A stretch of DNA of 64,000 bases from Fluviicola sp. (GTDB taxonomy: Bacteria; Bacteroidota; Bacteroidia; Flavobacteriales_D; Crocinitomicaceae): contig NZ_JBCNJT010000004.1 of assembly GCF_039596395.1 (NCBI RefSeq), positions 62,001 through 126,000 of the forward strand, read 5' to 3'. The notes below the pieces were generated by a model. The model did not search any database. It had not been told where the DNA came from and saw only the letters and a list, made by a program, of their open reading frames with translations. The translations under genes were made by a program, and so were the position numbers. Of the stretch, positions 1-64,000 are shown piece after piece (within the stretch, counting starts at the first letter, position 1; each line of letters starts with the position of its first letter).

Positions 1-34
1 ATCAATTTCCCCTTTAGATTAAAAATACTATAAA

Positions 35-421
35 TTAAACGCGACGTCTTTTTGGAGGACGACAACCATTGTGCGGAAGCGGAGTTACATCGATGATCTC
101 GATCACTTCGATCCCATGATTGTGAATTGCACGGATAGCTGATTCACGACCAGCACCTGGTCCTTTCACAAATACACGCACTCTACGTAATCCGAAGTCA
201 TGTGCTTCTTTAGATGCATCCTCAGCAGCAACCTGTGCAGCATACGGAGTGTTCTTTTTAGAACCTTTGAAGCCCATTTTTCCAGCGGATGACCAGGAAA
301 TAACCTGACCAGCGTTGTTCGTCAAAGAAATAATCACATTGTTGAAGGTAGCTTGGATATGCGCTTCACCCGCTGCGTCTACTTTGACGTTTTTCTTCTT
401 CTTTTGATTTGCTTTTGCCAT
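35..421 (-). CDS. rpsK: 30S ribosomal protein S11
   Basis: This 128-residue protein is of normal length for S11, a component of the platform of the small ribosomal subunit that contacts 16S rRNA near the E site. The conserved tail [12 protein letters not shown] and the segment [13 protein letters not shown] are diagnostic. It is the last complete gene of the leftward cluster. It lies 11 bases downstream of rpsM and is presumably followed by rpsD, rpoA and rplQ outside the window, as in the standard alpha operon. Confidence 0.97.
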
Positions 422-432
422 TTTCTTAACTA

Positions 433-807
433 TTACTTAGTTGCTTTCTTCTTGTTAGCAACTGTTTTTCTTCTACCTTTTCTAGTACGAGAGTTGTTTT
501 TCGTACGCTGACCTCTCAATGGAAGACCTGCACGGTGACGAATTCCACGTGTACATCCGATATCCATCAAACGCTTAATGTTCAACTGAATCTCAGAACG
601 CAACTGTCCTTCTGTTTTAATCTCAGCGATGGAGTTACGGATCAAAGCGATCTGATCGTCATTCCAGTCCTGTACTTTGATGTTTTCATCAATTCCGTTT
701 GATGTCAACACTTTCTTAGCCGTGCTGCGGCCAATTCCAAAGATGTACGTCAAACCGATTACACCTCTCTTGTTTTTTGGTAGATCAATACCTGCAATAC
801 GTGCCAT
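433..807 (-). CDS. rpsM: 30S ribosomal protein S13
   Basis: This 124-residue protein matches S13 along its length. It starts [19 protein letters not shown] and has the helix-hairpin-helix region with [14 protein letters not shown]. Its basic tail, with [16 protein letters not shown], reaches towards the P-site tRNA in known ribosomes. It follows rpmJ by only two bases, so the two are almost certainly co-transcribed and translationally coupled. Confidence 0.97.
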
Positions 808-809
808 AA

Positions 810-926
810 TTACCCTTGTCTTTGTTTTAGTTTAGGATTCTTCTTGTTAATCACGTAAACTCTTCCTTTTCTTTTAACGATCTTGCAATCTGCAGAACGC
901 TTTTTTACTGAAGCTCTTACTTTCAT
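810..926 (-). CDS. rpmJ: 50S ribosomal protein L36 (zinc-free form)
   Basis: This is a 38-codon gene found by reading the gap between infA and rpsM. It encodes a protein starting [20 protein letters not shown] and ending in the family signature NPKLKQRQG. Only one cysteine is present, where the zinc-binding form has a CxxC pair plus a further Cys and His, so this is the zinc-independent paralogue type. Its place between infA and rpsM is the normal one. The start is the only ATG that gives the conserved N-terminus. Confidence 0.95.
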
Positions 927-959
927 CTTTTGCTTTTTTATCGGAATTCTTTCTTACAA

Positions 960-1178
960 TTATTTGTAGCGGAAAGAAATACGTCCTTTAGTTAAATCAT
1001 ACGGAGACATTTCCACTTTCACACGGTCACCCGGAAGGATTTTAATGTAGAACATTCTCATCTTTCCTGAAATGTGCGCCGTAATCACGTGTCCATTCTC
1101 CAACTCGACACGAAACATTGCATTTGACAATGCTTCGATAATCGTTCCGTCTTGTTCTATAGATGCCTGTTTAGCCAT
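960..1178 (-). CDS. infA: Translation initiation factor IF-1
   Basis: This is a 72-residue single OB-fold protein. It has the typical start [20 protein letters not shown] and the conserved stretches [17 protein letters not shown] and [22 protein letters not shown]-1 occupies the ribosomal A site during initiation. It lies directly after secY with a three-base gap. The adk and map genes that sit between secY and infA in many other bacteria are absent here. Confidence 0.97.
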
Positions 1179-1181
1179 AAT

Positions 1182-2525
1182 CTAGAAACCTGATGACATT
1201 TCGTTTATACTTCTTCTTCCTCTCACACGTGATCCTTCCATCAAACCATCCATGTGGCGGTTCAATAAGTAAGATTCAATTTGCTGAAGGGTATCTAAAA
1301 CTACTCCTACCATGATTAACAACGAAGTTCCTCCGAAGAAATACTCAAAACCAGAAGTAATATTACAAGCATATGCAATAGATGGCAAGATCGCGATCAA
1401 TGCAAGGAAGATAGATCCAGGCAAAGTAATGCGTGATACCAATGAATCGATATACTCGGCAGTTTCATCTCCCGGACGAACGCCAGGGATAAATCCTCCA
1501 CTGCGCTTCAAATCATCAGCCATTTTACGTGGGTTGATCATAATAGCAGTGTAGAAGTACGTAAATACGATAATCAAAAGCGCTAACAATGCGTTGTAAG
1601 GTACACCATGTGTATCTCCTAACGCGTATTGAATAACACCACCGTCTTTTTGCTGAGAGAAAATCATTACCGGGATAGTCATGATCGCTTGCGCGAAGAT
1701 GATCGGCATTACACCGGAAGCATTTACCTTCAAAGGCAAATAGTTTCTAGCTCCCTGCTCATCTACTGCTCTTGCTCCAACAACACGTTTTGCTGTGTTT
1801 AGAGGAACTTTACGCACACCTTGAACAATCAGGATTGTTCCAAGTACGATAAGCATGAATACGATGATCTCCAAAACAATTTTAAGCGGGAAATTTTTGT
1901 TAGCAGCCATTTCAGTAAGGAAAGAAGATGGGAGACGGGACAAGATCCCTACGGTAATCAATAACGAAATACCATTCCCGATTCCCTTATCTGTAATGCG
2001 TTCACCTAACCATACAGCAAACATTGAACCGGCAACCATACAAGACACCGCTGTGGTCCACCATAACATGGATAGATCAGCAGGCAGCGCACCCTTGATA
2101 CTAGACGCATACAACGAAATATAACTCGGTGCCTGAACAGCACAGATGATAATCGTCAATATACGCGTATACGTATTGATTTGTTTTCTACCTGATTCAC
2201 CTTCATTCTGCATTTTCTGAACAGCAGGAACTGCCATCCCCAATAACTGCATAATGATCGAAGCACTAATGTAAGGCATGATACCAAGCGCCATAATGGA
2301 CACGTTGGTAAACCCTCCACCGGAGAACATCGATAACAATGATTCAAGCACGTTGTCACCTCCTTTGCGGGATGCATTTGCAAGTACTGCTTCTGCATTC
2401 ACACCAGGCAACATGATAAACGATCCGATACGGTATACGAGAATTAAGAAAAGCGTCAATAAGATACGCTTTCTTAATTCTTCTACTTTCCAGATGTTTT
2501 TTATGTTTTGTATAAACCGTTTCAT
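1182..2525 (-). CDS. secY: Preprotein translocase subunit SecY
   Basis: This 447-residue protein is the channel subunit of the SecYEG translocase in the inner membrane. Ten hydrophobic segments can be followed. The plug and first-helix region includes RIGSFIMLPGVNAEA, and the cytoplasmic loops include the conserved GIMPYISASIIMQLL and RPGDETAEYI stretches. It follows rplO by 23 bases within the spc-type cluster, the usual location. The length is typical. Confidence 0.97.
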   Translation of the reverse strand: MKRFIQNIKNIWKVEELRKRILLTLFLILVYRIGSFIMLPGVNAEAVLANASRKGGDNVLESLLSMFSGGGFTNVSIMALGIMPYISASIIMQLLGMAVPAVQKMQNEGESGRKQINTYTRILTIIICAVQAPSYISLYASSIKGALPADLSMLWWTTAVSCMVAGSMFAVWLGERITDKGIGNGISLLITVGILSRLPSSFLTEMAANKNFPLKIVLEIIVFMLIVLGTILIVQGVRKVPLNTAKRVVGARAVDEQGARNYLPLKVNASGVMPIIFAQAIMTIPVMIFSQQKDGGVIQYALGDTHGVPYNALLALLIIVFTYFYTAIMINPRKMADDLKRSGGFIPGVRPGDETAEYIDSLVSRITLPGSIFLALIAILPSIAYACNITSGFEYFFGGTSLLIMVGVVLDTLQQIESYLLNRHMDGLMEGSRVRGRRSINEMSSGF

Positions 2526-2548
2526 AAAAAAAATGTCGGCAAAGTTAA

Positions 2549-2995
2549 TTAGATTTCTGAAATAGAACCACCTTGAGCTTCAATTCCTGCTTTTGCAGAA
2601 GAAGAAAACTTGTGTGCACTTACTGTTACTTTCGATTTAAGTTCTCCGCGACCTAAGATTTTTACCAGGTCATTACGAGATACCAAACCGTTTTCACGTA
2701 GTACTTCGATAGTAATATCAGTTACATTCTTACGATCAACCAATGATTGAATAGCATCTAAGTTGATTGCTTTGTATTCAACACGATTGATGTTTTTGAA
2801 TCCGAATTTAGGAACACGACGTTGTAACGGCATTTGTCCTCCTTCGAATCCGATTTTCTTAGAATAACCGGAACGGGATTTCGCTCCTTTGTGACCGCGC
2901 GTAGCAGTACCACCACCTCCGGAACCGTGTCCACGACCGATTCTCTTATCAGATAGAACGGATCCTTTAGCAGGTGTTAAATTATTTAAATTCAT
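2549..2995 (-). CDS. rplO: 50S ribosomal protein L15
   Basis: This 148-residue protein has the glycine- and arginine-rich N-terminal extension typical of L15, with GRGHGSGGGGTATRGHKG, followed by the globular domain with GGQMPLQRRVPKFGF. L15 is a late-assembling large-subunit protein that threads into 23S rRNA. It lies between rpmD and secY, the standard order. Confidence 0.97.
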   Translation of the reverse strand: MNLNNLTPAKGSVLSDKRIGRGHGSGGGGTATRGHKGAKSRSGYSKKIGFEGGQMPLQRRVPKFGFKNINRVEYKAINLDAIQSLVDRKNVTDITIEVLRENGLVSRNDLVKILGRGELKSKVTVSAHKFSSSAKAGIEAQGGSISEI

Positions 2996-3015
2996 GGATA
3001 ATTCGTTTTAAAGTA

Positions 3016-3192
3016 TTATTCTACAACTTCTACCAAATGCGCTACCTTCTTGATCATTCCAAGAATTTGCGGAGTTGCTTCTTTCTCAATTACCTGGTTC
3101 AAACGGCGGAATCCTAACGCCTGGATTGTAGCTACCTGACGAGCCGGACGTTTGATAGCACTGCGAACTTGTTTGATTTTAATTGTTGCCAT
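3016..3192 (-). CDS. rpmD: 50S ribosomal protein L30
   Basis: This is a 58-codon gene in the gap between rpsE and rplO. The product starts MATIKIKQVRSAIKRPARQ, continues with the conserved TIQALGFRRLN segment and ends HLVEVVE, all as expected for bacterial L30. It lies 11 bases after rpsE and 20 bases before rplO, so it is part of the same transcript. Confidence 0.95.
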   Translation of the reverse strand: MATIKIKQVRSAIKRPARQVATIQALGFRRLNQVIEKEATPQILGMIKKVAHLVEVVE

Positions 3193-3203
3193 ACTATTTT
3201 TTA

Positions 3204-3722
3204 TTAACCGTTAAACACTTTGTCCATACTGATTCCACGCTGACGTGCAACAGCTGCTGCATCGCGCATAGATGCCAATGCATTGATTGTTGCTTTAACA
3301 ACGTTGTGTGGGTTGGATGATCCTTGAGATTTTGCCAATACGTTGTGAATACCTACAGATTCCAATACTGCACGCATCGCACCACCAGCGATTACTCCTG
3401 TACCATTTGTAGCAGGTTTTAATAAAACTTCTGCTCCACCGAATTTTCCTTTTTGTGCGTGAGGAACTGTACCTTTTAAGATCGGAACTTTGATCAGGTT
3501 CTTTTTCGCATCGTCGATTCCTTTTGTAATCGCTTCTGTTACTTCTTTTGCCTTACCAAGACCATGACCAACGATACCGTTTTCATCCCCAACAACTACG
3601 ATAGCTGAGAAACTGAACGTACGACCACCTTTTGTTACTTTAGTCACACGGTTCACAGCTACCAATTTATCTTTAAGCTCAATATCTGAGGCTTTTACTC
3701 TATTTCCTATAATTGCTGCCAT
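3204..3722 (-). CDS. rpsE: 30S ribosomal protein S5
   Basis: This 172-residue protein has the S5 double-stranded-RNA-binding N-terminal domain, with [20 protein letters not shown] and [20 protein letters not shown]. The C-terminal domain carries [20 protein letters not shown] and the conserved [11 protein letters not shown]5 contributes to decoding fidelity at the mRNA entry side. The gene follows rplR by five bases. Confidence 0.97.
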
Positions 3723-3727
3723 GATGA

Positions 3728-4081
3728 TTAAAATTTAAGTCCTCCTTCTCTAGCTGAATCAGCCAATGATTTAACACGACCGTGGTACAAGTACCCGTTA
3801 CGGTCAAATACTACTGATTCTACACCAGCTTTTACCGCTTTTGCAGCGATCTCTTTTCCTACAACTGCTGCTTGCTCAGATTTGCTTTTCTTGTCAGCAG
3901 CGGTGTTTTTGTAAGAAGAAGCAGCAGCCAATGTGATTCCTTTTGTATCATCGATCAACTGAGCGTAGATTTGCTTGTTTGAACGGAATACAGAAAGACG
4001 AGGCACGGAAGTAGTACCAGAAATTTTCTTTCTGATTCTTCTCTTAATTTTTGCTCTTCTGTTTAATTTACTAAATGCCAT
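3728..4081 (-). CDS. rplR: 50S ribosomal protein L18
   Basis: This 117-residue protein binds 5S rRNA in the large subunit. The basic N-terminus ([16 protein letters not shown]) precedes [18 protein letters not shown]. The C-terminal motif [20 protein letters not shown] and the end GGLKF are typical of the family. It lies between rplF and rpsE with short spacers. Confidence 0.97.
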
Positions 4082-4092
4082 AACTTCTAAAA

Positions 4093-4650
4093 TTATTTTT
4101 TACCTGCAGATTTACCAGCTTTTCTTCGAACTTCTTCACCCATAAAGCGAATACCTTTTCCTTTGTACGGCTCAGGTTTACGAAGGGAACGAATTTTGGC
4201 AGCAGCCTGGCCCAAAAGTTGCTTATCGTGTGACTCTAAAGTCACCACCGGAGCTTTACCTTTTTGAGTATCTGCAGATACCTTAATTTCTTTCGGGAAT
4301 TCGATGATGATCGGGTGAGAATAACCTAACGCTAACTCCAACGATTGTCCTGTTGCAGTTGCACGGTAACCTACACCGATTACTTCCAATTCCTTTTTGT
4401 ACCCTTCGGATACACCAACAACCATGTTCTGGATCAATGCGCGGTATAAACCGTGCTTGGAACGATGGTCCGGCGCATCAGACGCGCGGCTTAAAGTGAT
4501 CTCAGATCCTTCGATATTGATGGAAACAGCTTCTGTATCGAAATCCTGCTCCAACGTACCGTTCTTTCCTTTTACGGAGATAACTGATCCGTCCACCTTT
4601 ACTTCAACTCCACTCGGGATTGTTACTGGGGATTTACCTATCCTTGACAT
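4093..4650 (-). CDS. rplF: 50S ribosomal protein L6
   Basis: This 185-residue protein has two repeated domains. The C-terminal signature [20 protein letters not shown] is complete. L6 sits near the factor-binding stalk base. It is the first gene after a 188-base spacer that contains a hairpin and a good promoter match, so it probably begins a second transcription unit as well as receiving read-through from upstream. Confidence 0.97.
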
Positions 4651-4683
4651 TATTTATTTAATTACGAATTACGAAAACGAGCG

Positions 4684-4714
4684 CAAAAGTACAACAATAA
4701 AAGATACGAGTCAA
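4684..4714 (-). promoter_or_regulatory. Predicted internal promoter upstream of rplF
   Basis: Read on the minus strand, TTG at 4714-4712 is followed after 20 bases by TACTTTTG at 4691-4684, a perfect match to the Bacteroidota -7 consensus TAnnTTTG at a suitable distance from the -33 element. Transcription would start about 30 bases upstream of rplF. This would let rplF through rpsK be expressed independently of the S10-side genes. The match is read from sequence and activity is inferred. Confidence 0.55.
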
Positions 4715-4781
4715 TACCCATATCTTTTTTGATTCCTGGCGCTCAGAAATCTGCATTCTAGTTTCTACTTGTTTTAAAATG

Positions 4782-4826
4782 AAAAAAGGGACTTTCCCGA
4801 AGGTTCGGGACTCAGTCACCTTTTTT
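4782..4826. terminator. Terminator-like hairpin between rpsH and rplF
   Basis: An A-run and GG at 4782-4789, GACT and TCCCGA are mirrored by TCGGGA, AGTC and CCTTTTTT, giving a long stem with small internal mismatches and an AGGT loop. The outer arms are A and T runs, so it would look like an intrinsic terminator on either strand. On the minus strand it lies after rpsH and ahead of the predicted rplF promoter. It may attenuate rather than end transcription. Confidence 0.7.
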
Positions 4827-4838
4827 ATTTTATGCTTT

Positions 4839-5237
4839 TTAATATACGTAGCAAAGAACTTCTCCGCCTACGTTTTCTTTTCTTGCTTCTTTATCCGTGA
4901 TCACTCCTCTTGAAGTAGAAACGATAGCGATTCCCAAACCATTCAATACACGTGGCATTTCTGCTGCACCTGAATACTTACGAAGACCTGGACGAGACGC
5001 GCGCTCGATTTTAGTGATCGCAGGAACTTTTGTGGATTGGTTGTACTTCAATGCGATTTTAATCACACCTTGTTTTCCATCTTCTTCGAATTTGTAATTC
5101 GCGATGTAACCCTGATCGAACAAGATTGCTGTAATAGCTTTTTTAGTGTTTGAAGCTGGAATTTCAACTGTCTTCAAACGAGCCATATTCGCGTTACGGA
5201 TTCGTGTTAGATAATCTGCAATAGGATCTGTATACAT
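4839..5237 (-). CDS. rpsH: 30S ribosomal protein S8
   Basis: This 132-residue protein starts with the S8 hallmark [18 protein letters not shown] and carries the C-terminal rRNA-binding signature [21 protein letters not shown]8 binds the central domain of 16S rRNA and in Escherichia coli is the translational repressor of the spc operon. Here it is the last gene before the hairpin at 4782-4826. Confidence 0.97.
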
Positions 5238-5296
5238 GTCCTTTTTCTTTTATTAATTACTCGGTAGAGTTTCACTCCGTCAACTGACGGTGACTT

Positions 5297-5566
5297 TTAC
5301 CAACTTGCTTTTTTAACTCCCGGGATTTTACCAGCCAATGCCATTTCACGGAAAGTAACACGTGAAACACCGAATTGACGCATATAACCACGAGGACGAC
5401 CAGTCAACCCGCAACGATTGTGTACACGAACCTTGGAAGAGTTCGCTGGCAATTGCTGCAATGCATCCCAATCTCCGGCAGCTTTCAACTCAGCTCTTTT
5501 CGCTGCGTATTTTGCTACCATTTTTTCTCTTTTGCGCTCACGCGCTTTCATTGATTCCTTAGCCAT
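5297..5566 (-). CDS. rpsN: 30S ribosomal protein S14 (zinc-free form)
   Basis: The protein is 89 residues when started at [16 protein letters not shown], which is the family start. An in-frame ATG twelve codons upstream gives an extension without family support and is not used. The C-terminus with [19 protein letters not shown] and IPGVKKASW is typical. There is one cysteine where the zinc-binding form has four, so this is the longer zinc-independent type. Confidence 0.96.
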
Positions 5567-5570
5567 TGTC

Positions 5571-6122
5571 TTATTTTTTGATGAATGGGAATCCGAAGGC
5601 ATCTAGCAAAGCTCTTCCTTCTTCGTCGCTTTCAGCTGTTGTAACAAAAGTGATATCCATACCTAAGATCTTGCTTACCTTGTCGATATCGATCTCAGGG
5701 AAAATGATATGCTCTTTAACTCCTAAATTGAAGTTACCACGTCCGTCAAATCCTTTTGGATTAACTCCACGGAAGTCACGTGTACGAGGCAAAGCAACAG
5801 CAATAAAACGGTCTAAGAAATCGTACATTTTATCACCACGCAAAGTAACTTTAGTACCGATCGGCATTCCTTTACGCAATTTAAAGTTCGAAACGTCTTT
5901 TTTAGACATCGTAGCTACTGCTTTTTGACCAGCGATACGGGAAACATCCGCAACCGCGTTGTCAACGATTTTCTTATCAGCAACTGCATCACCCAATCCC
6001 TGGCTGATTACAATTTTCTGCAACTTAGGCACACGCATAATGGTTTTGTACCCAAATTTCTCAGTCAATGCAGGAATGATTTCCTCCTTGTACTGTTTTT
6101 TTAATCTTGGTGAATAACTCAT
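5571..6122 (-). CDS. rplE: 50S ribosomal protein L5
   Basis: This 183-residue protein matches L5, which binds 5S rRNA and contacts P-site tRNA and S13. The segments [40 protein letters not shown] and [20 protein letters not shown] are recognisable. Its start codon touches the stop region of rplX (they share one base), which suggests translational coupling. Confidence 0.97.
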
Positions 6123-6439
6123 TACTTGATCTCCTCTCCTGATTTTTTAGAATAACGAACTAACTTACCTTTCGCATTTTCCTTACGTCCGATGCGGCTA
6201 GCTTGTCCTTTAACTACTACCATCAAGTTGGAAATGTGGATAGATCCTTCTTTCTCAACGATTCCTCCTTGTGGTTCAGACGCGCTTGGCTTTGTGTGAC
6301 GTTTTACAACGTTCACTCCACCTACTGTAGCACGCTCCTTGTTTCTGTCAATAGTCAGTACTGTTCCTTCCTGACCTCTAGACTCACCGCTTAATACTTT
6401 AACAGTGTCGCCTACTTTGATGTGTAATTTCTTTTGCAT
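6122..6439 (-). CDS. rplX: 50S ribosomal protein L24
   Basis: This 105-residue protein carries a KOW motif near the N-terminus ([20 protein letters not shown]) and the conserved [10 protein letters not shown] and [18 protein letters not shown]24 initiates large-subunit assembly by binding the 5' end of 23S rRNA. It overlaps rplE by one base and follows rplN by 14 bases. Confidence 0.97.
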
Positions 6440-6453
6440 GACTTCACTACTGA

Positions 6454-6822
6454 TTAAAGTACTTCGGGAGCAAGTGAAACAATTTTCATGTAATTGTTCT
6501 CACGAAGCTCACGAGCTACTGGTCCAAAAATACGGGTTCCTCTCATCTCCCCCGCCTGATTCAAGATAACACATGCGTTATCATCGAAACGAATGTAAGA
6601 ACCGTCAGGTCGGCGAACCTCCTTGCGTGTTCTTACAACAACCGCCTTGGCAACCGCACCTTTTTTAACGGCTCCAGAGGGCATTGCGCTCTTAACAGCT
6701 ACTACGATCTTATCTCCTACAGAAGCATAACGACGTTTTGTACCACCTAATACGCGGATACATAACACCTCTTTTGCTCCGGAGTTATCTGCAACTGCAA
6801 GTCTTGATTCTTGTTGTATCAT
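6454..6822 (-). CDS. rplN: 50S ribosomal protein L14
   Basis: This 122-residue protein has the full L14 pattern: [20 protein letters not shown] at the start, [20 protein letters not shown] in the middle, and [20 protein letters not shown] before the end. L14 forms an intersubunit bridge with 16S rRNA. It lies between rpsQ and rplX. Confidence 0.97.
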
Positions 6823-6834
6823 TGCAACTAATTA

Positions 6835-7092
6835 TTATTTAGCTCTTTCTAAAATTTCTACTAATCTCCAGTTCTTGTTCTTAGACAAAGGACGGGTCTC
6901 CATGATCTTAACGGTGTCACCAATGTTACAGTCGTTATTTTCATCGTGGGCCACAAATTTAGTAGTTTTTTTCACGAACTTACCATATTTCGGGTGTTTT
7001 ACTTTTCTTTCTACAGAAACCACGATAGATTTTTCCATCTTATCACTGGTAACAGTCCCGATACGTTCTTTTCTTAAATTACGCTTTTCCAT
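6835..7092 (-). CDS. rpsQ: 30S ribosomal protein S17
   Basis: This is an 85-residue OB-fold protein that binds 16S rRNA early in assembly. It carries the family segments [33 protein letters not shown] and the signature [20 protein letters not shown]. It lies between rpmC and rplN. Confidence 0.97.
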
Positions 7093-7116
7093 TTCAAGCT
7101 TCTTTTATTTCAAGCC

Positions 7117-7311
7117 TTATGCTTGAATTTCACGTTTTCTCAATTCAGTATTCAAACGAGCAATCTGCTTGCGAACGTCACGAATTTGGATTGGGTTCTC
7201 CAATGGAGTTACTTTGTGTCCCAATTTCATTTTCGTCAATTTTTCCGTTTCGCTTGACACTTGCTTTTTCAAATCGTCAATTGAAAGTTTACTTAATTCT
7301 ACCTTTTTCAT
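7117..7311 (-). CDS. rpmC: 50S ribosomal protein L29
   Basis: This is a 64-residue two-helix protein located at the exit tunnel rim next to L23 in known ribosomes. The start KKVELSKLSIDDLKKQVSSE and the conserved QIRDVRKQIARLNTELRKRE identify it. It follows rplP by eight bases. Confidence 0.96.
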   Translation of the reverse strand: MKKVELSKLSIDDLKKQVSSETEKLTKMKLGHKVTPLENPIQIRDVRKQIARLNTELRKREIQA

Positions 7312-7319
7312 GCTTTCAA

Positions 7320-7748
7320 TTATTTACCAGGTACAACATAATCGTTACGAACGATGAACTTACATTTTACCGGTAGCTTTTGAGCTGCCAAACGTAATGC
7401 TTCCTTTGCAACTTCATAAGGAACACCATCCGCTTCAAACATAATACGTCCTGGTCTTACAACCGCCACCCAGTGGCTAGGAGCTCCTTTACCTTTACCC
7501 ATACGTACCTCTGCAGGCTTCGATGTGATCGGTTTGTCTGGGAAGATACGGATCCACACCTTTCCTTCACGCTTCATGTAACGCGTAACTGCGATACGGG
7601 AAGCTTCAATCTGGCGTGATGTAATCCATCCCGGCTCCAATGTTTTCAGTCCGAAAGATCCGAATGCAATAGTAGATCCGCGTTGCGCTTCACCACGATT
7701 ACGACCTTTTTGAACTCTTCTAAATTTGGTTCTCTTTGGAGATAACAT
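7320..7748 (-). CDS. rplP: 50S ribosomal protein L16
   Basis: This 142-residue protein starts [19 protein letters not shown] and has the L16 signatures [20 protein letters not shown] and [21 protein letters not shown]16 helps place the aminoacyl-tRNA at the peptidyl-transferase centre. It lies between rpsC and rpmC in the standard S10-operon order. Confidence 0.97.
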
Positions 7749-7771
7749 CTTCTGAAAATTTTAATGTGTTT

Positions 7772-8530
7772 TTACTTCTTTTTACGGTTGTTTCCACCTT
7801 TTCCTCCAGCCGGACGACGGTTACCACGGTCCCCACGGTCTCCTGATGGAGCTCCGCCTTTAGCACCTTGTGCAGCCATTCCAACATTCGGGGAAAGATC
7901 ACGACGACCGTAAACTTCACCTTTGCAGATCCATACTTTGATCCCGATCAATCCGTAAGTAGTCAATGCCTCACCTACTGCATAATCGATATCAGCTCTG
8001 AACGTATGTAACGGAGTACGTCCATCTTTGTACATTTCTGAACGAGCCATTTCAGCTCCATTCAAACGACCTGAAATTTTCACTTTGATACCTTCGGCAC
8101 CCATTCGCATGGTTGAACCGATAGCCATCTTGATAGCGCGACGGAATGAAATACGAGCTTCGATCTGACGAGCGATACCATCTGCCACCAAACGAGCATC
8201 CAATTCCGGACGTTTTACCTCGAAAATGTTGATCTGGATCTCTTTTTTCGTCAATTTCTTCAACTCTTCTTTCAATTTGTCTACTTCTTGACCACCTTTA
8301 CCGATAATCACTCCCGGACGAGCCGTGTTGATTGTTACAGTAACGAGCTTGAGGGTACGCTCGATGATGATTTTCGAAATACTTGCTCTGGATAAACGAG
8401 CGTGAAGATACTTGCGGATCTGATCGTCTTCAACGATTTTATCGCGGTAGTTATCTCCACCGTACCAGTTAGATTCCCATCCGTGGATGAAACCTAGTCT
8501 ATTACCAATTGGATTCGTCTTTTGTCCCAT
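7772..8530 (-). CDS. rpsC: 30S ribosomal protein S3
   Basis: This 252-residue protein starts [20 protein letters not shown]. It contains the KH domain motif [18 protein letters not shown] around residues 75-92 and the C-terminal S3 signature including [11 protein letters not shown] glycine-, arginine- and lysine-rich tail of roughly 35 residues follows and makes it somewhat longer than the enterobacterial protein. S3 forms part of the mRNA entry helicase. Confidence 0.97.
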
Positions 8531-8542
8531 TTTCCTTTACAA

Positions 8543-8938
8543 TTATTTTGAACCATCAACAACGATAGTCACGTGGTTTGATCTTTTACGAACTCGGTAA
8601 GCTCTACCTTGAGGTGCAGTCTGGATACGCTTAAGCATTCCCGCTGAACCAACTTCGATTGATTTTACCACTAATTTCTCATCCTCAATGCTCTTACCTT
8701 CGTTTTTAGCTTCCCAGTTAGCAATTGCTGAACGCAATAACTTGGATAAACTCAACGATGCATCCTTCGCATTGTGTTGCAATATGTTTAGAGCCTTGTT
8801 TACTTCAACTCCACGTACAAGATCTGCAACCAATCTCATTTTACGAGGAGAAATCGGAGAGTTATTCAACTTTGCGAATGCAGTAGTTGCTTTTTCCTCT
8901 TTGATTTTATCTGCTCTTAATTTCTTTCTAGCGCCCAT
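8543..8938 (-). CDS. rplV: 50S ribosomal protein L22
   Basis: This 131-residue protein includes the conserved [19 protein letters not shown] and the loop with [20 protein letters not shown] that lines the exit tunnel in known structures. It ends with [10 protein letters not shown]. The gene lies between rpsS and rpsC with short spacers. Confidence 0.97.
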
Positions 8939-8953
8939 GTCACTTGAATTTTA

Positions 8954-9232
8954 CTATCTTTTTTTATCCTTTTTGTTAGCACCATGTCCACGGAAGTTAC
9001 GTGTAGGAGAAAATTCTCCCAATTTGTGACCTACCATGTTTTCTGTTGCGAACACAGGAATAAACTTATTCCCGTTATGCACTGCAAACGTCAACCCAAC
9101 CATGTCAGGTGTGATTGTAGAAGCGCGGGACCAAGTTTTGATCACTGCTTTGCTTCCGCTTTCTTGTGCTGCATCCACTCTCTTTGTCAACTTATAGTGT
9201 ACAAAAGGTGGTTTTTTCAACGAACGACTCAT
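8954..9232 (-). CDS. rpsS: 30S ribosomal protein S19
   Basis: This 92-residue protein begins [19 protein letters not shown] and carries the family motif [20 protein letters not shown] and the end [21 protein letters not shown]19 sits in the small-subunit head near S13. It is three bases downstream of rplB. Confidence 0.97.
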
Positions 9233-9235
9233 ACC

Positions 9236-10060
9236 TTATTTCTTTCTTCTCTCGATGATAAACTTATCTGAATACTTCTTTTTCGCACGTGTTTTGTATC
9301 CTTTAGCAGGCATACCGTTACGTGAACGAGGGTGACCACCGGCGTTACGCCCTTCACCACCACCCATCGGGTGATCTACCGGGTTCATCACAACACCACG
9401 TACACGTGGACGACGACCCAACCAGCGTGAGCGACCAGCTTTACCAGAAACTACTAATGAATGTTCTCCATTCGATACGGCTCCGATTGTAGCCATACAA
9501 GTAGTCAAAATCATACGAGTCTCACCAGAAGGCAATTTGATAATCGCAAAACGACCATCACGAGCGTTCAATTGAGCATATGTTCCTGCTCCACGAGCAA
9601 TTGCACCACCTTTTCCAGGCTGCAACTCGATGTTATGGATCACAGATCCAAGAGGAACATCGGATAAAAATAATGCGTTTCCAACATTCGGAGCAGCACC
9701 TGCACCAGATACAACTGTATCACCTACTTTCAATCCTTCAGGAGCAACGATGTAACGTTTCTCTCCGTCCACATAATAAAGCAAAGCAATACGAGCAGTT
9801 CTGTTCGGATCGTATTCGATTGTTTTAACCACTGCAGGCACACCGTGCTTGTCGCGCTTAAAGTCAATAATACGATACTTTTGCTTGTGTCCACCACCGA
9901 TGTAGCGCATGGTCATACGACCATCATTGTTACGACCACCAGACTTGCTCTTTTTCGCAACCAAGCTCTTTTCAGGAACGTTCGTTGTTACTTCAGCATA
10001 AGTACTGTTGATCTTGTGTCTTTGCCCTGGAGTAATAGGCTGAAATTTTCTAAGACCCAT
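9236..10060 (-). CDS. rplB: 50S ribosomal protein L2
   Basis: This 274-residue protein carries the L2 signature [20 protein letters not shown], which includes the histidine important for peptidyl-transferase activity in family studies. The N-terminal RNA-binding domain has [20 protein letters not shown]. The length is typical. The gene lies between rplW and rpsS. Confidence 0.98.
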
Positions 10061-10070
10061 CAGTTTTTAC

Positions 10071-10367
10071 TTAAAAATTATTAAACAAATCAATCGTTTC
10101 TCCTGCAGCAACAGTTACGATGGCTTTTTTCCATACGCGACTTTTTTGCTCAACGACACCTCTATTCGTATATTTTGTAGAGGATTTTCCACCGCCATAA
10201 GTGAGTGTGCGTACATCCACAACGTGAACTCCGTACATCTTTTCGACAGCGCTTTTAATTTCCAATTTATTCGCCTTGCGATCTACTTCGAAAGCGAAGC
10301 TACCGTTATCATTTGCGGCAGTTGCTTTTTCTGTAATGATTGGCTTTTTGATAATTGTACTCATCAT
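10071..10367 (-). CDS. rplW: 50S ribosomal protein L23
   Basis: The protein is about 98 residues with the motif TIIKKPIITEKATAANDNG at the start and MYGVHVVDVRTLTYGGGKS in the middle. Two adjacent ATG codons (10367 and 10364) are both usable; a TTG at 10370 is less likely. L23 forms the docking site for trigger factor and SRP at the exit tunnel. The gene is adjacent to rplD with almost no spacer. Confidence 0.96.
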   Translation of the reverse strand: MMSTIIKKPIITEKATAANDNGSFAFEVDRKANKLEIKSAVEKMYGVHVVDVRTLTYGGGKSSTKYTNRGVVEQKSRVWKKAIVTVAAGETIDLFNNF

Positions 10368-10370
10368 CAA

Positions 10371-10997
10371 TTAGTTTAGAATCTTTTCGATTACTTCGAT
10401 TGAACTTTCTGTTAATACAACTTTCTTCGCGTTCAACACATCGTATGTGTTAACGGAATCAGCAGATACAACTTTAACGCGTTGTAAGTTACGTGAAGAC
10501 AAGTAAACATTGTCATTACCTGCTCCTACGATCATCAACACCTTATCGTTTAACAAGTTCAAGTTCGATAACATCGATTTGAATTCTGCTGTTTTTGGTG
10601 TTGCAAGAGCTACATCTTCTAACACAACAATTGAATCCATTTTTGCTTTATAAGCGAAAGCAGATTTACGTGCCAAACGCTTTAATTTGATATTCAATTT
10701 GAAGTGGTAGTTACGCGGGCGTGGTCCGAAAATACGTCCACCTCCTACACGTGTACCAGATTTAACGCTACCAGCACGAGCACCACCCGTACCTTTTTGC
10801 TTCTTCAATTTTCTGGTAGATCCTGATACTTCAGCTCTTTCTTTTGATTTGTGCGTTCCCTGACGACGATTTGCCAGGTGTTGCTTCACATCTAAATAGA
10901 TTGCGTGATCGTTCGGCTCAATTCCAAAGATTGTCTCCGATAAGGTTACCTTTTTGGAAGTAGCCTTTCCTTTGCTATCAATTACTTTTACTTCCAT
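10371..10997 (-). CDS. rplD: 50S ribosomal protein L4
   Basis: This 208-residue protein has the L4 internal loop region with HLANRRQGTHKSKERAEVSG and KQKGTGGARAGSVKSG, which reaches into the exit tunnel. L4 is the autogenous regulator of the S10 operon in E. coli; whether it is so here is unknown. The gene overlaps rplC by one base. Confidence 0.97.
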   Translation of the reverse strand: MEVKVIDSKGKATSKKVTLSETIFGIEPNDHAIYLDVKQHLANRRQGTHKSKERAEVSGSTRKLKKQKGTGGARAGSVKSGTRVGGGRIFGPRPRNYHFKLNIKLKRLARKSAFAYKAKMDSIVVLEDVALATPKTAEFKSMLSNLNLLNDKVLMIVGAGNDNVYLSSRNLQRVKVVSADSVNTYDVLNAKKVVLTESSIEVIEKILN

Positions 10998-11611
10998 TAT
11001 TTCTCAATTGTTACGGTTGAACCTTTAGGTCCTGGAATGGAACCTTTTACTACGATTAAATTTTTGTCAGCCAAAACACGCAATACTTCCAAGTTCTCAA
11101 CTGTTACGCGTTTGTTACCCATTTGACCCGCCATGCGCATTCCTTTGAATACACGAGCAGGATAAGAACAAGCTCCGATTGACCCCGGCGCACGCAAACG
11201 GTTGTGCTGACCGTGAGTAGATTGTCCAACCCCACCGAAATTGTGACGTCTTACAACCCCTTGAAAACCTTTTCCTTTAGATGTTCCAACTACTCCAACA
11301 AATTCTCCTTCTTCGAAGATTGTTGCGTCAACTACATCTCCAAGATTAAGTCCGTCAAAACCTTTAAACTCAACCAATTTAGATTTTGGCGTTGTTTTAG
11401 CTTTTTTGAAATGACCTTTCAATGCATTTGGAGTGTTTCTTTCTTTACGCTCTCCAAATCCTAATTGAATGGCTTCGTACCCATCTCGATCTTGTGTTTT
11501 AACCTGAGTTACTACACAAGGACCAGCTTCTATTACTGTGCATGGTGTTGCCTTACCCTCGGCACTGTAGACGCTAGTCATTCCGATTTTTTTACCAATA
11601 ATTCCAGGCAT
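10997..11611 (-). CDS. rplC: 50S ribosomal protein L3
   Basis: This 204-residue protein starts [20 protein letters not shown]. It contains the conserved [20 protein letters not shown] and [20 protein letters not shown] stretches close to the peptidyl-transferase centre. It is separated from rpsJ by a 101-base spacer that holds a long symmetrical hairpin (11657-11706), the only sizeable gap on the S10 side of the cluster. Confidence 0.97.
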
Positions 11612-11656
11612 ACTTTACTTTAATTATTAATTATAAATTATTAAAGTGATGTATTC

Positions 11657-11706
11657 TTTTGTGAAAGTGGGCATGCGATTAATCGCATGCTCCACTGATC
11701 ACAAAA
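11657..11706. repeat. 50-base hairpin with a perfect 20-base palindrome, rpsJ-rplC gap
   Basis: The core at 11671-11690 is GCATGCGATTAATCGCATGC, a perfect palindrome. GTGG/CCAC (11667-11670, 11692-11695) and TTTTGTGA/TCACAAAA (11657-11664, 11699-11706) extend the stem with small bulges. No T-run follows on either strand, so it is not a classic intrinsic terminator. It shares its GCGATTAATCGC core with the terminator at 16225-16264. It could be a processing or attenuation site. Confidence 0.75.
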
Positions 11707-11712
11707 AGTTCA

Positions 11713-12018
11713 TCACACTTTAATTTCTACATCAACTCCAGAAGGAAGTTCTAATCTCATTAATGCATCAACAGTCTTGGATGAAGAACTGTAGATATCC
11801 AACAAACGCTTGTAAGAACACAATTCGAACTGCTCACGCGCTTTCTTGTTAACGTGTGGTGAACGCAATACCGTGTAAATACGTTTGTGAGTCGGAAGTG
11901 GAATTGGACCACTAACTACTGCTCCTGTTGCTTTAACTGTTTTTACGATTTTCTCTGCTGACTTGTCAACCAGGTTGTGATCGTATGACTTTAATTTAAT
12001 TCTAATCTTTTGGCTCAT
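11713..12018 (-). CDS. rpsJ: 30S ribosomal protein S10
   Basis: This 101-residue protein has the S10 pattern [40 protein letters not shown] and [17 protein letters not shown]. In addition to its ribosomal role S10 (NusE) takes part in antitermination in other bacteria. It lies 12 bases after fusA. No tuf gene is present between fusA and rpsJ. Confidence 0.97.
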
Positions 12019-12030
12019 TACTCGTTTGTA

Positions 12031-14136
12031 TTAAGCGGAAACTTTTCCATTATTTTTTGCAATCACTTCGTCTGCTACGTTCTTAGGAGCCTCTGCGAAG
12101 TGAGAGAATTCCATTGAAGATGTTGCACGACCTGAAGAAAGTGTACGTAATTGAGTTACGTAACCGAACATCTCAGAAAGAGGAACGTCCGCTTTAACCA
12201 CTTTAGATCCTGCTTTGTCATCCATTCCACGAACGATCGCACGACGACGGTTCAAGTCACCTACGATATCACCCATGTTCTCTTCCGGAGTAACCACTTC
12301 AATTTTCATGATCGGTTCCAACAAGATCGGACGACATTTTTTCAATGCTTCACGGTATGCCATCTTAGCAGCCAATTCGAAAGACAATGAATCTGAATCG
12401 ACAGCGTGGAAAGATCCATCAATCAATTCTACTTTCAATGCTTCAACCGGGTAGCCAGCCATTACACCATTTTTCATGGACTCTTTGAATCCTTTCTCTA
12501 CTGAAGGGATAAATTCACGAGGAATGTTACCACCTTTGATAGAGTTAATGAACTCAAGACCTGTTTTTTCCTGGTTATCCTGCGGAGAAATCTTCACATA
12601 GATATCCGCGAACTTACCACGACCTCCAGACTGCTTTTTGTACACTTCACGGTGCTCAATAGAAGCTGTAATGTCTTCACGGTAAGAAACCTGAGGAGCT
12701 CCCTGGTTTACTTCCACTTTAAACTCGCGACGTAAACGGTCAACGATAATATCCAGGTGAAGCTCACCCATTCCGGAGATAACTGTTTGACCAGTCTCTT
12801 CGTCAGTGTTTACACGGAATGTTGGATCTTCTTCAGCCAATTTGTTCAAACCGATACCCAATTTATCCTGATCAGCTTGAGTTTTAGGCTCAATAGCGAT
12901 CCCGATTACCGGCTCAGGGAAGTTCATAGACTCCAATACGATCGGTGCATTCTCAGCACACAAAGTATCTCCTGTACGGATATCTTTAAATCCAACCAAC
13001 GCTGCGATATCTCCTGCTCCAAGCTCATCAATCTGATTTTGCTTGTTAGCGTGCATTTGGAAAATACGGGAAATACGCTCTTTGTTACCTGTACGAGTAT
13101 TCAATACGTAAGAACCTGCTGGCAATTTACCGGAGTAAGCACGTGTAAAGCACAAACGACCTACGAAAGGATCCGTTGCAATTTTAAACGCCAATGCAGC
13201 AAAAGGCTCATCGTAAGATGGCTTGCGGGATGCAGGCTCATCTGTTTTAGGATTGATTCCTTCGATAGCTTCGATGTCCAACGGAGAAGGAAGAATTTCC
13301 ATCACCATATCCAACATTGCCTGAACTCCTTTGTTTTTGAAAGAAGATCCACACATCATCGGAACAACTTTTCCGGAGATAGTAGCCTGACGCAATGCAT
13401 CAAGGATCTCACGCTCAGTCAAAGAGTTTTCATCTTCGAAGAATTTCTCCATCAATGACTCATCGAATTCAGCAACTGCCTCCAACAATTCAGAACGCAA
13501 TCTGCGAGCGTCATCGATGATATCAGCAGGAATTTCTACCTCTTCGAATGTCATCCCCTGGTCAGCATCGTTCCAAACGATTCCTTTCCAGTTAATCAAG
13601 TCAACAACTCCTTTGAAGTTATCTTCATCACCGATGTTGATTTGTAATGGCAAAGCGTGGCTTCCCAACATTTCTTTCACCTGCTTGCACACGTTTAAGA
13701 AATCAGCTCCCTGACGGTCCATTTTGTTAACGAAACCGATACGAGGAACGTTGTAGTTGTTAGCCAAACGCCAGTTTGTTTCAGATTGAGGCTCAACACC
13801 ATCAACAGCTGAGAACAAGAATACCAATCCATCCAATACACGCAATGAACGGTTTACCTCTACGGTAAAGTCAACGTGTCCCGGAGTATCGATAATGTTA
13901 ATGTGGTATTTTGTACCACGGTAGTTCCAGTTTACTGTTGTAGCAGCAGAAGTAATGGTAATACCACGCTCTTGCTCTTGCTCCATCCAGTCCATGGTAG
14001 CACCACCGTCGTGTACCTCACCAATTTTGTGGTTTACACCAGAGTAGTACAAAATACGCTCTGTTGTAGTTGTTTTCCCAGCATCAATGTGAGCTGCGAT
14101 ACCAATGTTTCTTGTGTATTTAAGATCTCTTGCCAT
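12031..14136 (-). CDS. fusA: Translation elongation factor G
   Basis: This 701-residue five-domain GTPase catalyses ribosome translocation. The G1 motif [17 protein letters not shown] lies around residues 15-31, the G3 motif DTPGHVDF near residue 87, and [10 protein letters not shown] is the G4 region. The domain IV/V region, with [20 protein letters not shown], is intact. It lies between rpsG and rpsJ in the str arrangement. Confidence 0.98.
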
Positions 14137-14139
14137 TTC

Positions 14140-14610
14140 TTAGAATCTAAAATGTGAAAACGCTTTGTTAGCTTCAGCCATTCTTAAAGTATCTTCTTTC
14201 TTTTTGAAAGCAGCACCTTCTTCTTTGGAAGCAGCAATAATTTCTGAAGCCAGTTTACCAGCCATAGATTTCTCGTTACGTTTACGAGCGTAACCAATCA
14301 ACCATTTCATAGCCAATGATTGTTTACGTCCTTCACGAACAGGAGTAGGGATCTGGAAAGTAGCTCCACCAACACGACGGGAACGAACCTCCACAGAAGG
14401 AGTTACGTTTTCCAATGCTTTTTTGAACACTTCCAACCCTTCTTGATCTTCTAATTTCTTATCTACGATCTCTAAAGCATCGTAGAAAATTTTGAATGCT
14501 AAATTCTTCTTTCCAGAATACATTAAGTTGTTAACGAACTTTGTTACTGTAACGTCATTAAACTTTGGATCCGGGAGTATCGCAATCTTTTTCGCTTTTC
14601 TTCTTCTCAT
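14140..14610 (-). CDS. rpsG: 30S ribosomal protein S7
   Basis: This 156-residue protein is a primary binder of the 3' major domain of 16S rRNA. The conserved [12 protein letters not shown]-like segment (here [20 protein letters not shown]), [20 protein letters not shown] and [12 protein letters not shown] identify it. It lies three bases upstream of fusA. Confidence 0.97.
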
Positions 14611-14625
14611 CTCTTAAAAGTTTAA

Positions 14626-15006
14626 TTATTTCTTAGCTTTTGGACGTTTTGTTCCGTACTTAGAACGACGTTGTGAACGGCCTTCAACACCTGCAGTATC
14701 TTCCGCACCACGAACGATGTGGTAACGAACCCCTGGTAAATCTTTAACCCTTCCACCACGCACAAGAACCAAAGAGTGTTCTTGTAAGTTGTGACCTTCT
14801 CCTCCGATATAAGCATTCACTTCTTTACCGTTGGTAAGACGAACACGCGCTACTTTTCGCATAGCTGAGTTCGGCTTCTTAGGTGTAGTGGTGTACACAC
14901 GTACACATACTCCTTTGCGCTGCGGACAAGAATCCAAAGCCGCTGACTTTGACTTCTTTACTACCGCAGTCCTTCCCTTTCGCACTAACTGTTGTATAGT
15001 TGGCAT
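14626..15006 (-). CDS. rpsL: 30S ribosomal protein S12
   Basis: This 126-residue protein is the decoding-centre protein in which streptomycin-resistance substitutions occur in other bacteria. The motif [20 protein letters not shown] and the segment with [17 protein letters not shown] are conserved. The lysine in PKKPNSA is the common wild-type residue. It is the first gene of the cluster, with its promoter about 65 bases upstream. Confidence 0.98.
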
Positions 15007-15044
15007 ACAGTACTCAAATTTTGTTAATTAATAAATATAGTTTT

Positions 15045-15068
15045 CCCCAAAGAACACACTTTGAGGGG
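15045..15068. promoter_or_regulatory. Hairpin at the predicted 5' end of the rpsL transcript
   Basis: CCCCAAAG at 15045-15052 pairs with CTTTGAGGGG at 15059-15068 around a six-base loop, with a two-base bulge. It sits immediately after the predicted -7 element of the cluster promoter, so it would form the very 5' end of the mRNA. Such a structure could stabilise the transcript or be a ribosomal-protein binding site; neither is shown. Confidence 0.45.
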
Positions 15069-15070
15069 TG

Positions 15071-15100
15071 CAAAGATAGATAGAAAAACTTACAAAGCAA
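15071..15100 (-). promoter_or_regulatory. Predicted main promoter of the ribosomal cluster
   Basis: Read on the minus strand, TTG at 15100-15098 is followed after 19 bases by TATCTTTG at 15078-15071, an exact fit to the Bacteroidota -33/-7 pattern. It is the only strong match in the 217-base gap upstream of rpsL, and predicts a leader of roughly 60 bases. The rest of the gap to 15223 shows nothing else recognisable. Confidence 0.65.
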
Positions 15101-15223
15101 GCCTTTTACTAAAAAAGTGCTGTTTTTGAACAAATTAATGTTGATGAAAATCAACCGACTAATTTCTTAAAACAAAAAAACGGCCCGAAAAAAGCGTTCT
15201 CTGTTAATAACCATTTTATCGTT

Positions 15224-16159
15224 TTAAATACCCGAAAGCTGAACCGTTTTTACAACCCGTTCTCCACGCTCATTTTCAATATCCAGGTAATAAGTTCCGC
15301 AAGGCAATTCCGATAAAATAATTTCCTGCAAGGCCAATGCTGCATCAATTTCCTTCAGCACAACCCCGGTAACGCTCATTACCCGGATCTTTCTTAACGG
15401 AAAATCCGACACTAATTGAATCTTTCCCGCCGAAGGATTCGGAAACACGGAAACACCGCTCATTTGTGATTCATCCAAACCAAGATACGTGTAATACTCG
15501 CAATCCTGGTTTCCCGGATTGTAACTGAGCGAATCATCCTCGAAGCAAAGTAATTTATAATAAACCCCGTCATTCGGGCTTTGACTGCACCAACCGGGAA
15601 CAGGGAAGAAACTATGTGAAGGTGAAAAACCCGACGACATCATCCCGAAATGTGAATTCACCAGTCCTCCATGCTGAATAGAATTCGTAGTGGAATCCCG
15701 CGTTTCGTAAAAAGTAGCCGTCTCACCGTTCAGCATCCCTGAATAAACACTGTCAATGAACAGATAAGAACTATCATTGCATTCCTGGTTTTCAATTCCC
15801 GGTTCCAGCATCCGCACCTGTCCCTGCACCGCTGTAAAATCATACAACACCAAAAATGCATTGTTTTTCCGGTACCAAACCGTATCCTGCTCGAAATAAA
15901 TGTATTGATATTCGGTATCTATCGTATGCAAAAAACTCCCGTTGGGGCCTGTGGTCATTTTAGTATGCTTATCGCATTTCAACTTCTGACAGGTATGACC
16001 GTCTATAATCGTGTCGTTCATTGTTTCAATTCTCAATGAACCGCTTAATTCAGGAATAAACCATTCGTAGTTCCATACTGCATGTCCTTTGATCCAGTTT
16101 GTTTGGGCCTGTGCTGACAAACCGATGATTGCGAAAAAGAGCAGTATCAGTCTATTCAT
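15224..16159 (-). CDS. Secreted protein with T9SS C-terminal sorting domain
   Basis: The 311-residue product starts with a signal peptide (MNRLILLFFAIIGLSAQAQ). A body of no recognised family follows, rich in Tyr, Asp and Asn. The last ~75 residues form a type A sorting domain: GVSVFPNPSAGKIQL, KIRVMSVTGVVLKEI, and LPCGTYYLDIENERGERVVK. Such proteins cross the inner membrane by Sec and the outer membrane by the type IX system, and are released or attached at the surface. The function of the body is unknown. Confidence 0.85.
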   Translation of the reverse strand: MNRLILLFFAIIGLSAQAQTNWIKGHAVWNYEWFIPELSGSLRIETMNDTIIDGHTCQKLKCDKHTKMTTGPNGSFLHTIDTEYQYIYFEQDTVWYRKNNAFLVLYDFTAVQGQVRMLEPGIENQECNDSSYLFIDSVYSGMLNGETATFYETRDSTTNSIQHGGLVNSHFGMMSSGFSPSHSFFPVPGWCSQSPNDGVYYKLLCFEDDSLSYNPGNQDCEYYTYLGLDESQMSGVSVFPNPSAGKIQLVSDFPLRKIRVMSVTGVVLKEIDAALALQEIILSELPCGTYYLDIENERGERVVKTVQLSGI

Positions 16160-16224
16160 AGCTTTAATTTAAGAGGTGATATCTCTATAACGCTGTTTTT
16201 CACCAAAAAGTTCAATACACGTAC

Positions 16225-16264
16225 AAAAAAGTAGGCACGCGATTAATCGCGTGCCTACTTTTTT
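16225..16264. terminator. Perfect 40-base palindromic terminator
   Basis: A run of six A, then GTAGGCACGCGATT, is followed without a loop by its exact reverse complement and six T. On the minus strand it lies immediately after the stop of the FabH-like gene, so it probably ends that transcript. Its GCGATTAATCGC centre is the same as in the hairpin at 11657-11706. Confidence 0.85.
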
Positions 16265-16268
16265 AATA

Positions 16269-17330
16269 TTATACCCTATAACAAACCGCGTTGATATTCA
16301 TTCCGGCGCCAACGGATGCAAACAGAACGATATCTCCTTCGGTAATTTTATAGCCATTCAGCTCTTCCCGCTTTACCATACTTAATAAGGTAGGAATGGT
16401 TGCCACCGAACTGTTCCCCAATTTATGAATATTCATCGGCATCACGTGTTCCGGAATTTCAGATATCCCGTAAAGCTTATACAATTCGCGAACAATCGCT
16501 TCGTCCAGTTTTTCATTCGCCTGGTGAATAAAGATCTTCTTCACATCCGTGATCTGAACTCCGGCCTTATCCAGGCATTCCTTCATGGCAAGCGGTACAT
16601 TCTTGATGGCATACTCATAAACTTTCCGGCCTTTCATCTTCACATAACGAATGCGTGGGTCCGATTCCGGGAAATTCGATTTTCCCAGGTTGAGATAAGT
16701 CACCTCATCTTCGCAATGACTCTGTGCACTGAAAGCAAGAATTCCGGAGTTCGAATCCTGTAATTCCAAAATGGTTGCTCCTGCCCCGTCCGAAAAGATC
16801 ATGCTGTCACGGTCGTGCTGGTCCAATACCCGGCTCAACGCTTCCGCTCCGATCACCAGGCATTTCCTCGCCATTCCGGCCTGTATAAATGCATGCGCCT
16901 GGATCAATCCCTGCAGCCAGCCCGGACAACCGAAAATCAAATCGTAAGCCACGCAATTCGGGTTCTTGATTCCCAAGCTGTGTTTCACACGGGAGGCGAT
17001 CGACGGAATCATATCCGTTTGGATCGTATGCTTGATCACATCTCCGAAATTATGCGCTACGATAATCTGGTCGATGGTTTCGGGATCGCAATTTCCGTCC
17101 CGGATTGCATCTTCAGCGGCAATAGCAGCCATATCCGAGCAATTCAGATCTTCGGTCGCATACCGGCGTTCTTCAATACCCGTAATGGTTTCAAATTTCT
17201 GAGCGATAACCTCAGGTCTTAAAGGAATAGATTGCTGGTTCTCATCATAAAATTTATGCAGCGCGAAATCAGCATTTGTTTTGATTACTGTCGGAATGTA
17301 TCTTCCGATACCTGTAATTACACTTTTCAT
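16269..17330 (-). CDS. Beta-ketoacyl-ACP synthase III family protein (FabH-like)
   Basis: This 353-residue thiolase-fold protein would condense an acyl-CoA with malonyl-ACP, or act in a related condensation. The catalytic cysteine lies in DLIFGCPGWLQGLIQ, the histidine in IFIHQANEKLDEAIV, and the asparagine in HKLGNSSVATIPTLLSM, so the Cys-His-Asn triad is complete. It stands alone and not in a fatty-acid cluster, so it may be a paralogue with a special substrate. A TACCTTTG -7-like box lies at 17417-17410, with no clear -33 partner. Confidence 0.85.
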   Translation of the reverse strand: MKSVITGIGRYIPTVIKTNADFALHKFYDENQQSIPLRPEVIAQKFETITGIEERRYATEDLNCSDMAAIAAEDAIRDGNCDPETIDQIIVAHNFGDVIKHTIQTDMIPSIASRVKHSLGIKNPNCVAYDLIFGCPGWLQGLIQAHAFIQAGMARKCLVIGAEALSRVLDQHDRDSMIFSDGAGATILELQDSNSGILAFSAQSHCEDEVTYLNLGKSNFPESDPRIRYVKMKGRKVYEYAIKNVPLAMKECLDKAGVQITDVKKIFIHQANEKLDEAIVRELYKLYGISEIPEHVMPMNIHKLGNSSVATIPTLLSMVKREELNGYKITEGDIVLFASVGAGMNINAVCYRV

Positions 17331-17469
17331 GTTTTAGTTAAACCGTTTTATAAAAATAATTACAGAAGTCCGGGGTCCAAGTTTTTCGTCCGGGAGTTGG
17401 GTGCTGGGTCAAAGGTAAGAACAATTTAACGCGATGACCGTTTTTTAGATTTTTTTAAGGGGCTTTCAG

Positions 17470-18000
17470 TTAGTCCAACTTTTCAATGATTTCCCGTGAT
17501 AATGTCATTTGATAATCCGAAGCCGGGAGTATTTGCCGGACCTTCTCCACGCCTTCCATATAAACACACAGTGCGTACCTGCGAAAACCATCCGAATCCG
17601 GTTCAACAGACATTTCTTCTAGTTCGATCCGAATATCATCCGGTTTTAAATCCGGGAATTTCATTTCAATGTGCTCACGGATTTTCTCAATCTGCCATGC
17701 ATACTTTTCCTCTAAACTCCGTGTTTTCAATCCCCAAATGTGCCATTTCGGAGAATCCGCATCGTAATCGTGCAACCTCGAATAACAATCTTTGAGAAGA
17801 TCCTCTTCATTCTCCCCTTCAGAAATGTGCCCACGACTGAAAACCTGCCCGAAAACCAGAAACCGGACAATTGTATTTCCCGGAAGCTGATAGTTCGGTT
17901 CAACGATAAAGCTCACATCTACCGGCCTGAGTTGAATGGCCTCTTCCGCTTTCACCTTTTCAATGAAGACTTGCTGTAGTTTATTAAAATCCAATTGCAT
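17470..18000 (-). CDS. Conserved hypothetical protein
   Basis: A 176-residue soluble protein starting MQLDFNKLQQVFIEKVKAEE; an in-frame ATG six codons upstream is possible. No family is recognised. It has no signal peptide or membrane segment. The sequence alternates strands and helices and is rich in Glu and Asp. It is followed on its 3' side by the FabH-like gene region with a 139-base gap, so it is probably transcribed on its own. Confidence 0.7.
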   Translation of the reverse strand: MQLDFNKLQQVFIEKVKAEEAIQLRPVDVSFIVEPNYQLPGNTIVRFLVFGQVFSRGHISEGENEEDLLKDCYSRLHDYDADSPKWHIWGLKTRSLEEKYAWQIEKIREHIEMKFPDLKPDDIRIELEEMSVEPDSDGFRRYALCVYMEGVEKVRQILPASDYQMTLSREIIEKLD

Positions 18001-18146
18001 GTTGTTTCTAAAATTCAATTATCTAAACCTACTCCCAACCCTCGAAAAAACCGATTATCAAGCCGCGTTTCATATAGTGTTTTCCGAATCATAGCTGATA
18101 ATTGGCTTGAGCTGCTGAAATTAATCAAATAACGTAATTTTGTTCC

Positions 18147-20783
18147 ATGAAGTGTCTCCTGATTTTTCTCTTGCTGGTTCCGTTTGCAAATTCATTCGGG
18201 CAACTTTACAAAGATTCCACCCAAACTATTGAAACGCGGGTGAATGACCTCTTAAGCAGGATGACACCCGAAGAAAAATTCTGGCAGGTTTTCATGGTTC
18301 CGTCCAATGGAGACACAACTGAAGGAAAACTCCACCACGGAATTTTCGGTCTGCAACTCAGCGCAAGTTCCCAGGGAGATGCCGGCGGACAATTGCTTGC
18401 ATACAACACTACTGAAAATGCAATCATGCTCGTGCAAAAAATCAACTCCACACAACGCTACCTGGTAGAGAAAACCCGGTTGGGAATTCCTATGATTCCG
18501 TTTGACGAAGCATTACACGGACTGGTGCGAAACGATGCTGCAAGCTTTCCGCAAGCCATCGCCATGGCCGCAACCTGGGATACAACCTTAATCAAACAGG
18601 CAGCCGGACACATTGCAGAAGAATGTAAAATACGCGGAATCCGGCAAATTCTTTCACCGGTGATCAACCTGGCAACAGATGTGCGCTGGGGACGCACGGA
18701 AGAAACTTACGGGGAAGATCCTTTCCTGACCACTCAAATGGGGCTGGCCTTTATCCGCGCATTTGAGTCTAGGGGCATCATCACCACTCCGAAACATTTC
18801 ATTGCGAATGTCGGTGACGGTGGTCGCGACAGTTATCCGGTTCATTTAAGCGAACGCTTCCTGGAGGAAACCCATTTCGTACCATTCAAACAAACCATTC
18901 AATCGGCGAATGCGCGTTCCATTATGACAGCCTACAACTCCCTGAACGGAACGGCTTGTTCTTCCAATAAATGGCTGCTAACCGACAAGCTAAAAAACGA
19001 ATGGAAATTCAAAGGCTTTGTCATTTCCGATGCGAACGCTGTTGGCGGGGAACTGGTTCTGCACAAAACAGCCAAAGATTATGCGGAAAGCGGGGCGCAT
19101 GCGATCAACGCAGGAATGGACGTCATTTTCCAAACAGATATCGGCCACGCTTCGCTGTTCTACCCGGCCTTTAAAAATGGGTTAGTTGACACGAACCGCC
19201 TGAACGATGCCGTTTCACGCGTACTCCGTGCAAAATTCGAGTTGGGTTTATTCGAACATCCATATGTAACGGAAGAAATCGATGAAGCAACATTGCATCA
19301 AAACGGTACGGCACTTACCCGGCAAGTCGCAAAGGAATCCATTGTCCTGTTGAAAAACGAAAAACAAACACTTCCTCTTTCCCGTTCCATCCAAAGAATT
19401 GCGGTTTTCGGTGCAGATGCCACAGAAGCACGATTGGGCGGATACAGCGGGCCCGGGTACCGGAAAGCGAGCATCCTGGGTGAACTTGCGGAACACGTCG
19501 ACAAAAAAACGGAAATCTTATACGCAGAGGGAGCAAGCCGGATCGATCATTCCTATGAAGTGATTGCTCCATCGTATTTGGAATCCAACGGAAGTGCAGG
19601 TTTATCTGCCGGGTATTTTGACAATCCAACATTGAGCGGACAACCTGTTTATGAGAGAAAGGATGAAACGATCGATTTTCACTGGACCTTGTATGCACCC
19701 AATGAAAAATTACAGCCGGATCATTATAGCGCTCGGTGGACCGGAGCATTAACTGCCCCTGAAAGCGGTGAATTTCTAATCGGACTGGAAGGAAACGATG
19801 GATTCCGCCTGTACCTGGATGACAAACTACTGATCGACCGCTGGAACAAAGAATCCTACCACAGAGATTTGGTAAGCTATCCCTTTAGAAAAGGACAAAA
19901 GTATGCCCTTCGCGTAGAATTCCGTGAAACACAGGGCGAAGGAAAAATCAAACTGCTTTGGAATGGAACTGTAAAAACGGATTGGAAAAAGGAAATTGCC
20001 AAAAGCGTAAAAATTGCTCAAAAATCAGACCTTGCAATTGTTGTTGCAGGAATAACGGAAGGAGAATTCCAGGACAGGGCTTCGCTGAAACTTCCCGGGC
20101 ACCAGGAAGAGTTGATCCAGGCTCTGAATAAAACCGGAACACCTGTTGTTGTACTGATAGTTGGAGGAAGCGCCGTAACCATGGAAAACTGGATCGGCGA
20201 AACAGAAGCAGTGGCCATGCTTTGGTACCCGGGACAGGAAGGCGGGCGTGCCGTTTCAGATTTTTTATTGGGAGAATTGAATCCGGGCGGAAAGCTACCC
20301 CTTACTTTCCCCATGAATGAAGCACAACTTCCTTTGGTTTACAATCATCAGCCTACCGGGCGCGGGAACGATTACAACAACCTGAGCGGACAACCGCTAT
20401 TCCCCTTCGGTTTCGGATTGAGTTACACACAATTTACTTATTCGGATATTCGTTTGGAACATTCAATCCTCTCAAAAACCGAAAAAACACGAGTTCATTT
20501 CAAACTCAAAAACACCGGCACTTACGATGGCGATGAAGTCGTTCAATTATACATCAAAGATATCCTGAGTTCAGTTATCCGGCCTGTACAGGAATTAAAA
20601 GGCTTCCAGCGCATTCATTTGAAAGCCGGCGAAGAAAAAGAAATCACTTTTGAGCTCACTCCGGATTTACTTGAGCAATTGGACAACGAATTGAAACCGG
20701 TAGTTGAGCCCGGTGAATTCCGTATCATGATCGGTTCTTCTTCCAGGGATCTTCCACTGAAAGCTACATTAACTATTCAGTAG
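18147..20783 (+). CDS. Glycoside hydrolase family 3 protein with PA14 domain
   Basis: The 878-residue product has a signal peptide (MKCLLIFLLLVPFANSFGQ) and a GH3 N-terminal barrel (about residues 30-370) with RWGRTEETYGEDP, PKHFIAN and the nucleophile motif GFVISDANAVG. A GH3 C-terminal domain follows, split by a PA14 insertion around residues 480-600 (containing EGNDGFRLYLDDKLLIDRW), and a fibronectin-like C-terminal domain. It would remove sugars from oligosaccharides outside the cytoplasm; beta-glucosidase or beta-xylosidase activity cannot be told apart. TAATTTTG at 18135-18142 resembles a -7 element. It converges on the GH29 gene with an 11-base overlap. Confidence 0.92.
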   Translation: MKCLLIFLLLVPFANSFGQLYKDSTQTIETRVNDLLSRMTPEEKFWQVFMVPSNGDTTEGKLHHGIFGLQLSASSQGDAGGQLLAYNTTENAIMLVQKINSTQRYLVEKTRLGIPMIPFDEALHGLVRNDAASFPQAIAMAATWDTTLIKQAAGHIAEECKIRGIRQILSPVINLATDVRWGRTEETYGEDPFLTTQMGLAFIRAFESRGIITTPKHFIANVGDGGRDSYPVHLSERFLEETHFVPFKQTIQSANARSIMTAYNSLNGTACSSNKWLLTDKLKNEWKFKGFVISDANAVGGELVLHKTAKDYAESGAHAINAGMDVIFQTDIGHASLFYPAFKNGLVDTNRLNDAVSRVLRAKFELGLFEHPYVTEEIDEATLHQNGTALTRQVAKESIVLLKNEKQTLPLSRSIQRIAVFGADATEARLGGYSGPGYRKASILGELAEHVDKKTEILYAEGASRIDHSYEVIAPSYLESNGSAGLSAGYFDNPTLSGQPVYERKDETIDFHWTLYAPNEKLQPDHYSARWTGALTAPESGEFLIGLEGNDGFRLYLDDKLLIDRWNKESYHRDLVSYPFRKGQKYALRVEFRETQGEGKIKLLWNGTVKTDWKKEIAKSVKIAQKSDLAIVVAGITEGEFQDRASLKLPGHQEELIQALNKTGTPVVVLIVGGSAVTMENWIGETEAVAMLWYPGQEGGRAVSDFLLGELNPGGKLPLTFPMNEAQLPLVYNHQPTGRGNDYNNLSGQPLFPFGFGLSYTQFTYSDIRLEHSILSKTEKTRVHFKLKNTGTYDGDEVVQLYIKDILSSVIRPVQELKGFQRIHLKAGEEKEITFELTPDLLEQLDNELKPVVEPGEFRIMIGSSSRDLPLKATLTIQ

Positions 20784-22203
20784 CCAATTCAAACTTAAAG
20801 ACCCATACCGGATTGTGGGCTTGTTGAATGCGTATACTTTGGGGTAAATAAACCGAAACAAGTCCGTTATGGATATTATAGCGCAATTTCTCTCCTGTTG
20901 GAACAAAAATCAGTTTTGCCCCTTTTTCAGGAAGATTCTCACTCCATTCCAACAGTGTTAGATTCGTATCTCTGGGCACCAGAACATATCCCGTCTTTTT
21001 ATCTTTCGACTGTGTAAAAAACCAATAATGCTCCTTGTAATGCTCCATACTTCTGGTATTGTAAATCGCTTCCCCATTCACATCCAGCCACTTTCCTATT
21101 TCCAGCAAGCGTGCTTCCACATCAGGTGGGAAAGTACCATCCGGTTTGGGGCCGACTCCCAGCAATAAATTTCCGCCTTTTGCGACTACTTCAACCAATG
21201 TTTCGATTACCCGGTCAACCGATTTCAGGTTGTTATTCGGAACATAGCCCCAGTCATTTCCAAGCGGCATACAGGTTTCCCACGGATTATCAATCCGCTT
21301 TTCCGGAATGGTGTGCTCGGGAGTCTGGTAGTTTTCGTATGGGCCTTGCACCGTTCTGTCTACCACGATCATTCCGGGTTGGTTCGAACGCACCATTTGT
21401 GCAATTCTGGCAATATCCAGTTCCTGGCTCCATCGCGGAATCGGCGCTCCCCAGGAAAGCACTTCTTCATCTATCGTATTCTGAGGCCTCACCCAGCCAC
21501 CATCCAGCCAAAGCACATCCACACTTCCGTAACCGGTTACAATTTCCTGGATCTGTCTGAACGTATAGTCCTGGAATTGTTTCCAGCGCCAGGGGTATTT
21601 TTGGGTATCGTAATTATTGTTCCGGTCGGGCGTTGCATACAGCGGCCACCAGTAATTCTCGTTGTGCCAATCGGGTTTGGAGAAATAAGCCCCGATCATA
21701 AATCCCTGGTCGTGATAGGCTGAAAAAACAGACTTCAGCACATCCGCTTTCGGATTGGAAGCAAAAGGGCCGGAAGTAATTTTAAAATCCGTTTGTTTCG
21801 TATCGAACATGCAAAATCCATCGTGGTGTTTCGTGGTAAAAACCAGGTAACGCATTCCAGCTTTTTTGGAAATAGCTGCCCATTTCTCCGGATTAAAATT
21901 CACCGGGTTCAGGGAATCTTTCAACCCGAAATACCATTTTTTGTAATCATCGTAGGAAGACGTACTGTCTCTGGTAATCCAGGGTTCGGAACAAATAGAC
22001 CAGGATTCGATAATTCCCGGTACAGCATACAATCCCCAATGAATAATAATCCCGAACTTCTGGTCCTGCCATTTTTCCAATTTTTGCAGCACCAACGGAT
22101 CCGTGGGTTTTTGGTAATCGTTTGAAACCGGGTGAACACCTAAATTCTGCGCAAAAGAAACTGAAGTACAAAGAGCCAGCGCGATAGAGAAAATCCGAAC
22201 CAT
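20773..22203 (-). CDS. Alpha-L-fucosidase, glycoside hydrolase family 29
   Basis: The product is 476 residues from the ATG at 22203, chosen because it begins directly with a signal peptide (MVRIFSIALALCTSVSFAQ) and does not overlap the upstream gene. GH29 features are FGIIIHWGLYAVPG, YLVFTTKHHDGFCMFD and the presumed nucleophile in VDVLWLDGGWVRPQ. It probably acts in the periplasm or at the surface, releasing fucose from glycans. With the GH3 enzyme next door it suggests glycan degradation, but there is no SusC/SusD pair here, so it is not a full utilisation locus. Confidence 0.9.
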   Translation of the reverse strand: MVRIFSIALALCTSVSFAQNLGVHPVSNDYQKPTDPLVLQKLEKWQDQKFGIIIHWGLYAVPGIIESWSICSEPWITRDSTSSYDDYKKWYFGLKDSLNPVNFNPEKWAAISKKAGMRYLVFTTKHHDGFCMFDTKQTDFKITSGPFASNPKADVLKSVFSAYHDQGFMIGAYFSKPDWHNENYWWPLYATPDRNNNYDTQKYPWRWKQFQDYTFRQIQEIVTGYGSVDVLWLDGGWVRPQNTIDEEVLSWGAPIPRWSQELDIARIAQMVRSNQPGMIVVDRTVQGPYENYQTPEHTIPEKRIDNPWETCMPLGNDWGYVPNNNLKSVDRVIETLVEVVAKGGNLLLGVGPKPDGTFPPDVEARLLEIGKWLDVNGEAIYNTRSMEHYKEHYWFFTQSKDKKTGYVLVPRDTNLTLLEWSENLPEKGAKLIFVPTGEKLRYNIHNGLVSVYLPQSIRIQQAHNPVWVFKFELATE

Positions 22204-22220
22204 ATTATTTCTTCCTGTCA

Positions 22221-23189
22221 TTATAATAAATCCCAATCAAAGCCCTTCTCGAAATCGATCATGAGTCCGCGTTTGGTGTACGTTTTGATCAAGCGCTCTC
22301 TTTTCGCTTCATCGTTCTTCAAAACAGCCATTTTGTAAGGACTTACCAGCCCGTTCAGCGGTGAAGCCGGGTATTTTTTACTCAGATAAGCATAAGCCTT
22401 CGCAAAATATTCATCCAATCCTCCCGTTTTCTCAACCCCATTTTCATCGATAGAATAACCAATTACAGGAGTATTATCCATTCCGATCAGAAAGTAGGTA
22501 AACAGCATCATTTGGTTTGCCTTTGCTTTTTGGGACAATATGAAATCCGGATGTTTGCGGTTGAATTCATCCCACCAAACCAACCGGTCCACGTAACTTT
22601 GGGCAGAAATAACAATTCCGGCGTCGTAGCTGAAGTATTCGTCTCTTTCTTTTTGTACACCTCCCAAAAACTCTTTCATCAGCGGCGATACCTTTTTATA
22701 AAAACGGGGCTTCAGAAACGATCTGTTTTGAGCAATCTGTGTCATTCCTTCCGGGCATTCGATCCGGAAACCGTTCTTCTCTATCCTTTTTCTGAAGGTA
22801 ACAAACCGTTTTTCAAAAGGCATTTCCTTTCCCAAACTATCGTAATTAATGCATGGAAAATCAACCAGCGACTCATTCTTTTCAAGCCTTTCGTTCAACT
22901 TATTTTCCACCTCTTTGTACAAGCAGTCAAATATCACAAAAGCACTGTCACACAATTCCTCATTTTCCTGTGCAAACAATACCGCATACTTTTCAGCAGC
23001 TAAACCAACGGACTCTTCGCTTTCAGGATCCAGTGAGTTTATATACTTCGTGTATTCCTGAAGTAAATCTTTTGTTTCAGGAGTTTTCTCAGGCTTTTCA
23101 TCCTTTTTACCGGCAACATCTTTCTCCGGAGAAGGAGAACCGCAGCTAAAAACGAGGAGGGCCAGACAAATTGTTACGAAATTTTTCAT
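22221..23189 (-). CDS. Hypothetical lipoprotein
   Basis: The protein is 322 residues from the ATG at 23189 (a TTG two codons upstream is less likely). It begins with a lipoprotein signal, MKNFVTICLALLVFSCGSPS, with the acylated cysteine in LVFSC. A charged Lys/Glu-rich linker follows, then a mostly helical body with no recognised domain. It ends shortly before the GH29 gene on the same strand and may be co-transcribed with it. Confidence 0.75.
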   Translation of the reverse strand: MKNFVTICLALLVFSCGSPSPEKDVAGKKDEKPEKTPETKDLLQEYTKYINSLDPESEESVGLAAEKYAVLFAQENEELCDSAFVIFDCLYKEVENKLNERLEKNESLVDFPCINYDSLGKEMPFEKRFVTFRKRIEKNGFRIECPEGMTQIAQNRSFLKPRFYKKVSPLMKEFLGGVQKERDEYFSYDAGIVISAQSYVDRLVWWDEFNRKHPDFILSQKAKANQMMLFTYFLIGMDNTPVIGYSIDENGVEKTGGLDEYFAKAYAYLSKKYPASPLNGLVSPYKMAVLKNDEAKRERLIKTYTKRGLMIDFEKGFDWDLL

Positions 23190-23279
23190 CAACAAGGATT
23201 TTTGCCAAAATTAATCTTTTGGATAAATTACAGGCTTGATATTCTGGTTTAAACCCTGCAATGTTCTAACTTTGTATTC

Positions 23280-25589
23280 ATGAATTATTTAGACGGATTA
23301 AACGAAAGCCAACGCATTGCAGTCGAGAACTTTGAAGGGCCTACTATGGTCATTGCCGGAGCAGGTTCCGGGAAAACACGGGTACTCACCATGCGGATCG
23401 CTTACATGATCGATCAGGGCATCGATCCGTTTAATATCCTGGCATTGACCTTTACCAACAAAGCGGCAAAGGAAATGACGGAACGGATCGGTTCCATCAT
23501 CGGTTCGGGAGAAGCGAAAAACATTACGATGGGAACATTCCACTCGGTTTTTGCCCGCATTCTCAGAATCAATGCCGATCGATTGGGATATCCGCAGAAT
23601 TTCACCATTTACGATACCCAGGATACCAAAAGCTTATTGAAAGACATTGTCAAGGAATTGAACCTGGACGATAAGATCTACAAACCAAGCATGATTTACG
23701 GACGCATTTCAGCTGCAAAGAACAACTTGCTGTCGGCAGATGATTACCTGCAGAACCCGGAAATCATGGACGAGGATAAACAAAGCCAGCGACCGGAACT
23801 GGGTCGGATTTACAAAGCATATTCCGTTCGTTGTTTCAAAGCCGGGGCAATGGACTTTGACGATTTATTGTATCAAACCAATGTTCTTTTGCGCGATTTC
23901 CCGGATGTGCTTCATTATTACCAGCACAAATTCCGGTACATTTTGGTGGATGAGTACCAGGATACCAACTATGCGCAGTATCTGATCGTCAAGAAACTTG
24001 CAGCTGTTTATGAAAATATCTGTGTGGTCGGCGACGATGCACAAAGTATCTACTCGTTCCGTGGAGCAAACATTCAGAATATCCTGAATTTCCGGAACGA
24101 CTACCCGGATTACAAATTGTACAAACTGGAACAAAACTACCGCAGTACTCAGAACATTGTAGATGCTGCGAACAGCGTTATTTCCAAAAACAAGGACCAG
24201 ATCAAGAAAAGCGTTTGGACCCACAACGACAAAGGAAACCTCATCCGCGTGATCCGGGCTATGACCGACAACGAAGAAGGGAAGATCATTGCCAATAAAA
24301 TATTCGATGTCAAGCACCAGGAAAGTGGTGACTGGACCGATTTCGCTATTCTTTACCGGACAAACCGTCAATCACGTGCATTCGAGGAAGCCTTGCGCAA
24401 AATGAATATTCCGTACAAAATCTACGGGGGACTTTCATTCTATCAGCGCAAAGAGATTAAGGATATTCTGGCTTATTTCCGTTTGACGGCCAACCAAAAA
24501 GACGAAGAAGCTCTAAAACGCGTGATCAATTATCCGAAGCGCGGAATCGGGAAAACATCCTGGGAAAACATCATTATTGCTGCAAATCAATATAACGTAG
24601 CCATTTGGGATGTCATTTCGGAATTCGGGAAATACCCGGTTTCTATTCCGTCAGCTACCAAACAGAAGATCTCGGAGTTCGTGATCATGATCCAGAGCTT
24701 CACCGCACAGCTGAATTCTCAGAATGCCTATCAATTGGCTCAAACGATTGCAAAAAGTTCCGGTATCCTGAAAGAATTGTATTCCGAAAAAGACAAAGGC
24801 CCGGAAGAAGTGGAACGTTACCAGAACATCGAGGAATTATTGGCTGCGATCAAAGAATTCACTGTTCAGCGAGGAGACGAAGATCCGGCAACACTTGCTG
24901 ATTTCATGATCGATGTAGCTTTATTGACCGACGCAGATAACGAAAAAGAAGAAGATAAGAATAAGATCAGCTTAATGACCATTCACTCCAGCAAAGGATT
25001 GGAGTTCAAACACGTTTATTTGGTTGGTCTGGAAGAAAACCTGTTTCCTTCCCAGCTTTCGATCAATTCGCGAACAGAACTGGAAGAAGAAAGACGTTTG
25101 TTCTATGTAGCTGTTACCAGAGCAGAAAAGAATTGCACGATTTCCTATGCGGCTTCCCGTTTCCAATGGGGAAACCTGATTACTTCGGAGCCAAGTCGTT
25201 TTATTTCGGAAATTGACCCGGATTATTTGAGTTTTGAAACAGCTTATGGCGCACCTCAGGGTGGCGGCCGTTCTTTAAATTCAGGAAGAGGCGGTTTCGA
25301 TAAACCGTTCACCGGCGGATTGAACCGAATGCCCGGAACACCGGTTGCTCAAACAAGTCCAAGAGGTTTAAAGAGCATGTCGGAATTGAATTCCAAAGCC
25401 GGTGCAGGAGATTCGAATATTGATATCAAAGTCGGATATAATGTGGAGCACGAGCGCTTCGGTAAAGGAAAAGTAACCAAACTCGAAGGAAGTGGTGTTG
25501 ACCGGAAAGCAACGATCTTTTTCCCACATGCAGGAGCTAAAACACTGCTTCTGAAATTTGCGAAACTGACAATCCTGGATATTGACTAA
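23280..25589 (+). CDS. pcrA: ATP-dependent DNA helicase, UvrD/PcrA family
   Basis: This 769-residue superfamily 1A helicase unwinds DNA 3' to 5' in repair and in clearing replication obstacles. Motif I is AGAGSGKTRVLTMRIAYM (near residue 27), motif II is VDEYQDTNYAQYL, motif III is GDDAQSIYSFRGA, and motif V/VI regions include MTIHSSKGLEFKHV and RRLFYVAVTRAE. The C-terminal tail after residue ~670 is Gly-rich and ends in a small basic domain, as in PcrA. TAACTTTG at 23267-23274 is a perfect -7 element, giving a very short leader. Confidence 0.95.
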   Translation: MNYLDGLNESQRIAVENFEGPTMVIAGAGSGKTRVLTMRIAYMIDQGIDPFNILALTFTNKAAKEMTERIGSIIGSGEAKNITMGTFHSVFARILRINADRLGYPQNFTIYDTQDTKSLLKDIVKELNLDDKIYKPSMIYGRISAAKNNLLSADDYLQNPEIMDEDKQSQRPELGRIYKAYSVRCFKAGAMDFDDLLYQTNVLLRDFPDVLHYYQHKFRYILVDEYQDTNYAQYLIVKKLAAVYENICVVGDDAQSIYSFRGANIQNILNFRNDYPDYKLYKLEQNYRSTQNIVDAANSVISKNKDQIKKSVWTHNDKGNLIRVIRAMTDNEEGKIIANKIFDVKHQESGDWTDFAILYRTNRQSRAFEEALRKMNIPYKIYGGLSFYQRKEIKDILAYFRLTANQKDEEALKRVINYPKRGIGKTSWENIIIAANQYNVAIWDVISEFGKYPVSIPSATKQKISEFVIMIQSFTAQLNSQNAYQLAQTIAKSSGILKELYSEKDKGPEEVERYQNIEELLAAIKEFTVQRGDEDPATLADFMIDVALLTDADNEKEEDKNKISLMTIHSSKGLEFKHVYLVGLEENLFPSQLSINSRTELEEERRLFYVAVTRAEKNCTISYAASRFQWGNLITSEPSRFISEIDPDYLSFETAYGAPQGGGRSLNSGRGGFDKPFTGGLNRMPGTPVAQTSPRGLKSMSELNSKAGAGDSNIDIKVGYNVEHERFGKGKVTKLEGSGVDRKATIFFPHAGAKTLLLKFAKLTILDID

Positions 25590-25591
25590 AA

Positions 25592-25618
25592 AAGGCATCT
25601 GTAAAATACAAATGCCTT
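25592..25618. terminator. Weak hairpin between convergent genes
   Basis: AAGGCAT at 25592-25598 pairs with ATGCCTT at 25612-25618 around a 13-base loop, directly after the helicase stop codon. There is no good T-run on the plus strand. It may serve both the helicase gene and the GLPGLI gene that end here, but support is limited. Confidence 0.4.
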
Positions 25619-25643
25619 CATCAATTAGTTATACGGGATTACT

Positions 25644-26378
25644 TTACCAATAGAACATCCCGGTTATAATTCTTTCTCCGTATGGCTGGCCTTTCAGTTT
25701 TGCGGTCAGTTCAGCAATTAGTTCCGCCTGCGTATATTGCTTTCCTTTCTTCTTCGGTTGCCCGATCTGCTCAATAGTTGGAGCCATGATCTCTACTTTT
25801 TTGGCAAAATAAACGATGCTACCATCTTCTGTTGCCAGTCCAAGCACTGCTCCCGGCAATCCCTGGATATTTTCAGGTCCTACAGTTGCAATAATATCCG
25901 TTGTATACCAAGCGTAAATACGCGTTGTATCGTCTTTCTGCCAGATCACACGTGTACAGTCATAACCGGCAATTTTACGCGTCTTATCCGTGATCTTCCA
26001 GGTATGTTTCACCAAACTGTCGCCAACGGTCATCGAGTTACCCATCATGTCCATATACACAAAACGCTGGTGTTTACTGAAAACATTATAAACCGTATTC
26101 TTCATTGTCAGAAAGCTTTGAGGATCCGGCTGTTCCGGTGCGACATAAGAAAACAACGAAGAGGTATCATTAAAATAAAGCGTGAATTCCTCTACTTTAA
26201 TTTTATTCTTTTCTCCGACAAAATCACGCATTCGCTGATCATCAAAGATCTTCCACAAGTTTGTTCTTCTCTCGTAAGTAATCTTTCCTTCACGAACAAG
26301 CTGCCCCTGAGCAAATGCTGATCCCCCAAGGAATAACAATCCTAAAAGGATTCCTATTTTAATACCAACCGTCCCCAT
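25644..26378 (-). CDS. GLPGLI family protein
   Basis: This 244-residue secreted protein has an N-terminal hydrophobic signal (IKIGILLGLLFLGGSAFAQ) and the family motif region NIQGLPGAVLGLATEDGSI near residue 180. GLPGLI proteins are Bacteroidota-specific and of unknown function, and commonly sit next to a TonB-receptor-like beta-barrel gene, as here. Its start overlaps the end of that gene by 20 bases, so translation is probably coupled. Confidence 0.88.
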   Translation of the reverse strand: MGTVGIKIGILLGLLFLGGSAFAQGQLVREGKITYERRTNLWKIFDDQRMRDFVGEKNKIKVEEFTLYFNDTSSLFSYVAPEQPDPQSFLTMKNTVYNVFSKHQRFVYMDMMGNSMTVGDSLVKHTWKITDKTRKIAGYDCTRVIWQKDDTTRIYAWYTTDIIATVGPENIQGLPGAVLGLATEDGSIVYFAKKVEIMAPTIEQIGQPKKKGKQYTQAELIAELTAKLKGQPYGERIITGMFYW

Positions 26379-29118
26379 CTTTTTCTGTTGTTTTAAAGTT
26401 ATTGAATCTAAGTGTCAGTTTCGCCATGAAGTAACGGCGAATGATGTTTGTTTTCTGATCGACGATCACGTTATTGTTTACAGTTCTGTAGTTACTGATA
26501 TTCTGGTTCAGGATATCGTATGCTTCAATTCCGAACAACAGGTTCCCCGTTTTCAGGAACGAACGTTGAATGGACATATTCCAGATCAGGTAATTTACAT
26601 TATAACCGCTTGTTCTTCCCGTATTGATATTGTAAGTAGCATCCGTTTTAAAGAACCAGCGGTATGGAAGTGTCCAGTCAACAACTGCTTTGAAGTTATA
26701 AGTTGTATACGGCTGGTTCGACATCGTTGACAAGGAGTTGTAAGGAATATTGTAATTAAATCCACCACCAAGTTCTGTTCTCAGAGAATCCCCGTTGTAG
26801 TTCAAGGACAAATCTGTTCCGATTCCTGTATTTCTGGTATCGTTATCAACCGAATTGATCTGGTTTTTGGAAGAAGTGAAATTACCGTTTGCATTCACCT
26901 GTAAGTTCAAATCTTTTACTCCTTTCATCGGAATTCCTGCACCTGCCCAGTAGTACAGGAAGTCTGAGCTTTTCACGTTGATTGCCTGTGAAATCGAACC
27001 TCCGTTCGGAGCGAACATGGTGTTTGTACTGAAGTTATCCTTGATGTGGGAGTAACTGAACCCTGAATACATGTAGAAACCGCTCAATCCTTTCCAGGTA
27101 TTGAAATTACCATTGATACTATGCGTATAATTCGGTTTCAACGCCGAGTTACCGATTTGGATAAAGTTCGGGTTCGTGTTATTCAATACCGGTTGCAACT
27201 GATCAATGGAAGGCAAACTGGAGTTCGTATTGTACTGGATCATCAAACGCGTAGTTTGACTGAACTTATAACGGAATACCACACGAGGCAAAATATTGCT
27301 CAAATCCTGTTTGATTACTGAATCGGTAAACATATTCCTGTTATCGATCGCGATATTTCGAACTCTGGATCCTACAGATACTCTCAACTTCGCATTTTCA
27401 TAGATCAGGAAAGCCCCCAAACGGTGTTGTTGCCTGTCTGTTTTGAAGTTATTTGAGAACAAGGTATCTACATCCACATATTCTCCGTTAACCGGGTTCA
27501 AAGTCGTTTTGCGTTGTCCGTTGTTATTCTGATAGAATTCATAGTCAAACTCCAGCTTAAAACGTTTTCCGAGCGGCTCAAAATAATCAGCATAAGCCGT
27601 ATGTGCCATGGAATTACTTCTGATCTCTTTTCTCTGGTCGAATCTCAATCCGCCGTTCGAAGTATTTGTCAGTGCATTTGTATCGGAAGAAAGCAAACTA
27701 CCATCTGATTTATTATCCGTACCAACAAAGTTGTATCGTGCGATCAACTTTCTGTTTTTCTTTTTAAAGTCTTTAAACAATCTGAAAGTTGTATTCAAAT
27801 TGGAACCTGCTGCTTTGCTCCCGTTTTCAATCGTTGTAAAGCGGGTCAAAATACTATCCTCGGATAAGAAATCCGTTTTGGATAATGTATTCTGATTCGT
27901 CAGGTTATACTGGAATTTCGGTTCCAACTCAAAACGGGTCAATGAGTCAATTTTCTGAGAATACTTCACCCCGATCTGGTGTTGCATATACTCTTCCTTC
28001 GTATAACTGTTCAGATCCGTTGTATAGGAAGTATCCGTCAATAAATACTGCGAACGGCTGTTTGTCTGTGACTTCACCCCATATTGCGCGAAGGAATAAT
28101 TCAAACGGACTTTCGCGCCCTTTTTGAACTTTTGGTCCAGGTAAAAACCTCCTTTAAATGTATTCGGAATACCCTCGTTTTCATTTTGTCCGTCCTGGCT
28201 GTAAGATTGGATATCATCGTTTTCTGACATCCAGTCAAACCCGTCCGACAAACCAAACTTGAACATGTCTCTACCACTCAGATTCGTTTTCGGAGTATTC
28301 GATCCCAAGGCATAAACCGCCAGTTTCTGATTCTTATTGTAGGAATTCAAGAGCATCTCACCTTCATAGAATCCACGATTGGGATTGGTAAATTTATCGA
28401 GACCACCGGCGAGATTGACCTTCCCGAAATAGCCCTTCTTGGCTTCGTCCTTGAGTTTCAGATCGAGTACCTGGACTTTTTCATCACTTCCGTCTTCAGC
28501 ATCTTTTTCATAGACCTCAACTGTTTCGACTCCTTTTGCTGCAAGGTTTTTGGTAGCAATCGTCGGATCATTTCCAAAGAATTCATCCCCATCTACGAGT
28601 ACCTGGCCAATTTCCTTTCCCTGGTTTTTAATCTTGCCGTTCTCATCAATGGTCATCCCGGGTAATTTCCGGATCAGATCTTCGACTACGGCATTTTCTT
28701 TCACCTTGAAGGAATCGGCTACATATACGAGGGTATCGCCCCGGTAATAAATAGGATTCCTGTTGGCATAAATCAACACTTCATCCAAAGCCGTGCTTTT
28801 ATCCGGCATTGCAAGCGTATCCATTTTGAAAGTGTTGTTGTCTTTCGATCCGAAAAAGAAGGCTCTGAAAAGTCCGTAATCCGGGTGAATAACAGTAAAC
28901 TCCACCGTATCAACAGGAAGCGTGAACTCCATATGACCATATTTGTCTGATCGTTTAAAATCCAGTAGAACAGAGTCTCTGACACGCTTCACAATACCAA
29001 CTGCATTTCTTACAATCGTTTGTGAATTCGTGTCGACTACATTTGCTTTAATCGTCATGTTTTGGGAATACCCCAAATACGAGATAAAGAAGAAGAATAG
29101 AAGTACAATTTTTTTCAA
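26359..29118 (-). CDS. Outer-membrane beta-barrel protein, TonB-dependent receptor-like
   Basis: This 919-residue protein has a signal peptide (MKKIVLLFFFFISYLGYSQ), an N-terminal carboxypeptidase-regulatory-like domain (about 20-110) and a plug-like region with ENAVVEDLIRKLPGMTIDE and QVLVDGDEFFGNDP (about 140-210). A long C-terminal barrel rich in alternating aromatic and polar strands follows. This is the barrel type that accompanies GLPGLI proteins. Its substrate is unknown. TAATTTTG at 29148-29141 on the minus strand is a good -7 element. Confidence 0.88.
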   Translation of the reverse strand: MKKIVLLFFFFISYLGYSQNMTIKANVVDTNSQTIVRNAVGIVKRVRDSVLLDFKRSDKYGHMEFTLPVDTVEFTVIHPDYGLFRAFFFGSKDNNTFKMDTLAMPDKSTALDEVLIYANRNPIYYRGDTLVYVADSFKVKENAVVEDLIRKLPGMTIDENGKIKNQGKEIGQVLVDGDEFFGNDPTIATKNLAAKGVETVEVYEKDAEDGSDEKVQVLDLKLKDEAKKGYFGKVNLAGGLDKFTNPNRGFYEGEMLLNSYNKNQKLAVYALGSNTPKTNLSGRDMFKFGLSDGFDWMSENDDIQSYSQDGQNENEGIPNTFKGGFYLDQKFKKGAKVRLNYSFAQYGVKSQTNSRSQYLLTDTSYTTDLNSYTKEEYMQHQIGVKYSQKIDSLTRFELEPKFQYNLTNQNTLSKTDFLSEDSILTRFTTIENGSKAAGSNLNTTFRLFKDFKKKNRKLIARYNFVGTDNKSDGSLLSSDTNALTNTSNGGLRFDQRKEIRSNSMAHTAYADYFEPLGKRFKLEFDYEFYQNNNGQRKTTLNPVNGEYVDVDTLFSNNFKTDRQQHRLGAFLIYENAKLRVSVGSRVRNIAIDNRNMFTDSVIKQDLSNILPRVVFRYKFSQTTRLMIQYNTNSSLPSIDQLQPVLNNTNPNFIQIGNSALKPNYTHSINGNFNTWKGLSGFYMYSGFSYSHIKDNFSTNTMFAPNGGSISQAINVKSSDFLYYWAGAGIPMKGVKDLNLQVNANGNFTSSKNQINSVDNDTRNTGIGTDLSLNYNGDSLRTELGGGFNYNIPYNSLSTMSNQPYTTYNFKAVVDWTLPYRWFFKTDATYNINTGRTSGYNVNYLIWNMSIQRSFLKTGNLLFGIEAYDILNQNISNYRTVNNNVIVDQKTNIIRRYFMAKLTLRFNNFKTTEKDGDGWY

Positions 29119-29236
29119 TGTGCGTAAGTGTTTGATCGTACAAAATTAGACGGAATTTTGAGGGTTTAATAAAAAATATGCGAAACGTTACAAGGTCTGT
29201 ATGAATGGCTAAGGAAATTGTTTAACGGAATCGTCC

Positions 29237-29269
29237 AAAAAAACAGGAACCCGTCGCAACGGATCCCTG
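29237..29269 (-). terminator. Intrinsic terminator of the ssb operon
   Basis: On the minus strand an 11-base stem (29269-29259 with 29254-29244, two non-Watson-Crick positions) with a TGCG loop is followed by seven T. It lies about 40 bases beyond the stop of the last ssb gene and well upstream of the beta-barrel gene, so it separates the two units. Confidence 0.8.
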
Positions 29270-29309
29270 CTCTTCACTGCACATCGTTAAGCAACCACTA
29301 TTTACTCAC

Positions 29310-29621
29310 CTAAAACTTAACGACTTGCCTCACTTCCACTTCTGTAATCCGTTGGGAACGCCCTTCCCGATCCACGTATGTTCGATTCACCAATCTTCCC
29401 GATACAGCCAGTTTACTTCCTTTTTTACAATAATTCGTCAAAAAATTAGCCGTATTTCCCCAGGCAAACATCCGGTACAAATCCTTTGAATCCGATTCCA
29501 TTTTTTTCAACTGTCCATCCACTGCAAATTGAAAACGGGCAACCATCGAACCATTCTCAAAAGTGGTGATGGTGGCGTCTGATCCCAGACGCCCCACCAA
29601 CGTAACTTGATTTCGCAACAT
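29310..29621 (-). CDS. ssb: Short single-stranded DNA-binding protein (third of three)
   Basis: This 103-residue OB-fold protein has the SSB pattern NQVTLVGRLGSDATITTFEN, YRMFAWGNTANFL and KKGSKLAVSGRLVNRTYVDR. It stops directly after the fold and lacks the acidic tail ending DDDIPF-like that recruits repair partners in standard SSB. It is the most divergent of three tandem copies, without the DWHRL/QWHTV tryptophan-histidine motif seen in the other two. The gap to the copy before it is one base. Confidence 0.9.
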   Translation of the reverse strand: MLRNQVTLVGRLGSDATITTFENGSMVARFQFAVDGQLKKMESDSKDLYRMFAWGNTANFLTNYCKKGSKLAVSGRLVNRTYVDREGRSQRITEVEVRQVVKF

Positions 29622-29622
29622 T

Positions 29623-29973
29623 TTATAAAATAACTAAGTCATTAACTTCGATCTCCGAGAACATTTTCCGTTCTCCGGATTCCGTCTTATAAAAGCGGCT
29701 AACCAACCTACCTTCCACCGCCACATTTATTCCTTTGGTACACAGTTCCTCCAGGATATTCACCCATCTACCGAAGGCCGTCAGTCTGTGCCAATCCTGT
29801 TTTACCTGGAGATTTCCATCCTTGTCCAAATAGTGCTCTTTTGTTGAAAGCGAGAAATTCACGACTCTTCTTCCTCCGGGCAGCATAATCACTTTTGGAT
29901 CCGAACTGATCTTCCCGATGATGTTTACATGATTCATGTGCAGAACCTGGTCCTGTTTCATAGTAGTGTTCAT
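29623..29973 (-). CDS. ssb: Short single-stranded DNA-binding protein (second of three)
   Basis: This 116-residue SSB OB-fold protein has HVNIIGKISSDPKVIMLPGG, KQDWHRLTAFGRWVNILEEL and NVAVEGRLVSRFYKTESGER. It also lacks the acidic C-terminal tail. The first twelve residues (MNTTMKQDQVLH) are poorly conserved, so translation could begin at the ATG for MNHVNIIG instead. It lies 11 bases after the first copy. Confidence 0.9.
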   Translation of the reverse strand: MNTTMKQDQVLHMNHVNIIGKISSDPKVIMLPGGRRVVNFSLSTKEHYLDKDGNLQVKQDWHRLTAFGRWVNILEELCTKGINVAVEGRLVSRFYKTESGERKMFSEIEVNDLVIL

Positions 29974-29984
29974 AGTATTCCGGA

Positions 29985-30335
29985 TTAATTGTTTTCTTGT
30001 CTTTTGTTGCTCAGTAACACAAATTCATTCAGTTCGATTTCAGTAGAGAACCGTTTTTCTCCTTCTTTGGTTTCGTAAGACCGGTTCACAATTCTTCCTT
30101 CGATCACAACCTCCGAACCCTTATCCAGGACTTTTTCAATGCGATCACACAATTTTCCCCATGCAATCACCGTATGCCATTGGGTATTCTCTTCCCACTC
30201 ACCTTTTTTATTTTTGAAACGTTCGTTTGTTGCCACAGATAAGCGTACTTTCTTTGCTCCCGAGTCAAAAGTCTGCGCTACAGGCTTTGCTCCTAATCGT
30301 CCGATTAAATTCACTTTGTTTTTCAGCGTGTTCAT
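29985..30335 (-). CDS. ssb: Short single-stranded DNA-binding protein (first of three)
   Basis: This is the most canonical of the three copies: 116 residues, with NKVNLIGRLGAKPVAQTFDS, ENTQWHTVIAWGKLCDRIEK and SEVVIEGRIVNRSYETKEGE. It has a short tail after the fold (NKRQENN) but not the usual acidic one. As the first gene of the operon it may be the most highly made. Binding of single-stranded DNA is expected from the fold; its cellular role relative to a full-length SSB elsewhere is unknown. Confidence 0.92.
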   Translation of the reverse strand: MNTLKNKVNLIGRLGAKPVAQTFDSGAKKVRLSVATNERFKNKKGEWEENTQWHTVIAWGKLCDRIEKVLDKGSEVVIEGRIVNRSYETKEGEKRFSTEIELNEFVLLSNKRQENN

Positions 30336-30621
30336 ACTTGTTTGTTTTTAACGTTTGTAAATAGTTGATTCGATTTTTCAACCGATTTGATGCTGCAAAG
30401 TTGAGGGAGTGGAAAAATCAAATTCGGTTAATAACTGATTACTGTCGATTGTTTTTCGTTTGAAAATGATTAAAATCGTTTTTATTATTGATTACCAGTG
30501 ACTTGAACTTTTTAATGAATTCAAAAAATTCTTTCGAAAAAATGAATTTATCAGCTGTCAGTTACCTGGTAAGTCACTCGGGGATTTTGAGTATATTCGA
30601 TCCGTTATTTTTCACTCCCGC

Positions 30622-31515
30622 ATGAAACAGGCAATTGGCATATCTATTTTTATAGTGATTATTTCCACTCTGTATTCCTGCGGTGAAAAAGACATTAAAT
30701 CTCTTCGGATGAAAACCCAAACAACTGAGCAAATTCCTTTTACAAACGGATATTCCGATGTAAACGGGCTGAAAATGTACTACGAAATTTATGGCACAGG
30801 GAAACCTCTTGTTCTTATTCACGGCGGCGGGTCAACTATTCAGACAAGTTTTGAAAAAGTGATTCCACTGTTTGCAAAAAACCGGAAAGTGATTGCTGTA
30901 GAACTTCAGGCTCACGGGAGAACAAACGATAGAAACCAGGATTTGTCATTCGAGCAGGATGCAGACGATGTATTTCAGTTCCTTAAAAACCTTGAAATTG
31001 AAAAAGCCGATTTCTTCGGATTCAGTAATGGCGGAACAACTGCCCTGCAAATCGCGATCCGTCATCCTGAAATCGTGAACAAACTTGTTTTGGGATCTGC
31101 GCTTGCCAAACGAAACGGTGTTCCGGATTGGTTTTGGGGTTTTATGGAACAGGCAAGCCTGGAAAATATGCCCGAACAACTGAAAGCTGCATACAGGAAA
31201 GTGGCTTCAGATCCTGAAAGATTGCAGGTAATGCATGACAGAGATGCCAAACGAATGGTTCATTTTAAAGACATTCCGGACGAGAAGATCACTGCTATTA
31301 AAGCCCCGACCTTCATTATTGTTGGCGACAAAGATGTGATCCTTCCGGAACACGCGCTTCAAATGCACCGGCAAATTTCTAATTCCCAATTAGCAATCAT
31401 TCCCGGCGGACACGGAGAATACATCGGAGAAACCACCACTTTGGATGCAGATTTCAACGAAAACACGTTGATTGTCCCCCTGATTGAAAAATTCCTTGAT
31501 AAAAAAGCCAACTAA
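30622..31515 (+). CDS. Alpha/beta hydrolase lipoprotein
   Basis: This 297-residue protein has a lipoprotein signal (MKQAIGISIFIVIISTLYSC) followed by an alpha/beta hydrolase fold. The oxyanion region is LVLIHGGGSTIQTSF and the nucleophile elbow is FFGFSNGGTTA (Ser in GFSNGG). An Asp follows in IIVGDKDVILPE and the catalytic His is in IPGGHGEY. The substrate is not predictable. It is the first of three genes read rightward, 40 bases before the GyrI-like gene. Confidence 0.88.
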   Translation: MKQAIGISIFIVIISTLYSCGEKDIKSLRMKTQTTEQIPFTNGYSDVNGLKMYYEIYGTGKPLVLIHGGGSTIQTSFEKVIPLFAKNRKVIAVELQAHGRTNDRNQDLSFEQDADDVFQFLKNLEIEKADFFGFSNGGTTALQIAIRHPEIVNKLVLGSALAKRNGVPDWFWGFMEQASLENMPEQLKAAYRKVASDPERLQVMHDRDAKRMVHFKDIPDEKITAIKAPTFIIVGDKDVILPEHALQMHRQISNSQLAIIPGGHGEYIGETTTLDADFNENTLIVPLIEKFLDKKAN

Positions 31516-31555
31516 TCGTTTCATTAACTAAATTCATCTTTACAATCTCAATATT

Positions 31556-32011
31556 ATGACGCAACAAAAAGGGTTTAAGATTATTGGCATCTCCACAAAA
31601 ACATCCAATCAAAACGGAGAGGCATCTTCAGATATCGGGGCACTTTGGGGACAATTCATTTCAGAGAATCTCCTCGAAAAAATTCCCAATCAACTGAACT
31701 CCGAAATTGTTTGCGTCTACACCGATTACGAAAGTAATTACACCGGGAAATACAATTGTATCATCGGAATGAAAGTATCTTCTCTGGATGATATTCCGGA
31801 AGGGATGACGGGCCGTGAGTTCCCGGGTGGAAATTTCCACTCTTTTCTGGCAAAAGGCAGTTTGCCCGAAGCAATTGTTGAAACGTGGCAGGATATCTGG
31901 GACCAGGACGAGACATTGAACCGTAGCTATACTTATGATTACGAAGTTTATGACTATCGTTCCCGGCTCGGAGAAGAATCGGAAGTAGACATTTATATCG
32001 CCAAAAAGTAA
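31556..32011 (+). CDS. GyrI-like effector-binding domain protein
   Basis: This 151-residue single-domain protein resembles the GyrI-like/AraC effector-binding fold, with KIIGISTKTSNQNG at the start, the middle LNSEIVCVYTDYESNYTGKY and the C-terminal YDYEVYDYRSRLGEESEVDI pattern. Such free-standing domains bind small ligands or act as regulator partners. It has no DNA-binding domain. It is seven bases upstream of the next gene and therefore co-transcribed. Confidence 0.8.
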   Translation: MTQQKGFKIIGISTKTSNQNGEASSDIGALWGQFISENLLEKIPNQLNSEIVCVYTDYESNYTGKYNCIIGMKVSSLDDIPEGMTGREFPGGNFHSFLAKGSLPEAIVETWQDIWDQDETLNRSYTYDYEVYDYRSRLGEESEVDIYIAKK

Positions 32012-32018
32012 CCGACGC

Positions 32019-32642
32019 ATGACAATTTGCATCTCAGGAGCCAGTGGCCTGGTCGGAAATGAAATTCTGATACAGATACTGAATAACCCGCAAACTGAAA
32101 AAGTATTGGTTCTGGCGCGGAATCCATTGGGATTTGGCCATCCGAAAATGCAGGTTGTCCTCGTTCCGTTTGATCAACTCGGCCAATTGGAAGTTGCCGA
32201 AAAAATTGACGTTGCATTCTGTGCTCTTGGAACAACGCTTAGAAAAGCAGGAAGCAAAGAACGCCAGCAGGAAATAGACCGGGATTATGTGATTGCATTC
32301 GCGCAGTTCTGCAAAAAAGCAGGAGTACAAAAACTCGGGGTCGTCTCTTCGATTGGTGCGAACGAACACTCTTCCAATTTTTACCTGCGTACCAAAGGAG
32401 AAATGGAACAAGGCGTTACCCACCAGGAAATTCCTACGACCGTATTTATCAGACCCTCGTTTTTGATTGGCCCCAGAAAAGAAAGAAGCTTAGGTGATAG
32501 GCTCATCCAGGGATTTGCATTGGCGATCAGTCCTGTGTTATTCGGAAAGGCGCGCAAGTATAAAGCAATACACGGATCAAAAGTTGCCCAAAAACTCATT
32601 GAGCACACATTGTCACAACCCGGTGGGGTTTACTACATTTAA
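32019..32642 (+). CDS. NAD(P)-binding short-chain oxidoreductase-like protein
   Basis: This 207-residue Rossmann protein has the dinucleotide-binding motif SGASGLVGNEI at the N-terminus. It also has VDVAFCALGTTLRKAGSKE, typical of HTATIP2/TIP30-like and NAD(P)H-binding proteins, and SSIGANEHSSNFYLRTKGEM, where the Tyr-x-x-x-Lys pair (YLRTK) is the presumed catalytic site. The reaction is unknown. It is the last of three genes in the same direction. Confidence 0.85.
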   Translation: MTICISGASGLVGNEILIQILNNPQTEKVLVLARNPLGFGHPKMQVVLVPFDQLGQLEVAEKIDVAFCALGTTLRKAGSKERQQEIDRDYVIAFAQFCKKAGVQKLGVVSSIGANEHSSNFYLRTKGEMEQGVTHQEIPTTVFIRPSFLIGPRKERSLGDRLIQGFALAISPVLFGKARKYKAIHGSKVAQKLIEHTLSQPGGVYYI

Positions 32643-32684
32643 ATTCAGGCGAATAAATTCGTTTAGTAGTGTTAACTTCGTAGT

Positions 32685-35684
32685 ATGAACCTGAAATTGA
32701 AATATCCGAAGTCTAAAACTGCATGCTGCGGTTTGCTTTGCGTTATTGTTTCACTCATCCTTTCTACAAGTTATCCGGCTTACTCACAACCACCCGGAAA
32801 ACTCATCGAATCTACTCTCAACACCAATTCCCCATTCACCATCCGCGTCTATGGAACCGAAGACGGCGTTCCGCAACATCAGATCGCAGCTATGACTCCT
32901 GACAAAACGGGAAATTTACTGATTGGAACTGCAAACGGATTGGTCCAATTCAACGGGCAGACATTTACAGACATCAATCCCACGGATGAAAGCCGGAAGA
33001 TCCTTTGTGTTAAATTGTTTTTGGACAAAAAAAACAATGTCCTTTACGGGATCAACAACCGGTCGCAATTGTTCCAGATTTCCCCAGTCACAAGAGAACT
33101 GTTAAGAGAAGGTAACCTGGGGGCTTCTTTTTACAAGGATTCCATCATTTATGTGAACTCAAAAAAAGAAGTGCGTATATCCAAGCTTGGTTCCAGGAGA
33201 AGCAGGCTGATTGCCAGGTTAAATTACCGGGAATGCATATCAGGCATCGGATTTGTAAACAAAACACCTTTCTTTTCCGACTCTTCGGGAACTTACATTT
33301 TGCGGAATTCCGGTTGGGTGAAGTTATCGAAAGAGATTTACTATCAAGCCAAAAGAAATCCCTACACCGGAGAGCATTATATGCTTGGCCTAAACGGAAT
33401 TGCCATTTACTACAAAGGAAAACTAACTTCTCAGCCATTTAAAGACAGTCCAACCGATGCTCATTTCACGGATATTGCTTTCAGCCCGCTCAATGAGATT
33501 TTTGTATCCTCGCATAAAGGGATTTTTTACAGGAATTCGCTTCAACAGGCCTTTGAATCAAAGAACGACAATTTCCCTAGCAAAATAATCTTATCACTTT
33601 ACTACAATGCCGATGAGAATTTCCTGTTTGCAGGAAGCAGTGACAAGGGACTTCTGCAACTTAAAATGAAGGAATGCATGTCGATCTATGACGAATCGAC
33701 TTTAATCGAATCCTCGCTTAGTTCCATTATCCGTACTCCGGACAATCAACTGCTCGTTTCAGGGACTCATGGAAGCATTTTCAAATTCAACATGCATTCC
33801 ATTGCAGGTTACTACAGCAAAAAAACGGATTTCTCATGTCTTGCAACGATCAACGGTGAAGTTTGGGCCGGAACCTGGGGATCCGGAATCCAGGTTCTGA
33901 AAAACAATAAACCGGTAAGGACCATTACAAAAAACCTTCTGAATGACCCGGTACATGCCATTTTCCAGGACCGGAAGAAGCGTATCTGGATAGGAAAAGA
34001 AAACGGTATTTGCCTCGGAGTAAACCCAAACAATCTAAAACCGGCCTTCGAATCGCTGAAAATCGGATTGGTCATTTGTTTTTACCAACTCAGGAACGGA
34101 GATATCCTGGTTGGTGGTGAAGATGGGTTCTTCATTTTTTCGGAGGACTTAGAACTGAAAAAACAATTCGGCATCCGGAACGGTTTGAGCGGAAAGGAAG
34201 TGCGGGCCTTTTATGAAAAGAAAGACGGTACTTTCTATATCGGAACTTATGGCGGCGGGTTGTATTACTGGGATTTTAAAACATTACGTCCTTTAAGCAG
34301 GATGCGGAACTGCCTGCTCGATGATGATATTTTCACCCTGGCACCGGATAAAAACGGGAATTTATACATCTCTTCCAATCATGGTTTGTACGTAATCAGT
34401 GAACAAAAGATCGATGATTTCCTCGCCCATAAGATCAATTTCCTGGTACCATTCAGATTGGGACAGGATGACGGCATTCTGAACACAGAATTTAACGGCG
34501 GGTTCCAAAACAATTACTATTCGGGCGATAACAAACATTTCTACTTTCCGACCATCCAGGGAGTTTTGATCAGTTTCTTCGATGTTCCGAAATACCGCAA
34601 GCTGCGGCCATTTTTAAGGGAAGTTTATGTAAACGACAAGGAACAGGACCTGTCTGATCACGTTTTCCCCCGGAATACACACACCATTAACCTGCAATAC
34701 TATTGCCCGAATTTTACACAGTTCTACAACCTTCATTACCAATACAAATTAGTCGGACCGGATATCAAAGACGAATGGAGTTCTCCGACCAGGAAGGGTG
34801 AAATCAGCTTCAAAATGCTTCCTCCGGGAGAATACAAAGTATACATGCGCGGAATAGATGGATTCAATGATCAAAATCCGTATGAGATTGTCTACGATTT
34901 CAAAATTGAGAAACATATCTATGAAACGCTTTGGTTCCGGCTACTGGCTTTCGGATTGGTTTTCCTGCTCATTTTCCTGTTGACCTATAAACGTATTCAG
35001 ATCTCAAAAGACCAGGAATTGAAAGACAGCGAGCATAAAAACACGATGTTTGAGTTAAAGCTGAAAGCCATCCAGGCCAAAATGAACCCTCATTTTATTT
35101 TCAACTGTCTGAACAATATTCAATATCTCATCGTGATGGGCAAACAGGAAGAAGCGGAATATGCTTTGAGCGATTTCTCCAGCCTCCTGCGAAAATTCCT
35201 GCAGCAAAGTGATAATTCATTCATCACACTTCGCGATGAAGTGGAACTGTTGAAATCATACATCGCAGTGGAACGGTTCCGTTTTGAAGAAAGCCTGGAC
35301 GTAGAAGTAAAAATTCCGGAAAACCTGCTTCATTTAAAAATCCCGACACTATTGATCCAACCAACGGTAGAAAATGCCATTGTACACGGATTGGCCCACA
35401 AAAAAGGAGACAAAAAACTCCTGATCGAAGGATACCAGGAAAACGATTCTATTATCCTGAAGATCGAAGACAACGGAATCGGGAGACAGGAAGCCAAACG
35501 CATCAATACCTATCGCGCAAACCACATTTCACACGGCTGGAATATGGTACTCGATAAGATTAATTTATTAAAGGCAAAGTATCAATATTCCGTTATCTTT
35601 GAGATCATTGACAAACCGGAAAACAGCGGGACGACGGTTATTTTCAAAATTCCGCTGATGAATGAAGAAATGCTGGAAATTTAA
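32685..35684 (+). CDS. Sensor histidine kinase, reg_prop and LytS type
   Basis: This 999-residue inner-membrane sensor has an N-terminal signal or anchor segment (about 12-35) and a large periplasmic beta-propeller made of reg_prop repeats (about 45-650, e.g. GNLLIGTANGLVQFNGQ and GTFYIGTYGGGLYYWD). A Y_Y_Y domain (about 680-755) and one transmembrane helix (LAFGLVFLLIFLLTY) follow. The cytoplasmic His_kinase domain has KMNPHFIFNCLNNIQYLI, with the phosphorylated His in the PHFIFN motif, and an ATPase domain with LQPLVENA-like IQPTVENAIVHGLAHK. Its partner is the LytTR gene 11 bases downstream. Confidence 0.93.
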   Translation: MNLKLKYPKSKTACCGLLCVIVSLILSTSYPAYSQPPGKLIESTLNTNSPFTIRVYGTEDGVPQHQIAAMTPDKTGNLLIGTANGLVQFNGQTFTDINPTDESRKILCVKLFLDKKNNVLYGINNRSQLFQISPVTRELLREGNLGASFYKDSIIYVNSKKEVRISKLGSRRSRLIARLNYRECISGIGFVNKTPFFSDSSGTYILRNSGWVKLSKEIYYQAKRNPYTGEHYMLGLNGIAIYYKGKLTSQPFKDSPTDAHFTDIAFSPLNEIFVSSHKGIFYRNSLQQAFESKNDNFPSKIILSLYYNADENFLFAGSSDKGLLQLKMKECMSIYDESTLIESSLSSIIRTPDNQLLVSGTHGSIFKFNMHSIAGYYSKKTDFSCLATINGEVWAGTWGSGIQVLKNNKPVRTITKNLLNDPVHAIFQDRKKRIWIGKENGICLGVNPNNLKPAFESLKIGLVICFYQLRNGDILVGGEDGFFIFSEDLELKKQFGIRNGLSGKEVRAFYEKKDGTFYIGTYGGGLYYWDFKTLRPLSRMRNCLLDDDIFTLAPDKNGNLYISSNHGLYVISEQKIDDFLAHKINFLVPFRLGQDDGILNTEFNGGFQNNYYSGDNKHFYFPTIQGVLISFFDVPKYRKLRPFLREVYVNDKEQDLSDHVFPRNTHTINLQYYCPNFTQFYNLHYQYKLVGPDIKDEWSSPTRKGEISFKMLPPGEYKVYMRGIDGFNDQNPYEIVYDFKIEKHIYETLWFRLLAFGLVFLLIFLLTYKRIQISKDQELKDSEHKNTMFELKLKAIQAKMNPHFIFNCLNNIQYLIVMGKQEEAEYALSDFSSLLRKFLQQSDNSFITLRDEVELLKSYIAVERFRFEESLDVEVKIPENLLHLKIPTLLIQPTVENAIVHGLAHKKGDKKLLIEGYQENDSIILKIEDNGIGRQEAKRINTYRANHISHGWNMVLDKINLLKAKYQYSVIFEIIDKPENSGTTVIFKIPLMNEEMLEI

Positions 35685-35695
35685 TTTTTAACACT

Positions 35696-36427
35696 GTGAA
35701 AGCACTCATTTTAGACGATATCCGAATAAGCCGGGAAGGTTTAGCCGCTTTATTGAATAAGATCGATCCGGGCATCGAGATTGTTGCCAGTGTTGCAACC
35801 GTTGAGGAAGCAAAACAGGTCTTCGATGAAAAGAGTATTGATGTAGCATTTCTGGACATTCAATTGCAATCCGGAACCAGCTTTGACCTGGTGGATGAAA
35901 TCCCGTTCGAAACCAAAGTGGTATTCATTACTGCTTATGACGAACACGCTATTGCAGCCATTCGTAAAGGTGCTTTCGACTACCTGCTTAAACCGATCAA
36001 CTCTTCGGATTTACGGAATTGTATCCAGCGCATTCAGGATGTGGATGCACAAACCGCGGAAACACAAAATACTATTTCCGATAAAAATGAAGAAAGCCTC
36101 ATTCAATCGGATTTAATAGGAATAACAGGACTTGACGCGATCATTTTCCTGAAAATCGAAGACATCGTTTACCTCAAAGCAGACGGTAAATACACAATGA
36201 TCCAAACCGTCAACGAGCATATTACCAGCTCGAAGAACTTAAAGGTTTTCGAAACGATGCTTCCGGAGTCGAAATTCATGCGCGTGCACCATTCTTTTTT
36301 ATTGAATCTGAAGTATATCAAGAAATTCCAGAAGGAATACAACATGCTGGTTTTGGATAACGGTTCTCAGATCCCGGTTTCCAAATCACGGAAAGATTTG
36401 TTGATGCAGCGACTGATGCACGTATAA
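35696..36427 (+). CDS. LytTR-family response regulator
   Basis: This 243-residue protein starts at GTG (35696). The receiver domain (1-120) has the acidic pair in LILDDIR, the phospho-acceptor in DVAFLDIQL and the lysine in YLLKPI. The LytTR DNA-binding domain (about 150-240) has DIVYLKADGKYTMIQTVNE and the conserved MRVHHSFLLNLKYIKKF. It would be phosphorylated by the upstream kinase and act on transcription. Confidence 0.93.
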   Translation: MKALILDDIRISREGLAALLNKIDPGIEIVASVATVEEAKQVFDEKSIDVAFLDIQLQSGTSFDLVDEIPFETKVVFITAYDEHAIAAIRKGAFDYLLKPINSSDLRNCIQRIQDVDAQTAETQNTISDKNEESLIQSDLIGITGLDAIIFLKIEDIVYLKADGKYTMIQTVNEHITSSKNLKVFETMLPESKFMRVHHSFLLNLKYIKKFQKEYNMLVLDNGSQIPVSKSRKDLLMQRLMHV

Positions 36428-36438
36428 ATGCTTTTCGT

Positions 36439-36497
36439 TATATAATGAAAATAGGATATCATGTTTTCATGTGAATAGGATATCATGATATTACGAT
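36439..36497. repeat. Left copy of the inverted repeat flanking topB
   Basis: The 30 bases at 36455-36484 are the exact reverse complement of 38733-38762 on the other side of topB, and similarity continues imperfectly for about 10-15 bases on both sides. The unit contains two copies of AATAGGATATCATG and several GATATC/CATG palindromes, so it can also fold on itself. It lies between the LytTR gene and the 3' end of topB. Confidence 0.85.
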
Positions 36498-36519
36498 AAC
36501 ACCTTTTTTCCCGGCCTTC

Positions 36520-38643
36520 TTAAACGACCGTAATATTGAAATTCTCGTCCAGGGAAATAGCCCCTTCTATAACCTGGTGGGATCCGGGAATCAATAAACC
36601 TTTCATTTTCCCGGTTTTTCCTTTGGAAATCAGGTCCGTCAATTGTTTGTCGGTCAGTTTTTTTCCTAGAAGCTCAAATGGTACCATAAACCCGCAAACC
36701 TTAAAGTTACTGCAGCCTACTCCCCCTTTCCCGGTCATGAGTTTATGAGCTTTACATTTCGGGCAATCCAGTTCTTCGATGCTTTGCTTTTCGGCTTTCT
36801 TGCGTTCCTTCTTCTCTTTCACAACTGCAACCGGCTGATCTGTATGCAACTGGATCCGCACAGGAGCTTGTGAAAAGATCACCTCATCGGTCAACTCGCG
36901 CACCATGATCATCAACTCGCGCTTGAACTGTTCCAGGTCATATTCTCCTTTTTCGATCAAACGCAGTTTCCGTTCCCATTGTCCGGTCAACTCCGCACTT
37001 TTGAGTAATTCGTTCTGGATTGTATCGATCAAACCGACCCCGGTGCTTGTGGCAATCAGGTTCTTGCGTTTTTTCTCAATGTATTTTCGCTTGAATAAGG
37101 TTTCGATGATATTCGCACGGGTTGCAGGACGGCCGATCCCGTTTTCCTTCATCATGTCGCGCAACTCTTCATCATCCACCATCTTACCGGCAGTTTCCAT
37201 AGCCCTGAGCAAAGTTGCTTCGGTGTAAGGTTTCGGCGGACTGGTTTTTCCCTGGTGAATAAACGGCTGGTGCGGACCACTTTCGCCTTCTTCGAAATGA
37301 GGCATGGTTTGTTCCGGCTTTTCAGCCGCTTTCTTTCCGTCGGCATCCGATTCTTTGGTTTCTTCCCAAACCACGCGCCACCCAGGCTCAATGATTTGTT
37401 TCCCCGTTGCTTTGAATTCGATTTGCCCTACTTTTCCAAGAACGGTGGTGCTGGAAACTTTACACTCCGGGTAGAAAGCCGCAATGAACCGGCGCACGAT
37501 CATGTCGTAGATTTGCTGCTCCGGATGGCTCAAACCGCTCGGCTGCACTCCGGTAGGAATAATCGCGTGGTGATCGGTTACTTTCTTATCGTCGAAAACG
37601 GTTTTCAATTTCGGAATGGGTTTCGCCAAAACGGATTCCGTGAACCGGGAATAATAAGTCAGCCCTTTCATGATTCCTTCGATCTTCGGATGAAGGTCTT
37701 CACTCAAATACGTGGTATCAACCCGCGGATAAGTTACCAATTTCTTCTCGTAAAGGCTCTGAACGATTTTCAGCGTTTCTTCAGCGGAATTCCCGATTTT
37801 CTTGTTGGATTCAACCTGCAAAGAGGTCAAATCGAACAAACGCGGATTTCCTTCCTTTCCTTCTTTCTGCTCGAATGAAGTGATCTCAAACGGATGTTCC
37901 TGCAAGTAAGCCAATCCTTTATCGGCTTTCTCCTGCGTTCTCAAACGGTCGATAGAAGCGGAGAATTCCGTTTCGCGATAAATGGTTTTCAATTCCCAAT
38001 ATTCTTCCGAACGGAATGCATCGATCTCTTTTTGACGTGTTACGATCATTGCCAGAGTTGGAGTTTGAACACGGCCGATCGACAAGGTTGCTTTCCCCTG
38101 CCCGAATTTTTTGGTAAACAAGCGCGTAGCGTTCATTCCCAACAGCCAGTCACCGATTGCGCGTGCACTTCCTGCGGCATATAAATTCTGGTATTGTTCG
38201 CCTGTTTTCAACGCCTGGAAACCTTCGCGGATCGCTTCTTCCGTCAGGGATGAAATCCACAGGCGTTTCATCGGAACCCTGCATTTTGCTTTGGACAACA
38301 CCCAGCGCTGGATCAATTCTCCTTCCTGCCCGGCATCGCCGCAGTTGATTACTTCTTCGCAGGAAGAAACCAATTTTTCAATAATGGAGAATTGTTTTTT
38401 AACACCGGAATCTTCTATGAGTTTAATCCCGAATTTCTCCGGAATGATCGGAAGGTCTTCCAGTTTCCAGTATTTCCATTTCTCGTGATAATCGTGCGGT
38501 TCCTTGAGCGTACACAAATGCCCGAAAGTCCAGGTTACCCAATAACCGTTTCCTTCGTAAAAGCCATCATGACGCTGTTTTGCACCAATGACTTCTGCGA
38601 TATCACGAGCTACGGAGGGCTTTTCGGCAATGCACAATTTCAT
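36520..38643 (-). CDS. topB: DNA topoisomerase III
   Basis: This 707-residue type IA topoisomerase starts at MKLCIAEKPSVARDIAEVIG; an ATG three codons upstream is possible. The TOPRIM acidic residues are in NCGDAGQEGELIQRW. The active-site tyrosine is in VTYPRVDTTYLSEDL (around residue 335), and the region FGQGKATLSIGRVQTPTLA is typical. A C-terminal zinc-ribbon-like segment has CPKCKAHKLMTGKGG and GCSNFKVCGF. It relaxes or decatenates DNA in recombination intermediates. The gene is enclosed by a long inverted repeat. Confidence 0.95.
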   Translation of the reverse strand: MKLCIAEKPSVARDIAEVIGAKQRHDGFYEGNGYWVTWTFGHLCTLKEPHDYHEKWKYWKLEDLPIIPEKFGIKLIEDSGVKKQFSIIEKLVSSCEEVINCGDAGQEGELIQRWVLSKAKCRVPMKRLWISSLTEEAIREGFQALKTGEQYQNLYAAGSARAIGDWLLGMNATRLFTKKFGQGKATLSIGRVQTPTLAMIVTRQKEIDAFRSEEYWELKTIYRETEFSASIDRLRTQEKADKGLAYLQEHPFEITSFEQKEGKEGNPRLFDLTSLQVESNKKIGNSAEETLKIVQSLYEKKLVTYPRVDTTYLSEDLHPKIEGIMKGLTYYSRFTESVLAKPIPKLKTVFDDKKVTDHHAIIPTGVQPSGLSHPEQQIYDMIVRRFIAAFYPECKVSSTTVLGKVGQIEFKATGKQIIEPGWRVVWEETKESDADGKKAAEKPEQTMPHFEEGESGPHQPFIHQGKTSPPKPYTEATLLRAMETAGKMVDDEELRDMMKENGIGRPATRANIIETLFKRKYIEKKRKNLIATSTGVGLIDTIQNELLKSAELTGQWERKLRLIEKGEYDLEQFKRELMIMVRELTDEVIFSQAPVRIQLHTDQPVAVVKEKKERKKAEKQSIEELDCPKCKAHKLMTGKGGVGCSNFKVCGFMVPFELLGKKLTDKQLTDLISKGKTGKMKGLLIPGSHQVIEGAISLDENFNITVV

Positions 38644-38720
38644 AACATGCAAAGTTAGTTAATGCGGAGTGGCAGTACAAGACGGTTTTGAACAAAATGG
38701 GGAAATGTTTCAACAAAACA

Positions 38721-38780
38721 TCATGATATCACGATATCCTATTCACATGAAAACATGATATCATGTTTTCGTTATATCAC
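38721..38780. repeat. Right copy of the inverted repeat flanking topB
   Basis: Positions 38733-38762 are the exact reverse complement of 36455-36484, and the flanks (ATATAACGAAAA-like and GATATCATGA-like) are also related. This copy lies between the start of topB and the 3' end of the dihydrofolate reductase gene. No transposase is next to it. Confidence 0.85.
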
Positions 38781-38788
38781 GAACAAAC

Positions 38789-39295
38789 CTATTTTCTGCT
38801 GTACTTTCTCACCTGGAAACTCACCGCATGCTTCTCATCTGCTGCGTATTCAAAAACGGTTTCCACATTCCACTCAGCCTCATCAAATTCCGGAAAAAAA
38901 GTATCCGCTCCGTAAGTATGATTCACATGTGTGATAAACATTTCATTCAACACACCCAGATCCATTGCTTCTTTATAGATCTGTCCGCCACCGATAATAA
39001 AAACCGTTCGTTCGGTTTCATTCCGGTAATGCTCCAGGCACGCTTCCAGGGAAGAAAAAATATGCGCTCCGGGAGCTTCGTAATCCGCATTCCTTGTCAG
39101 AACGGCGTTTTCCCTGTTGGGCAAAGGACGAAAACGTTCCGGGATAGAATCGTAATTCTTGCGGCCTGTAACAATGATGTGACCAGTTGTAGTTTCTTTA
39201 AAAAACTTCATATCCGCCGGCAAATGCCACATCAAATCGTTGTTCTTTCCTATTCCGCGTGCGTTGTCCATTGCAACAACCAATGATACTTTCAT
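38789..39295 (-). CDS. folA: Dihydrofolate reductase
   Basis: This 168-residue enzyme reduces dihydrofolate with NADPH in the cytoplasm. Family features are VVAMDNARGIGKNNDLMWHL with the substrate-site Trp and the Asp in LPADMKFFKE, GHIIVTGRKNYDSIP, and VFIIGGGQIYKEAMD. The length is standard. It is ten bases after the DUF4230 pair on the same strand and may be expressed with it. Confidence 0.96.
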   Translation of the reverse strand: MKVSLVVAMDNARGIGKNNDLMWHLPADMKFFKETTTGHIIVTGRKNYDSIPERFRPLPNRENAVLTRNADYEAPGAHIFSSLEACLEHYRNETERTVFIIGGGQIYKEAMDLGVLNEMFITHVNHTYGADTFFPEFDEAEWNVETVFEYAADEKHAVSFQVRKYSRK

Positions 39296-39304
39296 GAATG
39301 TGTT

Positions 39305-39964
39305 CTAATTTTCAAATTTAATGACCAGCGTTTTGTCGGTTTTCACCAAGGCCCGCAACACTTTTTCAAGCGGAGCTTTTGCCCGTTCAGGTAATTTCAA
39401 CCGTTCACCGGAAGCAATCATTTTATTACGTGCTTTTCGCTGCAGACCAGCCCGCTCGTAATCCTTCCAATCCCCGTTCTCCAGGTATACTTCCGTGCCT
39501 TTCGGATTGATCGAAACGGAAAGCAGTTCGGGCTGAGGAATAACAATAGTCAATGTATCGTCCTTCTCCAAAAACTGAAAATCCTTTCTTTTCAGATCAA
39601 CACCATATAACAATTCTCCTCTTACGATCAATGTCAACCGTCTTTTCACACTGCTTGGATGTAATCCATGTTTGAATTGGTTCGGATCTGTCAGCTTATC
39701 AAAAGTTCCCCAGATCACTTCACTATCGGATTTGTAGTATTCCACCGAATCTACCACTGTTTCGTCCTGGAACTTCAGGGTATTCAATTCCAGGATGGAA
39801 CGAATTTGCTCAACCTTCAGCGGAGTATCCTCCAAAACAATTTCATCGCTGGACGGCCTTTTGAAAAACAATTGATAAACCCAGTATCCACCAAAGGCTA
39901 TCAATGCTACAATCACCAATCTAACGATCAACGTTTGTATTTCTTTTATCTTTTGGAGTTTCAT
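39305..39964 (-). CDS. DUF4230 family membrane-anchored protein
   Basis: This 219-residue protein has a transmembrane segment near the N-terminus (IVRLVIVALIAFGGYWVYQL) and a DUF4230-like soluble part with GELLYGVDLKRKDFQF, LTIVIPQPELLSVSINPKGT and the basic KARNKMIASGERLKL. The function of the family is unknown. It is similar in plan to the gene immediately upstream, with which it overlaps by 44 bases. Confidence 0.8.
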   Translation of the reverse strand: MKLQKIKEIQTLIVRLVIVALIAFGGYWVYQLFFKRPSSDEIVLEDTPLKVEQIRSILELNTLKFQDETVVDSVEYYKSDSEVIWGTFDKLTDPNQFKHGLHPSSVKRRLTLIVRGELLYGVDLKRKDFQFLEKDDTLTIVIPQPELLSVSINPKGTEVYLENGDWKDYERAGLQRKARNKMIASGERLKLPERAKAPLEKVLRALVKTDKTLVIKFEN

Positions 39965-40508
39965 GTACGATTACTTGTTCAAATCCGAGGTTCTTGTAAA
40001 AATCAATGATGAAAATCTTTGCATTTTGCTCTGCTTCATCGAGTATGTTTAGTTTCTTCAGGTCTTTGCGAATGGATTCTTCTCCTTTTTGGAGCACTTT
40101 TGATTTATCTACCTGCGAAAAATCCGAGCGAAACCCATTGACATCCGTCATTTCCGTGCGAACCAAATCCGGGTCCATTTCAAAAGATACAATCTCGGGA
40201 GGAGGAAGCTGAATAGTAATTTGATTTCCTTTCACCTCAATATCCGATTCTTTGATCGCACCCAGGTTCACGCCCGCTTTCACAACTGCCTTGCAGCTTA
40301 GAAGTATCTTGCGGTCGCCGAATGTGTACCATTCTCCTTTGTCATCCCAATGAATGACTTTTCCAAGGGTATATTCCATGGTGGAAAGTGTACCGATCGC
40401 CCGGATCTGATAGATTTCCGTTTCATGCACTTCTTTCTCATCTCCGCAGGAAGCAAGCATCAGTAGCATCAAACTTAAAAACAACCAATTCTTCATAGTC
40501 TTATTCAA
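39921..40508 (-). CDS. DUF4230 family lipoprotein
   Basis: This 195-residue protein starts with a lipoprotein signal (MKNWLFLSLMLLMLASCGDE when begun at the second ATG), with the acylated Cys in LASC. The soluble part resembles its downstream neighbour (VKGNQITIQLPPPEIVSFEM). The pair probably arose by duplication. Its last 44 bases lie inside the next gene and its first eight overlap the M20 gene's end, so all three are tightly coupled. Confidence 0.8.
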   Translation of the reverse strand: MNKTMKNWLFLSLMLLMLASCGDEKEVHETEIYQIRAIGTLSTMEYTLGKVIHWDDKGEWYTFGDRKILLSCKAVVKAGVNLGAIKESDIEVKGNQITIQLPPPEIVSFEMDPDLVRTEMTDVNGFRSDFSQVDKSKVLQKGEESIRKDLKKLNILDEAEQNAKIFIIDFYKNLGFEQVIVHETPKDKRNTNVDR

Positions 40509-41691
40509 AAGCAGCTAAACACATGGCCTGCATTCCTACAACCAAAGCCTTGCTGTCGATATCAAATTTCGGATGGTGCACACCATAAATGATGCCTAAT
40601 TCTTCGTTACGGACTCCCAAACGGAAAAAACACACCGGAATTTCCTGTGCGTAGAATGAAAAATCTTCGGAAGTCAACCGGATAGGCAATTCTTCCACGT
40701 GCTCTTTTCCGAAGAACCATTCACTTCGTTTGGTCATTTTTTCGGTCAGAACAGGATCGTTTTCCAAATAAGGATAGCCGACAGAAATTTCCAAGTCGGC
40801 CGTTGCGCCGAATTGCTCACACACGGAATGAACATGTTTGGCAATCATGTCGAGGGCTTCTTTTCTCCAGTCTTCGTTCATGGTACGAAAAGTTCCTTTC
40901 AGAATTGCTTTTTCGGGAATCACATTCGTTGCTCCAAGCGCTTCAAAATGACCGAAAGACAAAACACACGGAACTTTCGGGTCGCATTTCCTGCTGACAA
41001 TCTGCTGCAAACCGGTCAGCAATTGCGCCCCGATCATAATCGGATCGATGGTCTGATGCGGAGTTGCACCGTGACCGCCTTTTCCATTGATGGTAATGTA
41101 AATCTCATCACAGGAAGCCATGTACAAGCCAGGCCTGAACCCGACATTCCCGGTTTTCATTTCGGGAAAAACGTGCAACGCGAATAGTTCATGCACCGGA
41201 GGATTTTGCAATGCGCCGGCTGCGATCATCAATGAAGCTCCACCCGGGTTTTTCTCTTCTCCCGGCTGAAAAAACAGCTTCACCGGATGTTTCAATTGTT
41301 CTTTATTCTCCCAGATAATTTCAGCAGCACCCAGCAAAATGGCAGTATGCACATCGTGCCCGCAGGCATGCATCACACCGTCAATCGTAGATTTGTAAGC
41401 ACAATTGTTTTGTTCGGTGATCGGTAAGGCATCCAGTTCGGAACGCAAACCGATGCAGGAATCCCCTTCCTGGTGTTTATCCGAGCGGATAATACCCAAA
41501 ATGCCTGTTCCGGCTACTTCCTGTTGATAAGGAATACCGATTTTATCCAATTGTCCGGCAACAAATTTCATCGTATTAAACTCCGAATAAGATAATTCGG
41601 GAAATTGATGCATGTGTTCGCGATACGCCTTGACTTTATCAAATAATTCTACGGAACGCGTGCGGATAATATGATGAATTGCTGAATCCAT
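40501..41691 (-). CDS. M20 family amidohydrolase (N-acyl-amino-acid or hippurate type)
   Basis: This 396-residue metallopeptidase-fold enzyme has the metal-binding motifs GLRSELDALPITEQNN, MHACGHDVHTAILLGAA and FQPGEEKNPGGASLMI, and the dimerisation domain with GKGGHGATPHQTIDPI. It belongs to the group that removes acyl groups from amino acids (for example N-acetyl-L,L-diaminopimelate, hippurate or indole-acetyl conjugates). The substrate cannot be fixed from sequence. The enzyme is cytoplasmic, with no signal peptide. Confidence 0.92.
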   Translation of the reverse strand: MDSAIHHIIRTRSVELFDKVKAYREHMHQFPELSYSEFNTMKFVAGQLDKIGIPYQQEVAGTGILGIIRSDKHQEGDSCIGLRSELDALPITEQNNCAYKSTIDGVMHACGHDVHTAILLGAAEIIWENKEQLKHPVKLFFQPGEEKNPGGASLMIAAGALQNPPVHELFALHVFPEMKTGNVGFRPGLYMASCDEIYITINGKGGHGATPHQTIDPIMIGAQLLTGLQQIVSRKCDPKVPCVLSFGHFEALGATNVIPEKAILKGTFRTMNEDWRKEALDMIAKHVHSVCEQFGATADLEISVGYPYLENDPVLTEKMTKRSEWFFGKEHVEELPIRLTSEDFSFYAQEIPVCFFRLGVRNEELGIIYGVHHPKFDIDSKALVVGMQAMCLAAFE

Positions 41692-41783
41692 TTACTTAAA
41701 TATGACTTACTATCAAAAATACTAAACGAATTGCGAATTACGAATGTCCAATTGCGAATTATGGTTTTTTAGTATTCGATCGG

Positions 41784-41820
41784 ACCGTTCAACTGTTTAT
41801 TCTGATAGTTTTTGAACGGT
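41784..41820. repeat. Hairpin in the amidohydrolase-LuxE gap
   Basis: ACCGTTCAA at 41784-41792 pairs perfectly with TTGAACGGT at 41812-41820 around a 19-base loop. It follows the stop of the LuxE-like gene on the minus strand, but no T-run follows, so termination is uncertain. Next to it (41730-41765) is an AATTGCGAATTACGAA-type direct repeat of unknown meaning. Confidence 0.45.
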
Positions 41821-41835
41821 TGTTCATTGACCCTT

Positions 41836-42813
41836 TTAACTTTCTGCCACAAGCAGGTTGCATCCGCGGATATCCGAATGATCAAAACGTCCCATCAGGC
41901 GCAATTTTCCTCCTTCTACGCGACCAAGGTCCTGTGTTTCTATAAAGGCACAGGAATAGATATTTGCCAGATCCATCACGTTCACTCCGCCGGTTTTATC
42001 GTTCCCGACCAACTCAAAAGGATCATTGACTTCCCGCAGGGAAATTTTCATCCAGGCCGGCAATTCAAATACTCCGTTTTTGTCACTGTAGGCCTGGGAA
42101 AGCAATTCACACATGCCGTATTCCGAAGCAATGTACTCACAACCGAATCCGGCAATGAGTTCCCGGTGCATTTCGTCTTTGGTCATTTCTTTCCGCTTTC
42201 CTTTCATTCCGCCGGTTTCGATAACCGTTACATCCCGAAGATCTGGTTTCATTTCTGCCAAATCCAATAAGGCATAGGAAACACCGAACAGCACCAGTTT
42301 CTTCCCGGATTTTCTTCCTTCCGAAATTGCCCGAAGCAAACTTTCGGGGCTCTCCAGATAATACCCCGACAGATTATTTCTTGTTCCGACAATCAATTTA
42401 TCCACCATGTACACCAAACTCGATTCTCCCTGAGCAACATAATTCGGCAATAAGGCAAAAATGATCTGGTCTTCCAGTTTGCCCAAAAACTGTTCGTAAG
42501 TCGGAATGAATGAACGTTCGTAAATGGAAACATCCGCTACAAAATGGGTACTTCTAACCATTCCGGTTGTTCCGCTGCTTTTAAACACCTGCTGAACCGG
42601 CTTTCCATCCGCAATGATCTGATGGGTTTTGAAAAAAGCGATCGGCAAATGGGGAATTTGGGAATAGTGAGTCGGTTCAGGCCTATTGATCAGTTCCAGG
42701 AATGTTTTGTAAACAGGAACGTACTCTTTCTGGAAGCGATACACTTCCAGGGCACAGTCATTAAACTCCTGTTCCGTTTGAATGGAAAAAATGCGATCAA
42801 TAAGCGCTTGCAT
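41836..42813 (-). CDS. LuxE/PaaK-like acyl-protein synthetase family protein
   Basis: This 325-residue protein resembles the adenylating LuxE/phenylacetate-CoA ligase-like family. It has VFKSSGTTGMVRSTHFV, corresponding to the AMP-binding SSGTTG motif, and IASEYGMCELLSQAY and GRVEGGKLRLMGRFDHSDIR in the C-terminal half. LuxE activates fatty acids, but the rest of the lux set is absent. In Bacteroidota related proteins occur alone. It probably activates a carboxylate of unknown nature in the cytoplasm. Confidence 0.85.
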   Translation of the reverse strand: MQALIDRIFSIQTEQEFNDCALEVYRFQKEYVPVYKTFLELINRPEPTHYSQIPHLPIAFFKTHQIIADGKPVQQVFKSSGTTGMVRSTHFVADVSIYERSFIPTYEQFLGKLEDQIIFALLPNYVAQGESSLVYMVDKLIVGTRNNLSGYYLESPESLLRAISEGRKSGKKLVLFGVSYALLDLAEMKPDLRDVTVIETGGMKGKRKEMTKDEMHRELIAGFGCEYIASEYGMCELLSQAYSDKNGVFELPAWMKISLREVNDPFELVGNDKTGGVNVMDLANIYSCAFIETQDLGRVEGGKLRLMGRFDHSDIRGCNLLVAES

Positions 42814-42931
42814 GTGATTTCTCCTAGCTCCTTTTATTATTAAACAAACTGAATATCAAAGAATTGAACCTAAATCTGTTCACAAATTTATAAACAAGTG
42901 AATTTATGAATTCATGCAAAGATAGCGGGAA

Positions 42932-44275
42932 TTATTTCAAAGGAAACCTCAACTGGAAGGTTGTTCCTTTCCCCGGCTGACTTTTCACCTGGATCGTTCC
43001 ACCGTGCTCTTCTACAATCAGTTTCACGTAATAAAGCCCCAAACCAAAACCTTTCACGTCGTGCAAATTCCCGGTCGGAACCCGGTAGAACTTGTCAAAG
43101 ATCATCTTCAGATCCTCGCGTTTCATCCCTATTCCGTTATCTGTAATCGACAGGTAAAAGTATTGCTGATCGTCCCAGGTACGAATGTCGATGTGCGGAA
43201 CGGTATTGCAATATTTAACCGCATTGTCGAGTAAATTGTAAATCACATTTGTGATATGCACCTCGTCCATCATCAGCGTTTCTCGCTGTGCATCCAGCAA
43301 CAATTCGATCTCACCGCCCTGATCGGTCTGATTGATATCAAAACTTTCCTTGGCTTCCAGGATCAAATCGTGAATAGAGCACGATTCCTTCTTCAACGTG
43401 AGCTTTTCGCGATCCATTTTAGCCACATTCAACACGCGCTCCACCTGGTTTTCCAAGCGTTTATTTTCCTTGTAAATAATTTCGGCATAGCGGTGCAAGC
43501 GGTCCGGATCTTCTTTGAAATTTCCTCTCAAAAGCAATTCACTGGAAAGACCGATCGTTGAAATCGGCGTTTTCAATTCATGCGTCATGTTATTGATAAA
43601 ATCCGTTTTCACTTCCGAAAGGCGTTTTTGTTTCAGGATCACATTCAATGTAAATACAAAGAACAAAAACAAGAGCAGCAAAAGCACTACGAGGTAAAAC
43701 CAGGGATAAAAATCGGTTTTCTCTACTTCAATGGAATCAGAACTGACATTCGGGAAAAGTACCGTAAAATAATGCCCGTCATTCTTCCATTTCAACTGAT
43801 TGGAAGTTTTCCCTACGGAATCATTTTTCGTTACGGAATAAGAGGAATCCTTGGTGTATTTGATCAGGTTCCCGAAAACTATGGAATCCGAATAACAATC
43901 ATAAATCCCGTAAACGAAATCCTGGTTGAGGCTTTGATTATCAAATTCCCGTTTCAACAGCTGTTCCAGGTAATACGGATGCAATTCTTCTTCAATGTCT
44001 ACCGAAAAGTAATTCGGACGAATCTGTTTTACCGCACCATAAAGATTTGCACTGATATCATCTTTCGTATTGATCTGCTCCAATACATCACGCAAGGCAA
44101 TGTGTGCCCGTTCTGAAAACTGCTTCAGGTTCAGACTGTCTTCGCGTTCCTGGATCTGGACTGTCAAGCGCTGCGCCTCATTCGTTTTGTGAATCCAAAA
44201 CAATTGAATGCTCAGAACACTCAGCAAAGAGAGTATTCCAAGGATAATAACGGTATTGATCGTTTTGCGATTCAA
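42932..44275 (-). CDS. Sensor histidine kinase (orphan)
   Basis: This 447-residue kinase has transmembrane helices near residues 8-28 and 195-215, a sensor region between them with no recognised domain, and a HisKA domain with the phospho-acceptor in INNMTHELKTPISTIGLSSE. The ATPase domain has the N box VIYNLLDNAVKYCN and the G boxes in DNGIGMKRED and VKGFGLGLYYVKLI. No response regulator is adjacent. The partner must be encoded elsewhere. Confidence 0.92.
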   Translation of the reverse strand: MNRKTINTVIILGILSLLSVLSIQLFWIHKTNEAQRLTVQIQEREDSLNLKQFSERAHIALRDVLEQINTKDDISANLYGAVKQIRPNYFSVDIEEELHPYYLEQLLKREFDNQSLNQDFVYGIYDCYSDSIVFGNLIKYTKDSSYSVTKNDSVGKTSNQLKWKNDGHYFTVLFPNVSSDSIEVEKTDFYPWFYLVVLLLLLFLFFVFTLNVILKQKRLSEVKTDFINNMTHELKTPISTIGLSSELLLRGNFKEDPDRLHRYAEIIYKENKRLENQVERVLNVAKMDREKLTLKKESCSIHDLILEAKESFDINQTDQGGEIELLLDAQRETLMMDEVHITNVIYNLLDNAVKYCNTVPHIDIRTWDDQQYFYLSITDNGIGMKREDLKMIFDKFYRVPTGNLHDVKGFGLGLYYVKLIVEEHGGTIQVKSQPGKGTTFQLRFPLK

Positions 44276-44348
44276 GGATAATTGAGAATGGAAAATGGAT
44301 TAATTAAAAAGTAGAGAAGCTTTTCAATTGTCAATTTTCAATTTTACA

Positions 44349-44666
44349 TTAATAAGCTTCCATGGATGGATCCACTTCTTCGATCCAGGCCAGGATTCCT
44401 CCTTCGAGGTTATATAAATTGGTAAACCCGTGCTGTTGCTCCAGGAAAGCGATCACATTGGCGCTTCTCTTCCCGGAACGGCAATGAACGACCACTTTTT
44501 TGTTTTGATCGATCTGACCGAATTGAGCCGGAATATCATTCATTGGAATTAAAATCCCGTCCAGGGTACAAATATCATTTTCATACGGTTCGCGCACGTC
44601 GATTAACTGGAAATCTTCGTTTCCGTCTTTCCATGCTTTCAATTCTGTAACTGTAATGCTTTTCAT
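44349..44666 (-). CDS. Rhodanese-like domain protein
   Basis: This 105-residue single-domain protein has the substrate loop Cys in VVVHCRSGKRSANVIAFL and the N-terminal FQLIDVREPYENDI. It is thought to carry persulfide sulfur. It is cytoplasmic with no signal. The gap to the kinase gene (44276-44348) holds an A+T-rich CAATTTTCAATT-type hairpin. Confidence 0.9.
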   Translation of the reverse strand: MKSITVTELKAWKDGNEDFQLIDVREPYENDICTLDGILIPMNDIPAQFGQIDQNKKVVVHCRSGKRSANVIAFLEQQHGFTNLYNLEGGILAWIEEVDPSMEAY

Positions 44667-44750
44667 GTTTAAAATAAGTTCAACGGTTTAAAACGTTCAA
44701 AAGTTCAATCATTCAATTTAACCTTTTGAACTCTTGAACCCTTTGAACAA

Positions 44751-44777
44751 GTAAAGCGATCAAATTGATCGCTTTAC
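44751..44777. terminator. Perfect palindromic hairpin downstream of the DUF4197 gene
   Basis: GTAAAGCGATCAA at 44751-44763 is mirrored exactly by TTGATCGCTTTAC at 44765-44777 around a single base. On the minus strand it follows the DUF4197 gene by about 55 bases. There is no clean T-run, so it may be a transcript end or 3' stabiliser. It belongs to a set of loop-less palindromes in this window. Confidence 0.6.
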
Positions 44778-44832
44778 AAAATTAGGCATTAAGCCCGAAA
44801 GAATATTCATTTCCCGGGTGTTTAACTAGTTT

Positions 44833-45567
44833 TTAGCTTTTCCCGAATACCCGTTTCAACAAGTCTGTTACCTGTGCTGCCGGATCCTTACGGATTTTAG
44901 CTTCCTGCTCGCTGATCAGGATCATCAATCCATCAATTGCTTTTGCTGTTACGTAAGCCTCCAAATCCGGATTTTGCTTAGTTACTCCGGGGATCTTGTT
45001 GTATTTTGTCACCAACGGATTCCAGTATTCCGTCACGCGCACTTTATCCATTGCCGTTTTTACGATCGGTTTGAATTTCTCGGTCAAACTAACGGTTGTT
45101 TTTTCGCGCAAAAAATGAGTTGCTGCCGTATCGCCCCCATTCAGGATAGCGAATCCGTCGGAAACGGACATTCCTTTTACTGCCCCGGCAAACACATCGA
45201 AAGCACTTTTGGAAGCTTCTTCTGCCGCACGGTTCACAGATTCTTCAAATTGGGTTACCTGACTCTGCATTCCCAGCATCACCAATTTATCTTTCATGTT
45301 TTTTGCTTCCGCCGGCCATGGAATAAAGATCTTCGGATTCTTGTAAAATCCATCCATCTTCTGAGCTGCGCCGGCCGCTGTTTTGGCACCGGTCGTCAAT
45401 GCTTCCCGCAAACCGCTCACCACCTCATCGTTCGTCAATGACGGTTTCGATGTGGATGTTCCGCCGCTGATGGTTTCTTTTCCTTTGGTAACGATTTTCC
45501 CCAGGGTCTGGGCATTTGACAAATAACCCGTACTTATAATTAAAGCAATTGCGATACTGATTTTCAT
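44833..45567 (-). CDS. DUF4197 family secreted protein
   Basis: This 244-residue protein has a signal peptide (MKISIAIALIISTGYLSNAQ) and the DUF4197 features TNDEVVSGLREALTTGAKTA, FIPWPAEAKNMKDKL and TVSLTEKFKPIVKTAMDKV, ending in AQVTDLLKRVFGKS. The family is widespread in Gram-negative bacteria with unknown function, probably periplasmic. It is transcribed alone. Confidence 0.88.
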   Translation of the reverse strand: MKISIAIALIISTGYLSNAQTLGKIVTKGKETISGGTSTSKPSLTNDEVVSGLREALTTGAKTAAGAAQKMDGFYKNPKIFIPWPAEAKNMKDKLVMLGMQSQVTQFEESVNRAAEEASKSAFDVFAGAVKGMSVSDGFAILNGGDTAATHFLREKTTVSLTEKFKPIVKTAMDKVRVTEYWNPLVTKYNKIPGVTKQNPDLEAYVTAKAIDGLMILISEQEAKIRKDPAAQVTDLLKRVFGKS

Positions 45568-45659
45568 ACTGTCTGATTTAATTCTGTTTGTTTACAGAGA
45601 CACGAAGCATCGCGTCCTTACTTATTTTTAACGTTTCATTAAACCAAAAATTGTTCCAA

Positions 45660-45691
45660 AAGTAAGGGCGGAAAATTTTCCGCCCTTACTT
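45660..45691. terminator. Perfect 32-base palindrome at the end of the reductase gene
   Basis: AAGTAAGGGCGGAAAA at 45660-45675 is followed directly by its exact reverse complement. The palindrome overlaps the stop codon of the ferredoxin-NADP reductase-like gene on the minus strand. The loop-less design matches the palindromes at 16225 and 44751. Confidence 0.7.
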
Positions 45692-46700
45692 AAAATCCTT
45701 GCACCCCGTTTACTGTGGTGTATTTCAAAATGTTCTTCTTATCCGGATGAATGCGTGCAAATGCGGACTGTACGGCCAATGTTCCTTCGTGGAAACCACA
45801 CAGGATCAGTTTCAGCTTGTTCTCATAGGTATTCACATCACCGATGGCATAAATTCCCGGGATATTCGTGGAATAATCCAATGTATCTACTTTAATAGCG
45901 TTCTTTTCGATTTCCAGTCCCCAGTCAGCGATGGGTCCCAATGACGGCTTCAACCCGAACAAAGGAATGAAGTGATCGGTTTCGCGGATAATCTCGCCCT
46001 GCGTGTTGTGCTGGATTTTCACATGAGTCAAAGCTCCGTCGCCTTCCACACCAACTACTTCGGCTTCTGTAATCAGGTTGATCTGACCGTTCCCGGCCAT
46101 ATCGATCACTTTCTGAACGGAGTCCAAATGTCCGCGGAAAGAAGCACTTCTGTGAACCAGTACCACTTCTTTGGCAATTTTCTTTTCTGCCAGGAAGATC
46201 GACCAATCCAGTGCGGAATCTCCACCACCTGCGATTACACAGCGTTTTCCCCTGTAGAACTCCGGATCTTTGATAATGTATTCAATTCCTTTGTCTTCAA
46301 AGTCTGCGATATTCGCAATAGGTGGTTTACGCGGTTCGAAAACTCCCAATCCACCGGCAATCATAACGATAGGCGCCAAATGTTTGGTTCCTTTTACGGT
46401 AGTTACTATAAATTTTCCGTCGTCTGTCTTGTCGATGGTCATTGCAGCTTCCCCCAAAGTAAATCCGGGTTTAAACGGTGCTGCCTGCTCCATTAAATTA
46501 TCGACCAGGTCTCCCGCCAATACGGAAGGAAATCCCGGGATATCGTAAATCGGTTTTTTCGGATAAATTTCAGAACATTGTCCGCCCGGTTGAGGCAAAG
46601 AGTCAATCAAATGACAGTGCAATTTCAACAATCCGGCTTCAAAAACAGTGAAAAGCCCCACCGGACCCGCACCAATTATAATTATATCAGTTTCAATCAT
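45690..46700 (-). CDS. Thioredoxin-reductase-like ferredoxin-NADP reductase
   Basis: The protein is 336 residues from the ATG for MIETDIIIIGAGPVGLFTVF; seven further in-frame codons upstream are not supported. The FAD site is GAGPVGLF, the NADPH site is CVIAGGGDSALDWSIFLAEK, and the second FAD site is IPGIYAIGDVNTYENKLKLI. There is no CxxC redox motif, so it is of the ferredoxin/flavodoxin-NADP reductase type and not a thioredoxin reductase. Confidence 0.9.
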   Translation of the reverse strand: MIETDIIIIGAGPVGLFTVFEAGLLKLHCHLIDSLPQPGGQCSEIYPKKPIYDIPGFPSVLAGDLVDNLMEQAAPFKPGFTLGEAAMTIDKTDDGKFIVTTVKGTKHLAPIVMIAGGLGVFEPRKPPIANIADFEDKGIEYIIKDPEFYRGKRCVIAGGGDSALDWSIFLAEKKIAKEVVLVHRSASFRGHLDSVQKVIDMAGNGQINLITEAEVVGVEGDGALTHVKIQHNTQGEIIRETDHFIPLFGLKPSLGPIADWGLEIEKNAIKVDTLDYSTNIPGIYAIGDVNTYENKLKLILCGFHEGTLAVQSAFARIHPDKKNILKYTTVNGVQGF

Positions 46701-46828
46701 TATTTCTATTAAAAGTAGCACAAAAATACGGATTGTTTCTTAAATAGAATTAGTATAAATAAGGTATTTTGAGCTTTACTTTCCTGCTAAATCCCTACTT
46801 TAACACAGTACTTTCAAAATACTCAACC

Positions 46829-47257
46829 ATGAAATCAATTACAGCCTTTATCCTCTTAATCTGGTGTTTTTCATCACAAGCCCAGGAGCCGAAAATCAAG
46901 AATTGTGTCTATTCGCTCAACAGCGTGAAAGGTGCACGAAACCCCAAGGAATTTCCTATGGATAATGATCTGAATTACCTTCAGATAGAAAATGGCGAAG
47001 CTGTAGTCAATTACCGGTGCCGCGGCAAAGTCACTTTTTACCAGGGAGCAGTAAAAGACTATGCGGTTACGAAATCAGGAACAGTAGAAACAACAAGTTT
47101 CTACCTTGCCCCCACCGGTCTGGGAAGCAAAACTATCAACCTGGAAATTTCTCTTTTGGAGAACGGTCAATACCAGGTCCATCTTTTCGATAAGCTGGGT
47201 TCTTTGGATACTTTTCTAAGTGCCGAACTTTCGAACAAAGATATTTTCAAACAGTAA
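46829..47257 (+). CDS. Hypothetical secreted protein
   Basis: The protein is 142 residues from the ATG that starts a signal peptide (MKSITAFILLIWCFSSQAQ); an upstream in-frame ATG gives an unlikely extension. The mature part contains two cysteines and beta-rich segments, with no recognised family. It ends 36 bases before the GT39-like gene and could be co-transcribed with it. Confidence 0.72.
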   Translation: MKSITAFILLIWCFSSQAQEPKIKNCVYSLNSVKGARNPKEFPMDNDLNYLQIENGEAVVNYRCRGKVTFYQGAVKDYAVTKSGTVETTSFYLAPTGLGSKTINLEISLLENGQYQVHLFDKLGSLDTFLSAELSNKDIFKQ

Positions 47258-47293
47258 TAGGTAAGCTTTGCTATTTTTGCTAAAAGCATTCAG

Positions 47294-49243
47294 GTGAGTA
47301 AAGCAGCAGAAAAAAGTTTTTCGAATTTCATAAAAGAACATTCCGTCATCATTGGAATTCTTTTATTGGCGCTTATTTTGAGATGCTACGACCTGTTTTC
47401 CATTCCATATACGCATGACGAACTCAGCGGATTGTTGCGCACCCGGTTCGATTCTTTCAGCGAACTAATTGCCAAAGGCGTGAAAATTGACGGCCACCCG
47501 GCTTTTGTGCAGGTTTTCCTTTATTACTGGACCGGTTTGTTCGGAACTTCCGAATGGATTGTCAAGCTTCCGTTCATCTTTTCCGGGGTCGGAGGAGTTT
47601 ATTTCGCTTATAAGATCGGGAAGCGCTGGTCGAATGTAACGGTTGGACTCATTGTAGCCGCCATTCTTGCAACCAGCCAATATCCTTTGATGTACAGCCA
47701 GATTGCGCGGCCTTACACTTCCGGATTTTTCTTCACGTTGTGGTTTGCCTGGCATTGGGGAGAAATCGTGTTATTTAAGAATTATGCCCGCAGACACCTC
47801 ATCTGGTTCCCGATTGCAGCGGCGCTTTGTGCCTACAATCACCATTTCAGTATGCTCACGGCAGGACTTATCGGAATCTTCGGGATCTTCTATACGTTCC
47901 GGGATTTTTTGTGGAAGTATCTGCTGCTTTGCCTCTCTGCGGTGGTTCTGTATTCACCTCATTTCACCATCCTGGCGGCCCAACTCAAAATGGGCGGTCT
48001 GGCCGGCTGGCTCGGAAAACCAGAACCTTCTTTTTTACCGCATTACATCTACTACATTTTCCAGTTCTCTGCTTTAGTGGTTGTTCTGTATACCGGGATT
48101 ATTGCATGGACAATTTTCAAAGGTGGCTTTCCTGAAACATTCGGGACTCAATCACCGATTAAAAAACGCCGTTCGAAAGCCATTCTTTTCGCTGGAATGT
48201 TATTCTTTGCAACGTATGCCGTGGGTTATTTTTATTCGATCTACGTAGCGCCCGTACTGCAAACTTCCGTGCTTATTTTTGCCTATCCGTTTCTGCTCAT
48301 TTTCTTATTCGGCTGGGCGAAGGAGCAAACCAAACGCATGAATGTAACGCTCCTTTTGGTCATTATGGGACTAAACACGTATGTGCTGATCTTCCAGCGG
48401 CAGTATTACACCGTTTTTTACAAAACTCCATTCAACCAACTGGTCCTGGATGTCATAAACGTAGACAAAGAACCGGGCTATGCACTCATTTTCTCGGACG
48501 AACCCAAGACGCGTTTTTATTCCGAAAGAGGTGATTTCCATATTCCTGGAAAAGTGAAATTCTTTACTGTGCCGGAATTTACCGAAAAGGACCTGGAGAA
48601 ATTGCTGGAAGAGAAATCCGGTTGCGAGGTATTCTACCTGGCTGCTACTTCCTCCCTGCCTCCGAATTACCGGGCAATGGTGCTTCAAAAATTCCCGCAC
48701 ATTATCTGGCAGAAGAATTATTTTTCTGCTTCCACCCTTTGCTTGTCGAAAGGACAGCCCAGCGAAAAACCGCTTGCTGACATTGCCAAAAACAAGGATT
48801 TATTTAACGGCTACAACCCGGGCAAATGGTATGATGGCAGCTATCATTTCGAAAAAAACGAAGAATGGGGCCCGGGTTACTCCAAAGAGTTGAATAAACT
48901 GGTGAAAAGGCCTTCCGACCTGGTGGATGTGGTGGTGAAACTCAAATTATCGGATTTGAAGCAGGAACCTTTATTGGTATTGAATATCCAATCTCCCGAT
49001 TCGACGATCATGTACCGCGACACACCGGTATCCAGGCACACGGTCAACCTGAAAGACAGCACGGTTACACTCGTGCAATCGATCAAGTTTATTGATCTGA
49101 AGTACCGGCAATTCGAAAAACCGACATTGAACACATTTATCTGGAACAGGGATAAAAAACCGCTGAAAATTCTTTCTTTTCAAGTGTTCTACCGAAAAGA
49201 CAACCCGCTGACTTATGCGCTTTATGAACCGATAATTAATTGA
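47294..49243 (+). CDS. GT39-like integral membrane glycosyltransferase
   Basis: This 649-residue protein starts at GTG. It has about ten to eleven transmembrane helices in the first ~390 residues and a periplasmic C-terminal domain of ~250 residues. The first loop has YTHDELSGLLRTRFDSFSE, with the acidic pair expected in the catalytic loop of the ArnT/PMT (GT39/GT83) fold, and KIDGHPAFVQVFLYYWTGLFG follows. It would transfer a sugar from a lipid carrier on the periplasmic side. Donor and acceptor are unknown. Confidence 0.85.
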   Translation: MSKAAEKSFSNFIKEHSVIIGILLLALILRCYDLFSIPYTHDELSGLLRTRFDSFSELIAKGVKIDGHPAFVQVFLYYWTGLFGTSEWIVKLPFIFSGVGGVYFAYKIGKRWSNVTVGLIVAAILATSQYPLMYSQIARPYTSGFFFTLWFAWHWGEIVLFKNYARRHLIWFPIAAALCAYNHHFSMLTAGLIGIFGIFYTFRDFLWKYLLLCLSAVVLYSPHFTILAAQLKMGGLAGWLGKPEPSFLPHYIYYIFQFSALVVVLYTGIIAWTIFKGGFPETFGTQSPIKKRRSKAILFAGMLFFATYAVGYFYSIYVAPVLQTSVLIFAYPFLLIFLFGWAKEQTKRMNVTLLLVIMGLNTYVLIFQRQYYTVFYKTPFNQLVLDVINVDKEPGYALIFSDEPKTRFYSERGDFHIPGKVKFFTVPEFTEKDLEKLLEEKSGCEVFYLAATSSLPPNYRAMVLQKFPHIIWQKNYFSASTLCLSKGQPSEKPLADIAKNKDLFNGYNPGKWYDGSYHFEKNEEWGPGYSKELNKLVKRPSDLVDVVVKLKLSDLKQEPLLVLNIQSPDSTIMYRDTPVSRHTVNLKDSTVTLVQSIKFIDLKYRQFEKPTLNTFIWNRDKKPLKILSFQVFYRKDNPLTYALYEPIIN

Positions 49244-49328
49244 AAATGTAAAATGAACAATTGAAAAGCGGGTACTCAATAGTTCATTCCACCTACATTT
49301 CCAAACTTTTCAATTATCAATTTTCAAT
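49244..49328. repeat. A+T-rich inverted repeat between convergent genes
   Basis: AATTGAAAAT followed by AATTGAAAAG on the left is mirrored by CTTTTCAATT and ATTTTCAATT on the right, with a ~40-base centre. It separates the GT39-like gene from the converging methyltransferase gene and may act as a two-way terminator. A related CTTTTCAATTGTCAATTTTCAATT segment lies at 44320-44345. Confidence 0.5.
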
Positions 49329-49859
49329 TCAAATAAATTTCTTCGCGAACTCCCACAAAACAATTCCCGCGCATACGGAAACATTCAGACTGTGTTTGGT
49401 GCCGAACTGCGGAATTTCGAGGATGTAATCGGAAGCGTCTATCACCGATTGGTCCACGCCATCTACTTCGTTTCCGAAAACGAGTGCGAATTTGGAATCG
49501 TTCAGTGCCCGGACCTCGTGCAGCAAAACCGTCTTCTCCGCCTGTTCGATACTGCAAACCGCTATTCCCTGCTGCCTGAGTTCAGCAACCAGTTCATCGA
49601 TATTTTCCCGGTATTCCCAGTCAATGGTATCTGTTGCGCCCAAAGCTGTTTTATGAATTTCCCGGTGTGGCGGCTGGGCTGTAATTCCACACAGGTAGAT
49701 TTTTTCCACATTGAAGGCATCGGCCGTGCGGAAAAACGAACCGATGTTGTTCAGGCTCCGGATATCATTCAGGATCACGATCAGCGGGAATTTCTCCTGG
49801 CCTTTAAATGTCTCTTCATCAACTCGTTCGAGTTCCCACAATTTCAATTTCCGGTTCAT
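49329..49859 (-). CDS. TrmH/SpoU-family RNA 2'-O-methyltransferase
   Basis: This 176-residue SPOUT enzyme starts at MNRKLKLWELERVDEETF; the 21-codon upstream extension lacks family support. Motif 1 is LNDIRSLNNIGSFFRTADAF, motif 2 is FALVFGNEVDGVDQSVIDAS and motif 3 is LEIPQFGTKHSLNVSVCAGI, the trefoil-knot SAM site. It methylates a ribose in tRNA or rRNA. The target cannot be named. The gene is divergent from the next one with a 66-base gap. Confidence 0.92.
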   Translation of the reverse strand: MNRKLKLWELERVDEETFKGQEKFPLIVILNDIRSLNNIGSFFRTADAFNVEKIYLCGITAQPPHREIHKTALGATDTIDWEYRENIDELVAELRQQGIAVCSIEQAEKTVLLHEVRALNDSKFALVFGNEVDGVDQSVIDASDYILEIPQFGTKHSLNVSVCAGIVLWEFAKKFI

Positions 49860-49925
49860 GGGGCAAAAATACCTATTTGCATCATTTTTTTTGCACAAGT
49901 AATCCGATTCATTTATTTTCACTGT

Positions 49926-50480
49926 ATGAAAACCATCCTGATACTAATAACATCCATCTCTTTCTGTAATTTGTCAGTTGCACAATGCCCGACTGCCGGT
50001 CAGGATTCTGCAGCAACCTATTGCCCCAACGAAGTCTTCGATCTTGCAAACCTCAGATCGCCAGATGCCGATACAACCGGCATATTCATTGATCCGATGG
50101 GTGATACGATGACGAATACGATTATTTCACTCCAATTTCCGGGACAATACACCTATTTCTATCACGTATCCGATACTAACTGCCCGGTAGATACCGCTAA
50201 ATACATTGTCACCATTCTACCTGTTTCTGCATGTAGCTGGGGGCTTACCGAAAATGCTTCTGAGAACAACCACCTCATTCACTCCAACCCGGTAAACGAT
50301 GAATTGATACTGAATAATTCCACTTACGACCTGCTGGAAGTTTATGAAATTTCAGGACGCTGTGTTTTTACAAGCACAACACCATCCGTAATGGATATTT
50401 CGTTACTGAGCAGAGGCAATTACTTGCTGGTAGTGAGCAGGAATGGAACAAAACAGTTTCAGCGGTTTATTAAAAATTAG
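49926..50480 (+). CDS. Small secreted protein with T9SS sorting domain
   Basis: This 184-residue protein has a signal peptide (MKTILILITSISFCNLSVAQ), a short Cys- and Asp-rich beta-sandwich-like middle (about 20-105) and a C-terminal type A sorting domain (HSNPVNDELILNNSTYDLLE, YEISGRCVF, LLSRGNYLLVVSRNG). A longer reading frame extends leftward across the methyltransferase gene, but the signal peptide fixes the start here. Confidence 0.82.
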   Translation: MKTILILITSISFCNLSVAQCPTAGQDSAATYCPNEVFDLANLRSPDADTTGIFIDPMGDTMTNTIISLQFPGQYTYFYHVSDTNCPVDTAKYIVTILPVSACSWGLTENASENNHLIHSNPVNDELILNNSTYDLLEVYEISGRCVFTSTTPSVMDISLLSRGNYLLVVSRNGTKQFQRFIKN

Positions 50481-50502
50481 GTACTCTTCAATCCACTATC
50501 AC

Positions 50503-51183
50503 ATGAAAAGATTTGTTCCTGTTCTCTTACTTGTTTTTACTTCGTTGTTTGTAGCGAAATGCACCATTGAAAAACGCTTATTTCAACCCGGCTACAGCAT
50601 CGAATGGAAAAAAAAGATTCCTCAGAAAGAAAAAGACGAAACGGAAATCCCGGTTTCCGCAAACCGGCACGAACCGGATTTAGCCAACCATCCCGTTACA
50701 ACTGATCCGGTTGCGGAAAATGAAATACCGGTAAACACCCATTTGCCTGAAACGCAACCTCAGCAACTGGTTGCCGAACCGATTACTTCCTCTGAAAAAC
50801 AGCCAACTATTCGTACGGACCAACCCGGAACATCGGAAACTGAAGCTTCCACTCCTAAAGAACAAGAAAAAGACGATTGGGAAACGGAAAACAAACCGGA
50901 ATTCGAGCTTTTTGGCGTCATGTCATTCGGGCTCTATTTCTGTTCCCTTGCATTGGCAATTATCGGCATCGTACTTTTAAGTTCACCCTATTTCTTTGTA
51001 GTGGCCGGATTTATGATCCTGTTATCCCTGATATTCGGGATCATTTCCGTAGACAAATACCGCAGAGACAGATCCAAGTACCGCCGGAATTCCTTCGGTT
51101 ATTTCGGGTTGATCGCCTCAGCTGCTACCATTTCATTCGTTGCCCTTTTGGTACTGCTTGCCTGGGGACTGGGCTCATTCTGA
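50503..51183 (+). CDS. Hypothetical lipoprotein-like membrane protein
   Basis: The protein is 226 residues from MKRFVPVLLLVFTSLFVAKC, a lipoprotein-type signal with Cys in VAKC. A disordered Glu/Lys/Pro/Thr-rich stretch (about 30-130) precedes three hydrophobic segments near the end (LFGVMSFGLYFCSLALAIIG, YFFVVAGFMILLSLIFGIIS, SAATISFVALLVLLAWGLG). The last ~100 residues resemble small DUF-type membrane domains seen in Bacteroidota. Function unknown. Confidence 0.72.
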   Translation: MKRFVPVLLLVFTSLFVAKCTIEKRLFQPGYSIEWKKKIPQKEKDETEIPVSANRHEPDLANHPVTTDPVAENEIPVNTHLPETQPQQLVAEPITSSEKQPTIRTDQPGTSETEASTPKEQEKDDWETENKPEFELFGVMSFGLYFCSLALAIIGIVLLSSPYFFVVAGFMILLSLIFGIISVDKYRRDRSKYRRNSFGYFGLIASAATISFVALLVLLAWGLGSF

Positions 51184-51260
51184 TTTCCCGGAAACCGTCT
51201 GAACGCATTTAGTGATTCAACTCCTAATTGCAGAATGTTGAAAACTATGAAAAACAAAAA

Positions 51261-51292
51261 TTGCGCTCCTTGCTTCTTTGATAGTAAATTTG
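51261..51292 (+). promoter_or_regulatory. Predicted mutS promoter
   Basis: TTG at 51261-51263 is followed after 21 bases by TAAATTTG at 51285-51292, a perfect -7 consensus. Transcription would begin about 20 bases before the GTG start of mutS. The same spacing and layout occur at the tRNA-Gly promoter. Confidence 0.55.
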
Positions 51293-51316
51293 AGCCATTC
51301 CATAATTCATACCTGC

Positions 51317-53941
51317 GTGTCAAAAAAAGAAAAAGATCCGGCAGAAACGCCCTTAATGAAGCAATACAACGAGATTAAAGCAAAACATCCTCAGGCTTTG
51401 CTGCTTTTTCGCGTCGGGGATTTTTACGAGACTTTCGGGGAAGATGCGGTGACTGCATCCAAAACACTCGGAATTGTTCTTACCAAAAGAGGTGCAGGTT
51501 CGCCTTCCGAAATTGAATTAGCCGGATTTCCGCATCATTCGCTGGAATCTTACCTTCCGAAACTGGTACGTGCCGGTCACCGCGTGGCAATCTGCGACCA
51601 GCTGGAAGATCCCAAAATGACCAAAACGATCGTCAAACGCGGAGTTACCGAACTGGTCACTCCCGGAATTGCTTTCAGCGATAAGATCCTGGACGGCCAT
51701 CACAACAACTTCCTGGCTGCCATTCATTTCGGGAAGGACATTCACGGGATTTCTTTCCTGGATGTAACGACAGGGGAATTTTTCACCGCGCAGGGAAATA
51801 CCGAATACATCAATAAACTGATCCAGGGATTTGAACCCAGCGAGATCATTTACCAAAAAAATAAACACACCCTTTTCCAGGAACTCTTCGGAACCAAATA
51901 TTATACGTTCCGCTTAGACGATTGGGTTTTCACTGCCGATTTCGGGAAAGAAAAACTGACCGGGCATTTCCAGACCAATTCTATGAAAGGATTCGGTGTG
52001 GACGACCTGGAACAGGGAATTGTTGCTGCAGGCGCAATCCTTCATTACCTGGGAGAAACACAGCACGACAAACTGGGGCACATTACCCAGATCCAGCGCA
52101 TTGAAGAAGAAAAATTCGTGTGGCTGGACCGTTTCACCATTCGCAACCTGGAACTGATCTCTCCTTTGAACGAAGGCGGCAAAACCTTGTTTGACGTGGT
52201 AAACGGAACAAAAACCCCGATGGGCGACCGTTTGCTGAAACGCTGGATCGTGATGCCGCTGAAACACCCGGAGCAAATCAACGGGCGCATCGATGCGGTT
52301 GCAGATTTGGCGGAGAAAAGCAGCCTGCGGGCAGAAATCGAGCACGAACTGAGCGAAATCGGCGACATGGAACGCCTGATCTCCAAAGTTGCCGTGGGAA
52401 GAATTCACCCGAAAGAACTACGCGTGCTATCCCGCATCCTGGAACACATGACTCCGCTCAGGGATGCCTGCTCGCACAGCGAAAGCGAATTACTGAACCA
52501 GCTTTCGAAGCGTATCGAACCGTGTGAGGAATTTATCCAGTCGGTTGAAAAGTACCTGTTGAAAGATCCTGCCGTGATGCTGGGCAAAGGTCCGGTTATT
52601 GCAGACGGCGTGCACGCGGAATTGGACGAGTTGCGCGCGATTTCCGAAAGCGGAAAGGATTACCTGGAAGCCATGCAGGAACGCGAATCCGAAAAAACGG
52701 GAATTCCAAGCCTGAAAGTGGCTTTCAATAACGTATTCGGATACTACCTGGAAGTACGGAACACGCACAAGGACAAAGTTCCGGAAGAATGGATCCGCAA
52801 ACAGACGCTGGTAAGTGCCGAGCGTTACATCACGCCTGAACTCAAAGAATACGAAACCAAAATTTTGGGGGCGGAAGACAAGATCGCAACCATTGAAGCG
52901 CAATTGTATTTCGAACTTGTTCAGAAACTGAGTGCTTTCGTGGGTCAAATTCAGCGAAACGCTTACCTCATCGCCCAACTGGATTGCTTGACCGGTTTTG
53001 CCGAACTGGCTGTGAGAAAGAATTACGCGAAACCAACCGTGAACGACAGTTATGTGATCGATATCAAAAACGGGCGTCATCCGGTAATTGAAGGCCAGCT
53101 GAAACCGGGAGAAGAATACGTTCCGAATGACGTTTACCTGGATAAGGAAGAGCAGCAGATCATTATGATCACCGGTCCGAATATGTCGGGGAAAAGTGCC
53201 TTGCTGCGCCAAACGGCCCTGATCGTCCTGATGGCACAAATGGGAAGTTTTGTTCCGGCGGATGCGGCTATATTGGGAATTGTAGACAAAGTCTTCACGC
53301 GCGTCGGGGCTTCGGACAATATTTCTTCCGGGGAATCCACTTTCATGGTCGAAATGAACGAAACTTCGAGCATTTTGAACAACCTTTCGGACCGCAGTTT
53401 AATCCTGCTCGACGAAATCGGCCGCGGAACAAGTACCTACGACGGAATTTCCATTGCCTGGGCAATTGCCGAATACATCCATGAATTTCCGCAAGCCAAA
53501 GGAAAAACCTTGTTCGCAACCCATTACCACGAACTGAATGAAATGGCTGTTCAATTCCCGCGCATCCACAACTACAATGTGAGCGTAAAGGAAGTGGGAC
53601 AAAAGATCATCTTCTTACGCAAACTCGTGGAAGGCGGAAGCGAACACAGTTTCGGTATTCACGTTGCCAGGCTGGCCGGTATGCCGAATAAAGTCATTCA
53701 ACGGGCAGAACTGATGCTGGAACAACTCGAACTGAACCACCGCTCCGCCGAAGTGAAATCGGTAAAAGATGTGGTGGTACACGCCGGCAATTCTTCCGAC
53801 ATGCAATTGAGTTTCTTCCAGCTGAACGACCCGGTCCTGGAACAAATTCACGACCAATTGGTTTCGATCGACATCAATACCTTAACGCCGGTTGAAGCTT
53901 TGATGAAATTAAACGAAATCAAGAAGTTAACGGGCGGGTAA
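51317..53941 (+). CDS. mutS: DNA mismatch repair protein MutS
   Basis: The protein is 874 residues from a GTG ([20 protein letters not shown]); upstream codons are not conserved. The mismatch-binding motif is [17 protein letters not shown] (the FYE wedge), the Walker A is [15 protein letters not shown], and the Walker B and signature are [20 protein letters not shown]. It recognises mispairs and recruits MutL. The final codons (ending NEIKKLTGG) are repeated 8.5 kb downstream at 62480-62531. Confidence 0.96.
53890..53941 (+). repeat. mutS 3' end, left copy of a direct repeat
   Basis: The last 52 bases of mutS match 62480-62531 in the same orientation at 46 of 52 positions by my count, including 24 consecutive identical bases (53911-53934). 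The two copies bracket a set of accessory genes, as expected for an element inserted at the 3' end of mutS. Confidence 0.85.
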
Positions 53942-53991
53942 TTTTAATTTTTTATCCTGAGATGAATAAGCAGGGATATAAACAGTTACGA

Positions 53992-54204
53992 TCATTTTTC
54001 CATTAAACAAGCTGTATAGCCTCTGTTCTTCGCATCTTCTACAGTAGTTTTTTTAATTGTATGAGTGCATTTTTGAAGACCTCTGCATGATTGAGAGAAA
54101 TGATATTTCTTAGCATCTTTACTAAGACAGATATAAACAGTAGATTGAACAGAACCTGTAAAGCTGAACAGGATTACAGAGCTAATTAAGATCAGATTTT
54201 TCAT
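53992..54204 (-). CDS. Small Cys/His-rich secreted protein
   Basis: This 70-residue product has a signal peptide (MKNLILISSVILFSFTGSVQS) and a ~48-residue mature part with the pattern VYICLS..KKYHFSQSCRGLQKC, HTIKKTT and GYTACLMEK. Four cysteines and two histidines suggest a metal site or disulfides. Similar small proteins are known from phages and Bacteroidota without assigned function. It is the first gene after mutS, on the opposite strand. Confidence 0.75.
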   Translation of the reverse strand: MKNLILISSVILFSFTGSVQSTVYICLSKDAKKYHFSQSCRGLQKCTHTIKKTTVEDAKNRGYTACLMEK

Positions 54205-54273
54205 ATTGTAATTATTAAGTAAGATTTAAAACTTGCTAATTGCTCTATATGCAAAAGGGATTACTCTTTTTCG

Positions 54274-55170
54274 TTATTCGTATTTTCTCGAAATTTCGTA
54301 AACCGGGTAATTCCATTTGGCTACACCACCATGATATGAGCAGGCACCTTGTCCGGTTGCCTGGGAATAGGTACCGTCATTGCAAAGCGTGCAGTAATTG
54401 GCAATTCGTTTTTTCAGCGGATTAATCTTATCGTACAGTTTACCTGCATCGCTATGACCGAGAAGCATCGCTTTTTTTGCGTCTTTTACGGCTTCTTCTA
54501 TACGTTTGATTTTGACAAAACAATTTGCCCGTTGGTAAAGTACAAGGGTGTTACTGGTATCTAGTTCAAGCACGCTGGTAAGCAGATCAACGGCCATGTT
54601 GTACTGATGTTTTTTCATCAGCTGCTTTGTTTTGGCCAGAGAAACTTCTATCCGGATCAGGTTAACATCCGCCTTTTCCGCAGCTTTTTCCGCCATAAGA
54701 TCCGCTTTATCCAACTCCAGCAAAGCAAGATCGATTTCTCCTTTTCGGTACAGGCTGTCTACCCGTTGCAAACAACTATTCAGGTCATCAATGCGCTGTT
54801 TCTCATCCAACTTAGCTTGCCGCTCATTTAAGAGTTGAATCTTGTTGTTTTGTTCCAGCCTGGATCTTTCTTTCCCAAAAGCAATGGCAAATGGTACGTT
54901 TAGCAATAGTAAAGTAATCAGGACTATATTTCTCACCTTTTTTTTCAAGGGCCATTTAAATATGTGCGGGAGGATTAACGATAGACCTGAAACAACCAAT
55001 ACAATGGAAAAAGGCAGATAAATAACCGTAAAAGGGCTCATTATCAACAGCAATACTCCGATTGCTATATCTATCTCTCCCAATAATAGATAATTATTAA
55101 TGGTCTGTGTACCAGTGGACACATTCGTTTGCTTTAATGAGGGAGTGCCGCCCGAACCAGTATTCTGCAT
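54274..55170 (-). CDS. Membrane protein with N-terminal QTINN motif and DUF3761-like tail
   Basis: In this 298-residue protein the first ~28 residues are polar and contain VSTGTQTINNYLLLG. Hydrophobic segments follow (about 33-75 and 82-102: IAIGVLLLIMSPFTVIYLPF, IVLITLLLLNVPFAIAFG), then a coiled coil (about 105-135) and TPR-like helices (about 140-245). The C-terminal 45 residues, CTLCNDGTYSQATGQGACSY then HGGVAKW, resemble DUF3761. The QTINN motif matches the C-terminus of the upstream gene's product, 51 bases away. Function unknown; membrane-located. Confidence 0.75.
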   Translation of the reverse strand: MQNTGSGGTPSLKQTNVSTGTQTINNYLLLGEIDIAIGVLLLIMSPFTVIYLPFSIVLVVSGLSLILPHIFKWPLKKKVRNIVLITLLLLNVPFAIAFGKERSRLEQNNKIQLLNERQAKLDEKQRIDDLNSCLQRVDSLYRKGEIDLALLELDKADLMAEKAAEKADVNLIRIEVSLAKTKQLMKKHQYNMAVDLLTSVLELDTSNTLVLYQRANCFVKIKRIEEAVKDAKKAMLLGHSDAGKLYDKINPLKKRIANYCTLCNDGTYSQATGQGACSYHGGVAKWNYPVYEISRKYE

Positions 55171-55221
55171 TTTTCTGGATTTAATGATTATTTTGGGTAT
55201 TCTGGAGTTAATCCAGGAGAT

Positions 55222-56094
55222 TTAGTTGAAATGGTTATTGATCGTTTGATTTCCTCCCGTAACGAGATTATGGATCTCACCTCCCTCCATGTAGAACCCA
55301 ACCGGAGAATGGTTGAATTGCGGGCCACCGCTTCGCGCAGGTTGGTTCGTTTGATTCTGTAATTCCGATGCATCCTGTTTTAGGTAGTTTTCCAGGAATA
55401 ACAGCCCGGTCAATATTCCCGGAAGCCCTGCCGTAGATTGCGGTTGTTTCACAGAGGGAAGGAAAGGCGTGGCCGGATTCCATACATCATCGGTATCTAC
55501 CCATACCGGAAGGATTCGTTTTGTTCCCGAAAAATCTCCCCATGCCGGCTGGCGCATTTTTACGGCCTGGTCTTTCCATGATAAGGGAATAGCACAGATA
55601 ATCAAAGCCTTGTTTTCAAGTAATCCAATGGCGTGTTTGGCCAATTCCACCAGCGATGCCTCATTGGCAGCATATAGTTCAATCGGTGTCGTTTTTTGGA
55701 CAACTGTTAAGGTCGGAACCAGCTGTTTTTCCAGCTGCTGCGGAACAACAATCGTGAAAGGCTGTTTTTCCGGATTGTCAAAATGCTCAGTTTCGGGGGA
55801 AAGAAAATTTCCCGGTATGCGCAAGGCGGTTTTCCACGCATCCCAATTGTTGAACCCGGCATGGTTCAGCAACACGTTAATATTGGATTCAATTTTTTTG
55901 ATGGTGGAGCCTTCATTCACAGCTTTACGTGCATCAGTCATCAGATCTACAATGTAGCGATCGTTGAACTGTTGTTCCGGCGCCAGTTTGTTTGCAAGAT
56001 CGATTTGTCCGTTCTGAGACATTTCGGTGCGTTCCCTCCAGGAACAAAGCTGCACAAGTTGTATGATTTTATCCGGTTCGTAATGTTGAGCCAT
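55222..56094 (-). CDS. Conserved hypothetical protein with C-terminal QTINN motif
   Basis: In this 290-residue soluble protein an N-terminal helical domain (about 1-95) has LCSWRERTEMSQNGQIDLAN and NVLLNHAGFNNWDAWKTALR. An alpha/beta domain (about 105-250) has FTIVVPQQLEKQLVPTLTVV, ALIICAIPLSWKD and RILPVWVDTDDVWNPATPF, and could be TIR- or caspase-like in fold, but no catalytic residues are clear. A low-complexity linker leads to the last ~22 residues, GGEIHNLVTGGNQTINNHFN. That motif recurs at the N-terminus of the next gene's product, suggesting an interacting pair. Confidence 0.72.
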   Translation of the reverse strand: MAQHYEPDKIIQLVQLCSWRERTEMSQNGQIDLANKLAPEQQFNDRYIVDLMTDARKAVNEGSTIKKIESNINVLLNHAGFNNWDAWKTALRIPGNFLSPETEHFDNPEKQPFTIVVPQQLEKQLVPTLTVVQKTTPIELYAANEASLVELAKHAIGLLENKALIICAIPLSWKDQAVKMRQPAWGDFSGTKRILPVWVDTDDVWNPATPFLPSVKQPQSTAGLPGILTGLLFLENYLKQDASELQNQTNQPARSGGPQFNHSPVGFYMEGGEIHNLVTGGNQTINNHFN

Positions 56095-56207
56095 AAGTTA
56101 TAGTTTGGAATCAGGCTCTAAAGAGAACAAGGATCGAATCTGAAAATCAACTTAATTTTGTGAGGCCACCCTTTTTTTTTGTGTGAACCCGAAAATCTTT
56201 TAAGAGA

Positions 56208-56891
56208 TCAGATTGATTTCAGGTAAAGGGATACCTGTTCTTTGTATTTCGGTTCGATATCTATTTTTACACCGTTGGTCAGTTCAAGGCGATTCCCGAG
56301 TTTGCTTTTGACATACTGAAGATTGATAGCATGTGATTTGCTGACGCGCACTATACCGGGCCAATCGAGTTTTTGAAGAACAGCTTTCAGGTTGATCGTC
56401 AGTTTATACATTTTATCCTCCAGGTAAACACCGCAATAGCTTCCATCGGCTTCAATATAACAGATCGTATCGGGGTTGATCCGTTGTTTACCTTTATTTC
56501 CGTCTGTTATCAAATAGATTGTACGGGATAATTTCTGTGCCGGCAAATCTACATCCAGGGCGTTCCGCAAATTGATCAGATCAATCGGTTTCGCAAGATT
56601 GCGCAACGGAGTTGTATTTTTTGCCTGTATATACGTATTCATGTCCTGGATTCCGGAAAGATACATGTGCGGAATGTGCATTGCCGCCAGTTTTCCCCCC
56701 AGGTCAATTCCCGACCGTTCGCCTTTCAATCCGATATCGATAATTACCAGATCCGGGATCTCGCTTTCGATGGCTTTTACAGCACTGTTATAGTCTTCTG
56801 CTATTGCAATAACATGATGCTGAAGCTGTTCAAGTTTCCCGTGCAGGTCATCAGCAGCAAAAGGTTCGTCTTCAACTATCAAAATTTTCAT
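56208..56891 (-). CDS. LytTR-family response regulator (divergent from the TPR kinase)
   Basis: In this 227-residue protein the receiver has the acidic residues in LIVEDEPFAADDL, the phospho-acceptor in LVIIDIGLKG and the lysine in NLAKPIDL. The LytTR domain has TICYIEADGSYCGVYLEDKM and IVRVSKSHAINLQYVKSKLG. It is divergent from the TPR histidine kinase with a 38-base shared intergenic region, which strongly suggests they are partners. Confidence 0.9.
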   Translation of the reverse strand: MKILIVEDEPFAADDLHGKLEQLQHHVIAIAEDYNSAVKAIESEIPDLVIIDIGLKGERSGIDLGGKLAAMHIPHMYLSGIQDMNTYIQAKNTTPLRNLAKPIDLINLRNALDVDLPAQKLSRTIYLITDGNKGKQRINPDTICYIEADGSYCGVYLEDKMYKLTINLKAVLQKLDWPGIVRVSKSHAINLQYVKSKLGNRLELTNGVKIDIEPKYKEQVSLYLKSI

Positions 56892-56929
56892 GGGCGAAGT
56901 TTAATTACATTTGCCAAAATACTGAAATT

Positions 56930-58807
56930 ATGCTCCGCTACCTGCTCTTTTTATTTGTGCTCGTTTTGTCTACCGGAACTAATGGCCAGTCAAAGTTTCA
57001 CCGGTTACTGGACCAGGGCGGCCAATCCCTGCTGGATGGAGATATTCCACAAGCTAAAGTATTCCTGCAGCAAGCACTGAAGATCATCCCTGAGAAGCTT
57101 GATCCCGAAGAACGTTCTGTTTTTTACAATAATCTTGGAGTTGTTTATTATCAAACAGGCGAATACAAGCAATGCATCGATTGGTACCTGCAGGAGTTGG
57201 AAATATACAGAAAGGCAGGTAATGACAGCCTTGCAGCAGGAGCGCTGCACAATCTCGGACTCGTATATCACGAAATCGGGCTATCCAAAAAAGCTATGCA
57301 GGAATTACTTGGCTCAGCGCGGGATTTTGAACGGCTCGGTAACCAGAAAGAGCTTGCTTCGGCCTGGAATTCGATCGGGGTCATGCAGCTTGACCTCGGT
57401 AATTTCGAAAAGGCACTGACCTATCATGAACGGGCTCTTCGGATAAGAGAAAAAATAAGATACGCCAAGGGCATTGCGGATTCGTATAATAATATCGGAG
57501 ATGTTCACCTGGCATGGAAACACTACGCCAAAGCGGAAATCTATTTACAGGAAGCGCTTCGTCAGAAAAAAGGGCTCGATAATCAGTCGAATTTGATTAA
57601 CACCTTATGTTCACTGGGAAAATTATACATTGCTGTCGGAGAATCCAAAAAAGCATATAGCTACCTGCACGATGCCTATACGATTGGTAAAACCATCGGA
57701 AATTCACCAAAAGTAGCAGAGAGCATGTGCTACCTAGCGGCTTATTACAGCTCTCTGGGCGAAGAAAAAAAAGCCATGGAAATCTATCACCGGACACAGA
57801 CTATGGCGCGAACTTCTTCCGATTGGACCTTATTGCAGGATGCATTGCAAGGAGAAATAGCGCTGATCGAAAATAAAAGGCCCGGTGTCGAAGTTGTTGA
57901 GAAATATCGTGAATTGCTGGCCACAAAAGAAAAGGTAACCAAGGAACTCAACAGCAAGGAATTGGCAAGACTGGAAATCTCCTACGATGTGGAGCGAAAA
58001 AATGCCGAATTAAAACTCAGGAGAAAACAGGCAAAGATCGATCGGCTGAGCAATCAACGTCTAACCGGCTGGCTCGTGGCGGTTGGAGGAATAGCCCTAT
58101 TCGCAGGACTTGCATTTTACCAGACACAACGCCGGAAAAAACAAGAGGAAATACTCAGAAAACAAGCAGAAGACCTTCAAAGACAGGCCGAAATTCAACG
58201 GGACAAAATCAAACACCTGCACCAGGAATTGAGTCATCGCACAAAAAACTATTTCAGCATGCTCTCCGGCATTTTGAGATCTGACCGGAAGAAAGCATCG
58301 AATGAAGAAGTTATACGCGTTTTGGATATGAACATCCACCGATTGGAGGCAATGTCGAAGGTACAGGGCTATTTGCTTGTGAATTCAGAACAATGGGATA
58401 AGAATGTGCAACTGGATGCCTACCTCAATCATTTGATTTCCGAACTGCTGATGAACCTGTTGCCCGCAGAGAATGACCTGCAACTAGAAAAGGAACTGGA
58501 CAGCATTTTTATAGATTATGATAAGGCAATGCGGATTGCAATTGTGTTGAATGAATTGATTTGCAATGCCATTGAGCATGGTTTGGCAGGTGTAACAAAA
58601 CCTGTACTGGCCATTTCACTAAAAAGCCACGATAACAACGTCATACTGACAGTACAGGACAACGGCCCGGGTTTACCGGAAGAACTATTAAAATCAAAAA
58701 CGGTAAAAGGGCGTGACATCATCAGTAAGTTGCTTTCTTCGGTTAATGGAGTGGTTACTTACCACAATGAAAATGGGTGTAAGGCGGCGGTGACAATTGC
58801 GCTCTGA
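56930..58807 (+). CDS. TPR-containing sensor histidine kinase (HisKA_2 type)
   Basis: In this 625-residue protein a signal segment (MLRYLLFLFVLVLSTGTNGQ) is followed by about six to seven TPR repeats (about 25-330). A transmembrane helix (WLVAVGGIALFAGLAFYQ, near 380-398), a coiled coil, a HisKA_2 dimerisation domain with the phospho-acceptor in HQELSHRTKNYFSMLSGI, and an ATPase domain with VLNELICNAIEHGLAG and VQDNGPGLPEE follow. The TPR part is probably periplasmic. Two LytTR regulators flank it. Confidence 0.93.
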   Translation: MLRYLLFLFVLVLSTGTNGQSKFHRLLDQGGQSLLDGDIPQAKVFLQQALKIIPEKLDPEERSVFYNNLGVVYYQTGEYKQCIDWYLQELEIYRKAGNDSLAAGALHNLGLVYHEIGLSKKAMQELLGSARDFERLGNQKELASAWNSIGVMQLDLGNFEKALTYHERALRIREKIRYAKGIADSYNNIGDVHLAWKHYAKAEIYLQEALRQKKGLDNQSNLINTLCSLGKLYIAVGESKKAYSYLHDAYTIGKTIGNSPKVAESMCYLAAYYSSLGEEKKAMEIYHRTQTMARTSSDWTLLQDALQGEIALIENKRPGVEVVEKYRELLATKEKVTKELNSKELARLEISYDVERKNAELKLRRKQAKIDRLSNQRLTGWLVAVGGIALFAGLAFYQTQRRKKQEEILRKQAEDLQRQAEIQRDKIKHLHQELSHRTKNYFSMLSGILRSDRKKASNEEVIRVLDMNIHRLEAMSKVQGYLLVNSEQWDKNVQLDAYLNHLISELLMNLLPAENDLQLEKELDSIFIDYDKAMRIAIVLNELICNAIEHGLAGVTKPVLAISLKSHDNNVILTVQDNGPGLPEELLKSKTVKGRDIISKLLSSVNGVVTYHNENGCKAAVTIAL

Positions 58808-58811
58808 TAAA

Positions 58812-58853
58812 AAAGCCCGGGATCCCGATCATTTTCGGAACTCCCGGACTTTT
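58812..58853. terminator. Two-way terminator after the TPR kinase
   Basis: AAAAGCCCGGGA at 58812-58823 pairs with TCCCGGACTTTT at 58842-58853 with one mismatch. A- and T-runs on the outside make it symmetrical. It lies between the kinase gene and the converging lipoprotein gene, and would serve both. Confidence 0.8.
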
Positions 58854-58870
58854 CCTGTGTTAATCCTTAT

Positions 58871-59269
58871 TTAATCTACCAGGACTGTTACCTGTACATC
58901 GTCGTGTACATGGACGGTGTCCGTTACGAGCGGTTCTCCACCCGGGGCAGTTACGCGGAAGTAATAAATCCCGGACGCAACTTCGCGGTCGTATTCGCCC
59001 GACGAATTGGTGTAACCGTGATTAATCTGCTGGTTGGTACCGTATTCGTAGGTCTCAACACCAGCACTATCAACGGCTACCAGCGTGTATTTCTTTTTCA
59101 CCCTCACACGAATGATCGGGTCGTGGTCTCCTCCCGTTTTTTCAGGATCATTTTCTACAATGATTTGAGCTTTTCGGCTTTTTACCTCTTCTTTTTTACA
59201 CGATACTGTTAGCGCTCCCATTCCCACAAGAATCAACAGGGAAGCGATCATGAACTTATTTGTTTTCAT
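58871..59269 (-). CDS. Small lipoprotein
   Basis: This 132-residue protein has a lipoprotein signal (MKTNKFMIASLLILVGMGAL, then TVSCKKEE) with Cys in TVSC. The mature part ends in a beta-sandwich-like segment similar to carboxypeptidase-regulatory or CNA-B type domains: YEYGTNQQINHGYTNSSGEY, YYFRVTAPGGEPLVTDTVHV. It probably faces the periplasm. No function is known. Confidence 0.75.
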   Translation of the reverse strand: MKTNKFMIASLLILVGMGALTVSCKKEEVKSRKAQIIVENDPEKTGGDHDPIIRVRVKKKYTLVAVDSAGVETYEYGTNQQINHGYTNSSGEYDREVASGIYYFRVTAPGGEPLVTDTVHVHDDVQVTVLVD

Positions 59270-59712
59270 GCTAATTTGCTTTTAAACTGTTTTTAACTTG
59301 TTGTGAAGCCTGCCCGCCACTGGCGGATGCCGCACAACGATTCTGTTGGGAGAATATGCCTGCTCTGCTGTCGCCTCTTCTCCCGAAAGGGAAAGCATTG
59401 CAGGCATTTGTCAGAAGCTGGTCCGGGTTCCGGGGCCCGGTAGTGCACCTGTCTTCCTTTAGCTATCGGGAAGCGTTACCGGCGACTGACAGGACAAAGG
59501 TTGGTAAACAGCCGGGAGAAATCGTAGGACAGAAAAAAACTATGTCGAACCGATTTGTGAAATATGCAAGTAATTGATTTTCAAGAGGTTTAATTTTGAG
59601 TTTTTTTTGACCGGTATCCACTTTTTTATAACCGCAATGGAATCATTCGAAAAGCGAATGACATGTGTGAACCGATTTTCGCTATTTTCGTACGGAAGGA
59701 TAAAAGCTCGGC
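59270..59712. other. 443-base intergenic stretch with a GC-rich structured segment
   Basis: No gene is supported here. The middle (about 59311-59520) is much richer in G+C than its surroundings and full of complementary segments: CCGCC/GGCGG (59314-59326), GGGAGAA/TTCTCCC (59348-59354, 59378-59384) interleaved with ATGCCTGC/GCAGGCAT (59356-59363, 59400-59407), CCGGG/CCCGG (59423-59440) and CCTGTC/GACAGG (59448-59453, 59488-59493). A structured RNA or a decayed repeat cluster are both possible. The last ~180 bases look like an ordinary A+T-rich promoter region. Confidence 0.5.
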
Positions 59713-60414
59713 ATGAAAATTTTAATTGTGGAAGATGAGCCTTTCGCTGCGGAAGAACTACAGGAAAAGCTGGAGAAGCTAGAGAAGCCCGTTGTTGAGG
59801 TAACGGGCATTGCCGAAAGCTATGAAGAAGCGCTGGAATTGATTCGCCGCAATAAACCACAACTCGTGTTGGTGGACATCGAACTCAAAGGAGAACTGAC
59901 AGGGATTGACTTATCGGAGGAATTGCAAAAACAGGGAATTCCCTTCCTGTATCTTACTGGCCTGGAAGAACTTGACGTTTATTATAAAGCCGAGAAAACC
60001 GGTTCTTTAAAATTCCTGTCAAAACCCATCGACCGTTACAATCTTCGTAACGCACTATTGGAAGCAGAAAAAGCAATTACCGATGAAAAGAAAGAAACGC
60101 TGCGTTTTTTTACAGTAAAAGCCGGTATACGAAAATCGCTTCATCCCGATCAGGTCGCTTACTTGAAAGGTGGCCGTTCCTATTGCGAAATCCATTTTAT
60201 GGATCGATCTAAATGGGACATCTCGTTGAATCTTGGGAAGGTCGCCGAGCAAATAGATCATCCCGACTTCATTCGTATTCACAAGTCTTTCTTCGTCAAT
60301 AAAAAGCATATTGAGCATATTGCCGCAAATTCGGTTCGACTCACCACGGGAATCGATTTAAACATCTCGCTTACCTATAAAAGGGAAGTGAAGCGAATGA
60401 CGGAAAGACCCTAA
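59713..60414 (+). CDS. LytTR-family response regulator (second of the locus)
   Basis: This 233-residue protein is closely similar in layout to the regulator at 56208-56891: LIVEDEPFAAEELQEKLEKL, phospho-acceptor in LVLVDIELKGELTGIDLSEE, lysine in FLSKPIDRYNLRNALLEAEK, and a LytTR domain with QVAYLKGGRSYCEIHFMDRS and IRIHKSFFVNKKHIEHIAAN. It is probably a paralogue produced by duplication and may share the TPR kinase. It is transcribed alone. Confidence 0.92.
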   Translation: MKILIVEDEPFAAEELQEKLEKLEKPVVEVTGIAESYEEALELIRRNKPQLVLVDIELKGELTGIDLSEELQKQGIPFLYLTGLEELDVYYKAEKTGSLKFLSKPIDRYNLRNALLEAEKAITDEKKETLRFFTVKAGIRKSLHPDQVAYLKGGRSYCEIHFMDRSKWDISLNLGKVAEQIDHPDFIRIHKSFFVNKKHIEHIAANSVRLTTGIDLNISLTYKREVKRMTERP

Positions 60415-60554
60415 CCGATTCAATCGAACTTAGTCCCTGTTTTTTTTACTCCTATCAGTACTATTTCTTCATTTCGGAAATTGGAATTGCCGTTTGGGAA
60501 AGAATTTGTTGTGAGCATGTTTTTAGTTGGTGATGTTTGTTGAAAATTAAAAAC

Positions 60555-60779
60555 ATGGAGCGTTATAGAAATTTATCTGGAAATTCAGGAGTTTCCGGTT
60601 ATGAAATCGGTACTGATTATATCAGAGTTGCATTTAACGGAAATCCCAAAATCTATTCATATTCGAATCGAGGAAGGGCAGGTAGAGTTCATGTTGACAA
60701 TATGAAAAGATGTGCTGTAAATGGCTTAGGACTAAACTCCTATATCAACGAGCACGTAAAATACTTGTATGATTTATAA
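60555..60779 (+). CDS. KTSC-like small protein
   Basis: This is a 74-residue protein starting MERYRNLSGNSGVSGYEIGT; six codons upstream in the same frame are not needed. It resembles KTSC-type small domains: a short beta-meander with TDYIRVAFNGNPKIYSYSNR followed by a helix with GLGLNSYINEHVKYL. Such proteins are common in bacteria and in mobile elements; function unknown. It precedes kwaA by 43 bases. Confidence 0.7.
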   Translation: MERYRNLSGNSGVSGYEIGTDYIRVAFNGNPKIYSYSNRGRAGRVHVDNMKRCAVNGLGLNSYINEHVKYLYDL

Positions 60780-60822
60780 TCGATACTCTAAGTAAGCATT
60801 AACAACGTTGGAGATCTCATAG

Positions 60823-61386
60823 ATGAAACCTAAAATATTCACTGCGATACTTTTGTTTTTTAGCGCATACTCACCACTCTTCATCATTTTGGCAGTGAAA
60901 GATTTCGATTTTAATCAAACATTTTCTTTCAAGCATAAAGAAGCTATTTCTTGTTTATTGGGAATTTCTACGCTAAGTCTTGTATTATTGTTTTTTACAG
61001 TATCTGCTATCAGACCAGGTAATATGTCTGTAAGAATTTTAGAGATAAAGAACAGATCTTCGGATTTAATTAATTACACAATCCCATACATAGTGTCCTT
61101 TTTTGGATTCGATTTATCCAAAATTGAAGACGTTATATCTCTCTCAATATTCCTTTTTTTAATGCTATTTCTAACCATTAAAAGCAAATCAGTCTTTATA
61201 AATCCAATTTTACTGATTGCCGGATACAACTTGTACGATTTGGAATATGAGTTTGACCAAAAAAGAGCTTCAACCATAATAATCAGTAAACACGAAATGA
61301 AAATCGGGGAAAATTATTACTTAAGGAGCTTAACACGCTTCTTATATTTTGTAACAGAAAAAGACAACTCTGAAGATGACAAATAA
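60823..61386 (+). CDS. kwaA: Kiwa system membrane protein KwaA
   Basis: In this 187-residue membrane protein with four hydrophobic segments (AILLFFSAYSPLFIILAV, LLGISTLSLVLLFFTVSAI, INYTIPYIVSFFGF and SLSIFLFLMLFLTI), a conserved-looking INPILLIAGYNLYDLEYEF lies after the last one. Identification rests on this topology and on the KwaB gene, which starts inside it with an 11-base overlap. In Kiwa the membrane protein senses phage attack at the membrane. The gene is markedly A+T-rich compared with the housekeeping genes. Confidence 0.82.
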   Translation: MKPKIFTAILLFFSAYSPLFIILAVKDFDFNQTFSFKHKEAISCLLGISTLSLVLLFFTVSAIRPGNMSVRILEIKNRSSDLINYTIPYIVSFFGFDLSKIEDVISLSIFLFLMLFLTIKSKSVFINPILLIAGYNLYDLEYEFDQKRASTIIISKHEMKIGENYYLRSLTRFLYFVTEKDNSEDDK

Positions 61387-62323
61387 AGAATTATTAAAAG
61401 ATCTTAAAGGCTTAAATTATGATAATGCTAATGTTTCTTTAGCCATTGTTAAGGAGTATAAACGCGATCGTATATCACATTATGATGTGAAATATGTCCC
61501 AATCGATAAAAAACTGGAAAAACGACTTAGAACTGTCGTAGTAACTCACGTATCAAAGGCAAGAAGTGTTGATGATTATACTTATGATTGTCCTGAGCCA
61601 GAGGAAGATTTTGTCCGCTCAATTAAATACGAAGAAACAGATTTTTACAAAATCTTTGAGAAGCTAAAAGAATTAAATCCTGAAGAGGACATTATTGAAA
61701 ATGTTGAGGAATTAGTAAAAGCCAAGGCTTACATGATCGTAATTAGAAATCGTGCAGGTATCCGATTAGTTGGATTTCGTACGTTACCTGAAAATTGGAA
61801 GATGAAAAAATCAAAGGGATTAATTAATCTTCTTTTTAAAGAAAATCGTTTTGAAGATTTACAAGAAGAAAATGTATTTAGCATTGCTCATAATATTGAT
61901 ATTCTTTATTTCAACGAAATGTTATTTATACTTTCAAAAAAAGGGTTTGAGAATGGGCTGAACTTTCGTGAAGGAATGATTAATAACGCGGTTAAGTTGT
62001 ATGAAGAGTTTACTACTTTGAAATTATTTATAAATCTAGAACTTCTTCAGACAAAAGTTGGAAATAATCAACGGCAACTTCGAAAAATTGCAACCATTCG
62101 AAACTTGGGTCATTTCAGAGATTCCAATTTTTTATTGAAGTTACGACAGATAAACAAAAAAAAGGGTTGGAAAATTGAATTTGAAAATGAACAAATAATA
62201 ATTTCAGAAGACACATGGGAGGATATTCTGACACTCTTGCAAAACAAAAGGCTTTATTCTGAATTAACGGATCAGGACTTTGATGTCGATAGCGTAAAAC
62301 CATTGACTCTACCTCGAAGTTAG
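61376..62323 (+). CDS. kwaB: Kiwa system protein KwaB (DUF4868)
   Basis: This 315-residue cytoplasmic protein has the size of known KwaB and the DUF4868 pattern: KAYMIVIRNRAGIRLVGFRT, SIAHNIDILYFNEMLFILSK, KGFENGLNFREGMINNAVK and the C-terminal WEDILTLLQNKRLYSELTDQ. KwaB works with KwaA against phage, probably by acting on replicating DNA. It shares ATGACAAATAA with the kwaA stop, a coupled junction. Low G+C suggests horizontal acquisition. Confidence 0.88.
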   Translation: MTNKELLKDLKGLNYDNANVSLAIVKEYKRDRISHYDVKYVPIDKKLEKRLRTVVVTHVSKARSVDDYTYDCPEPEEDFVRSIKYEETDFYKIFEKLKELNPEEDIIENVEELVKAKAYMIVIRNRAGIRLVGFRTLPENWKMKKSKGLINLLFKENRFEDLQEENVFSIAHNIDILYFNEMLFILSKKGFENGLNFREGMINNAVKLYEEFTTLKLFINLELLQTKVGNNQRQLRKIATIRNLGHFRDSNFLLKLRQINKKKGWKIEFENEQIIISEDTWEDILTLLQNKRLYSELTDQDFDVDSVKPLTLPRS

Positions 62324-62388
62324 CATGATACCATCTTTGATCATTTAACAACTAACCCAATCATTATTCCCTTACCGTCCTCAATCTG

Positions 62389-62427
62389 AAAAAGCGGTTG
62401 TAGAAATTTACTTCACAACCGCTTTTT
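62389..62427 (+). terminator. Terminator of the Kiwa operon
   Basis: AAAAAGCGGTTGT at 62389-62401 pairs perfectly with ACAACCGCTTTTT at 62415-62427 around a 13-base loop; the 3' arm ends in a T-run. It follows the kwaB stop by 66 bases. Confidence 0.88.
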
Positions 62428-62479
62428 GTATTTTGAAATGGGTTCTACTGCTTCATGACCGAAAAAGATAAATCACTCT

Positions 62480-62531
62480 GGTTGAAGCCTGGATAAAATC
62501 AAACGAAATCAAGAAGTTAACGGGAGGTTAA
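62480..62531 (+). repeat. Diverged copy of the mutS 3' end (remnant)
   Basis: In the mutS frame these bases read [16 protein letters not shown] and stop, against [16 protein letters not shown] at the end of mutS; the match ends upstream at 62469-62471, where the frame has a stop. It is a fragment and not a gene. It marks the right-hand boundary of the putative island, just ahead of the tRNA genes. Confidence 0.85.
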
Positions 62532-62595
62532 TCGCCGCTTCATCCCGGAGACATGCAGTGAAATCGAAAAAAAATGAAAAAAAGTGCTGCAAACC

Positions 62596-62627
62596 TTGCG
62601 AATTGAACAAATGAATTATTAGATTTG
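62596..62627 (+). promoter_or_regulatory. Predicted tRNA-Gly promoter
   Basis: TTG at 62596-62598 is separated by 21 bases from TAGATTTG at 62620-62627, a perfect -7 element. An A-rich tract just upstream could act as an UP-like element. The predicted start is about 30 bases ahead of the tRNA. Confidence 0.6.
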
Positions 62628-62664
62628 CAACCCGATTCCAAAAGAGGAATTGTAATTGAAATAC

Positions 62665-62737
<73 letters not shown>

Positions 62738-62740
62738 CTA

Positions 62741-62792
62741 AAAAAATAATCCCGGCGTTTCGACTCCGCTCAACGACCGGGATTATTTTTTT
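62741..62792 (+). terminator. Hairpin between the tRNA genes
   Basis: AAAAAATAATCCCGG at 62741-62755 pairs with CCGGGATTATTTTTTT at 62777-62792, with a 21-base loop containing TTTCGACTCCGCTCAA. The stem is long and ends in a T-run, so it should stop transcription after tRNA-Gly. The loop sequence looks like a motif that recurs in Bacteroidota intergenic hairpins. Confidence 0.85.
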
Positions 62793-62817
62793 TAAGTCCG
62801 CTCGCAGTGCGAGAAAT

Positions 62818-62901
62818 GCTCGAATGGTGGAATTGGTAGACACGCCGGACTTAAAATCCTGTGACCATCTGGTCGTGCGGGTTCAAGTCCCGCTTCGAGT
62901 A
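62818..62901 (+). tRNA. tRNA-Leu (UAA anticodon)
   Basis: This is an 84-base tRNA with a long variable arm. Acceptor GCTCGAA pairs with TTCGAGT (one G-U pair) with discriminator A; the D-arm contains GGTAGACACGCC. The anticodon stem has CGGAC-TTAAAAT-CCTG with TAA in the loop, and the T-arm is GCGGGTTCAAGTCCCGC. CCA is not encoded. It probably needs its own promoter or read-through, because a hairpin precedes it. Confidence 0.95.
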
Positions 62902-62928
62902 CAGTGAGCGCTTCCAGCTCATGAGATT

Positions 62929-62966
62929 AAGCCTTGGTCCCGTACATACGGGATTGAGGCTTTTTT
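62929..62966 (+). terminator. Terminator after tRNA-Leu
   Basis: AAGCCT at 62929-62934 pairs with AGGCTT at 62957-62962, with an inner TCCCGT/ACGGGA pair and an ACAT loop, then a T-run. The rest of the 243-base gap to 63144 shows only a short inverted repeat (CTGTTTA/TAAACAG) and no gene. Confidence 0.85.
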
Positions 62967-63144
62967 GATTTTATACCATGGCTGCTGTTTACACCTGCGG
63001 GATTTTTCGGTTTAAACAGTGTACCTGTACGCACTTTCTACGTTGTTATTTTCCAGAGCAACCTTTATTAAATTCAATCATCCCACGTAAAAACCTTACG
63101 ACCTACCTGAGTAATTTCGCTTCCTCAATCATTTACTTAACCAC

Positions 63145-63495
63145 ATGGAAGAAATAATTCAAGACTTAGACCGCTATTTTCAGCATGCCAGAAGAACCAG
63201 GCTCAATACTTTTACTTCAGCGAGTGTATTGGCGGCCAATGCCAGGAAGGCGATTGCAGCTTTGAAAAAGTTGTTGAATGACCCGGAATATTCCAGCAAT
63301 GCACGTTTCCTGGAGGAATTGATCCGGGGATTATCGAAAGCAGAAGGAATTTATGAAAAATACTGCGAAACACTCAATTCGGAACACAGGGGAAACGACC
63401 AGTTATTTATCAATTTGAACCACACACTTTACAACAACCTGGACAGCTTTTTACAAGTGTTTTATCATAATGATTCAGATTTATTACGATTATGA
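63145..63495 (+). CDS. Hypothetical all-helical protein
   Basis: A 116-residue soluble protein predicted to be mostly helices, with Ala/Lys/Leu-rich stretches such as LAANARKAIAALKKLLNDPE and FLEELIRGLSKAEGIYEKYC. No signal or membrane segment and no recognised family. Codon use is like that of the core genome, unlike the A+T-rich Kiwa genes. Confidence 0.65.
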   Translation: MEEIIQDLDRYFQHARRTRLNTFTSASVLAANARKAIAALKKLLNDPEYSSNARFLEELIRGLSKAEGIYEKYCETLNSEHRGNDQLFINLNHTLYNNLDSFLQVFYHNDSDLLRL

Positions 63496-63701
63496 AATGT
63501 TAAATTGATAATAAATGTTCATTTTAATACGCTCCTTCCACAGTCCTCTAAAATCCACCTATTTACTAGGAGAATCGGGCGTTCCAGGATTTTCCTGACG
63601 ATCATTTCTTTACCTGTCATCCACTTATTTTGCCACTCATCAGCCCTGAAAATTTTTTATTTCATTACTGATTCTTTATTTTTACGTCAAATAAAAAAAC
63701 T

Positions 63702-64000
63702 ATGAGAAAAGTATACTTAGGCTTATTTACTTTGGTCATTGCAGGTTCAGCTTCGGCTCAGTTAATGAACAAAAACTTGCGCAGCGCGCAAAAAATCCAA
63801 AACATCGGTGAGGTTCCGGCAAAGGCAACTCATCATTTAGAGAAAGCGCTTCCTTTCTGGCAAAACGACTTCTCCACTACATCTGATTGGGTTATTTCCA
63901 ATGCGGGAGCTTCGGGGTCACCGGCTCACACTTTAGGAGATTGGGCAATTGTTACTGACGTAAACGCGATTCCGGTAACAGCATTGAAACCGGCAGGACA
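63702..64000 (+). CDS. Secreted protein, N-terminal part only
   Basis: An open frame begins at the ATG at 63702 and runs off the window. It encodes a signal peptide (MRKVYLGLFTLVIAGSASAQ) followed by LMNKNLRSAQKIQNIGEVPA and FWQNDFSTTSDWVISNAGAS. The latter resembles the start of choice-of-anchor or MAM-like domains common in large T9SS-exported proteins. The product is probably a surface or secreted protein; the family cannot be settled from this part. Confidence 0.75.
   Translation, partial: MRKVYLGLFTLVIAGSASAQLMNKNLRSAQKIQNIGEVPAKATHHLEKALPFWQNDFSTTSDWVISNAGASGSPAHTLGDWAIVTDVNAIPVTALKPAG

Follow-up and report, generated by a model that had tools for sequence, protein, structure and literature searches.

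Gene content of the region downstream of mutS

The window analysed here is a stretch of 64,000 nucleotides from a Fluviicola genome. In it, mutS is followed by a block of 8.5 kb with ten open reading frames (chosen from a mechanical ORF list), a second copy of the mutS 3' end and two tRNA genes. Pfam and PADLOC recognise in the block two LytTR response regulators, a TPR histidine kinase, KwaA and KwaB. The features are the following (positions in the window, strand, description):

51278..53941, +, mutS, intact; 887 aa if read from the listed TTG; its end is repeat copy 1
53885..53942, +, repeat copy 1, the mutS 3' end in use
53992..54204, -, orf70, secreted-looking protein of 70 aa; no Pfam family at E<=0.001
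54274..55170, -, 298-aa protein; weak TPR and DUF3761 matches, both below the Pfam cut-offs
55222..56094, -, o290, adaptor-like protein of 290 aa; no Pfam family
56208..56891, -, response regulator (a), receiver and LytTR domains (Pfam)
56930..58807, +, TPR histidine kinase, HisKA_2/HATPase_c (Pfam)
58871..59269, -, lipoprotein-like protein of 132 aa; weak CarboxypepD_reg match
59713..60414, +, response regulator (b), receiver and LytTR domains (Pfam)
60537..60779, +, small protein from the listed TTG start, with an ATG at 60555; no Pfam family; possibly KTSC-like
60823..61386, +, kwaA (Kiwa); PADLOC KwaA E 9.7e-53, NCBIfam KwaA 65.4 bits, below the cut-off of 100
61376..62323, +, kwaB (Kiwa); Pfam KwaB 106.6 bits (cut-off 26.3), PADLOC E 2.9e-102
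62389..62427, +, hairpin and T run after kwaB, terminator-like by eye
62475..62532, +, repeat copy 2, the earlier, resident 3' end of mutS, detached from the remainder of the gene
62665..62738, +, tRNA-Gly (gcc)
62818..62902, +, tRNA-Leu (taa)

The sequence-only reading of this DNA had described ten accessory genes including an anti-phage system, and the profile searches agree with it. As in the Kiwa anti-phage system, homologues of kwaA and kwaB are adjacent (Pfam, PADLOC), with scores that lie below the NCBIfam equivalog cut-offs (for KwaB, 42.1 bits against 200); this operon probably adds a predicted phage defence to the block. Response regulators (a) and (b) are 38% identical, and the starts of their genes form an inverted repeat of 86 nt that flanks the kinase gene.

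The G+C content is 30-31% in the Kiwa genes and 43-47% in the two-component genes, the latter close to the 42.9 +/- 2.4% of the upstream 1-kb windows. Given this contrast, the block looks composite, and it probably combines a TPR-kinase/LytTR/adaptor module of local base composition with an AT-rich Kiwa operon; the AT-rich part may also have been inserted later and on its own. As DNA, the block was found at the mutS site in none of 13 congeners, and no congener matches it as a whole. Short pieces of the kinase and regulator genes match DNA of G003, G011, G004 and G005 at other places, and the kinase, regulator and lipoprotein genes are clustered in the first three of these genomes. Relatives of orf70 occur in G011 (38%) and in G112 (58%), in the latter beside Kiwa. 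A protein search with KwaB in 240 genomes of the family found at least four, two of them weak, a count that is a lower bound because the search missed a Kiwa pair in G003 that PADLOC recognises.

The 3' end of mutS is duplicated in direct orientation

It had been claimed from the sequence that the end of mutS recurs downstream in the same orientation, and both the recurrence and the protein ends read as claimed. Positions 53885-53942, which include the mutS stop codon, and 62475-62532 form a direct repeat of 58 nt on the same strand, with 50 identical positions (86%) and a long identical core; copy 2 carries, as copy 1 does, a translatable mutS tail ending in a stop. Beyond the ends of the repeat, on either side, no convincing similarity between the copies was detected.

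The last 75 nt of each mutS were aligned locally to as much as 15 kb of the DNA that follows the gene, in 178 of 180 mutS loci; two with less than 60 bp downstream were left out, and at least 8.7 kb were present in 125 of the 178. These loci comprise a family set and a wider set, the latter being the best 80 of at least 593, and the two sets share at least one genome. The window scored 74, the next best locus 35, and the best score in the reversed-DNA control was 36; at the protein level the corresponding values were 65 for the window, 41 for the second best and 40 for the best control. The locus with score 35 (L143) was considered as a second repeat and discarded, since the similarity, which lies in an AraC-like gene of a Flavobacterium, is due to chance. 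A survey of other Bacteroidota genomes for duplicated mutS ends had been proposed; among the other 177 loci, with up to 15 kb of downstream DNA, no second mutS tail appeared. At E <= 5e-5, a 66-base query from the mutS end against the own genome and 13 congeners returned mutS genes, copy 2 and nothing else; at this threshold it misses mutS itself in G004, G006 and G009, so that diverged tail copies could escape it in these genomes. A match of 26/36 to the mutS end is present in G006 at L038:3841-3876, 85 bp past mutS in an enlarged spacer; it may be a decayed scar or a chance match, and other-strand matches at unrelated loci reach 27/36.

We consider it very improbable that an assembly artefact or chance similarity lies behind the repeat, considering the score of 74 against a reversed-control maximum of 36 and the location of the window inside a 408-kb contig (G000:C4:62001-126000) of a 5-contig genome; the native position of copy 2, described below, also contradicts it.

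The empty site in relatives and the native position of copy 2

The uninterrupted order mutS, tRNA-Gly(gcc), tRNA-Leu(taa) is found in 7 of 14 Fluviicola genomes, the own genome counted among the 14 and G002, G004, G009 and G010 being left unclassified as empty or occupied. The seven (G001, G005, G006, G007, G008, G011 and G012) are all other species of the genus, and their gap between mutS and tRNA-Gly(gcc) measures 129-531 bp; the expectation that an empty site would show mutS followed by the tRNA-Gly region was borne out. A tRNA-Gly insertion in G002 was also considered and turned out to be a scaffold gap (an N run) after a repeated tRNA start. An ORF of this genome that looks like a C-terminal recombinase (L033:8140-8910) has no Pfam family, and after the N run contig C217 (L033) carries ABC-three-component defence genes (MC5, CTD9).

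The gene order was also followed in the 169 of 178 loci that were usable (at least 500 bp downstream, or a tRNA-Gly seen). Of the usable loci, 54 of 96 in the family and 39 of 73 in the wider set (again the best 80 of at least 593) have a tRNA-Gly no more than 1 kb from mutS; at 10 family loci, the window included, the distance is 1-13 kb. At 66 of the 169 loci (32 of the family, 34 of the wider set) tRNA-Gly(gcc) is absent from the stretch examined, and these were assigned neither as empty nor as occupied. The order mutS - tRNA-Gly(gcc) - tRNA-Leu(taa) is therefore widespread and conserved in many Bacteroidota. The tRNA genes do lie beyond the right boundary of the block (62665-62738 and 62818-62902), as had been pointed out; their closeness is ancestral synteny and has no part in the insertion.

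The relatives also tell the two copies apart. A conserved A-rich block precedes tRNA-Gly, and the stop codon of copy 2 lies 29 nt from it; the distance from the mutS stop to this block is likewise 29 nt in G002, G007 and G008, and 28 nt in G001 and G012. Neither the DNA after copy 1 nor G006 showed this pattern. From copy 2 to tRNA-Gly there are 133 nt, inside the range of the relatives. Since copy 2 stands at the native distance from the A-rich block, it is the resident mutS end, and copy 1 is the end that the gene now uses. All five changes private to copy 2 fall in the first 26 of the 58 positions (positions 5-26) and the last 32 are free of them, a clustering with a chance of 0.014 under uniform drift in a test chosen post hoc; this is more easily explained by a crossover in the identical core than by a stump that simply decays.

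Other occupied intervals

In nine other family loci, 1.1-13 kb of genes separate mutS from tRNA-Gly; their cargo includes a fucosidase, a desaturase, two-component genes, PPK2, Ppx/GppA, SusC/SusD-like genes and others. These intervals hold no copy of the mutS tail and, by Pfam, no recombinase among 28 ORFs of at least 80 aa. The mutS-tRNA-Gly interval gains genes in several lineages, and among the loci scanned the scar is in the window alone. Among the ten proteins of the block Pfam likewise recognised no recombinase. The genome has four Phage_integrase matches, the sole recombinase family searched genome-wide, and none is near the block.

Insertions beside mutS have been described in other phyla. 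The mutS-associated island GI8c of Burkholderia pseudomallei MSHR305 is presented as a putative prophage with a 15-bp repeat (PMC2612704), and prophages are reported in the mutS-cinA interval of Pseudomonas fluorescens (PMC2647930). The window resembles the first in having an island at mutS with a direct repeat and the second in that the interval beside mutS is a repeated place of insertion. As far as these accounts describe the islands, there are also differences: the repeat in the window is of 58 bp and encloses a defence and regulatory block with no recognised recombinase, and where P. fluorescens carries phage-tail elements, the mutS-tRNA-Gly interval of the window has no recognised phage genes. 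With these precedents mutS, which had been called unusual as a site, is not new in this role, at least on what the two reports relate; in the open-licence literature we found no case from Bacteroidota.

Origin of the insertion

The repeat, the empty sites of the relatives, the native position of copy 2 and the intact mutS are direct observations. The insertion is real. It has the look of a single, fairly ordinary event, and not that of a mobile element of a new type. We infer its route, and the most likely one, in our view at somewhat better than an even chance, is that incoming DNA with a mutS tail underwent general recombination. The ancestral layout would have been mutS, a spacer of ~130 bp, tRNA-Gly and tRNA-Leu. 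The 8.5-kb block would have entered within the last ~19 codons of mutS. The old gene end would have been left beside the tRNAs, a stump that no longer codes (copy 2), and a mutS tail carried on the incoming DNA would have supplied the gene with a functional end (copy 1). A RecA crossover in mutS together with an illegitimate joint on the other side, or a single crossover with a circle, could produce this arrangement, in an interval that would repeatedly gain genes without integrases. Such a route requires neither a recombinase nor a second user of the site nor a counterpart of the core in viral DNA. Hotspots poor in integrases, as characterised in PMC5635113, agree with such an account, and they share with the window accessory genes between conserved genes and no recognised recombinase; in contrast, exchange between matching flanks at a hotspot should leave no duplicated gene end, and the window retains one. 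A donor mosaic in mutS was looked for and dismissed, the identity to congeners in 150-nt bins being without a break.

This unbroken identity, which gives no sign of donor DNA in mutS, and the clustered changes of copy 2 speak against general recombination. A direct repeat at both ends reaching up to the stop codon, with the target gene restored, is also the product of an integrase. The mutS 3' end may have served as attB for an element with an integrase; copies 1 and 2 would then be attL and attR, and the integrase would have been lost later or have acted in trans. The intact mutS, the identical core, the clustering of the changes of copy 2 upstream of that core, the empty site in seven of the 14 Fluviicola genomes (other species) and the Burkholderia and Pseudomonas islands, as reported in PMC2612704 and PMC2647930, are all in keeping with this. 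We still regard it as rather unlikely: the ten proteins of the block include no recombinase that Pfam recognises, the four genomic Phage_integrase matches are all distant, the same att site is seen in 0 of 177 other loci (downstream DNA up to 15 kb), and for an exact 20-mer of the core IMG/VR gave no match and phage records none that convinces (best E 0.6). With no recognised recombinase in the block or in the nine other occupied loci, and no tail copies in the latter, an integrase specific for mutS is unsupported, and so is a recurrent attachment site in mutS, for which 178 loci gave no second case. What had been proposed as an element entering at the mutS 3' end thus stands as an insertion with an empty site and one resident copy; that the element was mobile and had mutS for its site is not supported, as neither a recombinase was recognised in the block nor a second user among the loci scanned.

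Another sequence of events, less probable still, would have the mutS end duplicated first, as a short tandem repeat, and genes accumulating later and stepwise between its copies. The composite base composition of the block and the gain of genes without repeats at this interval in other lineages would suit such a history, against which a duplicate without the block occurs in none of the 178 loci. General recombination remains our preferred route. The locus records, clearly and datably, how accessory DNA with predicted defence genes can become established beside a conserved core gene when no recombinase is recognised, the previous mutS end persisting as a fossil.

The o290 module

The cargo around o290 is a more novel lead than the mutS scar. 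Relatives of o290 were found in 6 other of 240 genomes of the family, and a search of 399 genomes of the order gave six matches, its own included, with none outside the family. A TPR kinase gene and a LytTR gene precede the o290 relative in 6/6 loci; the gene that follows it encodes a product of ~880 aa in five loci (49-59% identical to the first of the set) and of 503 aa in G003. For o290 and the ~880-aa partner there was no convincing match in Pfam, PADLOC or PDB sequences and no recognised Bell or NLR domain, and a single-sequence fold of o290 was unusable (mean pLDDT 33).

The C-terminus of o290 (..VTGGNQTINNH..) and the N-terminus of the neighbouring 298-aa protein (..VSTGTQTINNY..) share the motif QTINN. 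In the homologous modules of G021, G098, G093 and G099 the shared motifs are longer, and in G003 there is none. Out of 2000 shuffles, the observed score was reached by 1 for the window, 0 for each of these four, 46 for G155 and 1243 for G003. In bacterial amyloid signalling pairs (BASS), as outlined in PMC8086366, one protein ends with a motif with which the product of the adjacent gene begins, and the o290 pair would resemble them in its similar short motif; it differs from the pairs presented there in that it has no recognised Bell or NLR domain and stands in one gene order with a two-component system. On the strength of these motifs, o290 and its neighbour (54274-56094) are a possible amyloid-signalling pair under a two-component system. 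We suggest, tentatively and with more doubt than confidence, that the left half of the block may be an undescribed, rare immune-type module of the family, in which the TPR kinase and the LytTR regulator would control o290, and o290 would signal by an amyloid-like motif to an exchangeable partner (~880 aa in five relatives, the 298-aa TPR/DUF3761-like protein here). If true, a two-component system with an amyloid pair would tie sensory kinases to signalling so far described for NLR-type systems. In G003 (L209:8559-19000) the kinase/LytTR/o290 module lies ~5 kb from a second, diverged Kiwa pair, and in the window it is likewise near Kiwa.
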